From the NCBI GenBank assembly GCA_902516825.1, contig CABXZZ010000004.1, positions 1 through 55,003 on the forward strand: DNA of 55,003 nucleotides, in the 5' to 3' direction. Below the pieces are notes generated by a model. The model saw only the letters and a program-made list of their open reading frames with translations. It searched no databases and was not told the DNA's origin. A program made the translations under genes and the position numbers. Position 1 is the first letter of the stretch, and the number at the start of each line of letters is the position of its first letter. The DNA is from an uncultured SAR116 cluster alpha proteobacterium. GTDB lineage: Bacteria > Pseudomonadota > Alphaproteobacteria > Puniceispirillales > Puniceispirillaceae. Below, piece by piece: positions 1 through 55,003 of the stretch.

Positions 1-56
1 ATTGATTTTTGCCATTATATATAATCTGCTTTATTATCAAATAAGGAATAAATGTT

Positions 57-398
57 TTGTATTGTAATGTTATAAAAGCAAACTTTAAAGATGAGAGTGC
101 TCTGAAATCTCTTTTAAGTTATACAGATAAAGGCGCTGATTATGATAGGTTCCAAAAGTTCGGGGCATTGCTAAAGTTCTGGGTAAAATTATCTCCAAGC
201 TCAGGGATATTCGTTATTATTTATCCTTCAGAGAACCTTTTTGCAAACGCAAAGAATGAATTTAGTTCCATAATTAAATCTTTAGAATTAACTGGAAGTA
301 AAATTGAAACATTCTCTGGTGCAATCGAGAATTTAAGTTACAACGATATTTTTAATGAAGCGCTGAAAAAGATTGGGACTGCATTTTCATTAGACTAA
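57..398 (+). CDS. hypothetical protein, 113 aa
   Basis: I do not recognise this small protein, and no catalytic motif or membrane segment is evident. It has mixed alpha/beta composition, with a hydrophobic strand around residues 45-58 and a helical C-terminus. The start is a TTG at 57, placed 8 nt after an AAGGAA ribosome-binding site at 43-48. The nearer ATG at 52 is out of frame and stops after seven codons, so either TTG is the true start or one base has changed in the TTTT run at 55-58. It lies at the window edge with no partner gene, so context gives no function. Confidence 0.55.
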   Translation: MYCNVIKANFKDESALKSLLSYTDKGADYDRFQKFGALLKFWVKLSPSSGIFVIIYPSENLFANAKNEFSSIIKSLELTGSKIETFSGAIENLSYNDIFNEALKKIGTAFSLD

Positions 399-647
399 AA
401 TTCTACATTTTTTATCAAGCCTTTAGTTTATCCTGTGTTCTGTGATATCTATTGTGCGAATTAGAAATTTTTTGATTACCTTTTTGCAGCATGGATTTCT
501 CTAATTAAAAAAGTAGTCAAAAAAGGACATCAATCCAAACAACTCTAACTTTTATTCAATAGAGCACTAAACTGCAAAAATAGCAGGCAAGAGTTCGAAA
601 TTTATCGAGCGCGCTGTCACTTCGAAAACTCATGTCGAGTTTTTCAA

Positions 648-1412
648 TCAATTTTTGACTGAGCAACTCACTTCAGGCTGCCCGTCAACACAAACTAAAA
701 CCTCATCTCCATTATTAACAGGGTATAGTCCTAATACGGTTCCAGCTAAAACAATATCGTTAGGCATTAATTGGATCCCATACTCAGCCAAATTATTTTT
801 TAGCCAATTCAATGATAATTCTAAACCAGAATCATTCGGCCAAAGCCCAGCCTGACCAACATTCGTTCCATTTATTGCCAAGCTTAATATACCATTGTGT
901 CTGGTATATTTTTTTGACTGCTGGTGAAAAATATCTGGTAATACCAATCCTGAGTTAATTCCATTGTTTGCGATCAATTCGGATAGGTTCTTGTTTTTTG
1001 AACGAAATATAAAATTGTGTAATTCAATAACGGGAAAAATCGCTTCAATTTGAAAATTCTTGCCTATCCTTACGGCCATCTCACCTTCAATCGAGAGGTT
1101 ATAAAATTCGTCTGGGTTTAAACTAACGCCATTTTGTCTTACCTCACCTGCAAACAATGTTCCTCTTATTGGTCCATCCATCCCAAATTGTGATTTTGTT
1201 CCCGGACCAGTGCAACCAATCTTGTAACCAATTACTCGCTCGCCATTTTGGACCCTCATTTTTGTTACAATGTCCTGTATTTTATAAGCAGAAGTGATAT
1301 CAAGATTAAAATCAGGATCTAAAAAGCACGTGCCGGGATTTTTGGATTGGTAATCTGACAATTGCCGAACTGCTAACTCTTCGAGTTCATAAGATGATAA
1401 ATGATTGCTCAC
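648..1412 (-). CDS. 2-keto-4-pentenoate hydratase-like (fumarylacetoacetase-fold) protein
   Basis: The 254-aa protein resembles the MhpD/2-hydroxypentadienoate hydratase and oxalocrotonate decarboxylase family, which act in aromatic meta-cleavage pathways. Visible family marks are GYKIGCTGPGT near residue 63, a GxxRGTLF-type segment near 82, and the metal-binding IEGEMAVRIG stretch near 108, where the paired glutamates are the expected Mg ligands. Length fits the family. The start is GTG at 1412, preceded by AAAGGAA at a good distance. No other meta-cleavage gene is nearby, so the exact substrate (a 2-hydroxydienoate or 4-oxalocrotonate) cannot be given. Family assignment is firm and the reaction is inferred. 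Confidence 0.8.
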   Translation of the reverse strand: MSNHLSSYELEELAVRQLSDYQSKNPGTCFLDPDFNLDITSAYKIQDIVTKMRVQNGERVIGYKIGCTGPGTKSQFGMDGPIRGTLFAGEVRQNGVSLNPDEFYNLSIEGEMAVRIGKNFQIEAIFPVIELHNFIFRSKNKNLSELIANNGINSGLVLPDIFHQQSKKYTRHNGILSLAINGTNVGQAGLWPNDSGLELSLNWLKNNLAEYGIQLMPNDIVLAGTVLGLYPVNNGDEVLVCVDGQPEVSCSVKN

Positions 1413-2042
1413 AAAAAGAATTCCTTTAAATTTATCGTTTAGCGTTTACAAATTATCACAGTAATAATTCTTTACTAGAACTATAAGCAGCCAAAAAAAA
1501 GTATGGCCTAAATATCTCTCGCAACAAAAAAGAAGTTAGTTCGGAATGCTGATGAAATGCAGCTAGATTGCTTAAAAGGCTACAAATTTATAGTCACAAT
1601 TTACATCTTTTTTACCCTAAGATATTCTTAACAAATTCTACCAACCATCACGCTCGAGTGATTTATAAGTTTAACTTTACCTTCGCGAGTTTATGCTATG
1701 CTTTGCAATCGCAAACAAGCTTCAAAAATGGTGCAGAAGGCCCCCATGTCAAAGCTCTATGTATTTCCGCTATCACTGATAGCTGTTTCTGGTGGAATAG
1801 TTTCCATATTTTTAACACAAACTGCTTATTACACATCATTACATTAAGAAAGTTTATATGCCCAAAGCAACAATGAGATACACTAGAATTAACTCTGTTT
1901 TTAAATTCTCTCAAAGCAAAACATCATTAAATAGTAAAAAGTGAAAATTTAACAAGGCAACCGGATCATTTTACAGTTTTATTTTTTGTGAATTTTTGTT
2001 AAATATGAAATAATATTTTTATTTATTGAAAAGCAGTGTTTT
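1413..2042. other. AT-rich stretch without a firm gene
   Basis: No convincing long gene is present between the hydratase gene and the small ORF at 2043. The longest open frames are low-complexity with no ribosome-binding site. The only candidate is the 39-codon ORF at 1728-1847, listed separately. A short inverted repeat, TTTGC-AATC-GCAAA, lies near 1701-1714 just upstream of it. Confidence 0.6.
1728..1847 (+). CDS. possible small single-pass membrane protein, 39 aa
   Basis: A 39-codon ATG-to-TAA frame encodes a short basic N-terminus (MVQKAPMSKL), one hydrophobic segment of about 20 residues (FPLSLIAVSGGIVSIF) and a polar tail. This is the usual architecture of bacterial small membrane proteins. 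No clear Shine-Dalgarno sequence precedes the ATG, and I recognise no family. The inverted repeat TTTGC-AATC-GCAAA lies about 20 nt upstream. It could be a chance frame, so confidence is low. Confidence 0.3.
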   Translation: MVQKAPMSKLYVFPLSLIAVSGGIVSIFLTQTAYYTSLH

Positions 2043-2282
2043 ATGGAAAACCAACAGGTTCTGAACTTTATTGATAATCTTAGGGGTAAAAAGGCTTATG
2101 AGGAGCGTAAGTCAAAAAAACTAGGTTTAAATTCGCTATATGAGTATATTGAAAACAAGCTATTACTTAAGGCTCAAGCAGAAGCAGATGCTAAAATAAC
2201 CTCTGAAAAGGAGGTGCTCGAAAGCAATTTAAACGACGCTGCCACTAACAAAACCAGAAGTTGCAGTTGCTGCGAACACTAA
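2043..2282 (+). CDS. small hypothetical protein with Cys-rich C-terminus
   Basis: This 79-aa protein is strongly helical and charged: residues 15-60 are rich in Lys, Glu, Ala and Leu and could form a coiled coil. It ends in CSCCEH, a compact possible metal-binding or modified tail. No signal peptide or membrane segment is seen. Ribosome-binding sequence before the ATG at 2043 is weak. It stands alone, about 100 nt upstream of tRNA-Arg. I do not recognise the family, and the metal-binding idea rests only on the tail. Confidence 0.45.
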   Translation: MENQQVLNFIDNLRGKKAYEERKSKKLGLNSLYEYIENKLLLKAQAEADAKITSEKEVLESNLNDAATNKTRSCSCCEH

Positions 2283-2387
2283 AAAAAAGCTTGAAAAATT
2301 GTATCCCTATTTAATCTTTTCTTGATAAATGAGAATTCTTTAGATATTTAATTTTCATTCAATTACTTAATACTCTTTTTAAATTTA

Positions 2388-2464
2388 GCGCCTGTAGCTC
2401 AGCTGGATAGAGCACTAGACTTCGAATCTAGGGGTCAGGGGTTCGAATCCTCTCGGGCGCGCCA
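2388..2464 (+). tRNA. tRNA-Arg (anticodon TCG)
   Basis: A complete cloverleaf can be drawn. The acceptor arm GCGCCTG pairs with CGGGCGC, allowing one G-T pair. The anticodon stem is CTAGA/TCTAG around loop CTTCGAA, which gives anticodon TCG and decodes CGA. The T-arm has the TTCGAAT loop, followed by discriminator G and an encoded CCA. An integrase relic begins about 100 nt downstream in the same orientation, so this tRNA was probably used as an attachment site. Confidence 0.93.
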
Positions 2465-2566
2465 TGTTTTTCTCATTAAATTAGTCTTTTATCGTTCAGG
2501 GTGATGGTTTCGTTTGTGTAAAATGCAATTTTTGACAGAGATTTGGCACAGTAAAAGGTCAAGTCG

Positions 2567-2911
2567 ATGGGTAGTGTGCGTAAAATGGGTGAAACTTGGA
2601 ATGCACAAGTCAGAGTTCCGCGTTAGAGAAGTTTAACTAATTCGCTCAAGTCCAAATCAAATGCTTTATACTGGATTAATGATTTAGAAAATAATTTAAA
2701 AAGCACCAATATAACAAAAGCAGATATAAAGGATTTACGATTTCATGATCTGAGGCATGAAGAAATTTCTAGATCCTTCAAGATGGGAATGTCGTTTTCG
2801 GAGGTTACTCTTATATCTGAGCATAAGAATGTTAGGCAACTTCTGAGATATACTCACCTGAATCCAAATAATATACTTAGAGAGTATAAGCCGTTTTTGG
2901 GATTGATTTAA
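2567..2911 (+). pseudogene. tyrosine recombinase (phage-type integrase) relic
   Basis: A single reading frame, interrupted by one TAG after codon 19, carries both ends of a tyrosine integrase. The first 19 codons (start MGSVRKMGETWNAQVRVPR) look like an arm-type DNA-binding N-terminus. After a short bridge the frame resumes with the C-terminal catalytic region: FHDLRHE (box II His and Arg), a degenerate SEHKN box, and the RYTHL nucleophile Tyr. The middle of the protein, including the box I Arg, is missing. About 115 codons remain where a full integrase has 300-400. It cannot be active. Its position just 3' of tRNA-Arg is the classic layout of an integrated island. Confidence 0.82.
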
Positions 2912-3001
2912 CACGCCTTTAATAAATGAATAGAATCACCTCATAAAAATATTATTAGATTTGGTTGAGCTAACTTTTACTTTAAAGTAGAAAGTTTTCA
3001 T

Positions 3002-3091
3002 GGAGAGGTGGCAGAGTGGTTGAATGTGGCGGTCTCGAAAACCGTTGTACGTGAAAACGTACCGAGGGTTCGAATCCCTCTCTCTCCGCCA
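3002..3091 (+). tRNA. tRNA-Ser (anticodon CGA)
   Basis: This is a class II tRNA with a long variable arm (TTGTACGTGAAAACGTACCGA region). Acceptor GGAGAGG pairs with TCTCTCC. The anticodon stem GCGGT/ACCGT encloses CTCGAAA, giving anticodon CGA, which decodes UCG. The T-loop is TTCGAAT, followed by discriminator G and an encoded CCA. It lies 90 nt after the integrase relic. Confidence 0.93.
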
Positions 3092-3717
3092 TTGAAAAAT
3101 ATGGTTTTATTATCCTATACTTTGGGCTTACGGATTGGAGTAATTTCTAAAGATAATACCCTTTTAAATTAATTGAAGGATAATATCTTATCTAAAGGAA
3201 GGTAAAATTCTGTTCTAGTTCAAAAAAAATAGAAAAATAGTGTGATTTGTAAACTTATTATAACGTGGGAAATATTTAATGACTTTTCATAAATTATTTC
3301 ATTTATTCAATATTTTACGAAACATAAAATTTGTTGATCTATAACTAGTTACGATTAAACAAAATCATATTTAATTATAATTTGATTTTTATACACTTTA
3401 AGTATGATAAAAGAATTAATATTGTTTTATTATTAGGAATTTTAAAATATGACAATCACTAACGTTAGAATTAATCCCTTTTTCATCATTCGTTTAGTCA
3501 AATTAATAATAAGAATTTTTGTTAAATTTAAAAAAGAAAGGTAATGAAATCCTTTATGTTATTCAGATTCGATCATGCTACTTAGTTTTTTAAGACTAGA
3601 TGATAGACTTAGTAACGTTTGCTTTTCAAAGACGTCCTTTAGAGGAAATTCCTTCACCTTAGAATAGTTGGAGAGAATCTTTATTTCTGAAGGAATAATC
3701 GTGGTAGGAAAAATAAT
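3092..3717. other. very AT-rich stretch without a firm gene; possible minus-strand remnant
   Basis: Most of this region is low-complexity AT-rich DNA with stops in all frames. On the minus strand, 3559-3714 stays open for about 50 codons, reading roughly PTTIIPSEIKIL...SSMIESE before TAA. It has no start codon or ribosome-binding site, so it may be the tail end of a lost gene. Nothing else could be supported. Confidence 0.5.
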
Positions 3718-4254
3718 ATGATTTTAATACTTGTCGCCATAAAAGAAGGACTAATGAAAACGACTTACCAAATATGCAAATGCGTTACACTGGCGTTGGT
3801 AAGATAAATGCTTCACTCAAAACATTAAAATCATTAAAGATTATTCTCCATCTTTAATAATCAATTATGGAACTGCTGGTAGTTTAAACAAAGAATGGGG
3901 AGGTTTGGTCGAAGCAACTAGATTTTTTAAAGAGACATGGATGCTACTCCGCTTGGATTTAAGATTGATCAAACCCCGTTTGATGATATTGGAGAAATAA
4001 ATTTTGGAGGTGGTCGATACAGTTGCGGGACAGGAGACTCTTTTGTCACCCAGACCCCAAAATTCAAAACAGACCTGGTTGATATGGAGGCATACGCCAC
4101 CGCAAAAATTTGTTATATAAAAAATGTAAGGTTTAAATGTTTTAAATATATCTCTGATAGTGGTGATGGTGGTGCAAATGAAGACTGAATTGACAATGTT
4201 TCCTTAGGGAAGAAACTATTCGTTAACCAAATGAGAGATTTAGTAGTTAATTGA
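3718..4254 (+). pseudogene. broken nucleosidase/phosphorylase-superfamily gene (MTA/SAH nucleosidase-like)
   Basis: Pieces of one protein appear in different frames. They include an N-terminal MILILVAIKEG, then MQMRYTGVGKINAS in another frame, then NYGTAGSLNKEWG, then a longer frame from 3937 with DMDATPLGFK, SCGTGDSFV and LVDMEAYA. The VDMEAYA and GTAGSL motifs are typical of the purine nucleoside phosphorylase / methylthioadenosine-S-adenosylhomocysteine nucleosidase fold. At 4186 a TGA falls where related proteins usually have Trp, and the frame continues to a second stop at 4252. At least two frameshifts and a nonsense change are needed, so the gene is dead. The family call is good; the exact substrate is not known. 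Confidence 0.75.
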
Positions 4255-4257
4255 AAA

Positions 4258-4290
4258 CACTTGCACTAAAGTTGCAAGTGCCTTCGAAGG
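4258..4290 (+). promoter_or_regulatory. tandem inverted repeats upstream of the DsrE-family gene
   Basis: CACTTGCA (4258-4265) and TGCAAGTG (4273-4280) form an 8-bp perfect stem with a 7-nt loop. They are followed at once by the palindrome CCTTCGAAGG (4281-4290). No T-run follows, so a classical terminator is unlikely. The pair sits 50 nt before the DsrE-family start and could be an operator, an mRNA 5' structure, or a remnant of the dead gene's 3' end. Confidence 0.4.
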
Positions 4291-4339
4291 GTAGAGCTAA
4301 ATCTTCATGGGTTATATAAATAAATTTTTAGGAGAAAAA

Positions 4340-4702
4340 ATGTCTAAAGTACTTGTTCATATTCACAGTGATTTGGAATTGAGAAATAAAGTAACATTAG
4401 CTTTGATGGTTGCCCTTGCTGCAGAAAAAAGTGGACATGAAGTAACTCTTTTTCTTGCTGCGGACGGAGTGCACATTTTAAATTGCAAAAGTGCTGGTGA
4501 AATAGTGGGTCAAGGTACCGGAGATTTATACGAACATCTTGAGAATTTAAAGAAAACAAATGTTGCAATATTCGTCTCGGGTATGTCTGCTAAAGCAAGG
4601 GGGTATAATGAAACGCTTTTGAATGGATATAAAGCAGAGTTTGCAACGCCTGATAAACTAGTTGAAGAGTCCATTAAGTCCGATAGCGTGCTCTGCTATT
4701 GA
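4340..4702 (+). CDS. DsrE/DsrF-like family protein
   Basis: This 120-aa protein has the DsrE/YchN-type small alpha/beta fold. An N-terminal strand (KVLVHIHSD) is followed by a helix rich in Ala (VALAAEKSGHEV), the strand VTLFLAADGV, and a late strand VAIFVSGMSAKARG. Family members act in sulfur relay or as small oligomeric proteins of unknown role; whether this one carries a sulfur-transfer Cys is unclear, though it has Cys in the middle and at the penultimate position. I chose ATG 4340 because AGGAGA lies 5 nt before it. The upstream in-frame ATG at 4307 has no such site. It appears to be a single-gene unit. Confidence 0.7.
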   Translation: MSKVLVHIHSDLELRNKVTLALMVALAAEKSGHEVTLFLAADGVHILNCKSAGEIVGQGTGDLYEHLENLKKTNVAIFVSGMSAKARGYNETLLNGYKAEFATPDKLVEESIKSDSVLCY

Positions 4703-5323
4703 GAAATTAAGCTAAGTCTAATAACTCCTCCGATCTAAAGTTAGTCTATACATCTGAATACTCTTGTTGTAACTTCTGATCCTTCAGAATATTCTTCTTC
4801 ATAATCAAATGAACATGATTACGTTTAAACTTCTTCCTGGGAAAAGATAGGTAATCTATTTTATTTAAAAATTCTGCGATTTAGTCAAAGGCTTTGCCTT
4901 TTTCTTTATTGGGTATGTAATTAAAAAAAGTAACAATATTCCTATTCCGAGGTATTGTTCATTGCTTTCTAGAAATGCCCCCCCCCAACCCTACGAAGTC
5001 TATGGCTATCAACGAAGAAATTTTTAAAATATTGAAAATATTAGTAGGAACTCGGAAGAGTAATAAGAAATGAGTGCTTCCCAAAATGTTAAAATAACCT
5101 CATAATCTATAAGTGCAATAACGATACTCAACATACTAGAAGTTTTAACAATTGGTTTTTGATTTGAAATTACAGTTCCTGCTCTTTTACTTGCCAACTC
5201 AATAAATCTGCAAAGAATTTACTTATTGATGAAAAAGAAAGATGAAGATAGGGGTTCTTGACAGATACCTTAAAAAAAATTGCTAATTTATAAAATTATA
5301 TGCAATTTGCGAGGAGTTTTACG
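4703..5323. other. AT-rich stretch without a firm gene
   Basis: No gene could be supported here. A small hairpin, AAAGGC-TTT-GCCTTT followed by TTCTTT, occurs at 4887-4901 and might be a weak terminator, though it is 185 nt after the DsrE-family stop. A run of nine C residues occurs at 4978-4986, unusual in such AT-rich DNA. A minus-strand frame of about 60 codons around 5030-5215 lacks a start signal. Confidence 0.5.
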
Positions 5324-5488
5324 ATGACCGAACAGATGGATAATAAAGAGACTTTTTGCAACGATATCTGTTGTGCAAACGGATGTTGTAGCGATGGTTG
5401 CGACACTGGGGATTGCAGCAACATTTATTTTAGCAATTGGTGTTGGAGTAAAACAGAGCACCGCTGCCGATATCAAATAGGTACCTGA
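5324..5488 (+). CDS. small ORF readable as a Cys-rich peptide or as a frameshifted membrane peptide
   Basis: A good ribosome-binding site (GAGGAG) precedes ATG 5324. The open frame gives 54 residues with nine cysteines (pattern C-x3-CC-x3-CC-x3-C-x4-C, then two more). However, if one T is removed from the run of five T at 5353-5357, the same start leads into a hydrophobic frame (MVATLGIAATFILAIGVGV, then KQSTAADIK and TAG at 5478), which looks like a normal small membrane protein. I think the membrane frame is the ancestral one and the Cys-rich frame its shadow, but the sequence alone does not settle it. Possible causes are mutation, a sequencing error or slippage at the T-run. Confidence 0.4.
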   Translation: MTEQMDNKETFCNDICCANGCCSDGCDTGDCSNIYFSNWCWSKTEHRCRYQIGT

Positions 5489-5846
5489 AAATTAATCGTG
5501 AATATTAAATAATCATTATTTTAAATACCGAATTTTAAACTTATTTACTGCATATTGTGATTAGTGGGTGGAGCCCTTTCAGTTCTCAATGATAAAAGAT
5601 GAATTCAAATCAAAAGCACCCCACTTTTTTTGCTCGAACAGTTGCAACTCTAAGTTTTACTTGAATGATTTATGCAGGGCAACAATTCTTCCACTACTAC
5701 CCTTAGATGACTTCGGTATTTAGGACCCTCCCGGCCACACCATTTCCTATCAATAGTCTGGCGGACACCTGCGCTATTTTAAGTTCCCCTTAAGCAATGA
5801 ATAGCCTCTCAGACGCACTATTTTTTTAACAATAAAACCGCCTGCT
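5489..5846. other. intergenic stretch without a gene
   Basis: No open frame or RNA gene could be supported. An imperfect hairpin (GCTATT...TTAAG / CTTAA...AATAGC, about 5771-5804) precedes a run of seven T residues near 5820, 25 nt beyond the stop of the leftward hydrolase gene. Its orientation does not make it a clear terminator for that gene. Confidence 0.4.
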
Positions 5847-7577
5847 TTAGATTACTGGCAGAAGTAAGAAGGGCCTTTGCTCCTTAGAAAAGTGTAATGA
5901 GACTTTTTTACCAAACACATCCATAGGTCTATCATTTGGGTCATTATGTAAAAACGGGCCACAACCTGAAAATTTATTCATGTTCGGGAGTGTGCTACCG
6001 CCACCAGACTGATTAACATAATCTTTACCTCTAACAGTCAAACCAATCCTAAAATTCTTTGGAATTACAATCGAGGTAGGCCAAATCTCAACATCCAACT
6101 CATATATTTTATTAGGCTGAAGCGGTTGAATCTCGTCATGAGTATAATAAGGCCTATAAGGTTTGCTCATTTCTGGATCGAGCTTCCTGTGAGAAGCCCG
6201 CAACCAGCCCTGACCAACAGGAGTGTTTGGATCAAGTGCTCCCTTGAACGTTACTTCCTTAAGATCTTCTGTAAACACACGCACGACTAAAAACAAATCA
6301 GCATCCTCAGTTTCTGAGGATACAAATAATTTTGATGCCATTGGACCTGTTATCTCAGTTTCAGCCTCTATCGGCTCACTTAGAAATGTTATTCCTTCGC
6401 CAAAACCATCATATTCAACTTTAGATTCATCAAATTTTTTTTCTTCTGCAGAGAGTGAGCCAGACGGAGTTAGATATAACTTAGTCCAGTTAGTCCGCGC
6501 GAGTGGCCATTCGTTTTCTTTTCTTTCAATAAACTTATCACCTGGATACCTTACCTGGAGTGTAACTCTTGGTTCCTTTGCCCAGTTATTTTTCTCTTCT
6601 TTGAGATAATACCCAAAAAATCTTTTCTGAATATCTACCCCATAATCTGTATAAAATTCTGTCCAATGCTCTAAACCATGTACTTCAAGCCATTTTTCTG
6701 TCGAAGCGATTTTACCAAACCCCTCAAAATTGCCACGAGAGTGAAGCGACTGCCCTCCCCAATTGGCTGCAGAAAGTACAGGGACATGAATTTTTGAAAA
6801 ATCAGGTATTCTTTCTTGCCAATATTGGTCCGTCACTAACTTATTCTGGAACATATGACTGTTCATATTGGTTCGATTATAGCCAAGCTCCTCATTAGAC
6901 AAAGTAACAGGTCCTGAGACATAATCACCATTAATTCGTGCTTTATATCCGTTTACACCTAAACCATGCTGCCTTGGAATACATCGCCCTTTGTACCAGT
7001 TTCCTCCATAGGTACAAAACATACCTCCGTGATAGGCCCATTCTCTATATAAGTCATGCGCCCCCTCCCAGATACACATGGCAGCAAGACTGGGCGGCTG
7101 TAATTCGGCAACTTGCCACTGGTTGATGGCGTAATAAGAAATCCCGTTCAAACCAATTTTACCATTTGACCAGTCCTGCTCAGCAGCCCATTGAATACAG
7201 CTATAAAAATCTTTAGTCTCACGAGGTGAAAAAGGGTCTAAATATCCGGGTGAACGGCCTGCCCCACGGGAATCTATTCGCACACACACATATCCATCTG
7301 GAACCCACCTTTCAGGGTCTACAACTTCCCAATTTTGATATTTACTGGAAGTGTTATCCGTGACTTCAGGGAATTTTTCTACCATAATATCCCACTGAGG
7401 CTTATATCCATCTCGGAAATCCAACCATTTTCCATAGACACCATAAGTCATAATTACAGGATATTTACCTGCTACTTCGGGACAGAAAATATCAGCTCTT
7501 AAAATAATACCATCCTCCATTTCAATAGGATGATCCCAATAAATTTTCATGCCATCATTAAACGTAATTTTTGTCAT
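5847..7577 (-). CDS. CocE/NonD-type alpha/beta hydrolase (S15 family)
   Basis: This 576-aa protein has the X-Pro dipeptidyl-peptidase/CocE layout. The alpha/beta hydrolase core covers about residues 20-330. It includes the oxyanion-region motif VRIDSRGAGRSPG near 100 and the nucleophile elbow GISYYA, with Ser about 147. A His in VHGLEHW is the likely catalytic His. A C-terminal jelly-roll domain follows from about 370. Family members cleave acyl esters, beta-lactams or peptide N-termini; the substrate is unknown here. No signal peptide is seen, so it is probably cytoplasmic. It starts at ATG 7577, is monocistronic, and diverges from the gene at 7765. Confidence 0.82.
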   Translation of the reverse strand: MTKITFNDGMKIYWDHPIEMEDGIILRADIFCPEVAGKYPVIMTYGVYGKWLDFRDGYKPQWDIMVEKFPEVTDNTSSKYQNWEVVDPERWVPDGYVCVRIDSRGAGRSPGYLDPFSPRETKDFYSCIQWAAEQDWSNGKIGLNGISYYAINQWQVAELQPPSLAAMCIWEGAHDLYREWAYHGGMFCTYGGNWYKGRCIPRQHGLGVNGYKARINGDYVSGPVTLSNEELGYNRTNMNSHMFQNKLVTDQYWQERIPDFSKIHVPVLSAANWGGQSLHSRGNFEGFGKIASTEKWLEVHGLEHWTEFYTDYGVDIQKRFFGYYLKEEKNNWAKEPRVTLQVRYPGDKFIERKENEWPLARTNWTKLYLTPSGSLSAEEKKFDESKVEYDGFGEGITFLSEPIEAETEITGPMASKLFVSSETEDADLFLVVRVFTEDLKEVTFKGALDPNTPVGQGWLRASHRKLDPEMSKPYRPYYTHDEIQPLQPNKIYELDVEIWPTSIVIPKNFRIGLTVRGKDYVNQSGGGSTLPNMNKFSGCGPFLHNDPNDRPMDVFGKKVSLHFSKEQRPFLLLPVI

Positions 7578-7764
7578 AAATTAAAATAATCCAACGTTTT
7601 TTTATGTCTTGATTCTTATATGGCGTGCTTCAAAAGTCAATTTCAATAAATCATCTAATTTGATAAAAATAAAATTCAAACTGAATAAATTTACCCTTTT
7701 TGAATAATTGACTCGATACTGTCATTTTGCTCAACTCTTTAGGAAAACTACGTGAGGAAAAAAT

Positions 7765-8427
7765 ATGCAACGTGTTTCCAATTTAGAAAAAGAAGATTAT
7801 TCGACTTCAGAGACAGAAATTTTCGACGCCGCAGAACAGTTCTTAGGTAGAACTTCAAACCTAATGAAAATATTAATTACACACACTCCTGAGATCGCAA
7901 GATGGTGGCTTGGCTTTTTGGTTTCTATCCGGCAGGATGGTCTTGGCTCCAATTCAGATGTAAAATTACGTGGTTTGGCTTGTGTAAAAACTTCAATGAC
8001 TAATGAATGTAATTATTGCACGTCTCATACGAGAATATACGCCAAAGGTATTGGTCTAAGTGATGAGCAGATAATCACACTATCAACAGATGAATATAAA
8101 TCATCCTCTTTATTTACAACTCGAGAAAAATTAGCCCTTGAATGGGCAGAGGCAGTCACTCTCAACCAATCACGTGATAATCAGGAATTAGCAAGTAGAA
8201 TGAAAGTCGAATTTTCTGATCGAGAAATAATTGAGATCACACTTGCTTCCGGTTTGTTTAATTTGGGAAATAGGTTGAATGATTCCTTTGTGTCAGAATT
8301 AGAGAGTGAAACTTATAACAGAAAACAGTGGGATGCGGTTGGGAAGCTATCTCTGGATGCTCTGGAAGATTTTGCCTCTAATTTTCCAGGCCAAAAATTT
8401 AGGAATAACAACAAAAATAGCAAATGA
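7765..8427 (+). CDS. carboxymuconolactone decarboxylase / AhpD-like protein
   Basis: The 220-aa all-helical protein carries the AhpD-type redox motif CNYCTSH (Cys about 82 and 85, His about 88). The usual helical hairpin follows, including EKLALEWAEAVT, where the Glu is conserved. The family includes peroxidase-like AhpD proteins and true gamma-carboxymuconolactone decarboxylases. A CxxC-x2-H arrangement favours a redox role. The start ATG 7765 has GAGG upstream. Its stop overlaps the start of the PQQ-type dehydrogenase gene (ATGA at 8424-8427), so the two are translationally coupled and probably act together in oxidative metabolism. Confidence 0.78.
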   Translation: MQRVSNLEKEDYSTSETEIFDAAEQFLGRTSNLMKILITHTPEIARWWLGFLVSIRQDGLGSNSDVKLRGLACVKTSMTNECNYCTSHTRIYAKGIGLSDEQIITLSTDEYKSSSLFTTREKLALEWAEAVTLNQSRDNQELASRMKVEFSDREIIEITLASGLFNLGNRLNDSFVSELESETYNRKQWDAVGKLSLDALEDFASNFPGQKFRNNNKNSK

Positions 8428-9575
8428 AAACGAAACTCAATCTTTTTTGTACAATCATTTTCACCTTTTTTTTAGAAGGCATTTTAGCAAATAACCTTAA
8501 CGCTATGCAGATTATTGGCACAAGCGGAAGCAAGATTTTTGGCGAGATAATGGCTACCTTTGACAAGCCGTGGGCGTTATCTCTTATCGACAATGATACT
8601 ATGCTTATCACTACCAAAGATGGTGTTTTGTGGCTCGTTAATACTTCTGGATTTAAAAAATCAGTCGGTAACGTTCCTAAGGTATCCGTTGGTGGTCAAG
8701 GCGGGCTTGGTGACGTTATCATTCACCCTGAATTTGACGAAAACCGTCTCATTTATATATCCTATGTTCACTCTGATAACCTTGGCCTTACAAAATTTGC
8801 TAAAATAATTCGAGCTAAACTACATATATCAGAATCCCCAACATTATCTGATATAATTGAAATCTGGCGACAAACACCAGCGACAACTGGTAATGGGCAT
8901 TTCTCTCATAAAATGGTATTCGGGCCGGCAGGCTCTAACTATGAACGAGATATTTTTATAACCTCTGGTGATAGACAAAAAATGAACCCCGCCCAAAACT
9001 GGAATACGAACCTTGGTAAAATCATCCGAATAACAGAAGACGGAGAAGTGCCCAAAGATAATCCCTTTATGAATAAAGGTTCGCTCGCTAAATCATTTTG
9101 GACACTAGGTCACAGAAACGCGCTTGGTATAGCTTTCAATAAAAGCGGTCAGCTTTGGTCTACTGAGATGGGGCCAAGGGATGGAGATGAGTTGAATTTA
9201 ATTCAAAAAGGAAAGAATTATGGCTGGCCAATCGTATCGGAGGGAAGCCACTATAGTGGAATAAAAATCCCTTCCCACGAAACATACCCCGAGTTTCAAG
9301 CTCCAGAATTATTCTGGGTCCCGACCATTGCCCCATCTGGTTTAGCTTTTTACGAGGGGGAAAAGTTTGTTGTATGGAACGGTAATGCTTTGATAGGGGG
9401 ATTAAGAAGCAGAGCTCTTATAAGAATTGCTTTTAATAATGATGCGCCCAAAGAAGTTGAGAGGTTTAGCTGGTCCAAGAGAGTGCGTGATCTAGAGGTA
9501 AGTAAAGATGGTATGATCTGGGTGATAGAAGATGGAGATAACGCACATTTGATTAAATTTTTTAAGTCTCAATAA
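8424..9575 (+). CDS. PQQ-dependent sugar dehydrogenase-like protein (soluble aldose dehydrogenase type)
   Basis: This 383-aa protein starts with a signal peptide (basic start, hydrophobic run to about residue 24) and is expected in the periplasm. A six-bladed beta-propeller of the YliI/soluble glucose dehydrogenase family follows. Marks include DKPWALSLIDND, the GNGHFSHKM segment with the likely catalytic His, DIFITSGDR, the GHRNALGIAF stretch, and EMGPRDGDELN with KNYGWP. The family oxidises aldoses with PQQ and Ca. No PQQ synthesis gene is in the window, so cofactor supply is unproven. It is coupled by a 4-nt overlap to the upstream AhpD-like gene. Confidence 0.82.
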   Translation: MKTKLNLFCTIIFTFFLEGILANNLNAMQIIGTSGSKIFGEIMATFDKPWALSLIDNDTMLITTKDGVLWLVNTSGFKKSVGNVPKVSVGGQGGLGDVIIHPEFDENRLIYISYVHSDNLGLTKFAKIIRAKLHISESPTLSDIIEIWRQTPATTGNGHFSHKMVFGPAGSNYERDIFITSGDRQKMNPAQNWNTNLGKIIRITEDGEVPKDNPFMNKGSLAKSFWTLGHRNALGIAFNKSGQLWSTEMGPRDGDELNLIQKGKNYGWPIVSEGSHYSGIKIPSHETYPEFQAPELFWVPTIAPSGLAFYEGEKFVVWNGNALIGGLRSRALIRIAFNNDAPKEVERFSWSKRVRDLEVSKDGMIWVIEDGDNAHLIKFFKSQ

Positions 9576-9586
9576 AGCCCCAGCAT

Positions 9587-10014
9587 CTATTCATTCAAGC
9601 TAGACAGATATTTATTGAAGTCTAATATTAGGTTTTGCCTTTTATGAATTTCATTTGCTTCTAGAGCCTTTGCAACTCCATTCCCCCAAACTGGATTTGG
9701 CCAGCTTGCATCACCCTCATGCCTCGCGATAATATGCAAGTGAAATTGAGTTACAATATTACCTAGAGAGGCAATATTAATCTTGTCTGTATAAAGCTTT
9801 TGACTTAAAAACTGGCTAAGGTTTCTTATTATGTATAGAAGCTTAACTTCGTGCTCGTGTTGCAAATCATGCCAATCTTTAAGGTGCGGAAAAGCTGGTA
9901 CTAAAATAAACTATATGTAACGAGAACATTAATTGTTCTAATCTGAATTTCGTGAAAAACATCAGTCAAAAAGCTGTCTTTATCCAGGTTGCGATCTAAC
10001 TCAAAAATCGACAA
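9587..10014 (-). pseudogene. HIT-family nucleotide hydrolase, frameshifted
   Basis: The C-terminal two thirds reads open from 9865 to 9587. It contains the histidine triad QFHLHIIARHEGD followed by PNPVWG, typical of bacterial HIT (Ap4A hydrolase-like) proteins. The expected N-terminal part is present upstream on the same strand but split. From a TTG at 10014 the frame reads LSIFELDRNLDKDSF and on to a TAG near 9915. The segment VPAFPHLKDWHD is in the other frame and joins the open part. A single frameshift near 9915 would repair the protein to about 142 residues. A truncated product starting at TTG 9865 would lack the N-terminal strand region. Confidence 0.72.
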
Positions 10015-10144
10015 AAGTGCCTCTCTTTAAAAAATTTCCAGAGTAGGTTTTTACTAATATAGAGATTGCCAATTTTGGTCCATTATAATCAAATGAAAAT
10101 ATGAATATACAAGATGTAGTGAAATTTCATTTTCAGAGGTAAAA

Positions 10145-10381
10145 ATGTTCGTAAAATTGACAAAAAATTTAATTCTAGAATGGTTCGGCGTTTTTACAGC
10201 GATACTCTATTCAATGTTAATAGCTTTAAATATAGGTGCCGAATTTCTTGGCTTTTTACTCTTACTAATTTCAGCAATGTCAATTGCCGTTTGGGCATAT
10301 AGGAATGGTTTTAGAGGAATTTTATTACTGCAAGTTTTTTACGGCTCGGCTGGGCTAATTGGGATGGTACGTTGGTTTTAG
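10145..10381 (+). CDS. small integral membrane protein, 78 aa
   Basis: Nearly all of this protein is hydrophobic. There are segments at about residues 12-30, 33-52 and 58-75, separated by short polar turns (AYRNGFRG). A nicotinamide-riboside-transporter-like flavour is possible, but the protein is far too short for PnuC, and I do not assign it. The start ATG 10145 has CAGAGG 5 nt upstream. It lies 100 nt before another small membrane gene in the same direction. Confidence 0.55.
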   Translation: MFVKLTKNLILEWFGVFTAILYSMLIALNIGAEFLGFLLLLISAMSIAVWAYRNGFRGILLLQVFYGSAGLIGMVRWF

Positions 10382-10481
10382 TAAAAATCAAAATAGCCCC
10401 ATGAGGCAGTTTAAAAAAAGCGCCACTAGTTTTATTGTGGTATGACCATGTTAAATAGATTTTTTATAGAATGAGAATGTA

Positions 10482-10721
10482 ATGTCCGTTAAATCATTTT
10501 TCTTCGACAGAGCGTTATTACTCGTTATTATTGTATCCGCAGGTTTGACCCTATGGTGGCTAACAGCTGATATTATTGTTGCGCTTGTATGTCTTGTAAC
10601 ATTGATAGTTATCTCCATAATCGCAAGATTATATCAACCGTGGGATGAAAAAAAAGTAATAGAAAAATTAAATACTCAAACTCAGAAAAAATCAGGTGAG
10701 AATTTTCCAAAGGGCCGCTGA
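10482..10721 (+). CDS. small two-segment membrane protein, 79 aa
   Basis: The N-terminal half contains two hydrophobic segments (about residues 11-28 and 29-50). It is followed by a charged cytoplasmic-type tail starting near YQPWDEKK and rich in Lys and Gln. No family is recognised. The stop overlaps the next start by one base (TGATG at 10719-10723), so it is co-translated with the secreted protein downstream, and the pair may work together at the membrane. Confidence 0.55.
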   Translation: MSVKSFFFDRALLLVIIVSAGLTLWWLTADIIVALVCLVTLIVISIIARLYQPWDEKKVIEKLNTQTQKKSGENFPKGR

Positions 10722-11224
10722 TGTATCATTTTCTTACAATCTTAAATCTTAGTTTTGTGGCAGTAACAATATTATTTTTGCAAGCTATTAACCAAGCTGA
10801 AGCAGATAGTAAAACTAATTTTGTTTGGAATGGTGTTTGGTTTACTTGCGAATTTTCTAACCGCACTAAAGCACCTGATGATGGGTGTTATATGTTTGAT
10901 AATGAGGGGTTTAGAGTAAGCGACGGGATATTCACCTATCTGGAAGTAATAAATTCAACAGAAAAAAATTGTCGGGGAAACAAAATAGGGCATTGCTTCA
11001 AAAGTGATACGAAAGCTATAAAAGTGAAGGAATCCCGAATTGGTAAGATAGATATCCGACCAGAACATCTCTTTGTTCGTTACCTTGGATGCAAACAGCG
11101 CTTTTCATTTCAAGAAACAACAGATTTTTTTGCTGTTATTCCAGATGAAAAAAAATGCTTCTGGGCATCAAAGCGGCATTTTTATGTAGCACGATATAAC
11201 GGTGATTTATCTGTAAAAAAATAA
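10721..11224 (+). CDS. secreted or periplasmic hypothetical protein, 167 aa
   Basis: An N-terminal hydrophobic segment with an AEA-D type cleavage region (about residues 1-29) suggests export. The mature part has six cysteines (CEF, DDGCYM, KNCRG, GHCF, LGCKQ, KKCFW), an even number that fits disulfide bonds in the periplasm. It is otherwise beta-rich and aromatic, and I recognise no family. Start is the ATG overlapping the upstream stop by one base. Confidence 0.55.
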   Translation: MYHFLTILNLSFVAVTILFLQAINQAEADSKTNFVWNGVWFTCEFSNRTKAPDDGCYMFDNEGFRVSDGIFTYLEVINSTEKNCRGNKIGHCFKSDTKAIKVKESRIGKIDIRPEHLFVRYLGCKQRFSFQETTDFFAVIPDEKKCFWASKRHFYVARYNGDLSVKK

Positions 11225-11234
11225 GTAATTGGTA

Positions 11235-11253
11235 AAACTGATATTTACAGTTT
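11235..11253. terminator. possible bidirectional terminator hairpin
   Basis: AAACTG (11235-11240) and CAGTTT (11248-11253) form a 6-bp stem with a 7-nt loop in the 31-nt gap between two converging genes. T-rich sequence flanks it on both strands, but no long T-run is present. The assignment is weak. Confidence 0.3.
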
Positions 11254-11255
11254 AG

Positions 11256-12239
11256 TTAATAATCCACCAAATCATGTGTATTTGGATGAAACAACTCACT
11301 TGGCTCTATTTCTTTAATAGCAATGCCATCCATTACAGCATACCGTATCAAAGCCGATATTTCAGTATGATTTACAGACAAGCCATATGGCCATGGATTT
11401 CCACCCATCAAACTAGCAAACTCTGTGTGAAGTTCATTGAGCCATGGTAGCGACACACGCAGAACATTTCCAAGCAACATCTCATCTAAACTAAATTTTT
11501 TCGCTTTAGCGAAGAGCTCAAATAAATGCTCTGGTAAATCGGGGCATTCTTCTAATAGCTTTTTCTTTACTGCCAAACAATGCATTATCGGGAAGAAACC
11601 CGTTCTATTGCAATAAGCCCGCTCTGCTCCTGGCACATCGTCGAATAATCGTTTTACAGGCGCATCTGAATCAAACAGACTATTTGGCTCTCTAGGAGAG
11701 AATATTGCATCTATTTCGCCCTGTCTAATAAGTTGGTCAAGATATTCGCTCTCGTTGATTGAATGCACATCCATGTGCTCAGGCAGTTTTAATTTCATGC
11801 GCTCGCCTGGGCCAGGAGCGTTTAAAGCTCCAACTTTCCAAGATACACAATCGCTTTTTACACCGTATTCATCAGCCATTAACCCTCGTAGCCAAATACC
11901 TGCTGTCTGTTGGAACTCTGGAACACCAACTCGCAATCCCTCCAGGTCTGAGAGAGATCTTATATTTTTGTCAGAGCGAACAAATATACTAGAATGCCTG
12001 AAAGCTCTTGATGGAAAAACAGGAATTCCAATATACTGAGAATCTCCCCTCGCAGTTTTGGTAATATGACTGCCCATTGATAATTCCGTAATATCATATC
12101 GGGCTTCCTGCAAGGCTATGCGAAATAGCTCTTCAGGCTCACCAAAGTGAAACTCAAACTCATATTTATTTGATTTTATATCCCCATTGGATATGGGACG
12201 GCTTCTATCTGTCGCTACGCAAGCAATTGATAATTTCAT
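11256..12239 (-). CDS. 4,5-dihydroxyphthalate decarboxylase-like protein (periplasmic-binding-protein fold)
   Basis: The 327-aa protein has the two-lobe substrate-binding fold of the Pht5/NMT1-like group. Marks include YDITELSMGSH near residue 48, an RHSSIFVRSD strand, LEGLRVGVPEFQQTAGIWLRG near 105-125, and GEIDAIFSPREP near 175. No signal peptide is present, matching the cytoplasmic decarboxylase subgroup rather than ABC transport binding proteins. The likely role is decarboxylation of an aromatic or related acid, but the substrate is unknown. It is the last gene of the leftward operon with an MFS transporter and molybdenum-hydroxylase subunits, which suggests a catabolic unit. Confidence 0.7.
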   Translation of the reverse strand: MKLSIACVATDRSRPISNGDIKSNKYEFEFHFGEPEELFRIALQEARYDITELSMGSHITKTARGDSQYIGIPVFPSRAFRHSSIFVRSDKNIRSLSDLEGLRVGVPEFQQTAGIWLRGLMADEYGVKSDCVSWKVGALNAPGPGERMKLKLPEHMDVHSINESEYLDQLIRQGEIDAIFSPREPNSLFDSDAPVKRLFDDVPGAERAYCNRTGFFPIMHCLAVKKKLLEECPDLPEHLFELFAKAKKFSLDEMLLGNVLRVSLPWLNELHTEFASLMGGNPWPYGLSVNHTEISALIRYAVMDGIAIKEIEPSELFHPNTHDLVDY

Positions 12240-12254
12240 AAAATTCCTTCTTGT

Positions 12255-13457
12255 TTAAGTGAATAATTTACCTCTTGGGCTGTACCATAAAAACCAGGCT
12301 GTAAGTGTTGAGCTTAACACAATACCGGCAATGATAAAGAAGCTAAACTTGAGACCGACTAGTACTAGAAGATATCCTAATAATGGATAGGCAATCAACC
12401 AACATGCGTGAGAAAGGCTAAATTGCGCGCCGAAAATTGCTGTCCTATCTTTCTCATTTGTTTCCTCTCTCAATAATTGACCGATAGGCACCAAAATAAA
12501 AGTAGCTGCAAATCCAAAGCATGCCCATGATAACAATAGCTCTGAATATGATTGGATGAATGCCGAGCCAAAACTTATAATGAATGTAAGAAATGCGCCT
12601 ATTAACATGATGGCTTTATAATCCACTTTATCACTTAAGAAAAAGACGAATATGGCTGAAAAAACAGCGCCAATCCCGTAAAGTAGCATGGCGATGGCAA
12701 GCTCGCTTTCTGACAAATTGAGAAACCCTTGAATTATCGTTACACCATTCACAAAAATCATCGCACCAGAAGTCGCGATGATAATATTAAAACATAAGAC
12801 TGCTATTAAATTTCTGTTATTTATAAATAGAACAATGCCATTTATTGATCGCTTCCATAAAGAAATGGCTTCTTTTTCTTGCGTGCGCACTTCTGGAAAA
12901 TAAGTTACTAAAATTAGCAATGCTGAGATTAGAAAACAGATTGCATTCACAACAAAAAACGACGTGTAATCAATAAATGCAAGTATGAGGATGGCAATTG
13001 AAGGGCTAAGTATATTCTCCAGATCATACGCTATTCTGGATAAAGAGGCTCCTTTAATAAATAAGATATCATCTTTTAAGATATCTGAAATCACCGATTG
13101 ATAGATAGGTGTAAACCCTGCAGAAAATGCTTGAAGGAAAAATATTATAATATAAATTTGCCAAATTGCACTCACGTAAAATAAAGAAATTACGAAGAAC
13201 GCACGCCCAATACTCAAGAGAATAAGGTACTGTTTTTTTGTTCTATTTACCGTTAACCCAGTAATTACCGGCGAGATAAAAACATAGGCTATCATTTTTA
13301 TTGATAGTGCGGTGCCAAGCACAATACCCGCGTCGCTACCAGCAATTTCATAAGCAAGCAAGGCCAGCGCTATGGTAGTAAGCCCAGTGCCAATTAATGC
13401 AATAATCTGGGCAACAAACAAAGTTCTAAACGCTGGAATATTTAAAAGCTCAATCAT
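12255..13457 (-). CDS. MFS transporter
   Basis: This 400-residue protein has about twelve hydrophobic segments and starts with PAFRTLFVAQIIALIGTGLTTIAL, typical of the MFS_3/enterobactin-exporter-like group. A basic loop (NRTKKQYLI) lies after segment 2 and a long central loop (YFPEVRTQEKEAISLWKRS) divides the two halves. The substrate cannot be read from the sequence. It sits 15 nt from both neighbours in the operon with coxM-like and decarboxylase-like genes, so it may move their substrate or product. Confidence 0.8.
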   Translation of the reverse strand: MIELLNIPAFRTLFVAQIIALIGTGLTTIALALLAYEIAGSDAGIVLGTALSIKMIAYVFISPVITGLTVNRTKKQYLILLSIGRAFFVISLFYVSAIWQIYIIIFFLQAFSAGFTPIYQSVISDILKDDILFIKGASLSRIAYDLENILSPSIAILILAFIDYTSFFVVNAICFLISALLILVTYFPEVRTQEKEAISLWKRSINGIVLFINNRNLIAVLCFNIIIATSGAMIFVNGVTIIQGFLNLSESELAIAMLLYGIGAVFSAIFVFFLSDKVDYKAIMLIGAFLTFIISFGSAFIQSYSELLLSWACFGFAATFILVPIGQLLREETNEKDRTAIFGAQFSLSHACWLIAYPLLGYLLVLVGLKFSFFIIAGIVLSSTLTAWFLWYSPRGKLFT

Positions 13458-13472
13458 ATTCGAGGATGTGTT

Positions 13473-14273
13473 TTAGCGACTGGCTGATTTTTTTACAGCC
13501 CGCTTTGCCATCTCCACTATTAAATGTGCCCGATAATCAGCTTCAGCATGGATATCACTCATTAACCCGTCTGCTGAGATCGTAATATCAGATAGCGCAT
13601 CTGACGAAAATTCGTCCATCAACGCTGTTTCAATTTCAGAGCATCTAAAGACCCCTTCTTCGCCAGCTCCAGTTACAGCGACCCTAACTTCAGAATTAAA
13701 CTTAGCAACAAAAACGCCTACCATTGCATAACGAGAAGCAGGATTTGGAAATTTTTCATATGCTGCTACATCAGGTTTGGGAAGACTAATTGCCGTTATA
13801 ATTTCATCCTCTTCCAACGCTGTTTCAAACAAATCAACAAAGAATTTTTCTGCTTTAATGTTACCCTTAGTAGTGTGAATTATTCCACCCAAAGCAAGTA
13901 TTGCTGCTGGATAACAGGCGGAAGGGTCATTATTAGCAAGTGACCCGCCAATAGTTCCGCGATTGCGAACCTGCCTATCACCAATGTGAGAGGCTAGTTC
14001 AGCGACAGCAGGGTTTTCTACCTTTACAACATCTGATTCTGACACTTCAGAATGCGTTAACATTGCACCAATTTTCAGAAATTCACCTTCTAATTTAATT
14101 CCATTAAGCCTGCATTTTTCAAGCCCTATTAATTTTTCAACACGTGTTAAACGCTGTTTTAAGGTTGGTATTAAAGTCATACCACCTGAAATCACCTTAT
14201 GCTCACCTGATTCAGATAACAGACTTGCGGCATCCTCAATTGAAAGCGGCTTAAGGTAGTTGAATGAATACAT
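13473..14273 (-). CDS. molybdenum hydroxylase FAD-binding (medium) subunit, CoxM-like
   Basis: The protein (about 266 aa) has the FAD-binding PCMH/CO-dehydrogenase-medium-chain fold. The flavin motifs SGGMTLIPTLKQRL (near residue 30) and GTIGGSLANNDPSACYP (near 105) are both present. It passes electrons from the Mo subunit's substrate oxidation through FAD. I start it at ATG 14273 (MYSFNYLKPLS), where CAGGAAA lies 7 nt upstream; the longer frame to 14306 has no such support. It follows the 2Fe-2S subunit gene after 59 nt. The catalytic CoxL-type subunit is not adjacent, so the substrate cannot be inferred. Confidence 0.85.
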   Translation of the reverse strand: MYSFNYLKPLSIEDAASLLSESGEHKVISGGMTLIPTLKQRLTRVEKLIGLEKCRLNGIKLEGEFLKIGAMLTHSEVSESDVVKVENPAVAELASHIGDRQVRNRGTIGGSLANNDPSACYPAAILALGGIIHTTKGNIKAEKFFVDLFETALEEDEIITAISLPKPDVAAYEKFPNPASRYAMVGVFVAKFNSEVRVAVTGAGEEGVFRCSEIETALMDEFSSDALSDITISADGLMSDIHAEADYRAHLIVEMAKRAVKKSASR

Positions 14274-14332
14274 ATTTATTTCCTGAAATATAACATTGAG
14301 TGACATAGTTCGAATTTAAGATGAAAACAACT

Positions 14333-14800
14333 CTAACCATATTCAAACTTTGCTGCTTCCTGGATAGATTTAACAATATTTTGGTATCCGGTGCATCTGC
14401 ATAAATTACCTTCAAGCCCTTGTCTGATTTCGGACTCCGATATATTAGGCTTTCCATCTATCAATTCGATTGCACTCATAATCATGCCTGGAGTGCAGAA
14501 GCCACACTGTAGTCCATGATTTTCATGAAATGACTGTTGCATTGGATGCAAAACGTCTCCATCAGCTAAGCCTTCTATTGTTGTAACATTACCTCCGTCA
14601 GCTTGGACAGCCAACATAGTACAAGATTTTACTGACTTTCCGTCAATATGAATCACACATGTGCCACACTGGCTAGTATCGCACCCAACATGGGTTCCTG
14701 TTAATTTAAGTCTTTCTCTTATAAAATCAGCAAACAACATATAGTCAGGAATATCTTCTTTATGCCGTGTTCCGTTTACAATTAGCGTTATCTGTGTCAC
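14333..14800 (-). CDS. molybdenum hydroxylase 2Fe-2S (small) subunit, CoxS-like
   Basis: This 155-aa protein carries both iron-sulfur sites of the family: the ferredoxin-type site CDTSQCGTC with a later Cys (KSC), and the C-terminal helical site CGFCTPG...CRCTGY. I start it at GTG 14800 ([10 protein letters not shown]), which has GGGAGA 7 nt upstream and gives the usual 150-160 residue length. The open frame to 14929 would add 43 atypical residues. It is the first gene of the leftward operon, with about 165 nt of upstream DNA shared with the divergent O-antigen-ligase-like gene. Confidence 0.88.
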
Positions 14801-14967
14801 ATCGATTTCTCCCAAAATCATTTTTAACTTGCAAATTAAACCCGACCTTATGGTAGATAATTTAAACCAAACAAGAAAGCGTAATATTTTTCCTTGTGAA
14901 AAATACTGCAAGTATTTATGCTTATCCATTTTATTTCTTTAAAAGATTGCACTAGGAACACTCCACT

Positions 14968-16266
14968 TTGTTCAGCCATTTTTCTAATTTAGGTGAGTCG
15001 TTTTTTTTGTGGCAAGCTTCACAAAAAATATGGCGTAATACCGTTAAAGCATTATATGAACTGCCTGTATCTGAACGATTTTGGCGGGTTTTTTGGCTGC
15101 TCGGTCCTTTTATCTTACTGATAGAAAGAAGCCCGGCTGATGCTTGGGTTTCCATTATTTGCCTAGGGTTTATCGTCCGCTCAATCTTGTTGAAAGAAGT
15201 GAGATTCCTTCGGATATTCTGGGTAAAAGCAGCTTTTGTTTTCTGGGCAGTATGTCTAATCTCAGCGGTTTTTTCAAAAGTTCCGTTTTATGCGGTTACG
15301 GAGGCATTTATTTGGTTCCGTTTTCCTTTATTTGCGATGGCATGCGTATTTTGGCTAGGTACAGATAAGAGGCTAATTTACTCAATGCTATCAACCACCG
15401 CACTGGCAATGTTTGTTATGTGTGGCATTCTCGCTGCTGAGTTATATTTTGTTGGACAAGTCCGCGGAAGGTTAAGTTGGCCCTTTGGTGACCTTACCTC
15501 TGGTAACTATCTTGCGAAGGTTGGCCTCCCCTCTTTTCTTGTAATGGTTGCACTCGCTGTGTCAGCGCGGCCCAATATTGCAGGAATTGCTGCTCTACTA
15601 TCTCTTATTACGCTTATTTTTAGTGTGTTAACTGGAGAAAGAATTAATTTTTTATTACGTGCCTGTGCAGGTATGCTTGCTGGCCTAATGTGGAGGCCAA
15701 AATGGGATCGATATTTTCTTTTAGTCATTATCGAAATTATGGCAGTATTTCTTTTGTTTCAGGCTCGCCCTGAAATGGGTGAAAGATTTGTTAAAAGCTT
15801 CATAAATCAGCTCCCTACCCAAAGCGAAAGTCGTTATTATCGCACGATGATGCCAGGTATCGTGGCATTTCAACAGGCCCCTATTCTGGGGGTTGGCACA
15901 GCAGCATTCAGAGAATTATGTCCGGATATAATTTCAGATAGACAAGATTTGTGGTGCCATACGCATCCGCATAATTTTTACATCCAAATGGCAGGGGAAA
16001 CAGGCATAATTGGTTTGATAACTGGCACAATATTTTTTATCTCAATCATTGCTGTCTGCTATTCAGCCAAAAGACGCAATCCAGACAATATATTTGTTGC
16101 AGTGGCTTTTATTGTTCCATTTAGCCTGTTTTGGCCCATTGCCACATCTAGTGACCTGTTCGGACAGTGGAATAATTGTTTTATGTGGAGCGCAATTGCT
16201 TTATCTTTATGCTCAACAAACATATTGCAAGAGAATGAAAAAACTCTTGACGGTAATATCGGTTGA
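14968..16266 (+). CDS. O-antigen ligase-like membrane protein (Wzy/WaaL family)
   Basis: The protein of up to 432 residues has ten or more hydrophobic segments and a large periplasmic loop late in the chain containing HTHPHNFYIQMAGETGIIG. This is the signature region of O-antigen ligases and polymerases. It probably joins or polymerises surface polysaccharide on the periplasmic side of the inner membrane. The start is uncertain: the frame opens at TTG 14968 without a strong ribosome-binding site. It lies 4 nt before the WecA/MraY-family gene, so both form one polysaccharide unit. Confidence 0.75.
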   Translation: MFSHFSNLGESFFLWQASQKIWRNTVKALYELPVSERFWRVFWLLGPFILLIERSPADAWVSIICLGFIVRSILLKEVRFLRIFWVKAAFVFWAVCLISAVFSKVPFYAVTEAFIWFRFPLFAMACVFWLGTDKRLIYSMLSTTALAMFVMCGILAAELYFVGQVRGRLSWPFGDLTSGNYLAKVGLPSFLVMVALAVSARPNIAGIAALLSLITLIFSVLTGERINFLLRACAGMLAGLMWRPKWDRYFLLVIIEIMAVFLLFQARPEMGERFVKSFINQLPTQSESRYYRTMMPGIVAFQQAPILGVGTAAFRELCPDIISDRQDLWCHTHPHNFYIQMAGETGIIGLITGTIFFISIIAVCYSAKRRNPDNIFVAVAFIVPFSLFWPIATSSDLFGQWNNCFMWSAIALSLCSTNILQENEKTLDGNIG

Positions 16267-16270
16267 TTGA

Positions 16271-17335
16271 ATGAACCTTATCTCGGAAATTACCCCTTTA
16301 CCACTCTTGAGTGGATTTTTCTCAGTTTTGATTTTATGTGTGATTATTCTGGTCAGTCGGAAATGGCATTTGATATATTCAAGTGATACTGACGTTGGAC
16401 CTCAAAAAATTCATTCAAATCAAGTTCCACGCATTGGTGGAATTGCACTGCTGGCTGGATTATTGACGGCATACATCTTAAAACTGAATTTTGCCGCTGG
16501 TTTGCTCATTGGTGTTCTTCCAGTATTCTTGGCTGGAATAAGCGAAGATATCTCAAAGAAAATACCCCCTCTTTTCAGGCTTGCCGCAAGCGTTGTAAGT
16601 GCCCTAGCACTAGTATGGGTGCTATCACTTCAAATTAGTGCGAAAGGTATTCCTCTGTTACATACATTATTTAGCATTGAGATTGTTGCTTTATCAATTA
16701 CAGCTCTTGCAATTGCATTGATGGCTCAATCAATTAATATCATAGATGGATTAAATGGGTTATCTATTGGCACTTCATTAATTATGACTGGCGCAATAGC
16801 TATCATTGCACTAATGAATGGGGATTCCCCACTTGCTGAATTCAGTTTTTTCTTTGTTGCATGTTTAGCTGGTATATTGATTATGAATTTTCCTCGAGGC
16901 TTGCTTTTTCTCGGTGACGGCGGCGCATATCTTTTAGGATGCGTTATTGCTGTATTAGCAATTCTGCTAGCTGAGCGGAATGGCAATGTATCCTCTTTCA
17001 CAAGTTTGTTGATAGTTAGCTATCCAATTTATGAAGCTCTGCGTTCTTTTGTTCGCCGAACGGTAGATAAAAATACAGACTTCTTCATTGCGGATGACCG
17101 GCATTTACACAGTGTGGTTTATCGTTTTGTAACTACTTTGAATATTACAAAAAAAATGAATCCCAAGAGGCTTTGGGTGCAAAACGCTTCTGCAGCAATG
17201 AGTTGTTGGCTACTTCCTCTCATTTCAAGTGTTTTAGCAGTGTTGTTTCAATCGAACATGTATGTTCTTTTAGTTTGTCTATTACTTATCATTTTGTTTT
17301 ATGAAACAAGCATCCGAACGCTAGCCAATTCATAA
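16271..17335 (+). CDS. WecA/MraY-family glycosyl-1-phosphate transferase
   Basis: This 354-aa polytopic protein links a sugar-1-phosphate to undecaprenyl phosphate, the first step of lipid-linked glycan assembly. Family motifs are RIGGIALL near residue 55, the acidic GISEDISKK site near 93, NIIDGLNGLS near 160, FLGDGGAYLLG near 216, and the basic DDRHLHS motif near 275. The absence of MraY-specific context (mur genes) favours an O-antigen or exopolysaccharide role. Start ATG 16271 lies 4 nt after the upstream stop. Its 3' end overlaps the convergent oxidoreductase gene by 6 nt. Confidence 0.8.
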   Translation: MNLISEITPLPLLSGFFSVLILCVIILVSRKWHLIYSSDTDVGPQKIHSNQVPRIGGIALLAGLLTAYILKLNFAAGLLIGVLPVFLAGISEDISKKIPPLFRLAASVVSALALVWVLSLQISAKGIPLLHTLFSIEIVALSITALAIALMAQSINIIDGLNGLSIGTSLIMTGAIAIIALMNGDSPLAEFSFFFVACLAGILIMNFPRGLLFLGDGGAYLLGCVIAVLAILLAERNGNVSSFTSLLIVSYPIYEALRSFVRRTVDKNTDFFIADDRHLHSVVYRFVTTLNITKKMNPKRLWVQNASAAMSCWLLPLISSVLAVLFQSNMYVLLVCLLLIILFYETSIRTLANS

Positions 17336-18331
17336 TTCATCGAATTCAGAAGTTACGTCCAGGACAATCTTGCCGATATGTTCTCCTTTTTCAAGGCACG
17401 CGTGCGCTTGTGACGCTTGCGATAAAGGAAAGCGTCTAAAAATAGGTATGATTAATTTTCTACTCTCAAATAAGGGCCATACATTTCTAAGGACCTGTTT
17501 TCCTATTTCAGCTTTATAATCAATTGATGCCGGACGCAATGCAGAGCCCGTAATTGTTAATTGCTTAAACATCACTCTAGCAATATTAAGTTCTCCTATC
17601 ATCCCGTTTTGAAAGGCAATCTGAACCAATCGGCCACCAGCTGCGAGACTGGAAATGTTCTTATCGAGATATTCCCCCCCGATTATATCCAATATTACAT
17701 TAACCCCTTTTTTTTCTGTAAAACGCCGAATTTCCTCTAAAAAATCTTGTTTTTTATAGTTTATAACCAACCTGGCTCCAAGTTGATAACAGGCTTGAAT
17801 TTTTGTATCTGTACCTGCTGTGGTTATGACTTCAGCACCAAACAAATTTGCAAGTTGAATAGCGGTGGTTCCGATTCCGCTTGCACCGCCGTGAACTAAG
17901 ACTCTTTCACCTGCCAATAGTTTCGCCTGCATGAATAAATTGTACCATACTGTAAAATAAGTCTCGGGAATACATGCGGCAGCTGAAATAGCCACCCCCT
18001 CAGGAATAGGCAGAATCTGTGCTATCGGCGCACAACAATATTGTGCATATCCGCCACCTGTAAGAAGAGCACAAACCCTATCACCCACATTATAACCAAC
18101 AGCATTACTACCAAGCCTTTCTACCACGCCTGATACTTCAAGGCCTGGGATTTCACTTGCTCCTTTTGGCGGTTTATAATTTCCCTGTCTTTGAACAATA
18201 TCAGGCCTATTGACACCCGCTGAAGCGACTTTTATTAAAACCTCAAATGGTTTTGGTTCAGGTATTTCAGCGTCTTTTAAAACCAGCACATCTGGTTGAC
18301 CCGGCTCACTAATCTCTATTCTTTTCATCAT
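17330..18331 (-). CDS. NAD(P)H quinone oxidoreductase (zinc-free MDR family, PIG3-like)
   Basis: The 333-aa protein has the GroES-like N-terminal domain with AGVNRPDIVQRQGNY and PGLEVSGVVE. A Rossmann domain follows, carrying VLVHGGASGIGTTAIQLA near residue 143-160. No Zn-ligand cluster is present, matching the quinone-reductase/PIG3 subfamily. The likely reaction is NADPH-dependent reduction of quinones or enones. It starts at ATG 18331, is monocistronic, and converges on the WecA-like gene with overlapping stops. Confidence 0.85.
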   Translation of the reverse strand: MMKRIEISEPGQPDVLVLKDAEIPEPKPFEVLIKVASAGVNRPDIVQRQGNYKPPKGASEIPGLEVSGVVERLGSNAVGYNVGDRVCALLTGGGYAQYCCAPIAQILPIPEGVAISAAACIPETYFTVWYNLFMQAKLLAGERVLVHGGASGIGTTAIQLANLFGAEVITTAGTDTKIQACYQLGARLVINYKKQDFLEEIRRFTEKKGVNVILDIIGGEYLDKNISSLAAGGRLVQIAFQNGMIGELNIARVMFKQLTITGSALRPASIDYKAEIGKQVLRNVWPLFESRKLIIPIFRRFPLSQASQAHACLEKGEHIGKIVLDVTSEFDEL

Positions 18332-18511
18332 TCTCTATTTTCCAAATCAATTAGTTTTATTAGACTACCTTCTATGTGTTTTATCTATATTTTTTGATTT
18401 TTCTGAGCTATTTTATTGAATAATTGGGTGATTTATCGATTTTTTTTATTGTTTTGTCATCACATAGGATTATTAAAAAGGAAAAGTCTGAATGATGGAG
18501 TGGATGTTTAC

Positions 18512-19768
18512 ATGAGTGATGTAGTTGTAATTGACGGGGTTCGAACCGCCATAGGAAAAATGGGAGGGGCTTTATCTTCTGTAAGACCTGACGATTTGCT
18601 TGCACAAGCATATAAAGGTCTATTAGACAGAACCAACCTTGATCCTTCTCAACTTACCGAAGTTTTTTCGGGGTGTGGCAACCAAGGTGGGGAAGATAAC
18701 AGAGATGTAGCTCGCATGGCTGTATTGCTTTCTGGTATGCCGAAGGAAGTCCCTGGCGTAACAGTTAACAGAAATTGCTCTTCTGCATTGGACGCTGTAA
18801 ATATAGCTGCAAAAACTATTGCCTGTGGTGAGGGCGATTTCACGATTGGTTCTGGTGTTGAATCTATGAGCCGAGCTCCTTGGTCCTTCCTTAAACCAGA
18901 GCGAGTGCCAACTACTAAACCACCGCAAGTCTGGGATACAACTGTTGGTTGGCGATTTAACAATCCTGCATTAGATGCTCTATACCCTATTATCAGCCTT
19001 GGAGAAGGCGCGGAAGTTATTGCAGATGAGATGCAAATCAGTCGCCAAGAGCAAGACGCATTTGCTCTTGAAAGCCATCAGCGTGCAATTGATGCCATTA
19101 ATTCTGGCAAGTTCAAAAAAGAAATATGCGCTGTGCCAGTTAACCAAAGAAGAGGCGAACCTATAATTATAGATACAGATGAGCATCCTCGTTACAAAAA
19201 GACAGAGTCTGGCTACAAGCTTGCGGTTGATATGGAGAGTCTTGGGAAGCTTCCCGCTGCGTTTAAAGCAGATGGAACAGTAACCGCTGGTAATTCAAGC
19301 GGAATTAATGATGGAGCTGCTGCCCTGCTTTTAGCAAATGAAGAAGTAGCGCTCGCCAAAGGCTATAAGCCAAAGCTTAGATGGGTTGGTTCTGCCAGTG
19401 CTGGTACAGCGCCAAGCCATTTCGGATATGGTCCAGTGCCTGCAACAAAGAAATTATTGAAGCGATTTGGGTTGGGTGTTGAAGATATTGGTCTTGTTGA
19501 ATTAAACGAAGCTTTTGCTGCCCAAGCAATTGGATGTATTAGACAATTAGGATTAGATCCTGAGAAGACTAATGTGAATGGTGGTGCTATTGCACTAGGC
19601 CATCCAACTGGTTGTTCTGGCGCAAGAATTCTTGTTTCTTTAATGCATGAGATGGAAAGACGCGCTACTGATATGCCAAAAGGAAAGCCTTTTTATGGGT
19701 TGGCCACATTATGTGTTGGTGTAGGAATGGGTAGCTCCACTTTGGTGGAATGGATAGGTGAGAGATGA
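18512..19768 (+). CDS. acetyl-CoA acyltransferase (thiolase)
   Basis: The 418-aa thiolase carries the nucleophilic Cys in NRNCSSALDAVN (Cys about 89), the NGGAIALGHPTGCSGAR motif with its catalytic His, and the second Cys in LCVGVGMGSS. It cleaves or condenses 3-ketoacyl-CoA with CoA. I start it at ATG 18512 (MSDVVVIDG), preceded by GGAGTGG. The open frame from 18416 adds 32 residues unlike the family. It overlaps the CoA-transferase gene by ATGA (19765-19768), which suggests an acyl-CoA degradation unit for an unidentified acid. Confidence 0.9.
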   Translation: MSDVVVIDGVRTAIGKMGGALSSVRPDDLLAQAYKGLLDRTNLDPSQLTEVFSGCGNQGGEDNRDVARMAVLLSGMPKEVPGVTVNRNCSSALDAVNIAAKTIACGEGDFTIGSGVESMSRAPWSFLKPERVPTTKPPQVWDTTVGWRFNNPALDALYPIISLGEGAEVIADEMQISRQEQDAFALESHQRAIDAINSGKFKKEICAVPVNQRRGEPIIIDTDEHPRYKKTESGYKLAVDMESLGKLPAAFKADGTVTAGNSSGINDGAAALLLANEEVALAKGYKPKLRWVGSASAGTAPSHFGYGPVPATKKLLKRFGLGVEDIGLVELNEAFAAQAIGCIRQLGLDPEKTNVNGGAIALGHPTGCSGARILVSLMHEMERRATDMPKGKPFYGLATLCVGVGMGSSTLVEWIGER

Positions 19769-20982
19769 TTAAAAGACCATTAGAAGGCATTCGCGTTATT
19801 GGCCTTGAACAATATATGGCAGGCCCATACTGCACAATGTTACTTGCAGATGCTGGTGCAGAGGTTATAAAAATCGAGCGTCCAAAACAGGGAGACCCAA
19901 GACGTTCAATGCCACCTTTTATTGAGAAGGGTGGGGTTAAAAAGGCAGCAGGCTTCCTTGGTTATAATCGAAACAAAAAGAGCCTTGCTCTAGATGTCTC
20001 CACAAGTGAAGGTCAAGCTATTTTCAAAGATCTTTCCAAGACCGCAGATGTTGTTGTTGAAAATCTTAGGCCCGGGTCAATGAAAAAGCTTGGGCTTTCC
20101 TATGAAGATTTAAAAGCCGATAACCCACAACTTATTTGGGCAACCATCTCTGGTTTTGGGCAACTAGGTGGCTATCTTGGCCCTTATGCAAATCGTCCTA
20201 CCTTTGACATTGTTGCAGAGGCTATGAGCGGTATTATGAGTCTCGTTGGGTTTAAAGACAAACCACCATCATGGACTATTTACGGAATGGCAGATGTATA
20301 TAGCGGACTGACTACAGCTTATGGCGTTATGCAGGCATTATTCATGAGATCACAAACAGGGAGGGGTCAGTTTGTTGATTCTGCCATGTTTGATAACATG
20401 CTGTCTTTGAATGAAGCAATGATAACTTCCTATGCTGCGGCTGGGCAAATCGGAGAACGTGGAATACTAAAAAACGTATTCCCACGTGGTGCATTTAAAA
20501 CTAAAAATGGCTACATCGCTCTAAACGTTCCTGACAATCGTATCTGGACACGTTTATGCGAAGTCATGGAACGTCCAGAGCTTGTAGATACACCAGATAC
20601 AAAAACAGGTACAGAGCGAGCTGCAAATGCAGATAAGCTTCAACCAATTATTGAAGGATGGCTCGCCAACTTCGATAGAGACGAAGTTGTTGACATGCTA
20701 AATACGGCTGGTGTGCCAACTGGTCCTGTATATAACGCAGAAGAAGTATTTAATGACAAACACGTCAAAGCACGAGGAATGCTTATGCCTATCGAAGATA
20801 AGGATGTTGGTGCCACCGTGTTTGCACGCACCCCTATTCATCTCTCAATGGCACCTGAATTACCCAAAAATTCAGCGCCAAACCTTGGCGAAGATACAGA
20901 GTATGTATTATCAGAGCTTCTGGGGTACTCATCTGAAAAAACGCAGTTACTACTTTCAAAAGGTGTAGTAGATAAAAATTAG
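19765..20982 (+). CDS. CoA transferase family III (CaiB/BaiF)
   Basis: This 405-aa protein begins PLEGIRVIGLEQYMAGPYCTM, followed by LADAGAEVIKIERP, both diagnostic of class III CoA transferases. The likely catalytic Asp is in PTFDIVAEAMSG near residue 150. It moves CoA between carboxylic acids and so activates a substrate without ATP. It is coupled to the thiolase upstream and followed by a cupin gene after about 45 nt. Together they look like a route that activates and cleaves an organic acid; the substrate is not visible. Confidence 0.9.
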   Translation: MIKRPLEGIRVIGLEQYMAGPYCTMLLADAGAEVIKIERPKQGDPRRSMPPFIEKGGVKKAAGFLGYNRNKKSLALDVSTSEGQAIFKDLSKTADVVVENLRPGSMKKLGLSYEDLKADNPQLIWATISGFGQLGGYLGPYANRPTFDIVAEAMSGIMSLVGFKDKPPSWTIYGMADVYSGLTTAYGVMQALFMRSQTGRGQFVDSAMFDNMLSLNEAMITSYAAAGQIGERGILKNVFPRGAFKTKNGYIALNVPDNRIWTRLCEVMERPELVDTPDTKTGTERAANADKLQPIIEGWLANFDRDEVVDMLNTAGVPTGPVYNAEEVFNDKHVKARGMLMPIEDKDVGATVFARTPIHLSMAPELPKNSAPNLGEDTEYVLSELLGYSSEKTQLLLSKGVVDKN

Positions 20983-21028
20983 TTCTGTTTTTGGGTTGCA
21001 CTCAGAAAAAGATATGAGGGAGGATAAT

Positions 21029-21577
21029 ATGGCCTTACAAACAATTCGTGTTACCAAAGAAGAAATGAATTCGCGTATTGCTAGATTTACAGAATTAAAG
21101 GGATTTGACGGCGGACTACCTGATAGTAAACATCCTGATAGCATTCGCACATTATTTAATGTAATTGGGTTTCAGCCACCTGAAAATCAGGATCCTGCTT
21201 CATCATCCCCGGTTGGGGCGCAAGCAGCTACTTCGGCAGCAATTAAAATATCAGAAGGCTTCAATCTGGGCTATTGCAAGGCAAAACCTGGAAAAGGGCC
21301 CATGATGCACAATCATGACACAAATGAGACCTTTATTCCAATGACAGGCAAGTGGCGATGTTCTTGGGAAATTGACGGTGGTGTCGAATATTATGATGCA
21401 GACCCGTTAGATGTCATATCGTTTCCAGCGGGGGTTCAAAGGCGGTTTGAGAACATCACTTTTGAAGAGCCGGCTTCAGAACATATACTGATGTTTGTAA
21501 TTGGGGGCAACGCCCCGCAGGCCGAGTTTTCACCTGAAGCAATGAAAGAACTATCAGAGCGAGGATTATTGAAATAA
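21029..21577 (+). CDS. cupin-domain protein
   Basis: The 182-aa protein has one cupin barrel. Motif 1 is seen as PGKGPMMHNHDTNETFIPMTG (metal-binding His-x-His and a Glu) and motif 2 as DVISFPAGVQRRFEN. I start it at ATG 21029 because GGGAGG lies 7 nt upstream; the frame from 20996 lacks this. It follows the CoA transferase in the same direction and probably belongs to the same operon, perhaps as a small metal-dependent enzyme or sensor for the pathway. Its reaction is unknown. Confidence 0.8.
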   Translation: MALQTIRVTKEEMNSRIARFTELKGFDGGLPDSKHPDSIRTLFNVIGFQPPENQDPASSSPVGAQAATSAAIKISEGFNLGYCKAKPGKGPMMHNHDTNETFIPMTGKWRCSWEIDGGVEYYDADPLDVISFPAGVQRRFENITFEEPASEHILMFVIGGNAPQAEFSPEAMKELSERGLLK

Positions 21578-21598
21578 TTATAGATATTGCACTTGGCT

Positions 21599-22105
21599 TC
21601 AGCACGATTTTTTGCAGTAAGCGCTCACTATCTTTTCTATTAGGTAAGAGGAAGAATAATATGTTTTCAGCGGAATAATTTTGAGAGTAGTATGCTCCAA
21701 GCCTACTAAATCTGTGTTTCTTAAATATTCTTCTGAATAATCCCCGCCTTTCACGAATATTTCTGGCTGAAGCTCTTTCAGAACCTGATGGGGTGTGTCC
21801 TCATCAAATATTATAACACTGTCAACACATTTTAAACTGGCAATAAGCATCGCTCTGTCTTCGGCATTATTAAATGGGCGTGATGGTCCTTTTGCAAGCT
21901 TCCGAGCAGAACTATCAGAATTAACTCCTACCATTAACGAGCCGCCAAGCTGTCTTGCCGCCTGCAGATATTCAAGGTGACCCAAGTGGATCAAATCAAA
22001 AACGCCACTTGCAAATACGACCGGGACCGCACACGTGCTTTTTAAATTCAATAGATTTTTTAGACTATCTGATTGCGAAAAATCAAGAATATTAGCATTC
22101 TTCAT
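21599..22105 (-). CDS. rfaE2: D-beta-D-heptose 1-phosphate adenylyltransferase-like protein
   Basis: The 168-aa nucleotidyltransferase has the HxGH motif in GVFDLIHLGHLEYL, the strand LMVGVNSDSSARKLKG-type segment with KGPSRP, and VKGGDYSEE near the end. This matches the C-terminal domain of HldE, which makes ADP-heptose for LPS core. I start it at ATG 22105 (MKNANILDF), with AGGATGAGAGG just upstream, 4 nt after the kinase stop. The function is encoded separately from the kinase here rather than as a fusion. Confidence 0.85.
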   Translation of the reverse strand: MKNANILDFSQSDSLKNLLNLKSTCAVPVVFASGVFDLIHLGHLEYLQAARQLGGSLMVGVNSDSSARKLAKGPSRPFNNAEDRAMLIASLKCVDSVIIFDEDTPHQVLKELQPEIFVKGGDYSEEYLRNTDLVGLEHTTLKIIPLKTYYSSSYLIEKIVSAYCKKSC

Positions 22106-22109
22106 CCTC

Positions 22110-23048
22110 TCATCCTTTAACGTCTGGCAGAATATTAAGAAAAGCCTCATTTTGTGACATAATATAAGTCAGTTCAGGTATGTCCATTTGTGCACAACCA
22201 ATTTTTGTAACTGCATAGGCAGCGCAATAATTAGAAAAAGAGGCTGCGTCCGTTAGACTCAGTTGTTTGTTGCGGGCAAAGGCTAACGCGGCGATTACGG
22301 TATCTCCAGCTCCCGTCACATCATAAACTTCACTAGAAATAATCCCAAAATCACGTTTTTTATCAGGGCTATATAGTGACATCCCCTCGGCAGATTTAGT
22401 AAGAAGACAAACGTCAGCTCCAGCTTTCTGCATCAAAAATCTTACCTTTGCATCTATATCTGAATCCGGTTTTTCCAGTGTTGCATGTCGTAGCTCTTTC
22501 ATATTCGGTTTAATCAAAAAACAATTTTTATATTTACTAAAGTCTGATCCCTTCGGATCGACATATGTTTCAACTTTTTTTTGCTTTAATGCATATAAAA
22601 AATCACCAAGAAGTGGCAACAAACCCTTATCATAATCACTTATAATAACCTGATCCTTTGGGTTGATCTGAGATATTATAGATGTAAGGGCATCTTCGCT
22701 AATAGGTGCAGATTTTTTTTCTTCATCAAGTCTCACTACCTGCTGTCCTTCAGCCAGAATGCGTGTTTTTCGAGTGGAGGTTTCGGATATTTGGAAATTA
22801 TGAACTTCAATCTGTTGACTTAGAAGCAGCGCTTGAAGCATCTCTCCAGCTTCATCAGAAGCAAAACTTGTCCAAACCTTTACAGCTGTCTTAAAATCAG
22901 ATAATACGCTCGCGACATTTCCTGCACCACCAAGCCTATTTTTTTGGGAATGTATTTTAACGATTGGCACTGGTGCTTCCGGGGAAACTCTGTCGACGCT
23001 TCCACTTATGTAACAATCAAGAATAACGTCTCCAATTACGTGTATCAT
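22110..23048 (-). CDS. rfaE1: D-glycero-beta-D-manno-heptose-7-phosphate kinase (PfkB family)
   Basis: The 312-aa sugar kinase has the PfkB N-terminal region (DVILDCYISGSVDRVSPEAPVP and NRLGGAGNVAS) and the C-terminal signature YDVTGAGDTVIAALAFA, with the catalytic Asp in GAGD. These sequences match HldE domain I, the heptose-7-phosphate kinase. It is followed directly by the adenylyltransferase, so the ADP-heptose pathway is split across two adjacent genes. The DNA upstream (23049-23286) is shared with the divergent epimerase. Confidence 0.87.
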   Translation of the reverse strand: MIHVIGDVILDCYISGSVDRVSPEAPVPIVKIHSQKNRLGGAGNVASVLSDFKTAVKVWTSFASDEAGEMLQALLLSQQIEVHNFQISETSTRKTRILAEGQQVVRLDEEKKSAPISEDALTSIISQINPKDQVIISDYDKGLLPLLGDFLYALKQKKVETYVDPKGSDFSKYKNCFLIKPNMKELRHATLEKPDSDIDAKVRFLMQKAGADVCLLTKSAEGMSLYSPDKKRDFGIISSEVYDVTGAGDTVIAALAFARNKQLSLTDAASFSNYCAAYAVTKIGCAQMDIPELTYIMSQNEAFLNILPDVKG

Positions 23049-23286
23049 AGCTTATCTCGATTTAGAAGGTTTATGAACAGGTTTCTAAGGCAACCTGTCA
23101 TTTTTATGATCTGATTTCAACGATAAATCGATTATTTTTTCTATTTTTGAAATCGTAGCGCCTAATATTCGTATAGAATTTCATCGTAAAAATAGGCAAT
23201 GTCCTTTACCTGACGCTATATAAAAATTGGAATTAAGTGTTTACTATTGTAAGGATAGATAAGTTTTTATCAAATATGGGACTAAT

Positions 23287-24294
23287 ATGAAAATTATCGT
23301 TACGGGAGCTGCCGGTTTTATCGGGATGCATGTTTGCAAAAATTTACTTGATAACGGACATATTGTAGTCGGAATCGATAATATTAATGCCTATTATGAT
23401 CAAAAACTGAAGCAGAAAAGATTGGAATGCCTTTCAAACTTAAGGGAATTTACGTTTTATAAGCAAGATATCGTTAATAAGGAAGCTATTAAAGAAATTT
23501 TCGTTGAGGTACGAGCAGACTGCGTCATTAATCTTGCGGCGCAGGCGGGCGTTAGATATAGCCTAATTGACCCAGACGCCTACGGAAGCAGCAATCTTAT
23601 TGGCTTTTTAAATATACTTGAAGCATGCAGACAACAGGAAATATCGCATCTTATTTACGCAAGTTCATCATCAATTTATGGCTCAAACGATGATAAGCCA
23701 TTTAAAGAAATTCATAATTCAGATCATCCAATGTCATTATATGGCGCAACAAAAAAAGCCAATGAGGTAATGGCTCACAGCTATAGTCATTTATTCCAGC
23801 TCCCAACAACTGGACTCCGGTTTTTTACTGTCTACGGTCCGTGGGGACGCCCAGATATGGCACTTTTCTTATTTACCAACGCCATTCTTGAGAACAAACC
23901 AATTGATATTTATAATCACGGCAACATGATTCGAGATTTCACCTATATTGATGATGTGGTTCAGGCTGTTAACTTACTAGTTGAAACCCCCGCAATAGCT
24001 AACGTTGATTATAATACCTATCAGCCAGACGCAAGCACAAGTAGCAGCCCATGGCGCATTTTTAATATCGGCAATGGGCGTCCAACACCGCTAATAGATT
24101 ATATTTCTGCGCTTGAGAAAGCATTAGGCAAAAAGGCTAAAAAGAACTTTATTCCTGTTCAACCAGGAGATTTATTGGCAACCGCTGCTGACACAACAAG
24201 ACTGAAAAATTGGACTGGATTTGAGCCAACCACCTCTATAGAACAAGGGGTAGAAAATTTCGTAGAATGGTATTTGTCTTATTACAATTATTAA
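23287..24294 (+). CDS. nucleotide-sugar epimerase (UDP-glucuronate 4-epimerase-like)
   Basis: The 335-aa short-chain epimerase has the NAD-binding motif VTGAAGFIGMHV and the NAYYDQKLKQKRL stretch typical of UDP-glucuronate 4-epimerases. The catalytic pair is in SLYGATKKANE (Tyr-x3-Lys), and RFFTVYGPWGRPDMALFLF is also characteristic. It probably supplies UDP-galacturonate for surface polysaccharide, in keeping with the heptose genes it diverges from. Substrate is inferred from family resemblance only. Confidence 0.85.
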   Translation: MKIIVTGAAGFIGMHVCKNLLDNGHIVVGIDNINAYYDQKLKQKRLECLSNLREFTFYKQDIVNKEAIKEIFVEVRADCVINLAAQAGVRYSLIDPDAYGSSNLIGFLNILEACRQQEISHLIYASSSSIYGSNDDKPFKEIHNSDHPMSLYGATKKANEVMAHSYSHLFQLPTTGLRFFTVYGPWGRPDMALFLFTNAILENKPIDIYNHGNMIRDFTYIDDVVQAVNLLVETPAIANVDYNTYQPDASTSSSPWRIFNIGNGRPTPLIDYISALEKALGKKAKKNFIPVQPGDLLATAADTTRLKNWTGFEPTTSIEQGVENFVEWYLSYYNY

Positions 24295-24363
24295 GTCGCG
24301 TTTATTACTATCTGTCGAATGAATTAGTAAAAAAAATGCTTTCATTTTAGGAGAACTAAGACG

Positions 24364-25851
24364 GTGAGCAGAGTTTATCTTTCGATTGATCAGGGGACTA
24401 CGAGTAGCCGAGCGATTGTTTTTGATCTTGATTCTGGAAGCGTCGTTGCTCAAGCACGTATTGAATTTACCCAGTATTTTCCAGCTTCAGGATGGGTAGA
24501 ACATGATGGAGAGGAAATCTGGCACTCTGTTTGTAGCGTTGCCAATCAGGCCCTGTTAGAGGCAGAAAAAGCTGGTGCTAACGTCGTTGGGATTGGCATA
24601 ACCAATCAGCGCGAAACGACCCTAATTTGGGATCGCAAATCAGGCAAACCTATTCATAGGGCTATAGTTTGGCAAGATAGGCGCACCGCTAAACAGTGTC
24701 AGGAGCTTATTGCAAATGAGCATGAAGCCGAAATAACGGATAGAGCAGGTCTTGTTATCGACCCCTATTTTAGCGCTTCAAAGATTGCTTGGATTCTTGA
24801 TAACGTGGAAGGTGCGAGAGCGCGTGCTGAAAACGGTGAGCTTGCTTTTGGGACTGTTGAGACATTTCTAATCTGGCGTCTTACTGATGGGGAGCGACAT
24901 ATCAGCGACGCAACCAACGCCTCTAGAACAAGCCTTTTAAACATAAAAACAGTAAAATGGGACGAAAAATTGTGTGTGTTATTTGATGTGCCCACGACTG
25001 TTCTCCCAGAAATTGTAGATTGCGTTGGAAATTTAGGAATTGCAAAAACGGGCCTAATAAAACAGCTCCCTATTTTATCTGCTATTGGAGATCAGCAAAG
25101 TGCAGCTGTTGGTCAAGCCTGCTTTTATCCGGGCGCTGTTAAAGCGACCTACGGAACGGGTTGCTTTATGATTCTAAATACAGGAGACCAGATAATTAAA
25201 TCATCAAATCGCTTGTTAACAACTATTGGATTACAAATTAATCAGAAGCAAACTTATGCAATGGAAGGCTCGATTTTTATTGCTGGCGCTGTTGTCCAAT
25301 GGCTTCGCGATGGGATTGGCCTTCTAGATGATGCAAGCCAGTCTGAAAAAATTGCCTCTGAGCTTACAAGCAATCATGGTCTTTATATGGTTCCTGCATT
25401 TACCGGATTAGGCGCACCTTACTGGTCCCCTGAAGCAAGAGGAGCAATTTATGGAATTACCAGGGATACAGGCCCAGAGCATTTTATAAGAGCGGCGCTT
25501 GAAGCAGTTGCTTATCAAACAAATGATTTAATATCTGCTATGGCACAAGATGGCATGAGCCCCACTAATCTGAAAGTCGATGGCGGAATGGCCACCAATA
25601 ATTGGCTAATGCAATTTTTATCAGACATTATAGATATTATTGTTGAACGTCCCACGCAATTAGAAACAACCGCCCTTGGCGCAGCAATATTAGCTGGGGT
25701 GGCAGATGGCAAATTTAGTGCTATTGAGGATACTGCATTATTATGGAATCTTGATAGGCGATTCCGCTCAAATATGGCGCCTTCTGCCCGCCAGAATTTA
25801 ACTTCTGGCTGGTATCAATCTGTTATGAAAACAAGATTATCTGTTCCATGA
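24364..25851 (+). CDS. glpK: glycerol kinase
   Basis: The 495-aa protein matches FGGY glycerol kinase along its length: LSIDQGTTSSRAIVFD at the N-terminus, ITNQRETTLIWDRKSGKP near 82, GDQQSAAVGQACF near 245, and the FGGY C-terminal signature with KVDGGMATNNWLMQF. It phosphorylates glycerol to glycerol-3-phosphate in the cytoplasm. Start is GTG 24364, with AGGAGA about 9 nt upstream. No glpF or glpD is adjacent. Its stop is 20 nt from the convergent MFS gene. Confidence 0.94.
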   Translation: MSRVYLSIDQGTTSSRAIVFDLDSGSVVAQARIEFTQYFPASGWVEHDGEEIWHSVCSVANQALLEAEKAGANVVGIGITNQRETTLIWDRKSGKPIHRAIVWQDRRTAKQCQELIANEHEAEITDRAGLVIDPYFSASKIAWILDNVEGARARAENGELAFGTVETFLIWRLTDGERHISDATNASRTSLLNIKTVKWDEKLCVLFDVPTTVLPEIVDCVGNLGIAKTGLIKQLPILSAIGDQQSAAVGQACFYPGAVKATYGTGCFMILNTGDQIIKSSNRLLTTIGLQINQKQTYAMEGSIFIAGAVVQWLRDGIGLLDDASQSEKIASELTSNHGLYMVPAFTGLGAPYWSPEARGAIYGITRDTGPEHFIRAALEAVAYQTNDLISAMAQDGMSPTNLKVDGGMATNNWLMQFLSDIIDIIVERPTQLETTALGAAILAGVADGKFSAIEDTALLWNLDRRFRSNMAPSARQNLTSGWYQSVMKTRLSVP

Positions 25852-25871
25852 AAGGGATGTCGTTTTGAGTT

Positions 25872-27011
25872 TCACGGCGCTAACCGTTTTGATGCTGCAA
25901 ATATAATAGCTGTTAACAGCATTAATATTACAAAAACAGCGGACACAGATGTGTATTCGGCAACAAGGCCTAATACTGGCGGGCCAAGTAGAAAACCACT
26001 ATATCCAAGAGTAGAAACGCTTGCAATTGCTGCCCCTGGCGACACTGTGGGTTCCTCAGCTGCTCTGCTAAAACAAACAGGTATTAAGATAGCATAACCC
26101 GAGCCCATGAGGGCAAGTCCACATAGTATAAATGGATAATAACCAGATGACAACACAAGGACTGCGCCAAAAAAAGCAGTGAGAGCGGATACTCTCCCTG
26201 TTGATACCTTGCCTAATAATGCGATTATTCTATCGCCCATCAGGCGAAATATCACCATCGCTATCGAGAATATAGCAAATCCAAGGGCGGCATCTGCCTG
26301 ACTTGCTTGGGTTACCAGCACTAAATACAAGGCGCTCCAATCTGCAACGCCGCCTTCTCCAAGAGAAGAGCAAAAGGCAATAAGGCCAACAGCTATCAGT
26401 GATTTTCTTGGGATTGCAAATTGGCTAAAAAATGCTTCTGACTGTTTAATCTCTGAGCGCCACCCACTAATTAAAATAAGCCCTAATATGGGAATTAAGA
26501 AAAATGCTCCCAGATAGAAATTTCCCTGAATAGACATTGCTTTTGAAGCAGCGCTAAATCCTAAAATGGCGCCGATACCAGCTCCAAGACTAAACATTGC
26601 ATGGAAGGATGACAAAATTTGTTTCTCATATCGCTTTTGAACTTCACTTGCCCAAACATTCATGGCGATATCAAGCCCGCCATTAAACATCCCGAATAAA
26701 AACAGGAACACCCCAAAAAATATTATATTACTGGCTAACGGCAAACATACAAAAACAGTCAGGCAGGAAAAAGACAGTATCTTGGATATAGTAACCGCGC
26801 CAAATCTGTCTGAGAGATACCCAGAACACGGAAATGAGAGAATAGCCCCAAATGCCAGAATAAATAAAAACCCACCTAATGCTGCAGGGCTCAACTCAAA
26901 TCGAATAACAAAAGCAGGTATTCGAGATGCCCATATTCCAAAAGTGCTTCCACTTAAAATGAAAGCACTCGCAACCACCACCCAGTCTTTGGAAAATCTA
27001 GATTTAGTCAT
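25872..27011 (-). CDS. MFS transporter (FucP/YbjJ-like)
   Basis: The 379-aa protein has about twelve membrane segments. Its start SGSTFGIWASRIPAFVIRFELSP and GYLSDRFGAVTI loop resemble the YbjJ-like MFS group, and MNVWASEVQKRYEK is a further family mark. The substrate is unknown. It is the last gene of the leftward sugar operon, starting 7 nt after the beta-glucosidase stop, so it may export or import a sugar or its product. Confidence 0.78.
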   Translation of the reverse strand: MTKSRFSKDWVVVASAFILSGSTFGIWASRIPAFVIRFELSPAALGGFLFILAFGAILSFPCSGYLSDRFGAVTISKILSFSCLTVFVCLPLASNIIFFGVFLFLFGMFNGGLDIAMNVWASEVQKRYEKQILSSFHAMFSLGAGIGAILGFSAASKAMSIQGNFYLGAFFLIPILGLILISGWRSEIKQSEAFFSQFAIPRKSLIAVGLIAFCSSLGEGGVADWSALYLVLVTQASQADAALGFAIFSIAMVIFRLMGDRIIALLGKVSTGRVSALTAFFGAVLVLSSGYYPFILCGLALMGSGYAILIPVCFSRAAEEPTVSPGAAIASVSTLGYSGFLLGPPVLGLVAEYTSVSAVFVILMLLTAIIFAASKRLAP

Positions 27012-27018
27012 CTAAGTG

Positions 27019-28359
27019 TTACGGTCGATTAGTAAGGGCATTTTGCCAAGCAAAATAACTAGATTTGGGTGTTCTTATCTGGGTGCTAAAATCAACATGA
27101 ACAATACCAAATCGCTTGGCATATCCAAACGCCCATTCATAATTATCCAGAAGAGACCATGCAAAATAACCTGCAAGACGAACCCCTTGCACTTTTAAAT
27201 CAGCGATCCGTTCAAGATGGCTATTGAAATAATCAATTCTGTCCAAATCCTGAAGATTTCCTTGCCGAATATCATCAGCTGCAGCCATTCCATTTTCAGT
27301 TATATAATGAGGCAAATCAGGTGCGTAATTTGTTGTACGTCTGATAAAATGTGTTAGCCCCTCTGGTGCTATCTCCCAACCCATATCTGTCTTGGGTAAA
27401 CTGCCTCTTACGCATTTAAATCCAATATTAGGCTCTGATTTATCTGGTTTTATCAAAGAACGCGTATAATAATTAGTGCCCACCCAATCAAGAGGCTCCT
27501 TAATTATCGCCATATCATCAATATAGTTATCTGGCATATGACCTTCAAATAAGGTTAATACCTCTTCAGGATATGTCCCGTTAAAAATAGAATCATCAAA
27601 CCATCGATTATAAATACCATCAAATAGATATGTTAAATTTGCAGCTTCTTCTGTTTCATCAAATGGAAGTGCATATTCTTTATTTAAAGCACAACCTAGA
27701 TATTTATGATTATGAGAGCGCATAACCTGAATAGAAAGACCATGTGCTAATTGTACATTATGCATTGCTTTGGCAGTAGCAGTAATAGATTGAAGACCTG
27801 GCGCGTGATGGCCCCAATAATAGCTTAGCCAGGATACACACCAAGGCTCATTAATAGGGGCAACCGAAAAAAGCCTATCACCAAAATGTTTCATTACTAA
27901 ATCAGTATAATCTGCAAAGTAATTTGCGGTATCGCGCATCTGCCATCCACCTTTTTGGGCGTACCTAACTGGCAGATCCCAGTGATATAAAGTAGCAAAC
28001 GGTTCAATATTTCTCTCTAGCATTTTATCAATTAATTTATCGTAAAAAGCTATTCCATCCGGATTTATTGTCTTTGAATCGTTAGGTAAAAGCCTTGGCC
28101 ATGAAAACGAAAAACGATATGCTTGAAAGCCTGCATCACGTACCAAATCCAAATCAGTTTCCCAGAGATGATAATGGTTGCACGCTATAGAACCGTCATC
28201 ATTATTAAAAACGCTCCCAGAACGCTTTGCAAATTCATCCCAATGCGACAAACCGCAATTTCCAAAATCAGAACCTTCTATTTGATATGAGGACGTCGCA
28301 ACACCAAACAAAAATTCTTTGGGTAATCTTTTAATATGTGTATCAAGTGATAAGGACAT
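27019..28359 (-). CDS. GH1 beta-glucosidase
   Basis: The 446-aa enzyme has the complete GH1 set: the N-terminal FLFGVATSSYQIEG signature, acid/base Glu about 171 in PINEPW, and nucleophile Glu about 355 in YITENGM. Length matches bacterial beta-glucosidases. No signal peptide is seen, so it works in the cytoplasm on imported beta-glucosides or phosphate-free disaccharides. It sits 8 nt after the ABC ATPase gene. A beta-specific enzyme next to an alpha-glucosidase suggests that the importer accepts both linkages, though this is inference. Confidence 0.93.
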   Translation of the reverse strand: MSLSLDTHIKRLPKEFLFGVATSSYQIEGSDFGNCGLSHWDEFAKRSGSVFNNDDGSIACNHYHLWETDLDLVRDAGFQAYRFSFSWPRLLPNDSKTINPDGIAFYDKLIDKMLERNIEPFATLYHWDLPVRYAQKGGWQMRDTANYFADYTDLVMKHFGDRLFSVAPINEPWCVSWLSYYWGHHAPGLQSITATAKAMHNVQLAHGLSIQVMRSHNHKYLGCALNKEYALPFDETEEAANLTYLFDGIYNRWFDDSIFNGTYPEEVLTLFEGHMPDNYIDDMAIIKEPLDWVGTNYYTRSLIKPDKSEPNIGFKCVRGSLPKTDMGWEIAPEGLTHFIRRTTNYAPDLPHYITENGMAAADDIRQGNLQDLDRIDYFNSHLERIADLKVQGVRLAGYFAWSLLDNYEWAFGYAKRFGIVHVDFSTQIRTPKSSYFAWQNALTNRP

Positions 28360-28367
28360 ACTCTTTC

Positions 28368-29432
28368 TTAACTAAAAAGGTGAGCTTTAGATACATCAAA
28401 ACTAAAACTGATTTCCTGACCCACTGATAGTTCAGGTGTATGAGGGGTAGCAAATCGAAATGGTATATTTTCCTTTATAGTAATAAGTTCCACTATTGTT
28501 TCTATTCCTAATTTCTCAACAAGTGTAATCTTGCCTTTTAAGATGCCCTTTGAGTCGATTTGGAGATGTTGTGGCCTAATTCCAAGACGACCACCTGCTA
28601 ATTTATCTTTATGAGAAGAAACCAGTTTTATTTTCTTAAGCTCTAGACTGTCTGTCTTGAAATCAGCATGACCTAAGTCTTTGCTAATATTAGATATGGT
28701 ACCATCAAAAAAATTCATTTTTGGCGACCCCAGAAAGCCTGCCACAAATTCATTAGCTGGAAAATTAAATAACTCCATGGGAGTGCCAACTTGCATAACC
28801 TCTCCATCTTTTAAAACGACTATCTTATCTGCGAGTGTCATTGCCTCCACTTGGTCGTGAGTTACATAGATGGTAGTTACGCCAAGTTGGTTATGAAGTT
28901 TTGCTATCTCTACCCTTGTATCGTGTCTCAGTGCGGCATCTAAATTAGACAAAGGCTCATCGAACAAAAATACCTCTGGGTTACGAACTATGGCTCTGCC
29001 GATGGCAACACGTTGACGCTGGCCACCTGACAAGGCTGCTGGTCTACGCTCCAAAAGATGCTCCATTTGCAAAATCCTTGCAGCAGAGTCAACACGGTCT
29101 TTGATCTCAGATTTTGTCATTCCCTGGAGATTTAGGGAAAATGCCATATTGTTATAAACCGTCATATGCGGATAGAGCGCATATGATTGAAACACCATGG
29201 CAATTCCGCGTTTTGAAGGAGGCAAATCTTTAACTGATTTATTTGCTATAACTATCTCACCACCTGAAAGTGTTTCTAGACCCGCAATTAGACGTAACAG
29301 AGTAGATTTACCACACCCTGATGGGCCAACAAATACAACAAACTCACCTTTTTCGATCTCCAAGTCGATATCATGTATAACCTCTGTTTTTCCAAAGGAT
29401 TTATTTACATTTCTAAGCTCAACTTGAATCAT
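28368..29432 (-). CDS. aglK: sugar ABC transporter ATP-binding protein (MalK/UgpC/AglK family)
   Basis: The 354-aa ATPase has Walker A GPSGCGKST (about residues 36-44), the signature LSGGQRQR, Walker B VFLFDEPLSNLDAALR and the switch His in YVTHDQVEAMTLAD. A C-terminal TOBE domain from about 240 includes LGIRPQHLQI. It drives the importer formed by the two permeases upstream. It begins one base after the alpha-glucosidase stop, so the two genes are tightly coupled. Confidence 0.92.
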   Translation of the reverse strand: MIQVELRNVNKSFGKTEVIHDIDLEIEKGEFVVFVGPSGCGKSTLLRLIAGLETLSGGEIVIANKSVKDLPPSKRGIAMVFQSYALYPHMTVYNNMAFSLNLQGMTKSEIKDRVDSAARILQMEHLLERRPAALSGGQRQRVAIGRAIVRNPEVFLFDEPLSNLDAALRHDTRVEIAKLHNQLGVTTIYVTHDQVEAMTLADKIVVLKDGEVMQVGTPMELFNFPANEFVAGFLGSPKMNFFDGTISNISKDLGHADFKTDSLELKKIKLVSSHKDKLAGGRLGIRPQHLQIDSKGILKGKITLVEKLGIETIVELITIKENIPFRFATPHTPELSVGQEISFSFDVSKAHLFS

Positions 29433-30983
29433 CTAAATCTCCTCAAATGAAGCTGTTAGTGTGTCAAAATCAAAACAACAATGCAAAATTTGTTTATCAG
29501 AAATACGGTCAAAAGTAATTTGCCTTTGGCTTCCCGACAGCTTGGTCATATTATTTGCATCCATAAATGCTGGTTGTTTTTTACGCCAAGCAAGAAAACG
29601 AGAAAAAGAATTATATACAGAGGCTTCTTTTTTAACCTCACCCAATGCATCCCGTTTATAGTGCTGTTTTCCTATTGGTAACCACGTTTGATTAGCATCA
29701 GAAAAACCACCATTTGGAGCCTTTGAATCCCATACCATAGGGGTTCGGCATGTATCACGGCCTGGAAATGTATAGGCAAATTCAATTCCCCATGGGTCTT
29801 GCATTTTTTCAACAGGAATGTCAGTTACATCTTCAAATGCAAGCTCCTCACCCTGATAAATACATGCAGAACCGATTAAGCAACTTACTAATTTTAGGAG
29901 TAATAATTGTAAATTTTCGCTATCCTCATTCTTCAAATTCAATGGGAAAATCTGGCGAGAGACTGAGCGAGGTACATCATGGTTTGAAAATGCAAAACAG
30001 AGTTTCCCAGTGTCGTTGAATGTTTCTACAGCATTATCTATCACTTCCTTCATCTCTTCGATTGTAAGGCCATCCCATTCCAGCAAGTCAAAATTATACG
30101 TGGCATGTAATCTACCAGTCTGAGTAAAAGTTTTGCTCACCTTCATCGCATTATCGTTATCACCGTCAACTTCTCCCATAAGAAAACGGTCGTCATAACT
30201 ATCAGAGACTTGTCTCATTCGTGAACAAAACGCTTGTATTGATGGCTGATTAAGTTGTGAATAATCATGTAATTGCCGAAAGAACGGTTGCTGATCCAAT
30301 GGCAGAGGGCCAGGAGAAAATTCTGGGTTAGGTAAATTATTTTTGAAGGGCGGTTCATCTGCATTAATAGTATGGACGGCATCTAGTCTAAAGCCATCTA
30401 CCCCAAATTCGAACCAGAAACGTGCGATTTCCTCAAAATAATCAAGAACTTCTGGATTACTGAAATTGAAATTTGGCTGGGAAGCTAAAAAATTATGTAA
30501 GTAATATTGCTGTCGGCGAGGTTCCCAACTCCACGCATTCCCTCCAAAAAATGAAAGCCAATTTGTTGGTGCTGTCCCATCCGGCATAGCGTCTAACCAG
30601 TGGTACCAGTCAGCTTTTGAATTATCTTTTGACAGTCTGCTCTCTTCAAAATAAGGATGTTGGTCAGAGCAATGAGCCGCAACAATATCTAACATTACTT
30701 TTAACTCTAAAGCATGCGCCTTAGATATAAGCCTCTCTAAGTCTTTCAAGTCTCCGTATTCGGGTGCAATGTTAAAATAATCCGATACATCATATCCAAA
30801 ATCTTTCTGAGGTGATTTGAAGAAAGGGCTAATCCAGATAGCATCTACGCCGAGATTTGAAATGTAATCAAGCCGAGAGGTAATGCCCTGCAAATCTCCA
30901 ATACCATCTGCGTTCGAATCCTGGAAGGAGCGAGGATAAATCTGATAGATTATAGCTGTTTCCCACCATTTGAGGTTAGACAT
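29433..30983 (-). CDS. aglA: GH13 alpha-glucosidase
   Basis: The 516-aa enzyme has the GH13 oligo-1,6/alpha-glucosidase layout. It has IYQIYPRSFQDSNADGIGDL at the start, nucleophile Asp about 201 in GFRLDAV, acid/base Glu about 271 in LMGEVDGD, and transition-state Asp about 336 in FSNHDVPR. It hydrolyses alpha-linked disaccharides such as sucrose, trehalose or maltose; specificity is not readable. No signal peptide is seen, so it acts in the cytoplasm. GGAGG precedes the ATG at 30983, and it lies 3 nt after the permease gene. Confidence 0.93.
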   Translation of the reverse strand: MSNLKWWETAIIYQIYPRSFQDSNADGIGDLQGITSRLDYISNLGVDAIWISPFFKSPQKDFGYDVSDYFNIAPEYGDLKDLERLISKAHALELKVMLDIVAAHCSDQHPYFEESRLSKDNSKADWYHWLDAMPDGTAPTNWLSFFGGNAWSWEPRRQQYYLHNFLASQPNFNFSNPEVLDYFEEIARFWFEFGVDGFRLDAVHTINADEPPFKNNLPNPEFSPGPLPLDQQPFFRQLHDYSQLNQPSIQAFCSRMRQVSDSYDDRFLMGEVDGDNDNAMKVSKTFTQTGRLHATYNFDLLEWDGLTIEEMKEVIDNAVETFNDTGKLCFAFSNHDVPRSVSRQIFPLNLKNEDSENLQLLLLKLVSCLIGSACIYQGEELAFEDVTDIPVEKMQDPWGIEFAYTFPGRDTCRTPMVWDSKAPNGGFSDANQTWLPIGKQHYKRDALGEVKKEASVYNSFSRFLAWRKKQPAFMDANNMTKLSGSQRQITFDRISDKQILHCCFDFDTLTASFEEI

Positions 30984-30986
30984 AAA

Positions 30987-32213
30987 TTAACCTCCTTTAA
31001 CTGAACCCGCAAGCAACCCGCGAATAAAATATCTCTGCATAGCAAGAAATACAATTACAGGGATAATCATTGAAATAACAGCTGAAGCATTTAATAAATG
31101 TAGTTTGTCGCCAAATGTACCTAATTGTTGTTCTAGTAAAATCGGAAACACACGTTCAACTGAGTTGCTAGGTCCGATATATAAGGCAACGAGCAGATCA
31201 TTCCAAATCCATAAAAATTGGAAGATAGCAAATGAAGCTAACGCGGGTACGGATAGAGGTAAGATAATCCTCAAAAAAATTTGCATGTGTGAGGCACCGT
31301 CTATTCTTGCGCTTTCTAAAAGTTCTTTTGGGAGTCCAACGATGTAATTTCGTAGAAGATAAATGGCAAGAGGTTGAGCAAATGCGGTATGTGTAATCCA
31401 AAGCCCTGCAAATGATTTAGATGGGACAGCACAACTGTCTGTGGCTTCGCAATCGGTCAGTAACTCTTGAAGCGCCATCATCCAAGAGGCTATTCCGTTA
31501 AACCCTTGTAGGATAGGCAGGAATGCAAGCTGCGTTGGCACAATCATCAATGTTACAACCCCAATAAATATCCAGTCTCTTCCAGGGAACCTCATCCATG
31601 CAAATGCATATGCGGCAAAAGCAGCAATGGTAATGGGAATAATAGTTGCAGGTATCGTTACAATGAATGAAGAAATCAAAGCGTTGGGTACATTTTCATT
31701 ATCAATCAGCACTTCCACATAAGCCTCTGGCGCAAACACTGGATCCTGATTGATAAACACATCTAATTTTTTTGGTTTTAATTTGGATCCTTCTGGAAAG
31801 GTCCATATGAAATCTCCATTCGTCTCAAAAATAAAATCACCACCACGAACCTCCATAATCTCACCAACAGGTACAAGTTTTTTTAATAAAATAGTTTTAT
31901 CTGGATTGTTAGGATCTGGCACACGCCCCTTAAACATGATAGATTCAACAGTTCCTGAAACAGGAAACCATTCTTTTTGCTCATTAATTCTCTTAAAGAT
32001 ATTTCCTCTAAGCTGGTCTGATTTTACCTCGTCAGTCTTATCGTGTGTACTAAAGCGATGTCCTAAAATGGTAGGAGTAAATGACGTCCAGAAACCAGAG
32101 GTTTTTGTTGCCATCTCAGAACGCAGTGAAGTTGCTACAAGAGCAATAAATGGAACCACCCAGATGATAACTATTAGGGCTAGCACTACATTGCTTAAAG
32201 TACGATTTATCAT
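30987..32213 (-). CDS. aglG: sugar ABC transporter permease (AglG-like)
   Basis: This permease of 408 residues has an N-terminal membrane segment (about 8-30), then a long hydrophilic loop of about 145 residues (32-178). The usual five-segment MalG-type core follows, with the EAA motif ELLESARIDGASHMQIFLRIILP near 305. The loop carries a beta-rich insert and would face the periplasm. The loop makes it much longer than MalG (about 300 aa), although AglG proteins are generally extended here. It pairs with the AglF-like permease 13 nt upstream. Confidence 0.87.
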   Translation of the reverse strand: MINRTLSNVVLALIVIIWVVPFIALVATSLRSEMATKTSGFWTSFTPTILGHRFSTHDKTDEVKSDQLRGNIFKRINEQKEWFPVSGTVESIMFKGRVPDPNNPDKTILLKKLVPVGEIMEVRGGDFIFETNGDFIWTFPEGSKLKPKKLDVFINQDPVFAPEAYVEVLIDNENVPNALISSFIVTIPATIIPITIAAFAAYAFAWMRFPGRDWIFIGVVTLMIVPTQLAFLPILQGFNGIASWMMALQELLTDCEATDSCAVPSKSFAGLWITHTAFAQPLAIYLLRNYIVGLPKELLESARIDGASHMQIFLRIILPLSVPALASFAIFQFLWIWNDLLVALYIGPSNSVERVFPILLEQQLGTFGDKLHLLNASAVISMIIPVIVFLAMQRYFIRGLLAGSVKGG

Positions 32214-32226
32214 TCCATTAAGCCCT

Positions 32227-33480
32227 TCAATTCCCCAATTCTTTTTGTTCTTTTCTAAGCCGCAAAGCGTTAAATATCATGTGAGGAATAACAGTAATCA
32301 TCAACATAATTGCAATTGCAGCAAACAGATTGTCAACTGCGTCGCCGCCTATTGACCATGTATTTTTTGCCGCTTCCATCATAGTAGCAAGCAATAATTT
32401 ATCATCATCATTGGCTGACAAAGCATAGGGTATATCAAATACTTTCAGAACTTCTGTGACCATATACGTCCAAACTACAACGACAGTAGAATATATCTGA
32501 GGAAGTTTTATCCTGAAAAATAATTGCCAGGGATTTGCACCATCGATAATAGCTGCTTCGACTGTTTCTTTTGGGACTCCTCGCAAAGCTGCGGAGAAAA
32601 TAACCATAGCGAAACCCGTTTTAATCCAGACCATAATCCACATTAGGAAAAAATTTCCCCAAAATTTTAAATTATATAACGGCTCATTGTAAGAAGGAGA
32701 ATGCCCTAACATAGATTTTAATAACCCCGTTTGATAAGAGGGGGTAAAGCCATTAATCACCTGTTGTTCTTCAATTCCGCCTCCAGCAAAAATATTTCGC
32801 CAAATGACAGCAGCACCAACAAAAGAGATAGCCATAGGCACGAAAATAAATGTCTTTGCAACTACTCCCCATCTCAATGAATCGGCAAGTACAGCAACTG
32901 CTAAACCAAAAATAATACAAAAAGTAGGCACTAGAATTAGCCACATTAAACTATTTCTCATAGCAAATCTAAATTGAACGTAACCCAGCGCTTTTGGATC
33001 CCATAAAAATGAGTAATTATTTGTTGTTAAGGTTCCATTTGCCTCCCGAAATGAAATTCCCAATGTCATAAATGCAGGCACGACTAGAAATAATGTGAGT
33101 AAAACGAGAGCTGGACCGACAAAGATCCAAGGCTGAATTGCTTCAACAATAGTAGACTGCCGCCCAATTGATTCTTTCTCCCGTGCACGCGCTAAACCAC
33201 CATTAAGCCAATTTGTAATCCAAAAATATAAACAAGAAATGCCAACAGCAATTACTACAGAACGAATAGCAAAACTAATTTTAGCAAATCTTAATTCAGC
33301 TTCAATCGGCGCTAATGACCATCCTCTGGTTTCACGAAGCAATAGGCCTAAATTAGAAAAAACCTCATCCAACGGTGCTGAAAGTGAATATGCAAATATC
33401 GCCGTAATAGGTAACACACAGATAATCGTCAATAAAATCGCCAGCCCGTTGCTAGTAATTATGTTCATGATAGGTCGCAT
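32227..33480 (-). CDS. aglF: sugar ABC transporter permease (AglF-like)
   Basis: The 417-aa protein is a MalF-type inner-membrane permease. Two extra N-terminal membrane segments (about 10-33 and 70-90) precede the canonical core, which starts near AIQPWIFVGPALVLL. The EAA loop ETVEAAIIDGANPWQLFFRIKLP lies near 320. It forms the channel with AglG. The gene begins after the hairpin that separates it from the binding-protein gene, so its expression is probably lower than that of the binding protein. Confidence 0.87.
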   Translation of the reverse strand: MRPIMNIITSNGLAILLTIICVLPITAIFAYSLSAPLDEVFSNLGLLLRETRGWSLAPIEAELRFAKISFAIRSVVIAVGISCLYFWITNWLNGGLARAREKESIGRQSTIVEAIQPWIFVGPALVLLTLFLVVPAFMTLGISFREANGTLTTNNYSFLWDPKALGYVQFRFAMRNSLMWLILVPTFCIIFGLAVAVLADSLRWGVVAKTFIFVPMAISFVGAAVIWRNIFAGGGIEEQQVINGFTPSYQTGLLKSMLGHSPSYNEPLYNLKFWGNFFLMWIMVWIKTGFAMVIFSAALRGVPKETVEAAIIDGANPWQLFFRIKLPQIYSTVVVVWTYMVTEVLKVFDIPYALSANDDDKLLLATMMEAAKNTWSIGGDAVDNLFAAIAIMLMITVIPHMIFNALRLRKEQKELGN

Positions 33481-33505
33481 CTGAGATTTACCTTATCCTT
33501 AAAAG

Positions 33506-33539
33506 GTTCAGAGCACGGAAACAAACCCGTGCTCTGAAC
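33506..33539 (-). terminator. strong intercistronic hairpin between aglE and aglF
   Basis: GTTCAGAGCACGG (33506-33518) and CCGTGCTCTGAAC (33527-33539) form a perfect 13-bp stem with an 8-nt loop. On the coding (minus) strand it is followed by CTTTTAAGG, a short T-run. It lies 22 nt after the binding-protein stop and 25 nt before the permease start. Hairpins at this place in ABC operons commonly cause partial termination or protect the upstream mRNA, so that the binding protein is made in excess. Confidence 0.8.
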
Positions 33540-33561
33540 TCACAACATTTAGACATGAAGA

Positions 33562-34896
33562 CTACTTAATCGCATCCCAGGCCGCTTGAATGTTATCAGC
33601 AGTTGTTCTTGCATCTTGACCATTTGCAAATGCAGTCATCTCACTCCAAAATGCACCTGCGCCAATTGCACCTGGCATTAAGTCAGACGCATCAAAACGA
33701 AAAGTTGTGGCATTAACTAAAATTTCCCCTTGTTTCCGCAGCAGCGGTGTCGCATAAGCATCTAAATTAGCTCCTTTATGCGCTGTGAGTAACACCCCTT
33801 GTTGCATCCAGGCCTCATGCGCTGAAGCTTCCTTTAAAAAATTGAAAAATGCACGAGTTGCCGGTGAGTCTTTCGTCATTGTGTAAAGTGTGCCAGCTCC
33901 AAGAACAGGATTACCTAAATCTTCGGAAGAAAAAGGTGGAAAATAAAAGGCATCAGCTTCACCGTCTGCAACTTCTTGTCCTTTATTAGGGAAGAAACCC
34001 GAGATAAAAGATGCTTGACGGTGCATCATACAACTTGGTGGAGTGGTGAAGAGACCTTTTGGCGCGTCACCAAATGAAGTTGTTGCAACAGAAGAAGCGC
34101 CGCCTGCGACATAATCATCATTTCTGGAGAACTGTCCAAAAATGTTCATTGCATTTATTACCTCTGGGCTATTAAATGGCAACTCATTTGAGACCCACTG
34201 GTCATATTTTGCAGGGGATGCGGTGCGAAGCATTATGTCTTCCATCCAGTCTGTTGCTGTCCAGCCAGTTGCGTTTCCAGATTCGATGCCAATACACCAT
34301 GGGGTATTTCCATCTTCAACCATCTGGTCCGAGAGCTCTATTAGCTCTTCCATTGTTGCTGGAACTTCATAGCCATTATCTTCAAATTGCTCTGGTGAAT
34401 ACCAAACTAGTGACTTAAGGTCCATTTTATATGCAAAACCATAGAAAGCCTCTTTACCATTTGCATCAGCGTAAGTTCCAAGGTCTACCCATGAGGATCC
34501 AGCGCCATAATTGTCTTTCATCCAGTCCGCCATATCATCACCTAGCGGCACTAAATGGCCTTCTTTTGCCATATCAGCTGCCAATCCAGGCTGCGGGAAA
34601 ATAGCAATATTTGGTGCATTATTAGAACGCAAATCGGCAACAACTAATGCCGCAAAGTCACGAGAGCCAGAATATTGAACAGTTGCACCAGTTGCTTTTT
34701 CAAAGCAGCTTACTGTAGCTTCGAGCATTTCCTGGTCTGTTCCTAGCATAGAACCTTGCATGGTGATAACTTCACCGGGAAAACTTCCCAAATCACCTAA
34801 TTTCGATGGCGTATCGCAAACATCTGCAAATGCGGAGCCTGCGAGCAGAATTGATGCAAAACCAGCAGCACCAATTAAATTACGTTTGTAAGTCAT
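33562..34896 (-). CDS. aglE: alpha-glucoside ABC transporter substrate-binding protein (AglE-like)
   Basis: The 444-aa protein has a signal peptide (MTYKRNLIGAAGFASILLAG, cleavage near AFA-D). Its two-lobe type 1 sugar-binding fold includes DLRSNNAPNIAIFPQPGLAADMAKEGHL near residue 90-118 and PWCIGIESGNATGWTATDWMED near 195. It binds sugar in the periplasm for the AglFGK importer. A strong AGGAGG precedes ATG 34896. It is the first gene of the seven-gene operon. No LacI- or other regulator gene is next to it. Confidence 0.92.
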   Translation of the reverse strand: MTYKRNLIGAAGFASILLAGSAFADVCDTPSKLGDLGSFPGEVITMQGSMLGTDQEMLEATVSCFEKATGATVQYSGSRDFAALVVADLRSNNAPNIAIFPQPGLAADMAKEGHLVPLGDDMADWMKDNYGAGSSWVDLGTYADANGKEAFYGFAYKMDLKSLVWYSPEQFEDNGYEVPATMEELIELSDQMVEDGNTPWCIGIESGNATGWTATDWMEDIMLRTASPAKYDQWVSNELPFNSPEVINAMNIFGQFSRNDDYVAGGASSVATTSFGDAPKGLFTTPPSCMMHRQASFISGFFPNKGQEVADGEADAFYFPPFSSEDLGNPVLGAGTLYTMTKDSPATRAFFNFLKEASAHEAWMQQGVLLTAHKGANLDAYATPLLRKQGEILVNATTFRFDASDLMPGAIGAGAFWSEMTAFANGQDARTTADNIQAAWDAIK

Positions 34897-35154
34897 TTAT
34901 TTCCTCCTAAAAATTTTTGACCCGTATAAGGACCAAAACTTTACATTCCAATCCCCTAATTGACCGAAACCATATACATATTTCAAAAGAATGTACAAGG
35001 AACTAATCACTGTATTTCAGCGAAGCGCGTTTGGTCGTTTTCTACCATCGTTTAGTTGGCCTTTGCCATTTTTCAAAAAGCTACTATTTTACAGAGAATT
35101 AAAGATGTTTCTCGATTGAATTCTTCTAAGCAACGAATCAATTTTATAAAAAAA

Positions 35155-36045
35155 TTATGGCACTTCTTGCCCATTTACAAATTCATATATCTGAAACCAG
35201 CTTTGTCTATCTAACTTAACGTTACACGCCTCAGAAAGGGATTTGATTCGCTGGAGTGAGTTAGTGCCCATGACGGGCATAATTTTGGCCGGGTGAGCAA
35301 GCAACCATGCAATAGCAATAGCAGTCATTGATGAATTATGAAGATCTGCTATAGCGTTTAGAAGCGCACATAATTCTTTATTACTACTATCAAATAACCT
35401 GCCACCCGCAAGCGGTGACCATGCCATAATAGGTAGTCGTTCCTTTTGCATAAACGCAATATCACCATTTGTGAAGCACTCATTCGCTAACAGACTAATT
35501 TCAATTTGATTAGTCACAAGTTTTTGGCACATGTACGATTGCAAAAGTGCGAAATCGTGAGGTTTGAAATTTGATGCGCCAATATATTTAGCCTTACCTG
35601 TCTTTACTAAATTATCGAGAGCAGCGCCTGTCTCTTCAGCATCCATTAACGGGTCTGGACGATGAATTAAGAGAAGGTCTACGTAGTCAATATTCATCAG
35701 CTTGAGCGACTGTTCCACCGATTGAGTAATATGCTCTTTAGATGTATCGTAGTATTTCAAACGAGCTTGTTTATGCCTTCCGATAGGCGCAACGATGTCG
35801 CATTTTGTTACGATCTCCAGCTTGTCACGATAACCGGATTGTCTTAAAGCAACGCCAAAAACCTCTTCTGCTTCGTATCCACCATAAATATCGGCCTGAT
35901 CTATTGTTGTAATCTGCTGCTCAAGACACGCCTCTATCTTGTGATTCACATAAGATGGGCTCGTATCGCTATCGTCGGTTAGTCGCCACATGCCATAAAT
36001 TATTTGTGAGAATGATAGATCTTCACTTAAGTTAATTCTATCCAT
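35155..36045 (-). CDS. aldo/keto reductase
   Basis: The 296-aa TIM-barrel reductase carries the catalytic tetrad: Asp and Tyr in DQADIYGGYEAEE, Lys in IVTKCDI and His in LLLIHRPDP. NADPH-binding elements at the C-terminus include SPLAGGRLF and PVMGTNSLQRIKSL. The sequence resembles the YdhF-type group. It begins one base before the stop of the flavin monooxygenase gene on the same strand (start 36045, upstream stop at 36047-36049), so they are an operon. Its substrate is unknown. Confidence 0.87.
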   Translation of the reverse strand: MDRINLSEDLSFSQIIYGMWRLTDDSDTSPSYVNHKIEACLEQQITTIDQADIYGGYEAEEVFGVALRQSGYRDKLEIVTKCDIVAPIGRHKQARLKYYDTSKEHITQSVEQSLKLMNIDYVDLLLIHRPDPLMDAEETGAALDNLVKTGKAKYIGASNFKPHDFALLQSYMCQKLVTNQIEISLLANECFTNGDIAFMQKERLPIMAWSPLAGGRLFDSSNKELCALLNAIADLHNSSMTAIAIAWLLAHPAKIMPVMGTNSLQRIKSLSEACNVKLDRQSWFQIYEFVNGQEVP

Positions 36046-36046
36046 T

Positions 36047-37204
36047 TTAAGTACGTTCTCCAGCTGCCAGAGGGGTTAATGGAGGAGTATCTGGTACCCT
36101 GCCGTAAATTTTGGGCAAAGAGCAGGTATCTAATTGATCAACAATTTTTGCGCCAAAATTAATACATTCATCCAAATGTGGATAGCCTGAAAAAATAAAC
36201 GCTCTTAAACCCATTTTCTTATAGGATTCAAGTTCAGATAAAATCTGATCAGTGGAGCCTACAAGAGCGGCACCACAGCCGGAGCGTGCCCGACCAACGC
36301 CTGTCCAGAGATGGGGCTCAATATACCCAAATCCGTCTGATATCTCTCTATTTTTTGCCTGATGAGCCACCCCTAACGAAGTACTGTCTAATGCACGATC
36401 ACGGATATTAATGCCCTTACCATCATCAAGCTTAGAGACAAGTTCCTCTGCATATTCTTTTGCTTCTTGCTCAGTATCTCTTACAATAACGTGGACTCGC
36501 AATCCATAATCTAATGTTCGATTATGTTCCTCTGCCAGAATTGAAACTGCCTCCATTCTTTGCGCGAGCATTTCCTTAGTCTCTGGCCACATAAGATATA
36601 CATCACAAAATTCAGCACATAATGCCAAAGCAGAAGGAGAGTACCCGCCAAAATATAATAAAGGTCCACCGTTATGCTGATAGGGTTTTGCAGGACCAGC
36701 AGTCAGATTTTCAAATTCATAAATTTGACCTTTGTAATTAATGACATCTTGCGTCCATGCTTGTTTTAAAATCTGCACAACTTCACGTGAGCGTTGATAA
36801 CGGTAGGTGCTTTCTTCAATTTGACCTGGAAAGTCAGAAGAAATGATATTTACAGTAAGCCTACCCTCCAGCATATGGTCTAATGTTGCGAGCGTCCTCG
36901 CCAACATAATCGGTTGCATCTCTCCACATCTAACAGCAGCGAGAAAATTTATTTTAGATGTAATAGATGCGCACCCAGCAACAAAAGATAGCGTATCCTG
37001 ACCAACCTGATAAGAGGATGGACATAAGATATTCCTAAACCCCCGTTCCTCAGCAGTTTTTACAATTCGAGAACAATGCTCCCAAGATGATTTTAATGAT
37101 GCATCTGGTACGCCAAGATAAGCATAATCATCTGAGCATAATGCCGAAAACCATGAAACTTCGACTGCTTCTATTTCTTGCGAAGTAACTCGAATAATGG
37201 TCAT
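36047..37204 (-). CDS. LLM-class flavin-dependent monooxygenase (SsuD-like)
   Basis: The 385-aa protein has the bacterial-luciferase TIM barrel. It shows EERGFRNILCPSSYQVGQDTL, INFLAAVRCGEMQPIMLARTLATLDHMLEGRLTVNIISSD and the ESTYRYQRSREVVQILKQAW stretch typical of alkanesulfonate monooxygenases. With FMNH2 and O2 it probably attacks a sulfonate or another small organic compound. No ssuABC or flavin reductase is adjacent, so sulfonate use is only a suggestion. It is the first gene of a two-gene operon with the aldo/keto reductase, which might process an aldehyde product. Confidence 0.85.
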   Translation of the reverse strand: MTIIRVTSQEIEAVEVSWFSALCSDDYAYLGVPDASLKSSWEHCSRIVKTAEERGFRNILCPSSYQVGQDTLSFVAGCASITSKINFLAAVRCGEMQPIMLARTLATLDHMLEGRLTVNIISSDFPGQIEESTYRYQRSREVVQILKQAWTQDVINYKGQIYEFENLTAGPAKPYQHNGGPLLYFGGYSPSALALCAEFCDVYLMWPETKEMLAQRMEAVSILAEEHNRTLDYGLRVHVIVRDTEQEAKEYAEELVSKLDDGKGINIRDRALDSTSLGVAHQAKNREISDGFGYIEPHLWTGVGRARSGCGAALVGSTDQILSELESYKKMGLRAFIFSGYPHLDECINFGAKIVDQLDTCSLPKIYGRVPDTPPLTPLAAGERT

Positions 37205-37460
37205 CGTCTCACCAAACTTAAATATTATTGTTATACTCTAACTTGCTATGTAGCACAGATAAAGCATTATAAGCCACACAATATGCCGCAATGTTATAAT
37301 GATGCTGAAAACTAAAATCTTCTGGCAGTCTGCAAAGCAATAAATCTAGTTACAAATCAAATATAAACCTGTAAAAATACTTGTTATCGCCGCTATACAT
37401 AACTAAATCTGCCAACTAAAAAAGCGTAGGCTGGCCAAACGGTATAAGAAAGTCATTTTT

Positions 37461-38564
37461 ATGAGTGCTGGATTGAATTATGGGTTTGTTGGATGCGGAA
37501 TGATGGGCCAAGAACATATCAGAAACTTAAATCTGATTAACGGCAGCAAAATTGCTGGTATCGTTGAACCCGATAGAGATATGCGACAAAGGGCAGCAAC
37601 CATTGCTCCTCAGGCGAAATTTGTGTCATCCATCCAAGAATTATTGAATATTCAATCTATTGATTGTATAGTTATCGCTTCACCGAACTACCTTCATTTG
37701 AGCCAATTTGAGGAGATATTCAAAACACGCCCGTTGCCTTTGATGATTGAGAAACCTTTATTCACTAGTCCTGAGGATAATGCACGTATCTCTCACCTAC
37801 TTGAAAACTATACCGAGCCGACATGGGTTGCGATGGAATATCGATATATGCCACCTATTGCCTACCTTTTAGAAAATATGGACGATGCCGTAGGCGATAT
37901 CTCCATGGTATCCATCAAGGAACATCGCTTTCCGTTTTTATCAAAAGTCAATAATTGGAACAGATTTAATCAGAACTCAGGTGGAACATTTGTAGAAAAA
38001 TGCTGCCATTTTTTTGACTTGATGAGGCTTATCACCAAGAGTGAAGCAAAAACGGTGATGGCTCTTGCTGGACAGGCAACCAACCACACGGACGAAATCT
38101 ATGATGGCAGAATTCCTGATATCGACGACCATGGGTATGTTATAATCGAATTTGAAAATCGAATGAAGGGCATGCTAGAATTATGCATGTTTGCTGAAGG
38201 CTCTTGCTATCAGGAAGAAATAACTGTCATTGGTAAATCGGGAAAGATTGAAGCGTTAGTGCCGGGCCCAGGGCGTTTCTGGCAACACGACAAAGAAGAA
38301 TCACCAACTCCAAAAGTTGTAATATCCCCACGGAAAGGAAAGGCTGTCCAATCTATAGATATCCCAATAAACAAAAAACTATTGGATGCAGGTGATCATA
38401 ACGGGGCCACATATTTTCAACATGAGAACTTTTTAAAAATTATAAGAGAAAGGTCCCAACCTGAGGTAAGCTTAAAAGATGGTTATGCCGCTGTGCAAAT
38501 AGCATTTGCAGCACAAAAAAGTGCTGCTACTGGAAAGTCAGTTGAGATGCAGAACTTTTTTTGA
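37461..38564 (+). CDS. Gfo/Idh/MocA-family dehydrogenase
   Basis: The 367-aa protein has the N-terminal Rossmann motif GFVGCGMMGQEHIRN and the EKP motif in PLMIEKPLF. The C-terminal beta-sheet domain carries GGTFVEKCCHFFDLMR, where His takes the usual catalytic position. Family members oxidise or reduce sugars and inositols with NAD(P). It diverges from the flavin monooxygenase operon over 256 nt and lies next to the sugar genes, so a role in sugar breakdown is plausible. Confidence 0.88.
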   Translation: MSAGLNYGFVGCGMMGQEHIRNLNLINGSKIAGIVEPDRDMRQRAATIAPQAKFVSSIQELLNIQSIDCIVIASPNYLHLSQFEEIFKTRPLPLMIEKPLFTSPEDNARISHLLENYTEPTWVAMEYRYMPPIAYLLENMDDAVGDISMVSIKEHRFPFLSKVNNWNRFNQNSGGTFVEKCCHFFDLMRLITKSEAKTVMALAGQATNHTDEIYDGRIPDIDDHGYVIIEFENRMKGMLELCMFAEGSCYQEEITVIGKSGKIEALVPGPGRFWQHDKEESPTPKVVISPRKGKAVQSIDIPINKKLLDAGDHNGATYFQHENFLKIIRERSQPEVSLKDGYAAVQIAFAAQKSAATGKSVEMQNFF

Positions 38565-38625
38565 ATGTTCATCTTTTATGAAAAGTGTTAATCCGATTTA
38601 GATTGAATTCAAATAATTAGCTTTC

Positions 38626-39594
38626 TTAAGATTTTAATAAGCAATTTTTTAGAGAAGAGGCCATATTTCTAATCAATTTAAAATATAAATCTGGCCCGTT
38701 TTGAATTGAAGCCCCGAGAGGATCTAGAACACCAGTCCCAACTTCAGTACCTTCAACCAATATTTCAACCAGCTTCGGCTCAAATTGGGGTTCAGAAAAT
38801 ACACAGCTTGCCTCTAAATCAATGATTTTACGCCTTAATTCTTTCGTCCTTTCCACGCCTGGTAATATTTCTGGAGATACCGTTACCGAACCAACGGCCG
38901 AAATCCCAAAGCGTTTTTCAAAGTACTGGTATGCATCATGAAATACAATATATTCCTCATCACTAAGTGGCTTTAATTCGATAGTCAACTCCTCTACCAA
39001 CTCGTTTAACTGGTTTTTCATTTTTGTAGCATTATTTGCGTAAATCGCCGCATTTGCAGAATCGATTGCAGATAATTCGTCTGATATTTTTTGCACTAAA
39101 ATAGACGCGTTCTGCGGGTCTAGCCAAACATGTGGGTCGTATTCTCCATGATCATGGTGGTCATGGTCATCATGATCTTTTTGATCATCGTGATCATCAT
39201 GGTCATCATGGTCGTCATGGTCATGTTCCGAAAAAGGACCACCTTCTCGAAAGTTTAGCCTCAACAAGCCCTCTGTATCCAGAAGCTTAACTATATTTGC
39301 ATTAGATGAAATAGCCTCAATTGGCTTTTCAAGAAAGGTCTCCAAGTCACGACCGAACCAAAAGACAATATCCGCTTCCTGCAAGTCCCTAGCTTGTGAA
39401 GGCTTTAACGAATATGAGTGGGGTGAACCTGCGCCGTCAACTATTATATTTGGAGAACCAACACCATCCATAACCCCAGACACAAGAGAATGAATTGGCT
39501 TTATTGACGTAATTACGCTAACATCTGCATGAGCGACAGAAATGCTGGTAGCAATAGCAGTAGAGGCCAATAGTATAAATTTATTAACTCGCAT
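38626..39594 (-). CDS. znuA: zinc ABC transporter substrate-binding protein
   Basis: The 322-aa cluster A-I metal-binding protein has a signal peptide (cleavage near AHA-D) and the ligands His about 59 (GSPHSYSLKPS), HVWLDPQ near 155, and the later His in FHDAYQYFEKRFG. Between the first two is a His/Asp-rich loop (residues 124-149, ten His), which marks zinc rather than manganese specificity. It hands Zn to ZnuB in the periplasm. It diverges from znuC around a Zur-type palindrome. Confidence 0.95.
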   Translation of the reverse strand: MRVNKFILLASTAIATSISVAHADVSVITSIKPIHSLVSGVMDGVGSPNIIVDGAGSPHSYSLKPSQARDLQEADIVFWFGRDLETFLEKPIEAISSNANIVKLLDTEGLLRLNFREGGPFSEHDHDDHDDHDDHDDQKDHDDHDHHDHGEYDPHVWLDPQNASILVQKISDELSAIDSANAAIYANNATKMKNQLNELVEELTIELKPLSDEEYIVFHDAYQYFEKRFGISAVGSVTVSPEILPGVERTKELRRKIIDLEASCVFSEPQFEPKLVEILVEGTEVGTGVLDPLGASIQNGPDLYFKLIRNMASSLKNCLLKS

Positions 39595-39631
39595 AATATT
39601 TTCCCTGGTTTCAAAGTGGACTAAAATTAAG

Positions 39632-39651
39632 TGTAATGTTATAATATTACA
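39632..39651. promoter_or_regulatory. Zur box between znuA and znuC
   Basis: TGTAATGTTATAATATTACA is an 18-of-20 palindrome lying between the divergent znuA and znuCB-zur genes, 38 nt from the znuA start and 35 nt from the znuC start. It resembles the known alphaproteobacterial Zur operator (an ATGTTATA-type half site around a central AT). Zur with zinc would repress both directions at once. Confidence 0.8.
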
Positions 39652-39686
39652 TTGCTAAAAAATCAACACAGAATCTTTTAAAAAAA

Positions 39687-40433
39687 ATGTCTGAAAACCA
39701 AAATAAGTTAATAGCACTTGAAAATGCTGGTGTTATGAAAAATCGAAAATGGCTTGTACGAGGAATCACGATGAGCGTGTCTCCTGGTGAAATAGTTACA
39801 TTAATCGGACCTAATGGCTCTGGCAAAACAACTACAGCAAAAATTGCGTTAGGTTTATTGAATGTCAGCGAGGGTACAGCAGAGCGAAAAAATAAAATAC
39901 GTGTTGGCTACGTTCCACAAAAATTGCAAATTGATTGGACTGTGCCTATAAGTGTAAGCCGATTTATGTCGATAACAAATAAAATTTCGAATAAAGATAA
40001 AGAATTTGCCCTATCATTAACTGACACCCGTCATTTGGCTAGAGAGGAAATGAGAGGACTGTCAGGTGGAGAACTTCAAAGAGTGATGGTAGCTAGAGCA
40101 ATCGCTTTGTCGCCACAACTGTTGGTTCTTGACGAGCCAGTGCAAGGCGTAGACTTTCGTGGTGAAGAAACCATATACAATTTAATTGAAGAAACACGAA
40201 AAACAATTAAATGTGGGATATTACTAATATCTCACGATTTACACATGGTGATGTCTGCTACAGACAGAGTGTTCTGCCTAAACGGCCAAATATGTTGCTC
40301 TGGAACTCCAAATTTTGTTGCTAATACTCCTGAGTTTAGAGAGCTTTTTGGCGAGCGAATGGCTAAAAGTTTAGCTGTCTACAAACATAACCATGATCAT
40401 GAACATCGGATTGACGGGAGTATAAAAAAATAA
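39687..40433 (+). CDS. znuC: zinc ABC transporter ATP-binding protein
   Basis: The 248-aa ATPase has Walker A GPNGSGKTT (about 41-49), the signature LSGGELQRV, Walker B LLVLDEPVQGVD and the switch His in LLISHDLHMV. The C-terminal tail (HNHDHEHRID) is His-rich, which is common in ZnuC. It powers zinc import through ZnuB. ATG 39687 follows the Zur box by 35 nt. znuB follows 59 nt downstream. Confidence 0.94.
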   Translation: MSENQNKLIALENAGVMKNRKWLVRGITMSVSPGEIVTLIGPNGSGKTTTAKIALGLLNVSEGTAERKNKIRVGYVPQKLQIDWTVPISVSRFMSITNKISNKDKEFALSLTDTRHLAREEMRGLSGGELQRVMVARAIALSPQLLVLDEPVQGVDFRGEETIYNLIEETRKTIKCGILLISHDLHMVMSATDRVFCLNGQICCSGTPNFVANTPEFRELFGERMAKSLAVYKHNHDHEHRIDGSIKK

Positions 40434-40492
40434 TCTTTGTTACAAAACATATTTCACATTTTCAATAATTAATATAGGTAAGATATAGATAC

Positions 40493-41287
40493 ATGCTCGA
40501 CGATTTCTTTATCCGTTCAATTATTGGAGGCATCGGAGTTGCAATGGTTGTTGGTCCTTTAGGATGCTTTGTGATTTGGCGTAGACTATCTTATTTTGGA
40601 GATACGCTATCTCATTCTGCTCTTTTAGGCGTCGCTCTGGCATTACTTTTACAAATTAACATAACTCTCTCTATTTTTATAACGAGTATTCTTGTAGCAA
40701 CTGCATTATTGCTACTTCAGAGAGCACAAAAACTCTCCTCTGATACCTTGCTCGGTCTTTTAGCGCATTCGTCAATCGCACTTGGATTAATCGCTTTATC
40801 ATTTATGACTTGGGTAAGGGTGGATTTGATGGGTTTCTTATTTGGAGATATTTTGTCGATAACTAAAACTGACGTATTTGTAATATGGATTGGAGGCCTA
40901 ATTATTTTGTGTTTATTGATTTTGATGTGGAAACCACTTTTCGCCGCTACAGTCAGCGTGGAAATATCAGAGGCGGAGGGATTGTTTCCTCATATTTCTA
41001 ATTTTATATTCACAGTTATGCTTGCACTTGTGATAGCCATTTCAATGAAAATAGTCGGTGTTATGTTATTAACAGCGTTATTGATTATCCCAGCAGCGTC
41101 TGCACGAAATTTTTCGACTAGCCCTGAACAAATGGCTGTGATTGCAACGTTTTTCGGTATTTGCTCAGTTTTTATTGGTCTTTATAGTTCCCTAAATTTT
41201 GATTTCCCCGCTGGACCATCTATTATTGTTGGTTCACTTTTATTATTTTTAATAACAATTTTAAAAAATTTATTTTTTTCAAGATAG
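40493..41287 (+). CDS. znuB: zinc ABC transporter permease
   Basis: The 264-aa protein has about eight membrane segments and the ABC-3 family features GPLGCFVIWRRLSYFGDTLSHSALLGVAL near residue 20-48 and MKIVGVMLLTALLIIPAASARN near 183. It forms the inner-membrane zinc channel with ZnuC. It lies between znuC and zur in the same direction, so all three are probably transcribed from the Zur-box promoter. Confidence 0.93.
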   Translation: MLDDFFIRSIIGGIGVAMVVGPLGCFVIWRRLSYFGDTLSHSALLGVALALLLQINITLSIFITSILVATALLLLQRAQKLSSDTLLGLLAHSSIALGLIALSFMTWVRVDLMGFLFGDILSITKTDVFVIWIGGLIILCLLILMWKPLFAATVSVEISEAEGLFPHISNFIFTVMLALVIAISMKIVGVMLLTALLIIPAASARNFSTSPEQMAVIATFFGICSVFIGLYSSLNFDFPAGPSIIVGSLLLFLITILKNLFFSR

Positions 41288-41329
41288 AAATAATTAGTGT
41301 AATATTTGAGATAACAGTAAAACGAAATA

Positions 41330-41746
41330 ATGAAGAATATGCAAAATAATAAAGAGAAAAAACCTTTAACCAAAAACCAACGGTTGGTTTTAGAAGCGCT
41401 AAGAAATGCGAATATACCTCTGAGCGCCTATTCTGTTCTTGATGCGTTAAAAGAATTTGGATTTAAGGCCCCATTGCAGGTATATCGTGCGTTAGATGGA
41501 TTAATTGACTTAGGACACGTGCATCGCATTGAAAGTATGAATGCATTTATTGCATGCGATCATTCAATGTGTAGGATAAGCGATATGACAGCTTTCACTA
41601 TTTGCCAGAAATGTGAAAAGGTATCAGAGGTCAAAGACGAAGAACTTTCTGACTATATGCATTTAAGAGCCGAAAAATTTGGGCTATATGCACCTAGAAC
41701 AAATATCGAGTTTCGTGGTATATGCACTGATTGCACGAATAATTAG
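41330..41746 (+). CDS. zur: Zur, zinc-responsive Fur-family repressor
   Basis: The 138-aa protein has a winged-helix N-terminus (LTKNQRLVLEALRNANIPLSAYSVLDAL and LQVYRALDGLIDLGHVHRIES). Its metal sites include CDHSMC (Cys about 76 and 81), CQKC (92 and 95) and CTDC (132 and 135). The two CxxC pairs give the structural zinc site. Its placement at the end of znuCB supports Zur over Fur. A weak half-palindrome (TGTAATATTTGAGATAACA, 41298-41316) lies just before it and might give extra autoregulation. Confidence 0.92.
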   Translation: MKNMQNNKEKKPLTKNQRLVLEALRNANIPLSAYSVLDALKEFGFKAPLQVYRALDGLIDLGHVHRIESMNAFIACDHSMCRISDMTAFTICQKCEKVSEVKDEELSDYMHLRAEKFGLYAPRTNIEFRGICTDCTNN

Positions 41747-41843
41747 AGTTGATTAGCTGATTTTATTAATCAATTTTGCTAGAGCTTTAAGTTATAAAAA
41801 CCGAGTAATTGTCTGATTCTTATTAAAATAATTAAGATTTTCA

Positions 41844-41872
41844 TTGACCTTTAGATGACAGGCTTTTAATTA
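41844..41872 (+). promoter_or_regulatory. possible sigma-70 promoter upstream of the M23 peptidase gene
   Basis: TTGACC (41844-41849), a 17-nt spacer and TAATTA (41867-41872) make a plausible but weak promoter. The -35 matches the consensus at five of six positions and the -10 poorly. It would start transcription just before the leader ORF at 41896. Confidence 0.3.
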
Positions 41873-41895
41873 TCGTTAAGGGGGACGTAAATCAA

Positions 41896-41949
41896 ATGTT
41901 TTCACACCTCTTTGAGACCAATTACGCAGCCAAGCGAGTGATTGATTAA
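41896..41949 (+). CDS. possible 17-codon leader ORF before the M23 peptidase gene
   Basis: An ATG with a strong AAGGGGGA site 10 nt upstream opens a 17-codon frame (MFSHLFETNYAAKRVID) whose TAA is immediately followed by the ATG of the M23 peptidase (TAAATG). The peptidase ATG has no ribosome-binding site of its own. The short ORF may therefore couple or control peptidase translation. No attenuator hairpin is seen. Confidence 0.4.
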   Translation: MFSHLFETNYAAKRVID

Positions 41950-43923
41950 ATGCTTCAAATAATGGTTCCGTTTTTGCAGATTTGGCAATGTGCTATCCGT
42001 TTGCTAAAACTATTTTGCCTTACAGCGATTTTAACCATGTTTATGGCAAACTTAGCACATGCTGATGCCGATAAAGTTCAAATTATTATCTCCAAAAAAG
42101 AGAGCAAATCCAACGTTAAACTGTTATCAAATTTCCTAAGCGCTGGCCCCGTTTTGATTGCAGGCCCTCAAGGCCGACCCTCGTTTGAAGAAGTCCTGCC
42201 AATGTCCACTTCCACACTCGCTGAATTACTTGCCTCTGAGACAGATATAGAAGTTAAACGGGAAATCGCTTTAACTCTTAATAAGAACGAAACTTTGGCA
42301 AAATTGTTAAAACGGGCAGATTTTACACCAAATGAACTATATCGAGTGACAAAGGTCGTATCCAGGAAAATCGATGTTCGCAAGCTTAAAATAGGAACGA
42401 AATTTACTATTGGTTTTGATGGAAATAGCAAACCGGTGGCTTTAAGAACTAGTCAATCTGACAAATTCGAATACTTTATTTTTAAAAATAATCTTGGCTC
42501 ATGGCAAGGATTACAAACTTTACGACCAATCAGTGCCGAATCTGTTCCAAATGCTGCGGCAATAGACAATAAGTTGATTGAGCAAGACAATAAAGTTGAA
42601 AATATTGTTTCCAAGCCAGAAAGTGGATCGGAACAGGTCAAATTGATAACAAAAGTTATCCCCATTGCTAAACCAGACCTAATCTTGCTTCTTGGTGGTA
42701 GTAAAGTAACAATGGAGGGGCCTCATGGTCGCCCGTCAATTGAGGAGGTGCTTCCCGTATCCACATCAACAGTGGCCGAACTTCTTAATTCTGAGGCAGG
42801 TGTGGATATAAAAAAGGAAATCAGCTTAACCCTCAATAAAAATGAGAATCTAGCTGGTCTATTAAAAAGGGCGAATTTTACTTCATTTGAATTATATCAA
42901 GTTGCAGGAGTTGTTTCCCAGAAAATAAATGTTCGCAAACTTGGAATTGGAATGAATTTTACCATTGGTTTTGATAAAAACAATACACCGGTCGCAGTAA
43001 AAACCAGTCAGTCTGACGAGTTTGATTATTTTATATTTAAAAACAGCTTTGGGGATTGGCAGGGATTACAGGCAATAAGACCTATCGATAAAGAGTTTGT
43101 TCATGGTGCTGGTGTTATTGAAGGCACTTTATATGAAGCGGCATTAGACGCTAATATACCTCTTTCTACGTTGGATAATTTTATGCGTGTCATGGGATTC
43201 TCTGTGGATTTTCAACGCCAACTTCGACATGGAGACGCTTTCGAAGTCGTATATGAAAAAACAACAGATAGAATAACAGGTCAAACTTTATCTGTTGGTA
43301 TGGTACATTATGTCGGAATGGTTTTATCAGGTAAACAAGTGGGTTATTACCGGCATGAGAATGATGATGGTAAAATAGGATGGTATGATAAAGCTGGAAA
43401 ATCTGCTGTAAGAACTCTCATGCGGACACCCGTTAGCGGAGCAAGACTTGCATCAAGCTATGGCATGAGAAAACACCCAATCACTGGATATAACAAGCTT
43501 CATAGGGGCGTTGATTTCGCCGTGCCGACTGGAACGCCTATTTTGGCAGCTGGAAGCGGGCGTATTGAGTTGGCAGGCTGGAATGGCAACTACGGCCGAT
43601 ACATTCGGATAAGGCATAATAATACCTATCAAACTGCCTATGCGCATATGTCTGGAATTGCGAAAGGTATTTATGCTGGCGCGCAAGTAGACCAGGGTCA
43701 AGTTATCGGATTTGTTGGCTCCACAGGTCGCTCAACAGGGCCTCATTTGCATTATGAAATTCTTGTTAATCGCCGCCAAGTAAATCCAATGACCATCAAT
43801 CTGCCTACTGGTAAAAACCTTCCAGAGACGGAACAAGACCGTTTTCAAGGTGTTGTTAATCGCCTTCATGCCTATATCCGTGATAATGATACTACAAGCT
43901 ACGCAGGCGTCACCTTAAACTAG
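41950..43923 (+). CDS. M23 family peptidoglycan endopeptidase with duplicated N-terminal domain
   Basis: The 657-aa protein has a signal or anchor segment (about 15-38, ending AHA-DA). Two copies of a roughly 125-residue domain follow (about 71-194 and 256-379, roughly 69% identical). A linker and a C-terminal M23 domain come next, with HPITGYNKLHRGVDFAVP (zinc His and Asp) and GPHLHYEI (HxH). The repeats include TLNKNETLAKLLKRA, resembling the LysM/OapA-like domains of other M23 proteins. It probably cuts cell-wall crosslinks in the periplasm. It follows zur by about 200 nt. Confidence 0.88.
   Translation: MLQIMVPFLQIWQCAIRLLKLFCLTAILTMFMANLAHADADKVQIIISKKESKSNVKLLSNFLSAGPVLIAGPQGRPSFEEVLPMSTSTLAELLASETDIEVKREIALTLNKNETLAKLLKRADFTPNELYRVTKVVSRKIDVRKLKIGTKFTIGFDGNSKPVALRTSQSDKFEYFIFKNNLGSWQGLQTLRPISAESVPNAAAIDNKLIEQDNKVENIVSKPESGSEQVKLITKVIPIAKPDLILLLGGSKVTMEGPHGRPSIEEVLPVSTSTVAELLNSEAGVDIKKEISLTLNKNENLAGLLKRANFTSFELYQVAGVVSQKINVRKLGIGMNFTIGFDKNNTPVAVKTSQSDEFDYFIFKNSFGDWQGLQAIRPIDKEFVHGAGVIEGTLYEAALDANIPLSTLDNFMRVMGFSVDFQRQLRHGDAFEVVYEKTTDRITGQTLSVGMVHYVGMVLSGKQVGYYRHENDDGKIGWYDKAGKSAVRTLMRTPVSGARLASSYGMRKHPITGYNKLHRGVDFAVPTGTPILAAGSGRIELAGWNGNYGRYIRIRHNNTYQTAYAHMSGIAKGIYAGAQVDQGQVIGFVGSTGRSTGPHLHYEILVNRRQVNPMTINLPTGKNLPETEQDRFQGVVNRLHAYIRDNDTTSYAGVTLN
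42160..43086 (+). repeat. in-frame tandem domain duplication in the M23 peptidase gene
   Basis: The DNA at 42160-42531 and 42715-43086 encodes two gap-free aligned copies offset by 185 residues. Conserved blocks in both are GRPS-EEVLP, STST-AELL, LTLNKNE, LLKRA, FTIGFD and YFIFKN. Differences are spread evenly, so the copies are old enough to have diverged and not a recent assembly artefact. Confidence 0.85.
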
Positions 43924-44005
43924 ACTTTCAGAAACTAAAGTTTTGATAAAAAATAACTATCAAAACGAAAATTCTTATTATACGCAATTAAGTAATCGTG
44001 AAAAA

Positions 44006-44752
44006 ATGCAACATATTCAATCAATCCATTTTTTTCCAATTAAGGGTCTGCAGGGATTTGAGCTAGAAGAATATTTCTTACGTAAAAATAATCTTCTTGA
44101 TAATGACCGGAGATTTGCTCTTACACAGTCGCTAATTAAAAAAGAAACTACCTTGTGGCTTCCCAAATCACATTTTAAACAATTAGTGAACCAGCCATCT
44201 CTCGCCAAAATTCGGCTGAGCCTCATATCCCAAAACCCCCTTACCCTAAAGATAGAAGGTTTCCGAGAAAAATTTAATCTTACACATTCGGCTGGAAAAG
44301 ATGCATTTATTAAGGCAATAACAAACCCAACTAGCTCTGATGCGAACGCAAATCTAAATTTGCTTGAAGCCAAAAATGGGGGCTTAAGTGACACTCGGAG
44401 CCAATGGATAAGTGTTGGTGCAAGTGCATCTGCGAATAAGCTTATACGCGCTTTTTCGTTAGACGAATCCTATTTTCGGTTTAGGCTAAATATTTGGATT
44501 AAGACAGATACCCCATTTGAGGAGTTTAATTGGGTTGGTAGGAAGGCTAAGATTGGCAGCGCAGAAATAGAATTTAAATCCCCAATTGGTCGGTGTAATG
44601 CAATCAATGTAAGTGCTAAGACAGGTGATATTACCAACCAACTTTTACCACAAAAGATGAGAGCATATTTCGGACACAGTAATCTTGGTGTTTTCGCTCA
44701 AGTTATAAAATCTGGGAACATATCGCAAGCTGACAAATTAATACTGAAATAA
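44006..44752 (+). CDS. MOSC-domain protein
   Basis: The protein begins with the MOSC N-terminal barrel (IQSIHFFPIKGLQGFELEE) and ends with the MOSC core. The core includes NIWIKTDTPFEEFNWVGRKAKIGSAEIEF, PIGRCNAINV with the conserved Cys (sulfur carrier), and HSNLGVFAQVIKSG. Relatives bind molybdenum cofactor and reduce N-hydroxylated compounds or move sulfur. I prefer ATG 44006 because it places the barrel at the N-terminus; the open frame from TTG 43943 adds 21 polar residues. The ribosome-binding site is weak for both. Confidence 0.78.
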   Translation: MQHIQSIHFFPIKGLQGFELEEYFLRKNNLLDNDRRFALTQSLIKKETTLWLPKSHFKQLVNQPSLAKIRLSLISQNPLTLKIEGFREKFNLTHSAGKDAFIKAITNPTSSDANANLNLLEAKNGGLSDTRSQWISVGASASANKLIRAFSLDESYFRFRLNIWIKTDTPFEEFNWVGRKAKIGSAEIEFKSPIGRCNAINVSAKTGDITNQLLPQKMRAYFGHSNLGVFAQVIKSGNISQADKLILK

Positions 44753-44801
44753 ACACTTGAGAAAAATTTCGTTATAAGCGATGACTGGCAATCATTAGAG
44801 T

Positions 44802-45344
44802 TTAACTTGAGGAAGCTTGTGCAACTGGGTCATCTCCTTCATGCGGTGCGGTCTTTTCGGTTTCACTCTTGACATCAATCTTAGCCACTTCAACTGAAGC
44901 CTCTGAGGCTTGATCTATATTATTAGATTCCACCTCAGCATCTTCAGATACTTTATTTTTTGTATCTGCTTCTGTTTTTTTATCCAAATTACCGCCATTT
45001 TCTAAGGGTGATAGTGCCTCCTCAGACGATTTTTGCTTAGGTTCGGATTTATTTTCATGCGTATTTCGCTTTTGTTCCATAGAAGCCAAAATAGTTTGGT
45101 GAACTCTATAATAATGATCTGCAAACTGACTAAATGCTTCTGCTGAAATACGTTCACTTGAGGAGTTCGCATCTTGGGCAAGCGCCGTGTATTTCTCGAA
45201 TAATTGTTGAGCATTTCCTCTCAACTTTCCCTCAGGCCCGTTTGACTCAAATGTGGTATTTCGATTCACATTTGGTTGATTAAAACCGGTGGGACGGCGT
45301 GCGCGTCCGCGAGAACGCTTTCCGTTTTGATTATTTGGTCTCAT
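44802..45344 (-). CDS. DUF4167-domain protein
   Basis: The 180-aa protein has a basic, Arg/Asn-rich N-terminus (RPNNQNGKRSRGRARRPTG) and the conserved core GPEGKLRGNAQQLFEKYTALAQDA...FADHYYRVH. A long acidic, Glu/Ser-rich low-complexity tail follows. DUF4167 proteins are nearly restricted to Alphaproteobacteria and commonly sit beside prmC, as here. They are thought to bind nucleic acid, but the function is not established. It follows prmC by 190 nt. Confidence 0.88.
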   Translation of the reverse strand: MRPNNQNGKRSRGRARRPTGFNQPNVNRNTTFESNGPEGKLRGNAQQLFEKYTALAQDANSSSERISAEAFSQFADHYYRVHQTILASMEQKRNTHENKSEPKQKSSEEALSPLENGGNLDKKTEADTKNKVSEDAEVESNNIDQASEASVEVAKIDVKSETEKTAPHEGDDPVAQASSS

Positions 45345-45534
45345 TAAATATCCGTTGCCAATTTAACCAGACTATTTGCTGGTGTTCCGTATCATTTTCG
45401 GAGATTAGCCTTTACGTTATGGTACCTCACGTACCTTAAGATTTAGACAATATAAGACACGGCCAATCTTAAATAACAAGCAAAAATTGCGAATTCCTCA
45501 TTTTTTTTTCAATTTTTCGCAAAACTGTGTCGTT

Positions 45535-46401
45535 CTAGTAACAAAGAACTAAACATCGCGGTATTCCTTGTAGATCTTGCAATAGTTCTCGTACCTTCAA
45601 ATTAAACCCTCTAGCCAACTCAATCACTTGTTCTGACTGCTTATAACCAATTTCAATGCACGCAATACCATCAGGGTTTAAATAGCGTGCCAATGAGGAG
45701 AAAATTATTTCATAATCAGCTAATCCTTGATTTTTTGAAAACAATGCCTGTTTAGGATCAAATAGCCGTACTTCATCTTGCAAGATTTCCTCATCCTCAG
45801 CTGAAATGTAAGGAGGGTTGCACAGAACCAAGTCAAAACTTTTATCTCCAAGGCCGTCAAACCAGTCAGAAACAAAAAATTCTGAACGCGCTTCCAAATT
45901 CATTGAACGGGCATTCACTTGTGCTTGGATAACTGCCTGTTCATTTATATCAATCCCGACACCTTTTGCATGCTTTAACTCGCTAAGACACGCTAACAAT
46001 AAACAACCGCTCCCCGTTCCAAGATCTAGTACCCGGAAATGTGGGTTTTGCGTTAATTGTTGAGTTTCGGCAAAGGAAACGGCCGTCTCTATTAGCAACT
46101 CACTTTCAGGTCGCGGGTCAAGGGTCGCGCTATTTAAATAGAAACGTAAAGACCAAAATTCTCGCCATCCTCTTATTCTACTAATTGGTTTTCCAGCGCA
46201 TCTTTGAATAATTAACCCATCATATTGCGCTATTTGCTGGTCTGTGGGCTGAATGCTCATGTGAGAATATATAGCTTCATCACTCCCAGTTACTATGCCA
46301 AGCAATAAGCGAGCTTCAAACTCTGCCTTATCACCGCATCTTTCTCGAAGCTTTTCTGTTGCCTTTGCAATAAGTGATGGCAGATTACGAGATGCATTCA
46401 T
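45535..46401 (-). CDS. prmC: peptide chain release factor N5-glutamine methyltransferase
   Basis: The 288-aa protein has the SAM-binding motif RVLDLGTGSGCLLLACLSEL near residue 109 and the catalytic NPPY in LVLCNPPYISAED near 187. The N-terminal helical domain binds the release factor. It methylates the GGQ glutamine of the release factors, and its substrate gene prfA lies 8 nt upstream in the same operon. Start ATG 46401. Confidence 0.93.
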   Translation of the reverse strand: MNASRNLPSLIAKATEKLRERCGDKAEFEARLLLGIVTGSDEAIYSHMSIQPTDQQIAQYDGLIIQRCAGKPISRIRGWREFWSLRFYLNSATLDPRPESELLIETAVSFAETQQLTQNPHFRVLDLGTGSGCLLLACLSELKHAKGVGIDINEQAVIQAQVNARSMNLEARSEFFVSDWFDGLGDKSFDLVLCNPPYISAEDEEILQDEVRLFDPKQALFSKNQGLADYEIIFSSLARYLNPDGIACIEIGYKQSEQVIELARGFNLKVRELLQDLQGIPRCLVLCY

Positions 46402-46409
46402 ATGAACAA

Positions 46410-47486
46410 TTAACTCTGGCCAACAGAGAGTTTTTTAGCTTGCTCCTCTGAGCGCAGAGCATTTACAATTTCGTTTAGAGCTTCACCCATTAAAATTTTT
46501 TCAAGCTTGTAAAGAGTTAAATTAATTCGATGGTCTGTAACCCTTCCTTGCGGAAAATTATAAGTTCGAATTCGCTCCGATCTGTCTCCCGAACCAATCT
46601 GCCCTTTTCGTGATGCAGCTCTTTCAGCATTTTGCTTTGCTCTTTCAGCATCATATAATCTTGAGCGAAGAATCTTCATCGCTTTTGCACGATTTTTATG
46701 TTGTGACTTCTCATCTTGCTGACTAACAACAATACCTGTCGGCATATGTGTTATACGAACAGCTGAATCTGTGGTGTTAACAGACTGTCCACCTGGACCT
46801 GATGAGCGAAAAATATCCACTCTTAGGTCAGTTTCTTGAATGTCGATATCAACTTCTTCTGCCTCTGGCAAAACTGCAACCGTAGCGGCTGAGGTATGAA
46901 TTCTCCCTCCAGTTTCAGTGTCAGGAACACGTTGAACGCGATGGACCCCAGACTCGAACTTCAACTTTGCAAAAACTTCTTTCCCAGATATATTCGCAGT
47001 TGCTTCTTTATAACCTCCAATCCCTGTTTCTGAGATTTCCATAATTTCAAAGCGCCAACCTTGGTGTGAGGCAAATTTTTGATACATTCCGAATAAATCT
47101 GCCCCAAACAGAGCAGCTTCATCACCACCTGTACCTGCTCTAATTTCCAAGATTGCATTCCTAGAGTCATCTTTATCCTTTGGCAAGAGCAATAATTTCA
47201 GCTTGTATTCTGCTTCAGAAATTTTTGGACGAATTTCCTGAATCTCGTCATCTGCTAGAGCGATCATCTCTGAGTCAGCTTCTTGGTCTTTTACCAAGAT
47301 TTCAGCGTCACTAAGTTCCATTTTCAGTTTTTGCACCTTTGAAGCCTGCTCTGCTATTGGGCGCAAATCTGACAGCTCTTTTGATAAGTGCATTAAATCT
47401 ACAGTATCTAGGGAAGAAGAGGATAGTCTTTTTTCGATTTCATCTTTTCTAGATAATAAGCGGGATATATTCTTCTCAAGACTCAT
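46410..47486 (-). CDS. prfA: peptide chain release factor 1
   Basis: The 358-aa release factor carries the GGQ motif in [20 protein letters not shown] near residue 230 and a codon-recognition region ([20 protein letters not shown]) that includes the PxT-type tripeptide region (here PDT) expected for RF1. It ends translation at UAA and UAG. Its start overlaps the hisS stop by 4 nt (47483-47486), so they are coupled. Confidence 0.95.
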
Positions 47487-48757
47487 TCTGAAAAATTGCT
47501 TTCTAATTCGCGCTTAAAAAACTTTGTAGCAAACGATATTACTTGTGATATCCCAATTTGTTTTTGCTCGCCAGTTGTCATGATTTTAACTTGGATAGTA
47601 TCGCTCTTAATTTCATTTTTCCCTATGATAAAACTTAACTCGCATCCAATTAAACTAGCTCTTTTTAACTTTTTACCAACTTGAGGTACCATAGGAATAT
47701 CTGTCTTAAAGCCTTGGAGACGTAAATTCTGAGCAAGTGCAAATCCGTCAGATGCAACTTCGTCATCTACAATTACAACAGCAATATCGTAAGTAAATTC
47801 CTCATTTTTTTCTATGAGTAACGCTAGTCTTTCTACACCAGCAGCAAAGCCAACCGCTCCCATATCTGGACCCCCTAGCATGGCAGATAATCCATCATAA
47901 CGCCCCCCGCCGAGCACTGTTCCTTGAGAGCCAAGTGCATCTGTAATAAATTCAAACGCCGTGTGTGAATAATAATCAAGGCCTCTGACCAGATTAGTAT
48001 CTAGCTGCCAATTTATCCCTGCCTTATCAAGAGCGTTTGTAAGCTGCTCAAAATGGTGTTTTGCTTGAGTAGTGAGAAATGCCGGCAATCGAGGAGCATC
48101 TTTTATAATCTCACGATCCTCATCTGCTTTTGAATCTAATATCCGCAATGGGTTTTCATTTAGTCTACGCTGACTATCTATTGATAATTCATTTTTATAA
48201 TTTGAAAGAAAAGCGACTAAAGAAGCTCGGTAATCATCCCTACTTTCTGCATCCCCAAGAGAGTTTAAATGCAATATACAGGTATCAAAAACGCCTAATT
48301 CAGATAAAAATTGCGTCGCGCAACCAATAACTTCAGCATCAGCCAATGGATTAAAACTTCCAATATATTCACAACCAATTTGGTGAAATTGTCTCATTCT
48401 TCCTTTTTGCGGTCGCTCATATCTAAACATAGGACCACCATAATAAAACTTCTGTGGTAATGATTGTGTAAGGCCATTGCTTATCAACGCACGCATCACA
48501 GACGCAGTTCCTTCAGGTCGCAGTGTTAAGCTCGAACCCCCTCTATCTTGGAAGCTATATGTCTCTTTGGCAACTACGTCAGAGCTTTCTCCAAGAGGTC
48601 TGCTGAAAACCTCACTAAATTCAAAAATAGGTGTTTCCATGTCCTGAAAACCATATCTGCTTGCAACAGTACTAGCTTTTTGAAGGATAATATTCATTTG
48701 TGATTTCTGTCTAGGCATCAAATCAGCTGTGCCTCGAACAGGTTGCATCGGTTTCAT
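47483..48757 (-). CDS. hisS: histidyl-tRNA synthetase
   Basis: The 424-aa class II synthetase has motif 2 ([26 protein letters not shown], near residue 105-130) and the histidine-binding [15 protein letters not shown] near 258. Motif 3 is [14 protein letters not shown], and the C-terminal anticodon-binding domain starts near 325. It charges tRNA-His. It lies between ispG and prfA. In many alphaproteobacteria this place also includes ptsP, which is missing here. Confidence 0.95.
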
Positions 48758-48776
48758 TAACCTAGCCTTTCTAGAA

Positions 48777-49907
48777 CTATGGATGAGCTGGCTTCTCTAA
48801 TTCTTGTTGTTTAATAATGGCAGCCCGTTCTTCAACTAGAGTTACAACATGCTCGACAATATTATTATCGGTAAAACGGTGGTCAGCCATTCCGGATAGA
48901 TATATCTGATGAGTGCCTTTACCGCCACCAGTAAGGCCTATATCAGTTTCACGTGCTTCGCCTGGGCCATTCACAACACAGCCGATAATAGAGACTGTTA
49001 TTGGAATATCTATATGCGCAAGTCTCTCTTCTATTTCAGCCACAGACTTTATAACGTCAAATTGTTGCCGCGCACAAGATGGACATGAAATAACCGTAAC
49101 ACCTCTTCGCCTTAATCCAAGTGATTTTAGAAGCTCGTAGCCTACTTTAACCTCTTCAACAGGATCGGCAGATAACGAGACACGAACGGTATCACCTATT
49201 CCTGCCCACAATAAGTTCCCAAGACCGATAGCAGATTTGACGGTTCCAGCTCGAAGCCCGCCAGCCTCCGTTATTCCTATATGAAGCGGGCAATCAATAG
49301 CTTCAGATAATTGCTGATATGCTGCGACTGCTAAAAATACGTCTGATGCTTTGACAGAAATTTTATATTTATCAAAATTATGATCCTCTAACATCCTTGA
49401 ATGTTCCAACGCTGATTCAACCAACGCTTCTGGGCAAGGCTCCGCATATTTCTGAAGAAGGTGTTTTTCAAGAGAACCTGCATTTACACCAATACGCATC
49501 GAGCAATTATTTGCTTTTGCAGCTGCAACTACCTCCGCTAATCTGGAAGAGCTTCCAATGTTTCCAGGGTTAATTCTTAGACAAGCGACACCCGCATCAG
49601 CTGCCTCTAGCGCTCTTTTGTAATGAAAATGAATATCAGCAATAATGGGTACCTCACTCGCATCACAAATTTGCTTAAGTGCCTTTGTGCTTGCTTCATC
49701 GGGACATGAGACCCTAACAAGGTCAGCACCTGCACCAACAACTTGACTTATCTGCTGTATCGTTGCGTGCGTATCTGAAGTAATTGTATTTGTCATAGTT
49801 TGAACAGAAATAGGTGAATCACCGCCAACAGCCACATTACCAACCATTATTTGACGAGTTTTACGACGCTCTATCGTTCGAAATGGTCTATAAGAAGATT
49901 GTGTCAT
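48777..49907 (-). CDS. ispG: 4-hydroxy-3-methylbut-2-enyl-diphosphate synthase
   Basis: The 376-aa enzyme has the TIM barrel start ([18 protein letters not shown]) and the 4Fe-4S Cys in [13 protein letters not shown] and [17 protein letters not shown]. It performs the sixth step of the non-mevalonate isoprenoid pathway. I start it at ATG 49907 (MTQSSYRPF); the open frame from TTG 49922 adds five residues. It is followed 19 nt later by hisS. Confidence 0.95.
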
Positions 49908-50039
49908 TAAAAGAAAAACCAAATTTTGATGTTCGATAATATTGTCTATTTTGGTATTTGGTATAAAAGAATTTCTCGCTCAACTCTAGTATTAAATCAC
50001 TAGTGGGCAACCCGCATCTAGCACAACGCGACTACTCTT

Positions 50040-51146
50040 TTAGTCAAATTTTCTGCTGATAATATTTTCTGCACGCAAGGGAAGATCTCTCACAATCTCG
50101 CCTGTCTTGCCAATCCTGAACGCAGGCACATCCATTATTTCAAACATTAACCCACCAGCGTTGCCCGTCGTAAGATATAACTTGTCTTCCAGATTAGTAG
50201 CAATACTCTCACCAACGCGCAGAAGTTTACTAGTTATAACGTCCCCATCTGAATTCACCAGTTCTATCCAAGAAGAAGCAGTTGCTTTTATAGTTAGGGT
50301 GTCAGAGAGCTCCACCTCTTTTGCAATAGCTGAGGAAGGATTTGATGATTGAGGTTTCGGTTCAGCTGATATCCCAGTTTGAATATCAGAAACCTGTATT
50401 GATTTCTCTGATTCAGAACTATTTGATGATAATGCTACCAGCGTTTCTTGTTTTTCCAATGCTGTTGGTGTCGTTAATGGTGTCTCTGCTTCTACGATTT
50501 TAAATAGGTTATTACTATCATCAACCTGATTATCTTCAAAATCAGAAACTGCAATCACCTCTTCAGAATTTGCATCATCAAATGAGGTTGGAACTTCTAT
50601 ATCTGACTGAGCAGTCTCTTTAGGTAATTCGTTAATAGAATTTGACAAATTTTGTATACCTGTATCGCCTGCATCTACAATTTTCGGAACTATTTCAGTT
50701 TGGGTCGGCAGCGATACCACCTGGTCAGGCGCATCTCTAAAAACAGCGAACCAGCCTGCGTATCCAATGATAGCGACAATCACCGCTACCATCGCAACAG
50801 AACTCTTTGAAAACTTTGGAACAAGTGCTTGACCAGGCACTTCATATATCGGTGCAACATCTTTATCGTCTACAGATGAGAAATATGCCGCAATAAGCGC
50901 ACTACTATCGATATCAGTAGCTTTGCAATAGCTTCTTATATAACCGGGAACATATGCGACACCTGGTAAATTTTCAAAATCAGAATTTTCGAGACTCTTT
51001 AGGTAATTTTTTGGGATCCTCAAAGTATCAGACAACTCCTGAAGCGACATTTCTTTGCTTCTTCTTGCTGATGCTAAAATCGCACCGACTTCGCTTGCAT
51101 CTAACAAGCGAGCGTTGGCATCAATATGTCTTGGATCTATCGTCAT
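50040..51146 (-). CDS. RodZ-like protein (HTH, membrane segment, DUF4115)
   Basis: The 368-aa protein has an N-terminal HTH (about 18-75, including SLQELSDTLRIPKNYLKSLEN) and a single membrane segment (about 115-136). A long acidic, Ser/Glu-rich periplasmic linker leads to a C-terminal DUF4115 domain (from about 285, including SSWIELVNSDGDVI). RodZ-type proteins tie the MreB cytoskeleton to the cell wall and keep rod shape. The order with ispG and hisS is common to many bacteria. Confidence 0.85.
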   Translation of the reverse strand: MTIDPRHIDANARLLDASEVGAILASARRSKEMSLQELSDTLRIPKNYLKSLENSDFENLPGVAYVPGYIRSYCKATDIDSSALIAAYFSSVDDKDVAPIYEVPGQALVPKFSKSSVAMVAVIVAIIGYAGWFAVFRDAPDQVVSLPTQTEIVPKIVDAGDTGIQNLSNSINELPKETAQSDIEVPTSFDDANSEEVIAVSDFEDNQVDDSNNLFKIVEAETPLTTPTALEKQETLVALSSNSSESEKSIQVSDIQTGISAEPKPQSSNPSSAIAKEVELSDTLTIKATASSWIELVNSDGDVITSKLLRVGESIATNLEDKLYLTTGNAGGLMFEIMDVPAFRIGKTGEIVRDLPLRAENIISRKFD

Positions 51147-51293
51147 GTGACCTGTTAATCTTTTTAAATGTATTGTCTAATTATATTACCGTTTCATTTA
51201 TAATGCTCTAGTTAACATGAATCTGACTAATAACGTCAAAAAAAATTAAAAAAATAGCTAAATCACCTCCATTTTCGATATTTTTTTTAAATT

Positions 51294-52517
51294 TTAACCT
51301 ATTTTATCTAGTTCAAAAGCGTCGTGAAGGCTTCTTACTGCTAATTCTGTATAATCTGCTTGAATTAAAACGGATATTTTTATTTCCGAAGTTGATATAA
51401 CCTGCATATTGATCTGCTTCTCAGAAAGAACTTCAAACATCAGTTTTGCAATGCCCGACTGAGTTCTCATCGCAGTCCCTATGACTGAAACTTTTGCAAT
51501 GTTGTTATCATGAACCAATCTTTCGAATGCCAATTCATCCTTTACCTTTGTAAGGTCACTTAATGCTTTCGCAAGGTCAACTCTTGCTAGAGAAAATGTA
51601 ATATCTGTTTTTTTCAGATCAGCTGAGGCGCTCTGAACAATCATATCAACATTAATATGCAAATCTGCAAGCACACCAAATATCTTAGCCGCAATACCAG
51701 GTTTATCAGGCAAACCAACGACTGTTATTTTTGCCTCCTCTGCTGAGTAGGCAATACCACTAACGTTCTGTTTTTCCATTTGCTTTTCCTCATTTTGAAC
51801 TAATGTTCCAGGTGCGTCTGTAAAACTAGAGCGTACCTGCAAATTAACATGGTGCCTCATTGCCATTGCAACCGACCGTGTTTGCAAAACCTTCGCACCA
51901 GCCGATGCCATCTCAAGCATTTCCTCAAACGTTATACTATCTAGTTTTCTTGCCTTTGGCATGATACGTGGGTCAGTTGTGTAAACGCCGTCTACATCTG
52001 TGAAGATATCACATCTATCGGCTTGGATGGCAGACGCGAGAGCAACCGCTGATGTATCCGAGCCTCCCCGACCCAAAGTTGATATACGACCGTCTGGAGC
52101 AATGCCCTGAAATCCCGCCACAACCGCTACCTGCCCTTGCTCTAGTCTTTTTATAATTTCATCTGCTTGGATTTCTTCTATTCGAGCAGCGCCATGCACC
52201 TCATCTGTGCGCAACGGAATTTGCCAACCAAGCCAAGAACGCGCATCAACTCCAATATTTTGTAAAGCGATGGATAAAAGCCCAACTGTCACTTGTTCCC
52301 CAGCTGAAACGATAGCATCATATTCTCTTGCATCATGCATCGAACCTATCTGTTTTGCCCATTCAACTAATTGATTTGTAGTTCCAGCCATAGCGGAAAC
52401 CACAACAGCAACCTCATCTCCTGCCTCCACGCGTGACTTAACTCTTTGTGCGACATTTCTGATTCGGTCAAGGTCACCAACAGATGTACCGCCAAATTTT
52501 TGAACTATACGTGCCAT
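51294..52517 (-). CDS. lysC: aspartate kinase
   Basis: The 407-aa enzyme has the N-terminal kinase motif KFGGTSVGDLDRI, the GFQGIAPDGRISTLGRGGSDTSAVALA site near residue 150 and FTDVDGVYTTDPR near 180. Two regulatory ACT domains follow from about 270. It phosphorylates aspartate for lysine, threonine and methionine synthesis and is expected to be feedback-regulated. ATG 52517 diverges from ubiG across 99 nt, a familiar alphaproteobacterial arrangement. Confidence 0.95.
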   Translation of the reverse strand: MARIVQKFGGTSVGDLDRIRNVAQRVKSRVEAGDEVAVVVSAMAGTTNQLVEWAKQIGSMHDAREYDAIVSAGEQVTVGLLSIALQNIGVDARSWLGWQIPLRTDEVHGAARIEEIQADEIIKRLEQGQVAVVAGFQGIAPDGRISTLGRGGSDTSAVALASAIQADRCDIFTDVDGVYTTDPRIMPKARKLDSITFEEMLEMASAGAKVLQTRSVAMAMRHHVNLQVRSSFTDAPGTLVQNEEKQMEKQNVSGIAYSAEEAKITVVGLPDKPGIAAKIFGVLADLHINVDMIVQSASADLKKTDITFSLARVDLAKALSDLTKVKDELAFERLVHDNNIAKVSVIGTAMRTQSGIAKLMFEVLSEKQINMQVISTSEIKISVLIQADYTELAVRSLHDAFELDKIG

Positions 52518-52616
52518 TTTTTTCTATAACTTTAAACTTCGTTCTATATACTGTAATCGGTTATTAATGAACTCCCTTCAAACACACAAGTCAGAAATTG
52601 AATCTTAGGAAACAAC

Positions 52617-53351
52617 ATGACATCTAACTCTACCATTGATTTAGAAGATAAAAAAAAATTTGAAGAACTCTCACACGATTGGTGGAACCCTGAGGGGTCT
52701 CTGAAATCTCTTCACCAATTTACCCCTATCCGAATTGAATACATAAAATCAGCGATTAAGCGTCATCAAAAAGGGTGCTGGGAGAGCGCAAAACCACTTG
52801 AAAATATTCGAATATTAGATATCGGATGTGGTGGCGGGCTGTTGGCCGAACCAATGGCAAGGCTAGGAGGAAAAGTATCAGGTATTGATGGTTCGCCCTT
52901 AGCAATTGAGGCTGCTAGACTGCATGCTAAAACATCAATGCTTAATATCACCTACGCTAATACCACAGCAGAAGAACTTGCCCTTACAGACAGTCAGTTT
53001 GATGTAATTTATGCATCAGAGGTTATAGAACACGTATCTGACCGTGCATTGTTTTTAGGTTCTATTCGAGGCCTTATAGCGCCAGGCGGTGTGGTGATAT
53101 TCACCACTATAAACAGAACATTAGCTTCTCTCGCACTGGCTAAATTTGTAGCCGAATATGTTCTAAGAATTGTTCCGAGGGGCGTACATGATTTTGATAA
53201 ATTCGTGAAACCATCTGAGCTTCAAAATGAAGCCCTAAAGGCAGGTATTATTATAGATGATATTACAGGATTCAAACCACTTTTGGACGGGAGATTTAAA
53301 TTTTCATCTATTGTCGCGGTTAATTATGGGGCCTCTGGATCTTTGGTTTGA
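52617..53351 (+). CDS. ubiG: ubiquinone biosynthesis O-methyltransferase
   Basis: The 244-aa protein has the UbiG N-terminus (KFEELSHDWWNPEGSLKSLHQFTPIRIEYI), the SAM motif LDIGCGGGLLAEPMARLG near residue 70 and the late FVKPSELQ region. It performs both O-methylations in ubiquinone synthesis at the membrane. AGGAAA precedes ATG 52617. It is divergent from lysC and convergent with the DUF1178 gene. Confidence 0.94.
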   Translation: MTSNSTIDLEDKKKFEELSHDWWNPEGSLKSLHQFTPIRIEYIKSAIKRHQKGCWESAKPLENIRILDIGCGGGLLAEPMARLGGKVSGIDGSPLAIEAARLHAKTSMLNITYANTTAEELALTDSQFDVIYASEVIEHVSDRALFLGSIRGLIAPGGVVIFTTINRTLASLALAKFVAEYVLRIVPRGVHDFDKFVKPSELQNEALKAGIIIDDITGFKPLLDGRFKFSSIVAVNYGASGSLV

Positions 53352-53375
53352 GTGAGAAACAATTACTGATGAAAA

Positions 53376-53906
53376 TTAATTAGCCTTCGGCAACAAAGGT
53401 ATTTCAGAAAACTCTACGCCTTCATCCGCTAACTGCTCTCCTTCTTCAGGTGTGCAGGTGCCGTAAATTATATCCTGTTTTTTCTCTCCATAATGAATTT
53501 TAAGCGCTTCTTCAGCAAATTTATTTCCAACATTGCGTCCGTTAGTTTCTACATAATGACGAACCTGTCGCACCATTGTTATAACTTGTTCGGGGCTGAT
53601 TTTCTGTTTTGATTTTTCCTTTTTCTGCTTATCTTGAGGCAAGGATATGTTGGGATTTTGCTCCATAGACGAGTTGCCCTCATCTGGATAGACTTCCGAT
53701 TTCGAGACACCATCAGAAATAGTCAATTGATTTCTGTGCTTGCCTGCGTTCAGGTTTGGCGTCATAAGAGCACGCCTAATCTTGCTACTGCCACATTCAG
53801 GACAGGAAATTAAATCATGCTCACATTGTTTCTCGAAGCTTGCTGAGTCACTGAACCAGCCTTCGAATGAGTGATGAAATCCGCAAATTAAACTATATTT
53901 AATCAT
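53376..53906 (-). CDS. DUF1178-family protein
   Basis: The 176-aa protein matches the DUF1178 family. It starts MIKYSLICGFHHSFEGWFSDSASFEKQ, has a zinc-ribbon-like CPECGSSKIRRALMTPNL, and ends in the conserved FAEEALKIHYGE and EEGEQLADEGVEFSEIPLLPK. The middle is a charged Lys/Gln-rich linker. The function is unknown. Alphaproteobacteria usually carry it near ubiG and lysC, as here. Confidence 0.9.
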   Translation of the reverse strand: MIKYSLICGFHHSFEGWFSDSASFEKQCEHDLISCPECGSSKIRRALMTPNLNAGKHRNQLTISDGVSKSEVYPDEGNSSMEQNPNISLPQDKQKKEKSKQKISPEQVITMVRQVRHYVETNGRNVGNKFAEEALKIHYGEKKQDIIYGTCTPEEGEQLADEGVEFSEIPLLPKAN

Positions 53907-53953
53907 TTTGATTTCGCTTTTAATCTATAGGCTATCATTTTAATTATTCTCAA

Positions 53954-55003
53954 TTAAATTTGACCGTGACAATGCTTATATTTCTTACCGGACCCGCAAG
54001 GACACGGAGCGTTTCTTGGAACCTTGTCACTTTTAGCCTGTGTTTCACCTGCTTCTCTTACTTGCCTGTTGTCTTTTTTTGCTGAAATTTCATCTTTACT
54101 GCTGGTATTTTCATGGGGTCTTAAATTGACATGTGCAAGGGCCATTGTTACTGTCTGTCTCATTTTATCAAGCATTCCTTCAAACATCTGAAACGCTTCC
54201 CTCTTGTATTCATTAAGTGGGTCTTTTTGGGCGTAGGCTCTAAGATTTATACCCTGACGCAAATGATCTAAACTGAGCAAATGCTCCTTCCACTGCTGGT
54301 CAAGAATCTGTAATACCACAGATTTTTCAATATTACGCAACACATCTGGCCCAAAAATTGTTGCTTTACTGGCCATATGGCGATCGCAAGCTGTTCTTAG
54401 TCTATCTGTTATTTCGACATCACTTACACCATCCTCTTTTAGCCAATCAGCGCCTGGAACTTCAACTCCAAGGTGGGACATTGAAAGTGATGTTAACAAG
54501 TCGGCATTCCACATATCAGGAAAACTGCCTGCAGGAATCGACTCACTGACTATCCAATCTATTGTCTCTTCACGCATTCCTAAGATCGTATCATGCACAT
54601 TTTCTGTTTGCATGATGTCTTTGCGCTGACTAAACACTACCTGACGTTGGTCGTTCATCACATCGTCATATTTTAGCAACTGCTTTCTAATTTCAAAATT
54701 GTGAGATTCTACCTTAGACTGTGCTTTCTCAACTGCTTTGTTAATCCAGTTATGAGCAATGGATTCGCCCTCTTCCAAGCCAAGTTTTTGTAACATCACA
54801 TCTAGCTTTTCAGAACCGAAAATCCGCATCAAATCATCTTCAAGGGATAGAAAAAACTTTGAAGAACCCGGATCACCCTGTCTGCCTGTTCTGCCTCTAA
54901 GCTGATTATCAATGCGTCTTGATTCATGTCGTTCTGTTCCAAGCACAAATAAGCCACCCGCTGCTAATGCCTTTTGCTTTCCCTCTTCTATTTTAGCCAC
55001 AAT
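53954..55003 (-). CDS. secA: preprotein translocase SecA, C-terminal part (runs off the window)
   Basis: The last 349 or so codons of secA are present; the 5' part lies beyond the right edge. Visible regions are [43 protein letters not shown] (helicase motor end), the helical wing and scaffold with [19 protein letters not shown], and the zinc-binding tail [14 protein letters not shown] that contacts SecB and the ribosome. SecA drives export through SecYEG using ATP. The reading frame is intact through the window edge. Confidence 0.95.

Follow-up and report, generated by a model that had tools for sequence, protein, structure and literature searches.

Features of the tRNA-Arg(TCG) locus

The window, meaning the entire 55,003-nt stretch of DNA analysed, contains a tRNA-Arg(TCG) gene that is followed by a broken integrase gene, an intact tRNA-Ser(CGA), a dead nucleosidase-like gene and an intact DsrE-family gene before an S15 peptidase gene is reached (Table 1). 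The integrase relic is a single frame whose sole stop is a TAG at codon 20, and it begins 103 nt past the end of the tRNA. An intact 326-aa paralogue is encoded behind tRNA-Arg(ACG) on contig C31 of the same genome, which comprises 1.47 Mb in 92 contigs and is 62% complete. Because the relic matches only residues 1-62 (58%) and 266-326 (74%) of this paralogue, we estimate from the alignment that about 215 codons have been lost in frame. The two matching pieces overlap in the window near 2714-2752. The catalytic HxxR, H and Y motifs are kept, and the first catalytic arginine falls within the missing part.

The part of the relic 3' of the TAG (2627-2908) matches PF00589 at 29.7 bits, above the curated cut-off of 27.1, and it also matches PHROG integrase families and one PHROG of unknown function. 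The initial annotation had placed a tyrosine integrase relic in the same orientation about 100 nt past the tRNA, with its N-terminal start and C-terminal HxxR...H...Y retained, its middle deleted and one TAG in frame. The distance, the paralogue alignment and the profile searches, which it had named as a possible refutation, all agree with this description. The lone, short Pfam match might suggest an open frame left by chance or by some unrelated gene, but this has next to no chance of being correct when about 61 C-terminal residues are 73-75% identical to the nearest members of the integrase family and both the spacer and the spacing match that family.

Table 1. Coordinates of the features of the window discussed in the text
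Feature	Position	Strand	Basis or remark
Right-end cargo ORF of ACG island (cluster 17)	57..398	+	87% to the ORF preceding the G009 far-end repeat
Decayed far-end repeat of ACG island	559..614	+	79% to nt 20-75 of tRNA-Arg(ACG)
tRNA-Arg(TCG)	2388..2464	+	ARAGORN; Rfam 68 bits; putative target gene and near end of island
tRNA-to-integrase spacer	2465..2566	+	MAFFT alignment with ACG-island spacer; spacing as in intact copies
Integrase relic	2567..2911	+	Retains ~50 residues of the N terminus and ~61 of the C terminus; TAG at 2624-2626
Intact tRNA-Ser(CGA), cargo of island family	3002..3091	+	ARAGORN; relatives' islands
Stretch resembling DNA downstream of small ORF cluster 16	3106..3446		blastn, 71-74% identical in G003, G004, G007, G009
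Stretch resembling DNA directly 3' of tRNA-Ser	3414..3637		blastn, 74-75% identical in G003 and G007
Dead nucleosidase-like gene, piece	3937..4188	+	PF01048 24.3 bits, just below cut-off of 25.1
Intact DsrE-family gene, cargo	4340..4702	+	Inverted relative to relatives' islands
Second, weaker tRNA-Arg 3'-end-like stretch	5712..5742	+	Missed by unanchored search
Candidate decayed far-end repeat (attR) of tRNA-Arg(TCG)	5799..5820	+	Joined alignment with G007, score 41
S15 peptidase gene, right flank	5847..7577	-	Directly after tRNA-Arg(TCG) in G002, G007, G008

The integrase family and its target sites

When used to search genome contigs, the intact integrase matched 31 loci, and those above 60% identity lie in SAR116-cluster, Puniceispirillum, Rhodospirillaceae or Alphaproteobacteria records. 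The spacing to the tRNA was counted in 15 family loci (rows L016-L044, identity of 55% or more, aligned from residue 1; L044 is partial), with rows L072-L091 excluded because several of them repeat the same loci. In 12 of the 15, a tRNA-Arg occurs 92-106 nt upstream of the integrase (nine ACG, three CCG); the remaining three (L022, L023, L028) have no tRNA within 700 nt upstream. More distant integrases sit behind other tRNAs (Val, Pro, Met). The spacer of the window aligns with that of the ACG islands, and no intact family integrase was seen behind tRNA-Arg(TCG) in the loci read. In a tree, the relic clusters with integrases found behind tRNA-Arg(ACG) in the same genus (support 92/99, branch not starred), although the relic fills only 34% of the columns, has a long branch and falls within no starred group. 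Contig C31 also encodes a second, shorter tyrosine recombinase behind the ACG integrase (L103 17232-17855), and this protein has a relative on contig C21 of G004.

Occupied and unoccupied sites

Three genomes of the same genus have the S15 peptidase gene almost immediately after tRNA-Arg(TCG), at 114 nt (G002), 28 nt (G007) and 47 nt (G008), compared with 3382 nt in the window. An insert in the window relative to these three genomes is thus well supported, and the comparison with related genomes that had been recommended favors the original proposal of an island that integrated at the tRNA and then decayed. Across the genus as a whole, the flank has a more complicated history. In five other genomes (G001, G003, G004, G005 and G009) a different gene cluster, ABC-transporter-like by eye, follows tRNA-Arg(TCG), with pieces of S15 located beyond this cluster in G004, so the S15 gene is not necessarily the ancestral right-hand neighbour. 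No whole tRNA-Arg(TCG) was found in G006.

A second copy of the tRNA 3' end had also been anticipated on the flanking chromosome. No near-exact copy exists, as a search of the window for the 22-nt 3' end of tRNA-Arg(TCG) with up to three mismatches recovers only the tRNA itself, but a decayed candidate occurs where the flank of G007 resumes. The tRNA 3' end and flank of G007 align in one piece to 5799-5893, with the tRNA part falling on 5799-5820. The corresponding joined alignment scores only 14 with G008, and with G002 the flank alone aligns and the tRNA part is left out. With the end fixed at 5820, the score of the tRNA part is 9, a value reached by 1 in 3000 shuffles after four boundaries were tried and by 2 of 2747 positions, 5820 itself and 5742, which ties with it. 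Without anchoring, shuffled sequences do as well in 137 of 2000 cases. We therefore consider 5799-5820 a candidate decayed 22-nt copy of the tRNA end, one that is weak as a match by itself, because the unanchored match is unremarkable even though the anchored score is good.

Three other stretches were considered as far ends and set aside. The one at 5712-5742 was demoted after the anchored and unanchored tests. The one at 559-614 is on the wrong side of the tRNA, is more similar to tRNA-Arg(ACG) than to tRNA-Arg(TCG) (79% versus 73%) and aligns with the far end of the ACG island in G009. A putative repeat behind tRNA-Arg(TCG) in G003 was also rejected, since the joined alignment there covers the flank only and includes no tRNA end.

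Cargo between the tRNA and the S15 gene

The gene-poor 3 kb beyond the relic does contain a second dead gene, as the initial annotation had reported. This nucleosidase-like gene is disrupted in frame and extends by eye over roughly 3770-4260. The annotation had not listed the intact tRNA-Ser(CGA) and DsrE-family genes in the same region, however, and its boundaries for the island (2388-2911) are too short, for the far end lies well beyond them. The island is consequently decayed, as had been claimed, but not wholly lost. Open-frame relatives of the nucleosidase-like gene (182-193 aa) occur in three of the nine other genomes of the genus (G005, G008, G009), on contigs other than those of the islands.

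Both intact genes also occur in the islands that relatives carry behind tRNA-Arg(ACG). The tRNA-Ser and its upstream stretch are 85.5-89.6% identical over 153-228 nt to their counterparts in G003, G004, G005, G007 and G009, and DsrE is 85-87% identical to the copies in G004, G005, G007 and G009, where its orientation is the opposite one. The order of the cargo in the window is rearranged relative to these islands. DsrE has evolved under purifying selection: its dN/dS is 0.05-0.07 at a dS of 0.71-0.85, and it has therefore been under selection for most of its separate history. It is the sole Pfam-family protein among seven proteins of the G009 island that were scanned, and PADLOC identified no defence gene among ten island proteins.

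The common cargo raises the possibility that ordinary recombination between the two tRNA-Arg genes carried DNA from the neighbouring ACG island to the site behind tRNA-Arg(TCG), with no separate integration. These tRNAs are 92% identical and can be close together: the distance is 1.3 kb in G003, 2.1 kb in G001, 7.2 kb in G009 and only 76 nt in G024. This route is nonetheless improbable, as DsrE of the window is far more divergent from the ACG copies (dS as above) than these are from one another (dS 0.12-0.24), and near the far junction nothing of ACG type exceeds chance, since 1529 of 2000 shuffles reach the score of the best match. An integrase relic behind tRNA-Arg(TCG) in G024, a genome of another genus, also argues for a separate event, with the reservation that the ACG gene is so near there that the relic may belong to either tRNA.

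Distribution of tRNA-Ser(CGA)

Genes 97-100% identical to the tRNA-Ser(CGA) of the window occur in 10 of 61 genomes of the family and in three genera. Defined by a match at E 1e-28 or better, the carriers are seven of the ten genomes of the genus together with G024, G028 and G068, which represent two other genera; the lowest pairwise identity among the copies compared is 94.4%. No match of this grade is present in G002, G006 or G008, which are listed as 92, 80 and 95% complete. In G004, G007 and G009, the gene and an intact integrase both follow tRNA-Arg(ACG), and in G005 the gene shares a 3-kb contig with the integrase. Behind tRNA-Arg(TCG), it occurs in the window, in G003, where no integrase was found, and in G024, where it is on the other strand and accompanied by the relic. 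The G001 copy is near tRNA-Arg(CCG), and no family integrase was found there. G010, G012, G031, G036 and a number of genomes from a separate family encode another Ser(CGA), whose identity to the gene of the window is 83-87%.

One could suppose that tRNA-Ser(CGA) is native to this neighbourhood and that the integrase merely landed beside it. Its presence in most genomes of the genus would fit such a history, as would G028 and G068, in which the stretches of 12 and 11 kb surrounding tRNA-Ser contain no tRNA-Arg or family integrase. G001 points in the same direction, since its CCG-like repeat lies between tRNA-Arg(CCG) and tRNA-Ser and therefore leaves the latter outside the repeat pair, which counts against a simple picture of island cargo. 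A native origin is quite improbable all the same. Within a single genus, the gene follows ACG in some genomes and TCG or CCG in others, it brings a shared upstream stretch with it, and it is missing at the same grade from the three genomes named above. Moreover, it is 100% identical between G028 and the genome of the window while their Ser(UGA) genes are only 82.4% identical. The comparison with G024 alone would prove little, because not only Ser(CGA) (97.8%) but also Ser(UGA) (92.2%) and Arg(ACG) (97.4%) have high identities there.

If the tRNA arrived as cargo, its persistence may reflect selection. The other serine tRNAs in G000, G002, G003, G008, G009, G024 and G028 read UGA or GCU, and in the five carriers among these seven genomes the copy described here is the only whole Ser(CGA). 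Among 32 ORFs of at least 250 aa (window 5801-55003), UCG has a 6.8% share of the serine codons. In G001, the CCG repeat is 46 nt long with its first 24 bases exact and lies about 1.4 kb behind tRNA-Arg(CCG) (L149 9449-9494). G028 has an extra 70-nt fragment of tRNA-Ser(CGA) beside an integrase tail on another contig.

The sister island at tRNA-Arg(ACG)

The left end of the window retains the remnant of a second island. The repeat at 559-614 matches tRNA-Arg(ACG) better than any of 2000 shuffles. Contig C31 probably joins the window at this end, because tRNA-Arg(ACG) lies upstream of tRNA-Arg(TCG) in G001, G003, G009 and G024. The ACG island on C31 seems to have lost its tRNA-Ser, as only the last 19 nt of this gene follow the intact integrase, 12 nt behind it (L103 14748-14766). 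In G009, the ACG island is about 5 kb long and has a 57-nt repeat. The corresponding site in G003 is empty, its tRNA and YHYH-protein gene aligning with the far-end repeat and the same gene in G009, and the G009 island is therefore a well-supported insertion. Beyond the YHYH-protein gene, G004 and G005 contain a second, older ACG-like fragment of about 70% identity (L109 1598-1655; L107 reversed 1585-1643), which suggests serial integrations at this tRNA.

Model for integration and decay

The features behind tRNA-Arg(TCG) are very probably what is left of a small tyrosine-integrase island that integrated at this tRNA and then decayed, with two cargo genes remaining intact. A tyrosine integrase from a SAR116 integrase family that targets tRNA-Arg genes would have driven the island into the 3' part of the gene, so that the near end kept a complete tRNA and the far end received a duplicate of the tRNA 3' end. 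The island would have brought tRNA-Ser(CGA) and the DsrE-like gene with it. Later, the integrase would have lost its middle and gained a stop, and the remainder would have been deleted and reshuffled down to 3.38 kb while both cargo genes stayed intact.

We lean, with some hesitation, toward a broader model in which a family of tiny SAR116 islands moves Ser(CGA) from genus to genus and between the sites of three tRNA-Arg isoacceptors, and in which hosts with no other whole Ser(CGA) keep the tRNA as the island dies. Decay in the genome of the window would then be complementary, the ACG copy retaining the integrase and the 3' tip of tRNA-Ser and the TCG copy retaining tRNA-Ser and the integrase relic. 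A streamlined ocean bacterium would thus have a likely route by which to gain a tRNA gene, which arrives on a small island that then decays around it. The genomes with filled, unfilled and decayed sites form a set for dating gain and loss at this SAR116 tRNA-Arg hotspot.

Relationship to known elements

In tRNA-targeted islands, the tyrosine integrase gene adjoins the 3' side of the tRNA and shares its orientation, and a repeat of the tRNA 3' end marks the far end. The SAR116 islands resemble these in having the integrase behind the tRNA, a whole tRNA at one end and a decaying integrase, and those at tRNA-Arg(ACG) also have a clear repeat at the other end. They differ from typical examples in their small size (about 5 kb from tRNA to repeat in G009), their tRNA-Arg sites and their tRNA-Ser cargo. 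Other papers concern tRNA gene fragments (PMC9897764) and plasmid-borne tRNA arrays (PMC12803027). The island is ordinary in kind, and its modest novelty is a tRNA-Ser gene that travels and is retained.

A phage or phage-satellite origin is not supported. Integrase relatives were found on three viral contigs at only 32-33% identity, and of ten proteins scanned against PHROG, the three of integrase type match integrases and one other has a weak match of unknown function. The exact tRNA-Ser pattern has no match in the viral contigs, and none of the 123 matches of the tRNA-Ser region to phage records covers 80% of the query.

Two published systems invite comparison. Tycheposons, described from Prochlorococcus and reported in Methylophilaceae, are cargo islands of 4-200 kb that share with the SAR116 islands a streamlined aquatic host, a border tRNA and a tyrosine recombinase (PMC10872708). 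This likeness rests on the border tRNA and the recombinase, which are too general to decide membership, and the targets seen for the SAR116 islands, tRNA-Arg genes, constitute a difference. A putative ICE of Acidithiobacillus carries a tRNA array unit and so likewise has tRNA genes as cargo of an integrated element (PMC5468388). Its array has tens of tRNA genes, whereas the SAR116 element is very small and carries a single tRNA-Ser(CGA). G028 has a tRNA-Arg(TCG) that shares just 71% identity with the gene of the genus; it lies near a broken integrase (L157 6856-6932) and is perhaps itself a carried tRNA-Arg.
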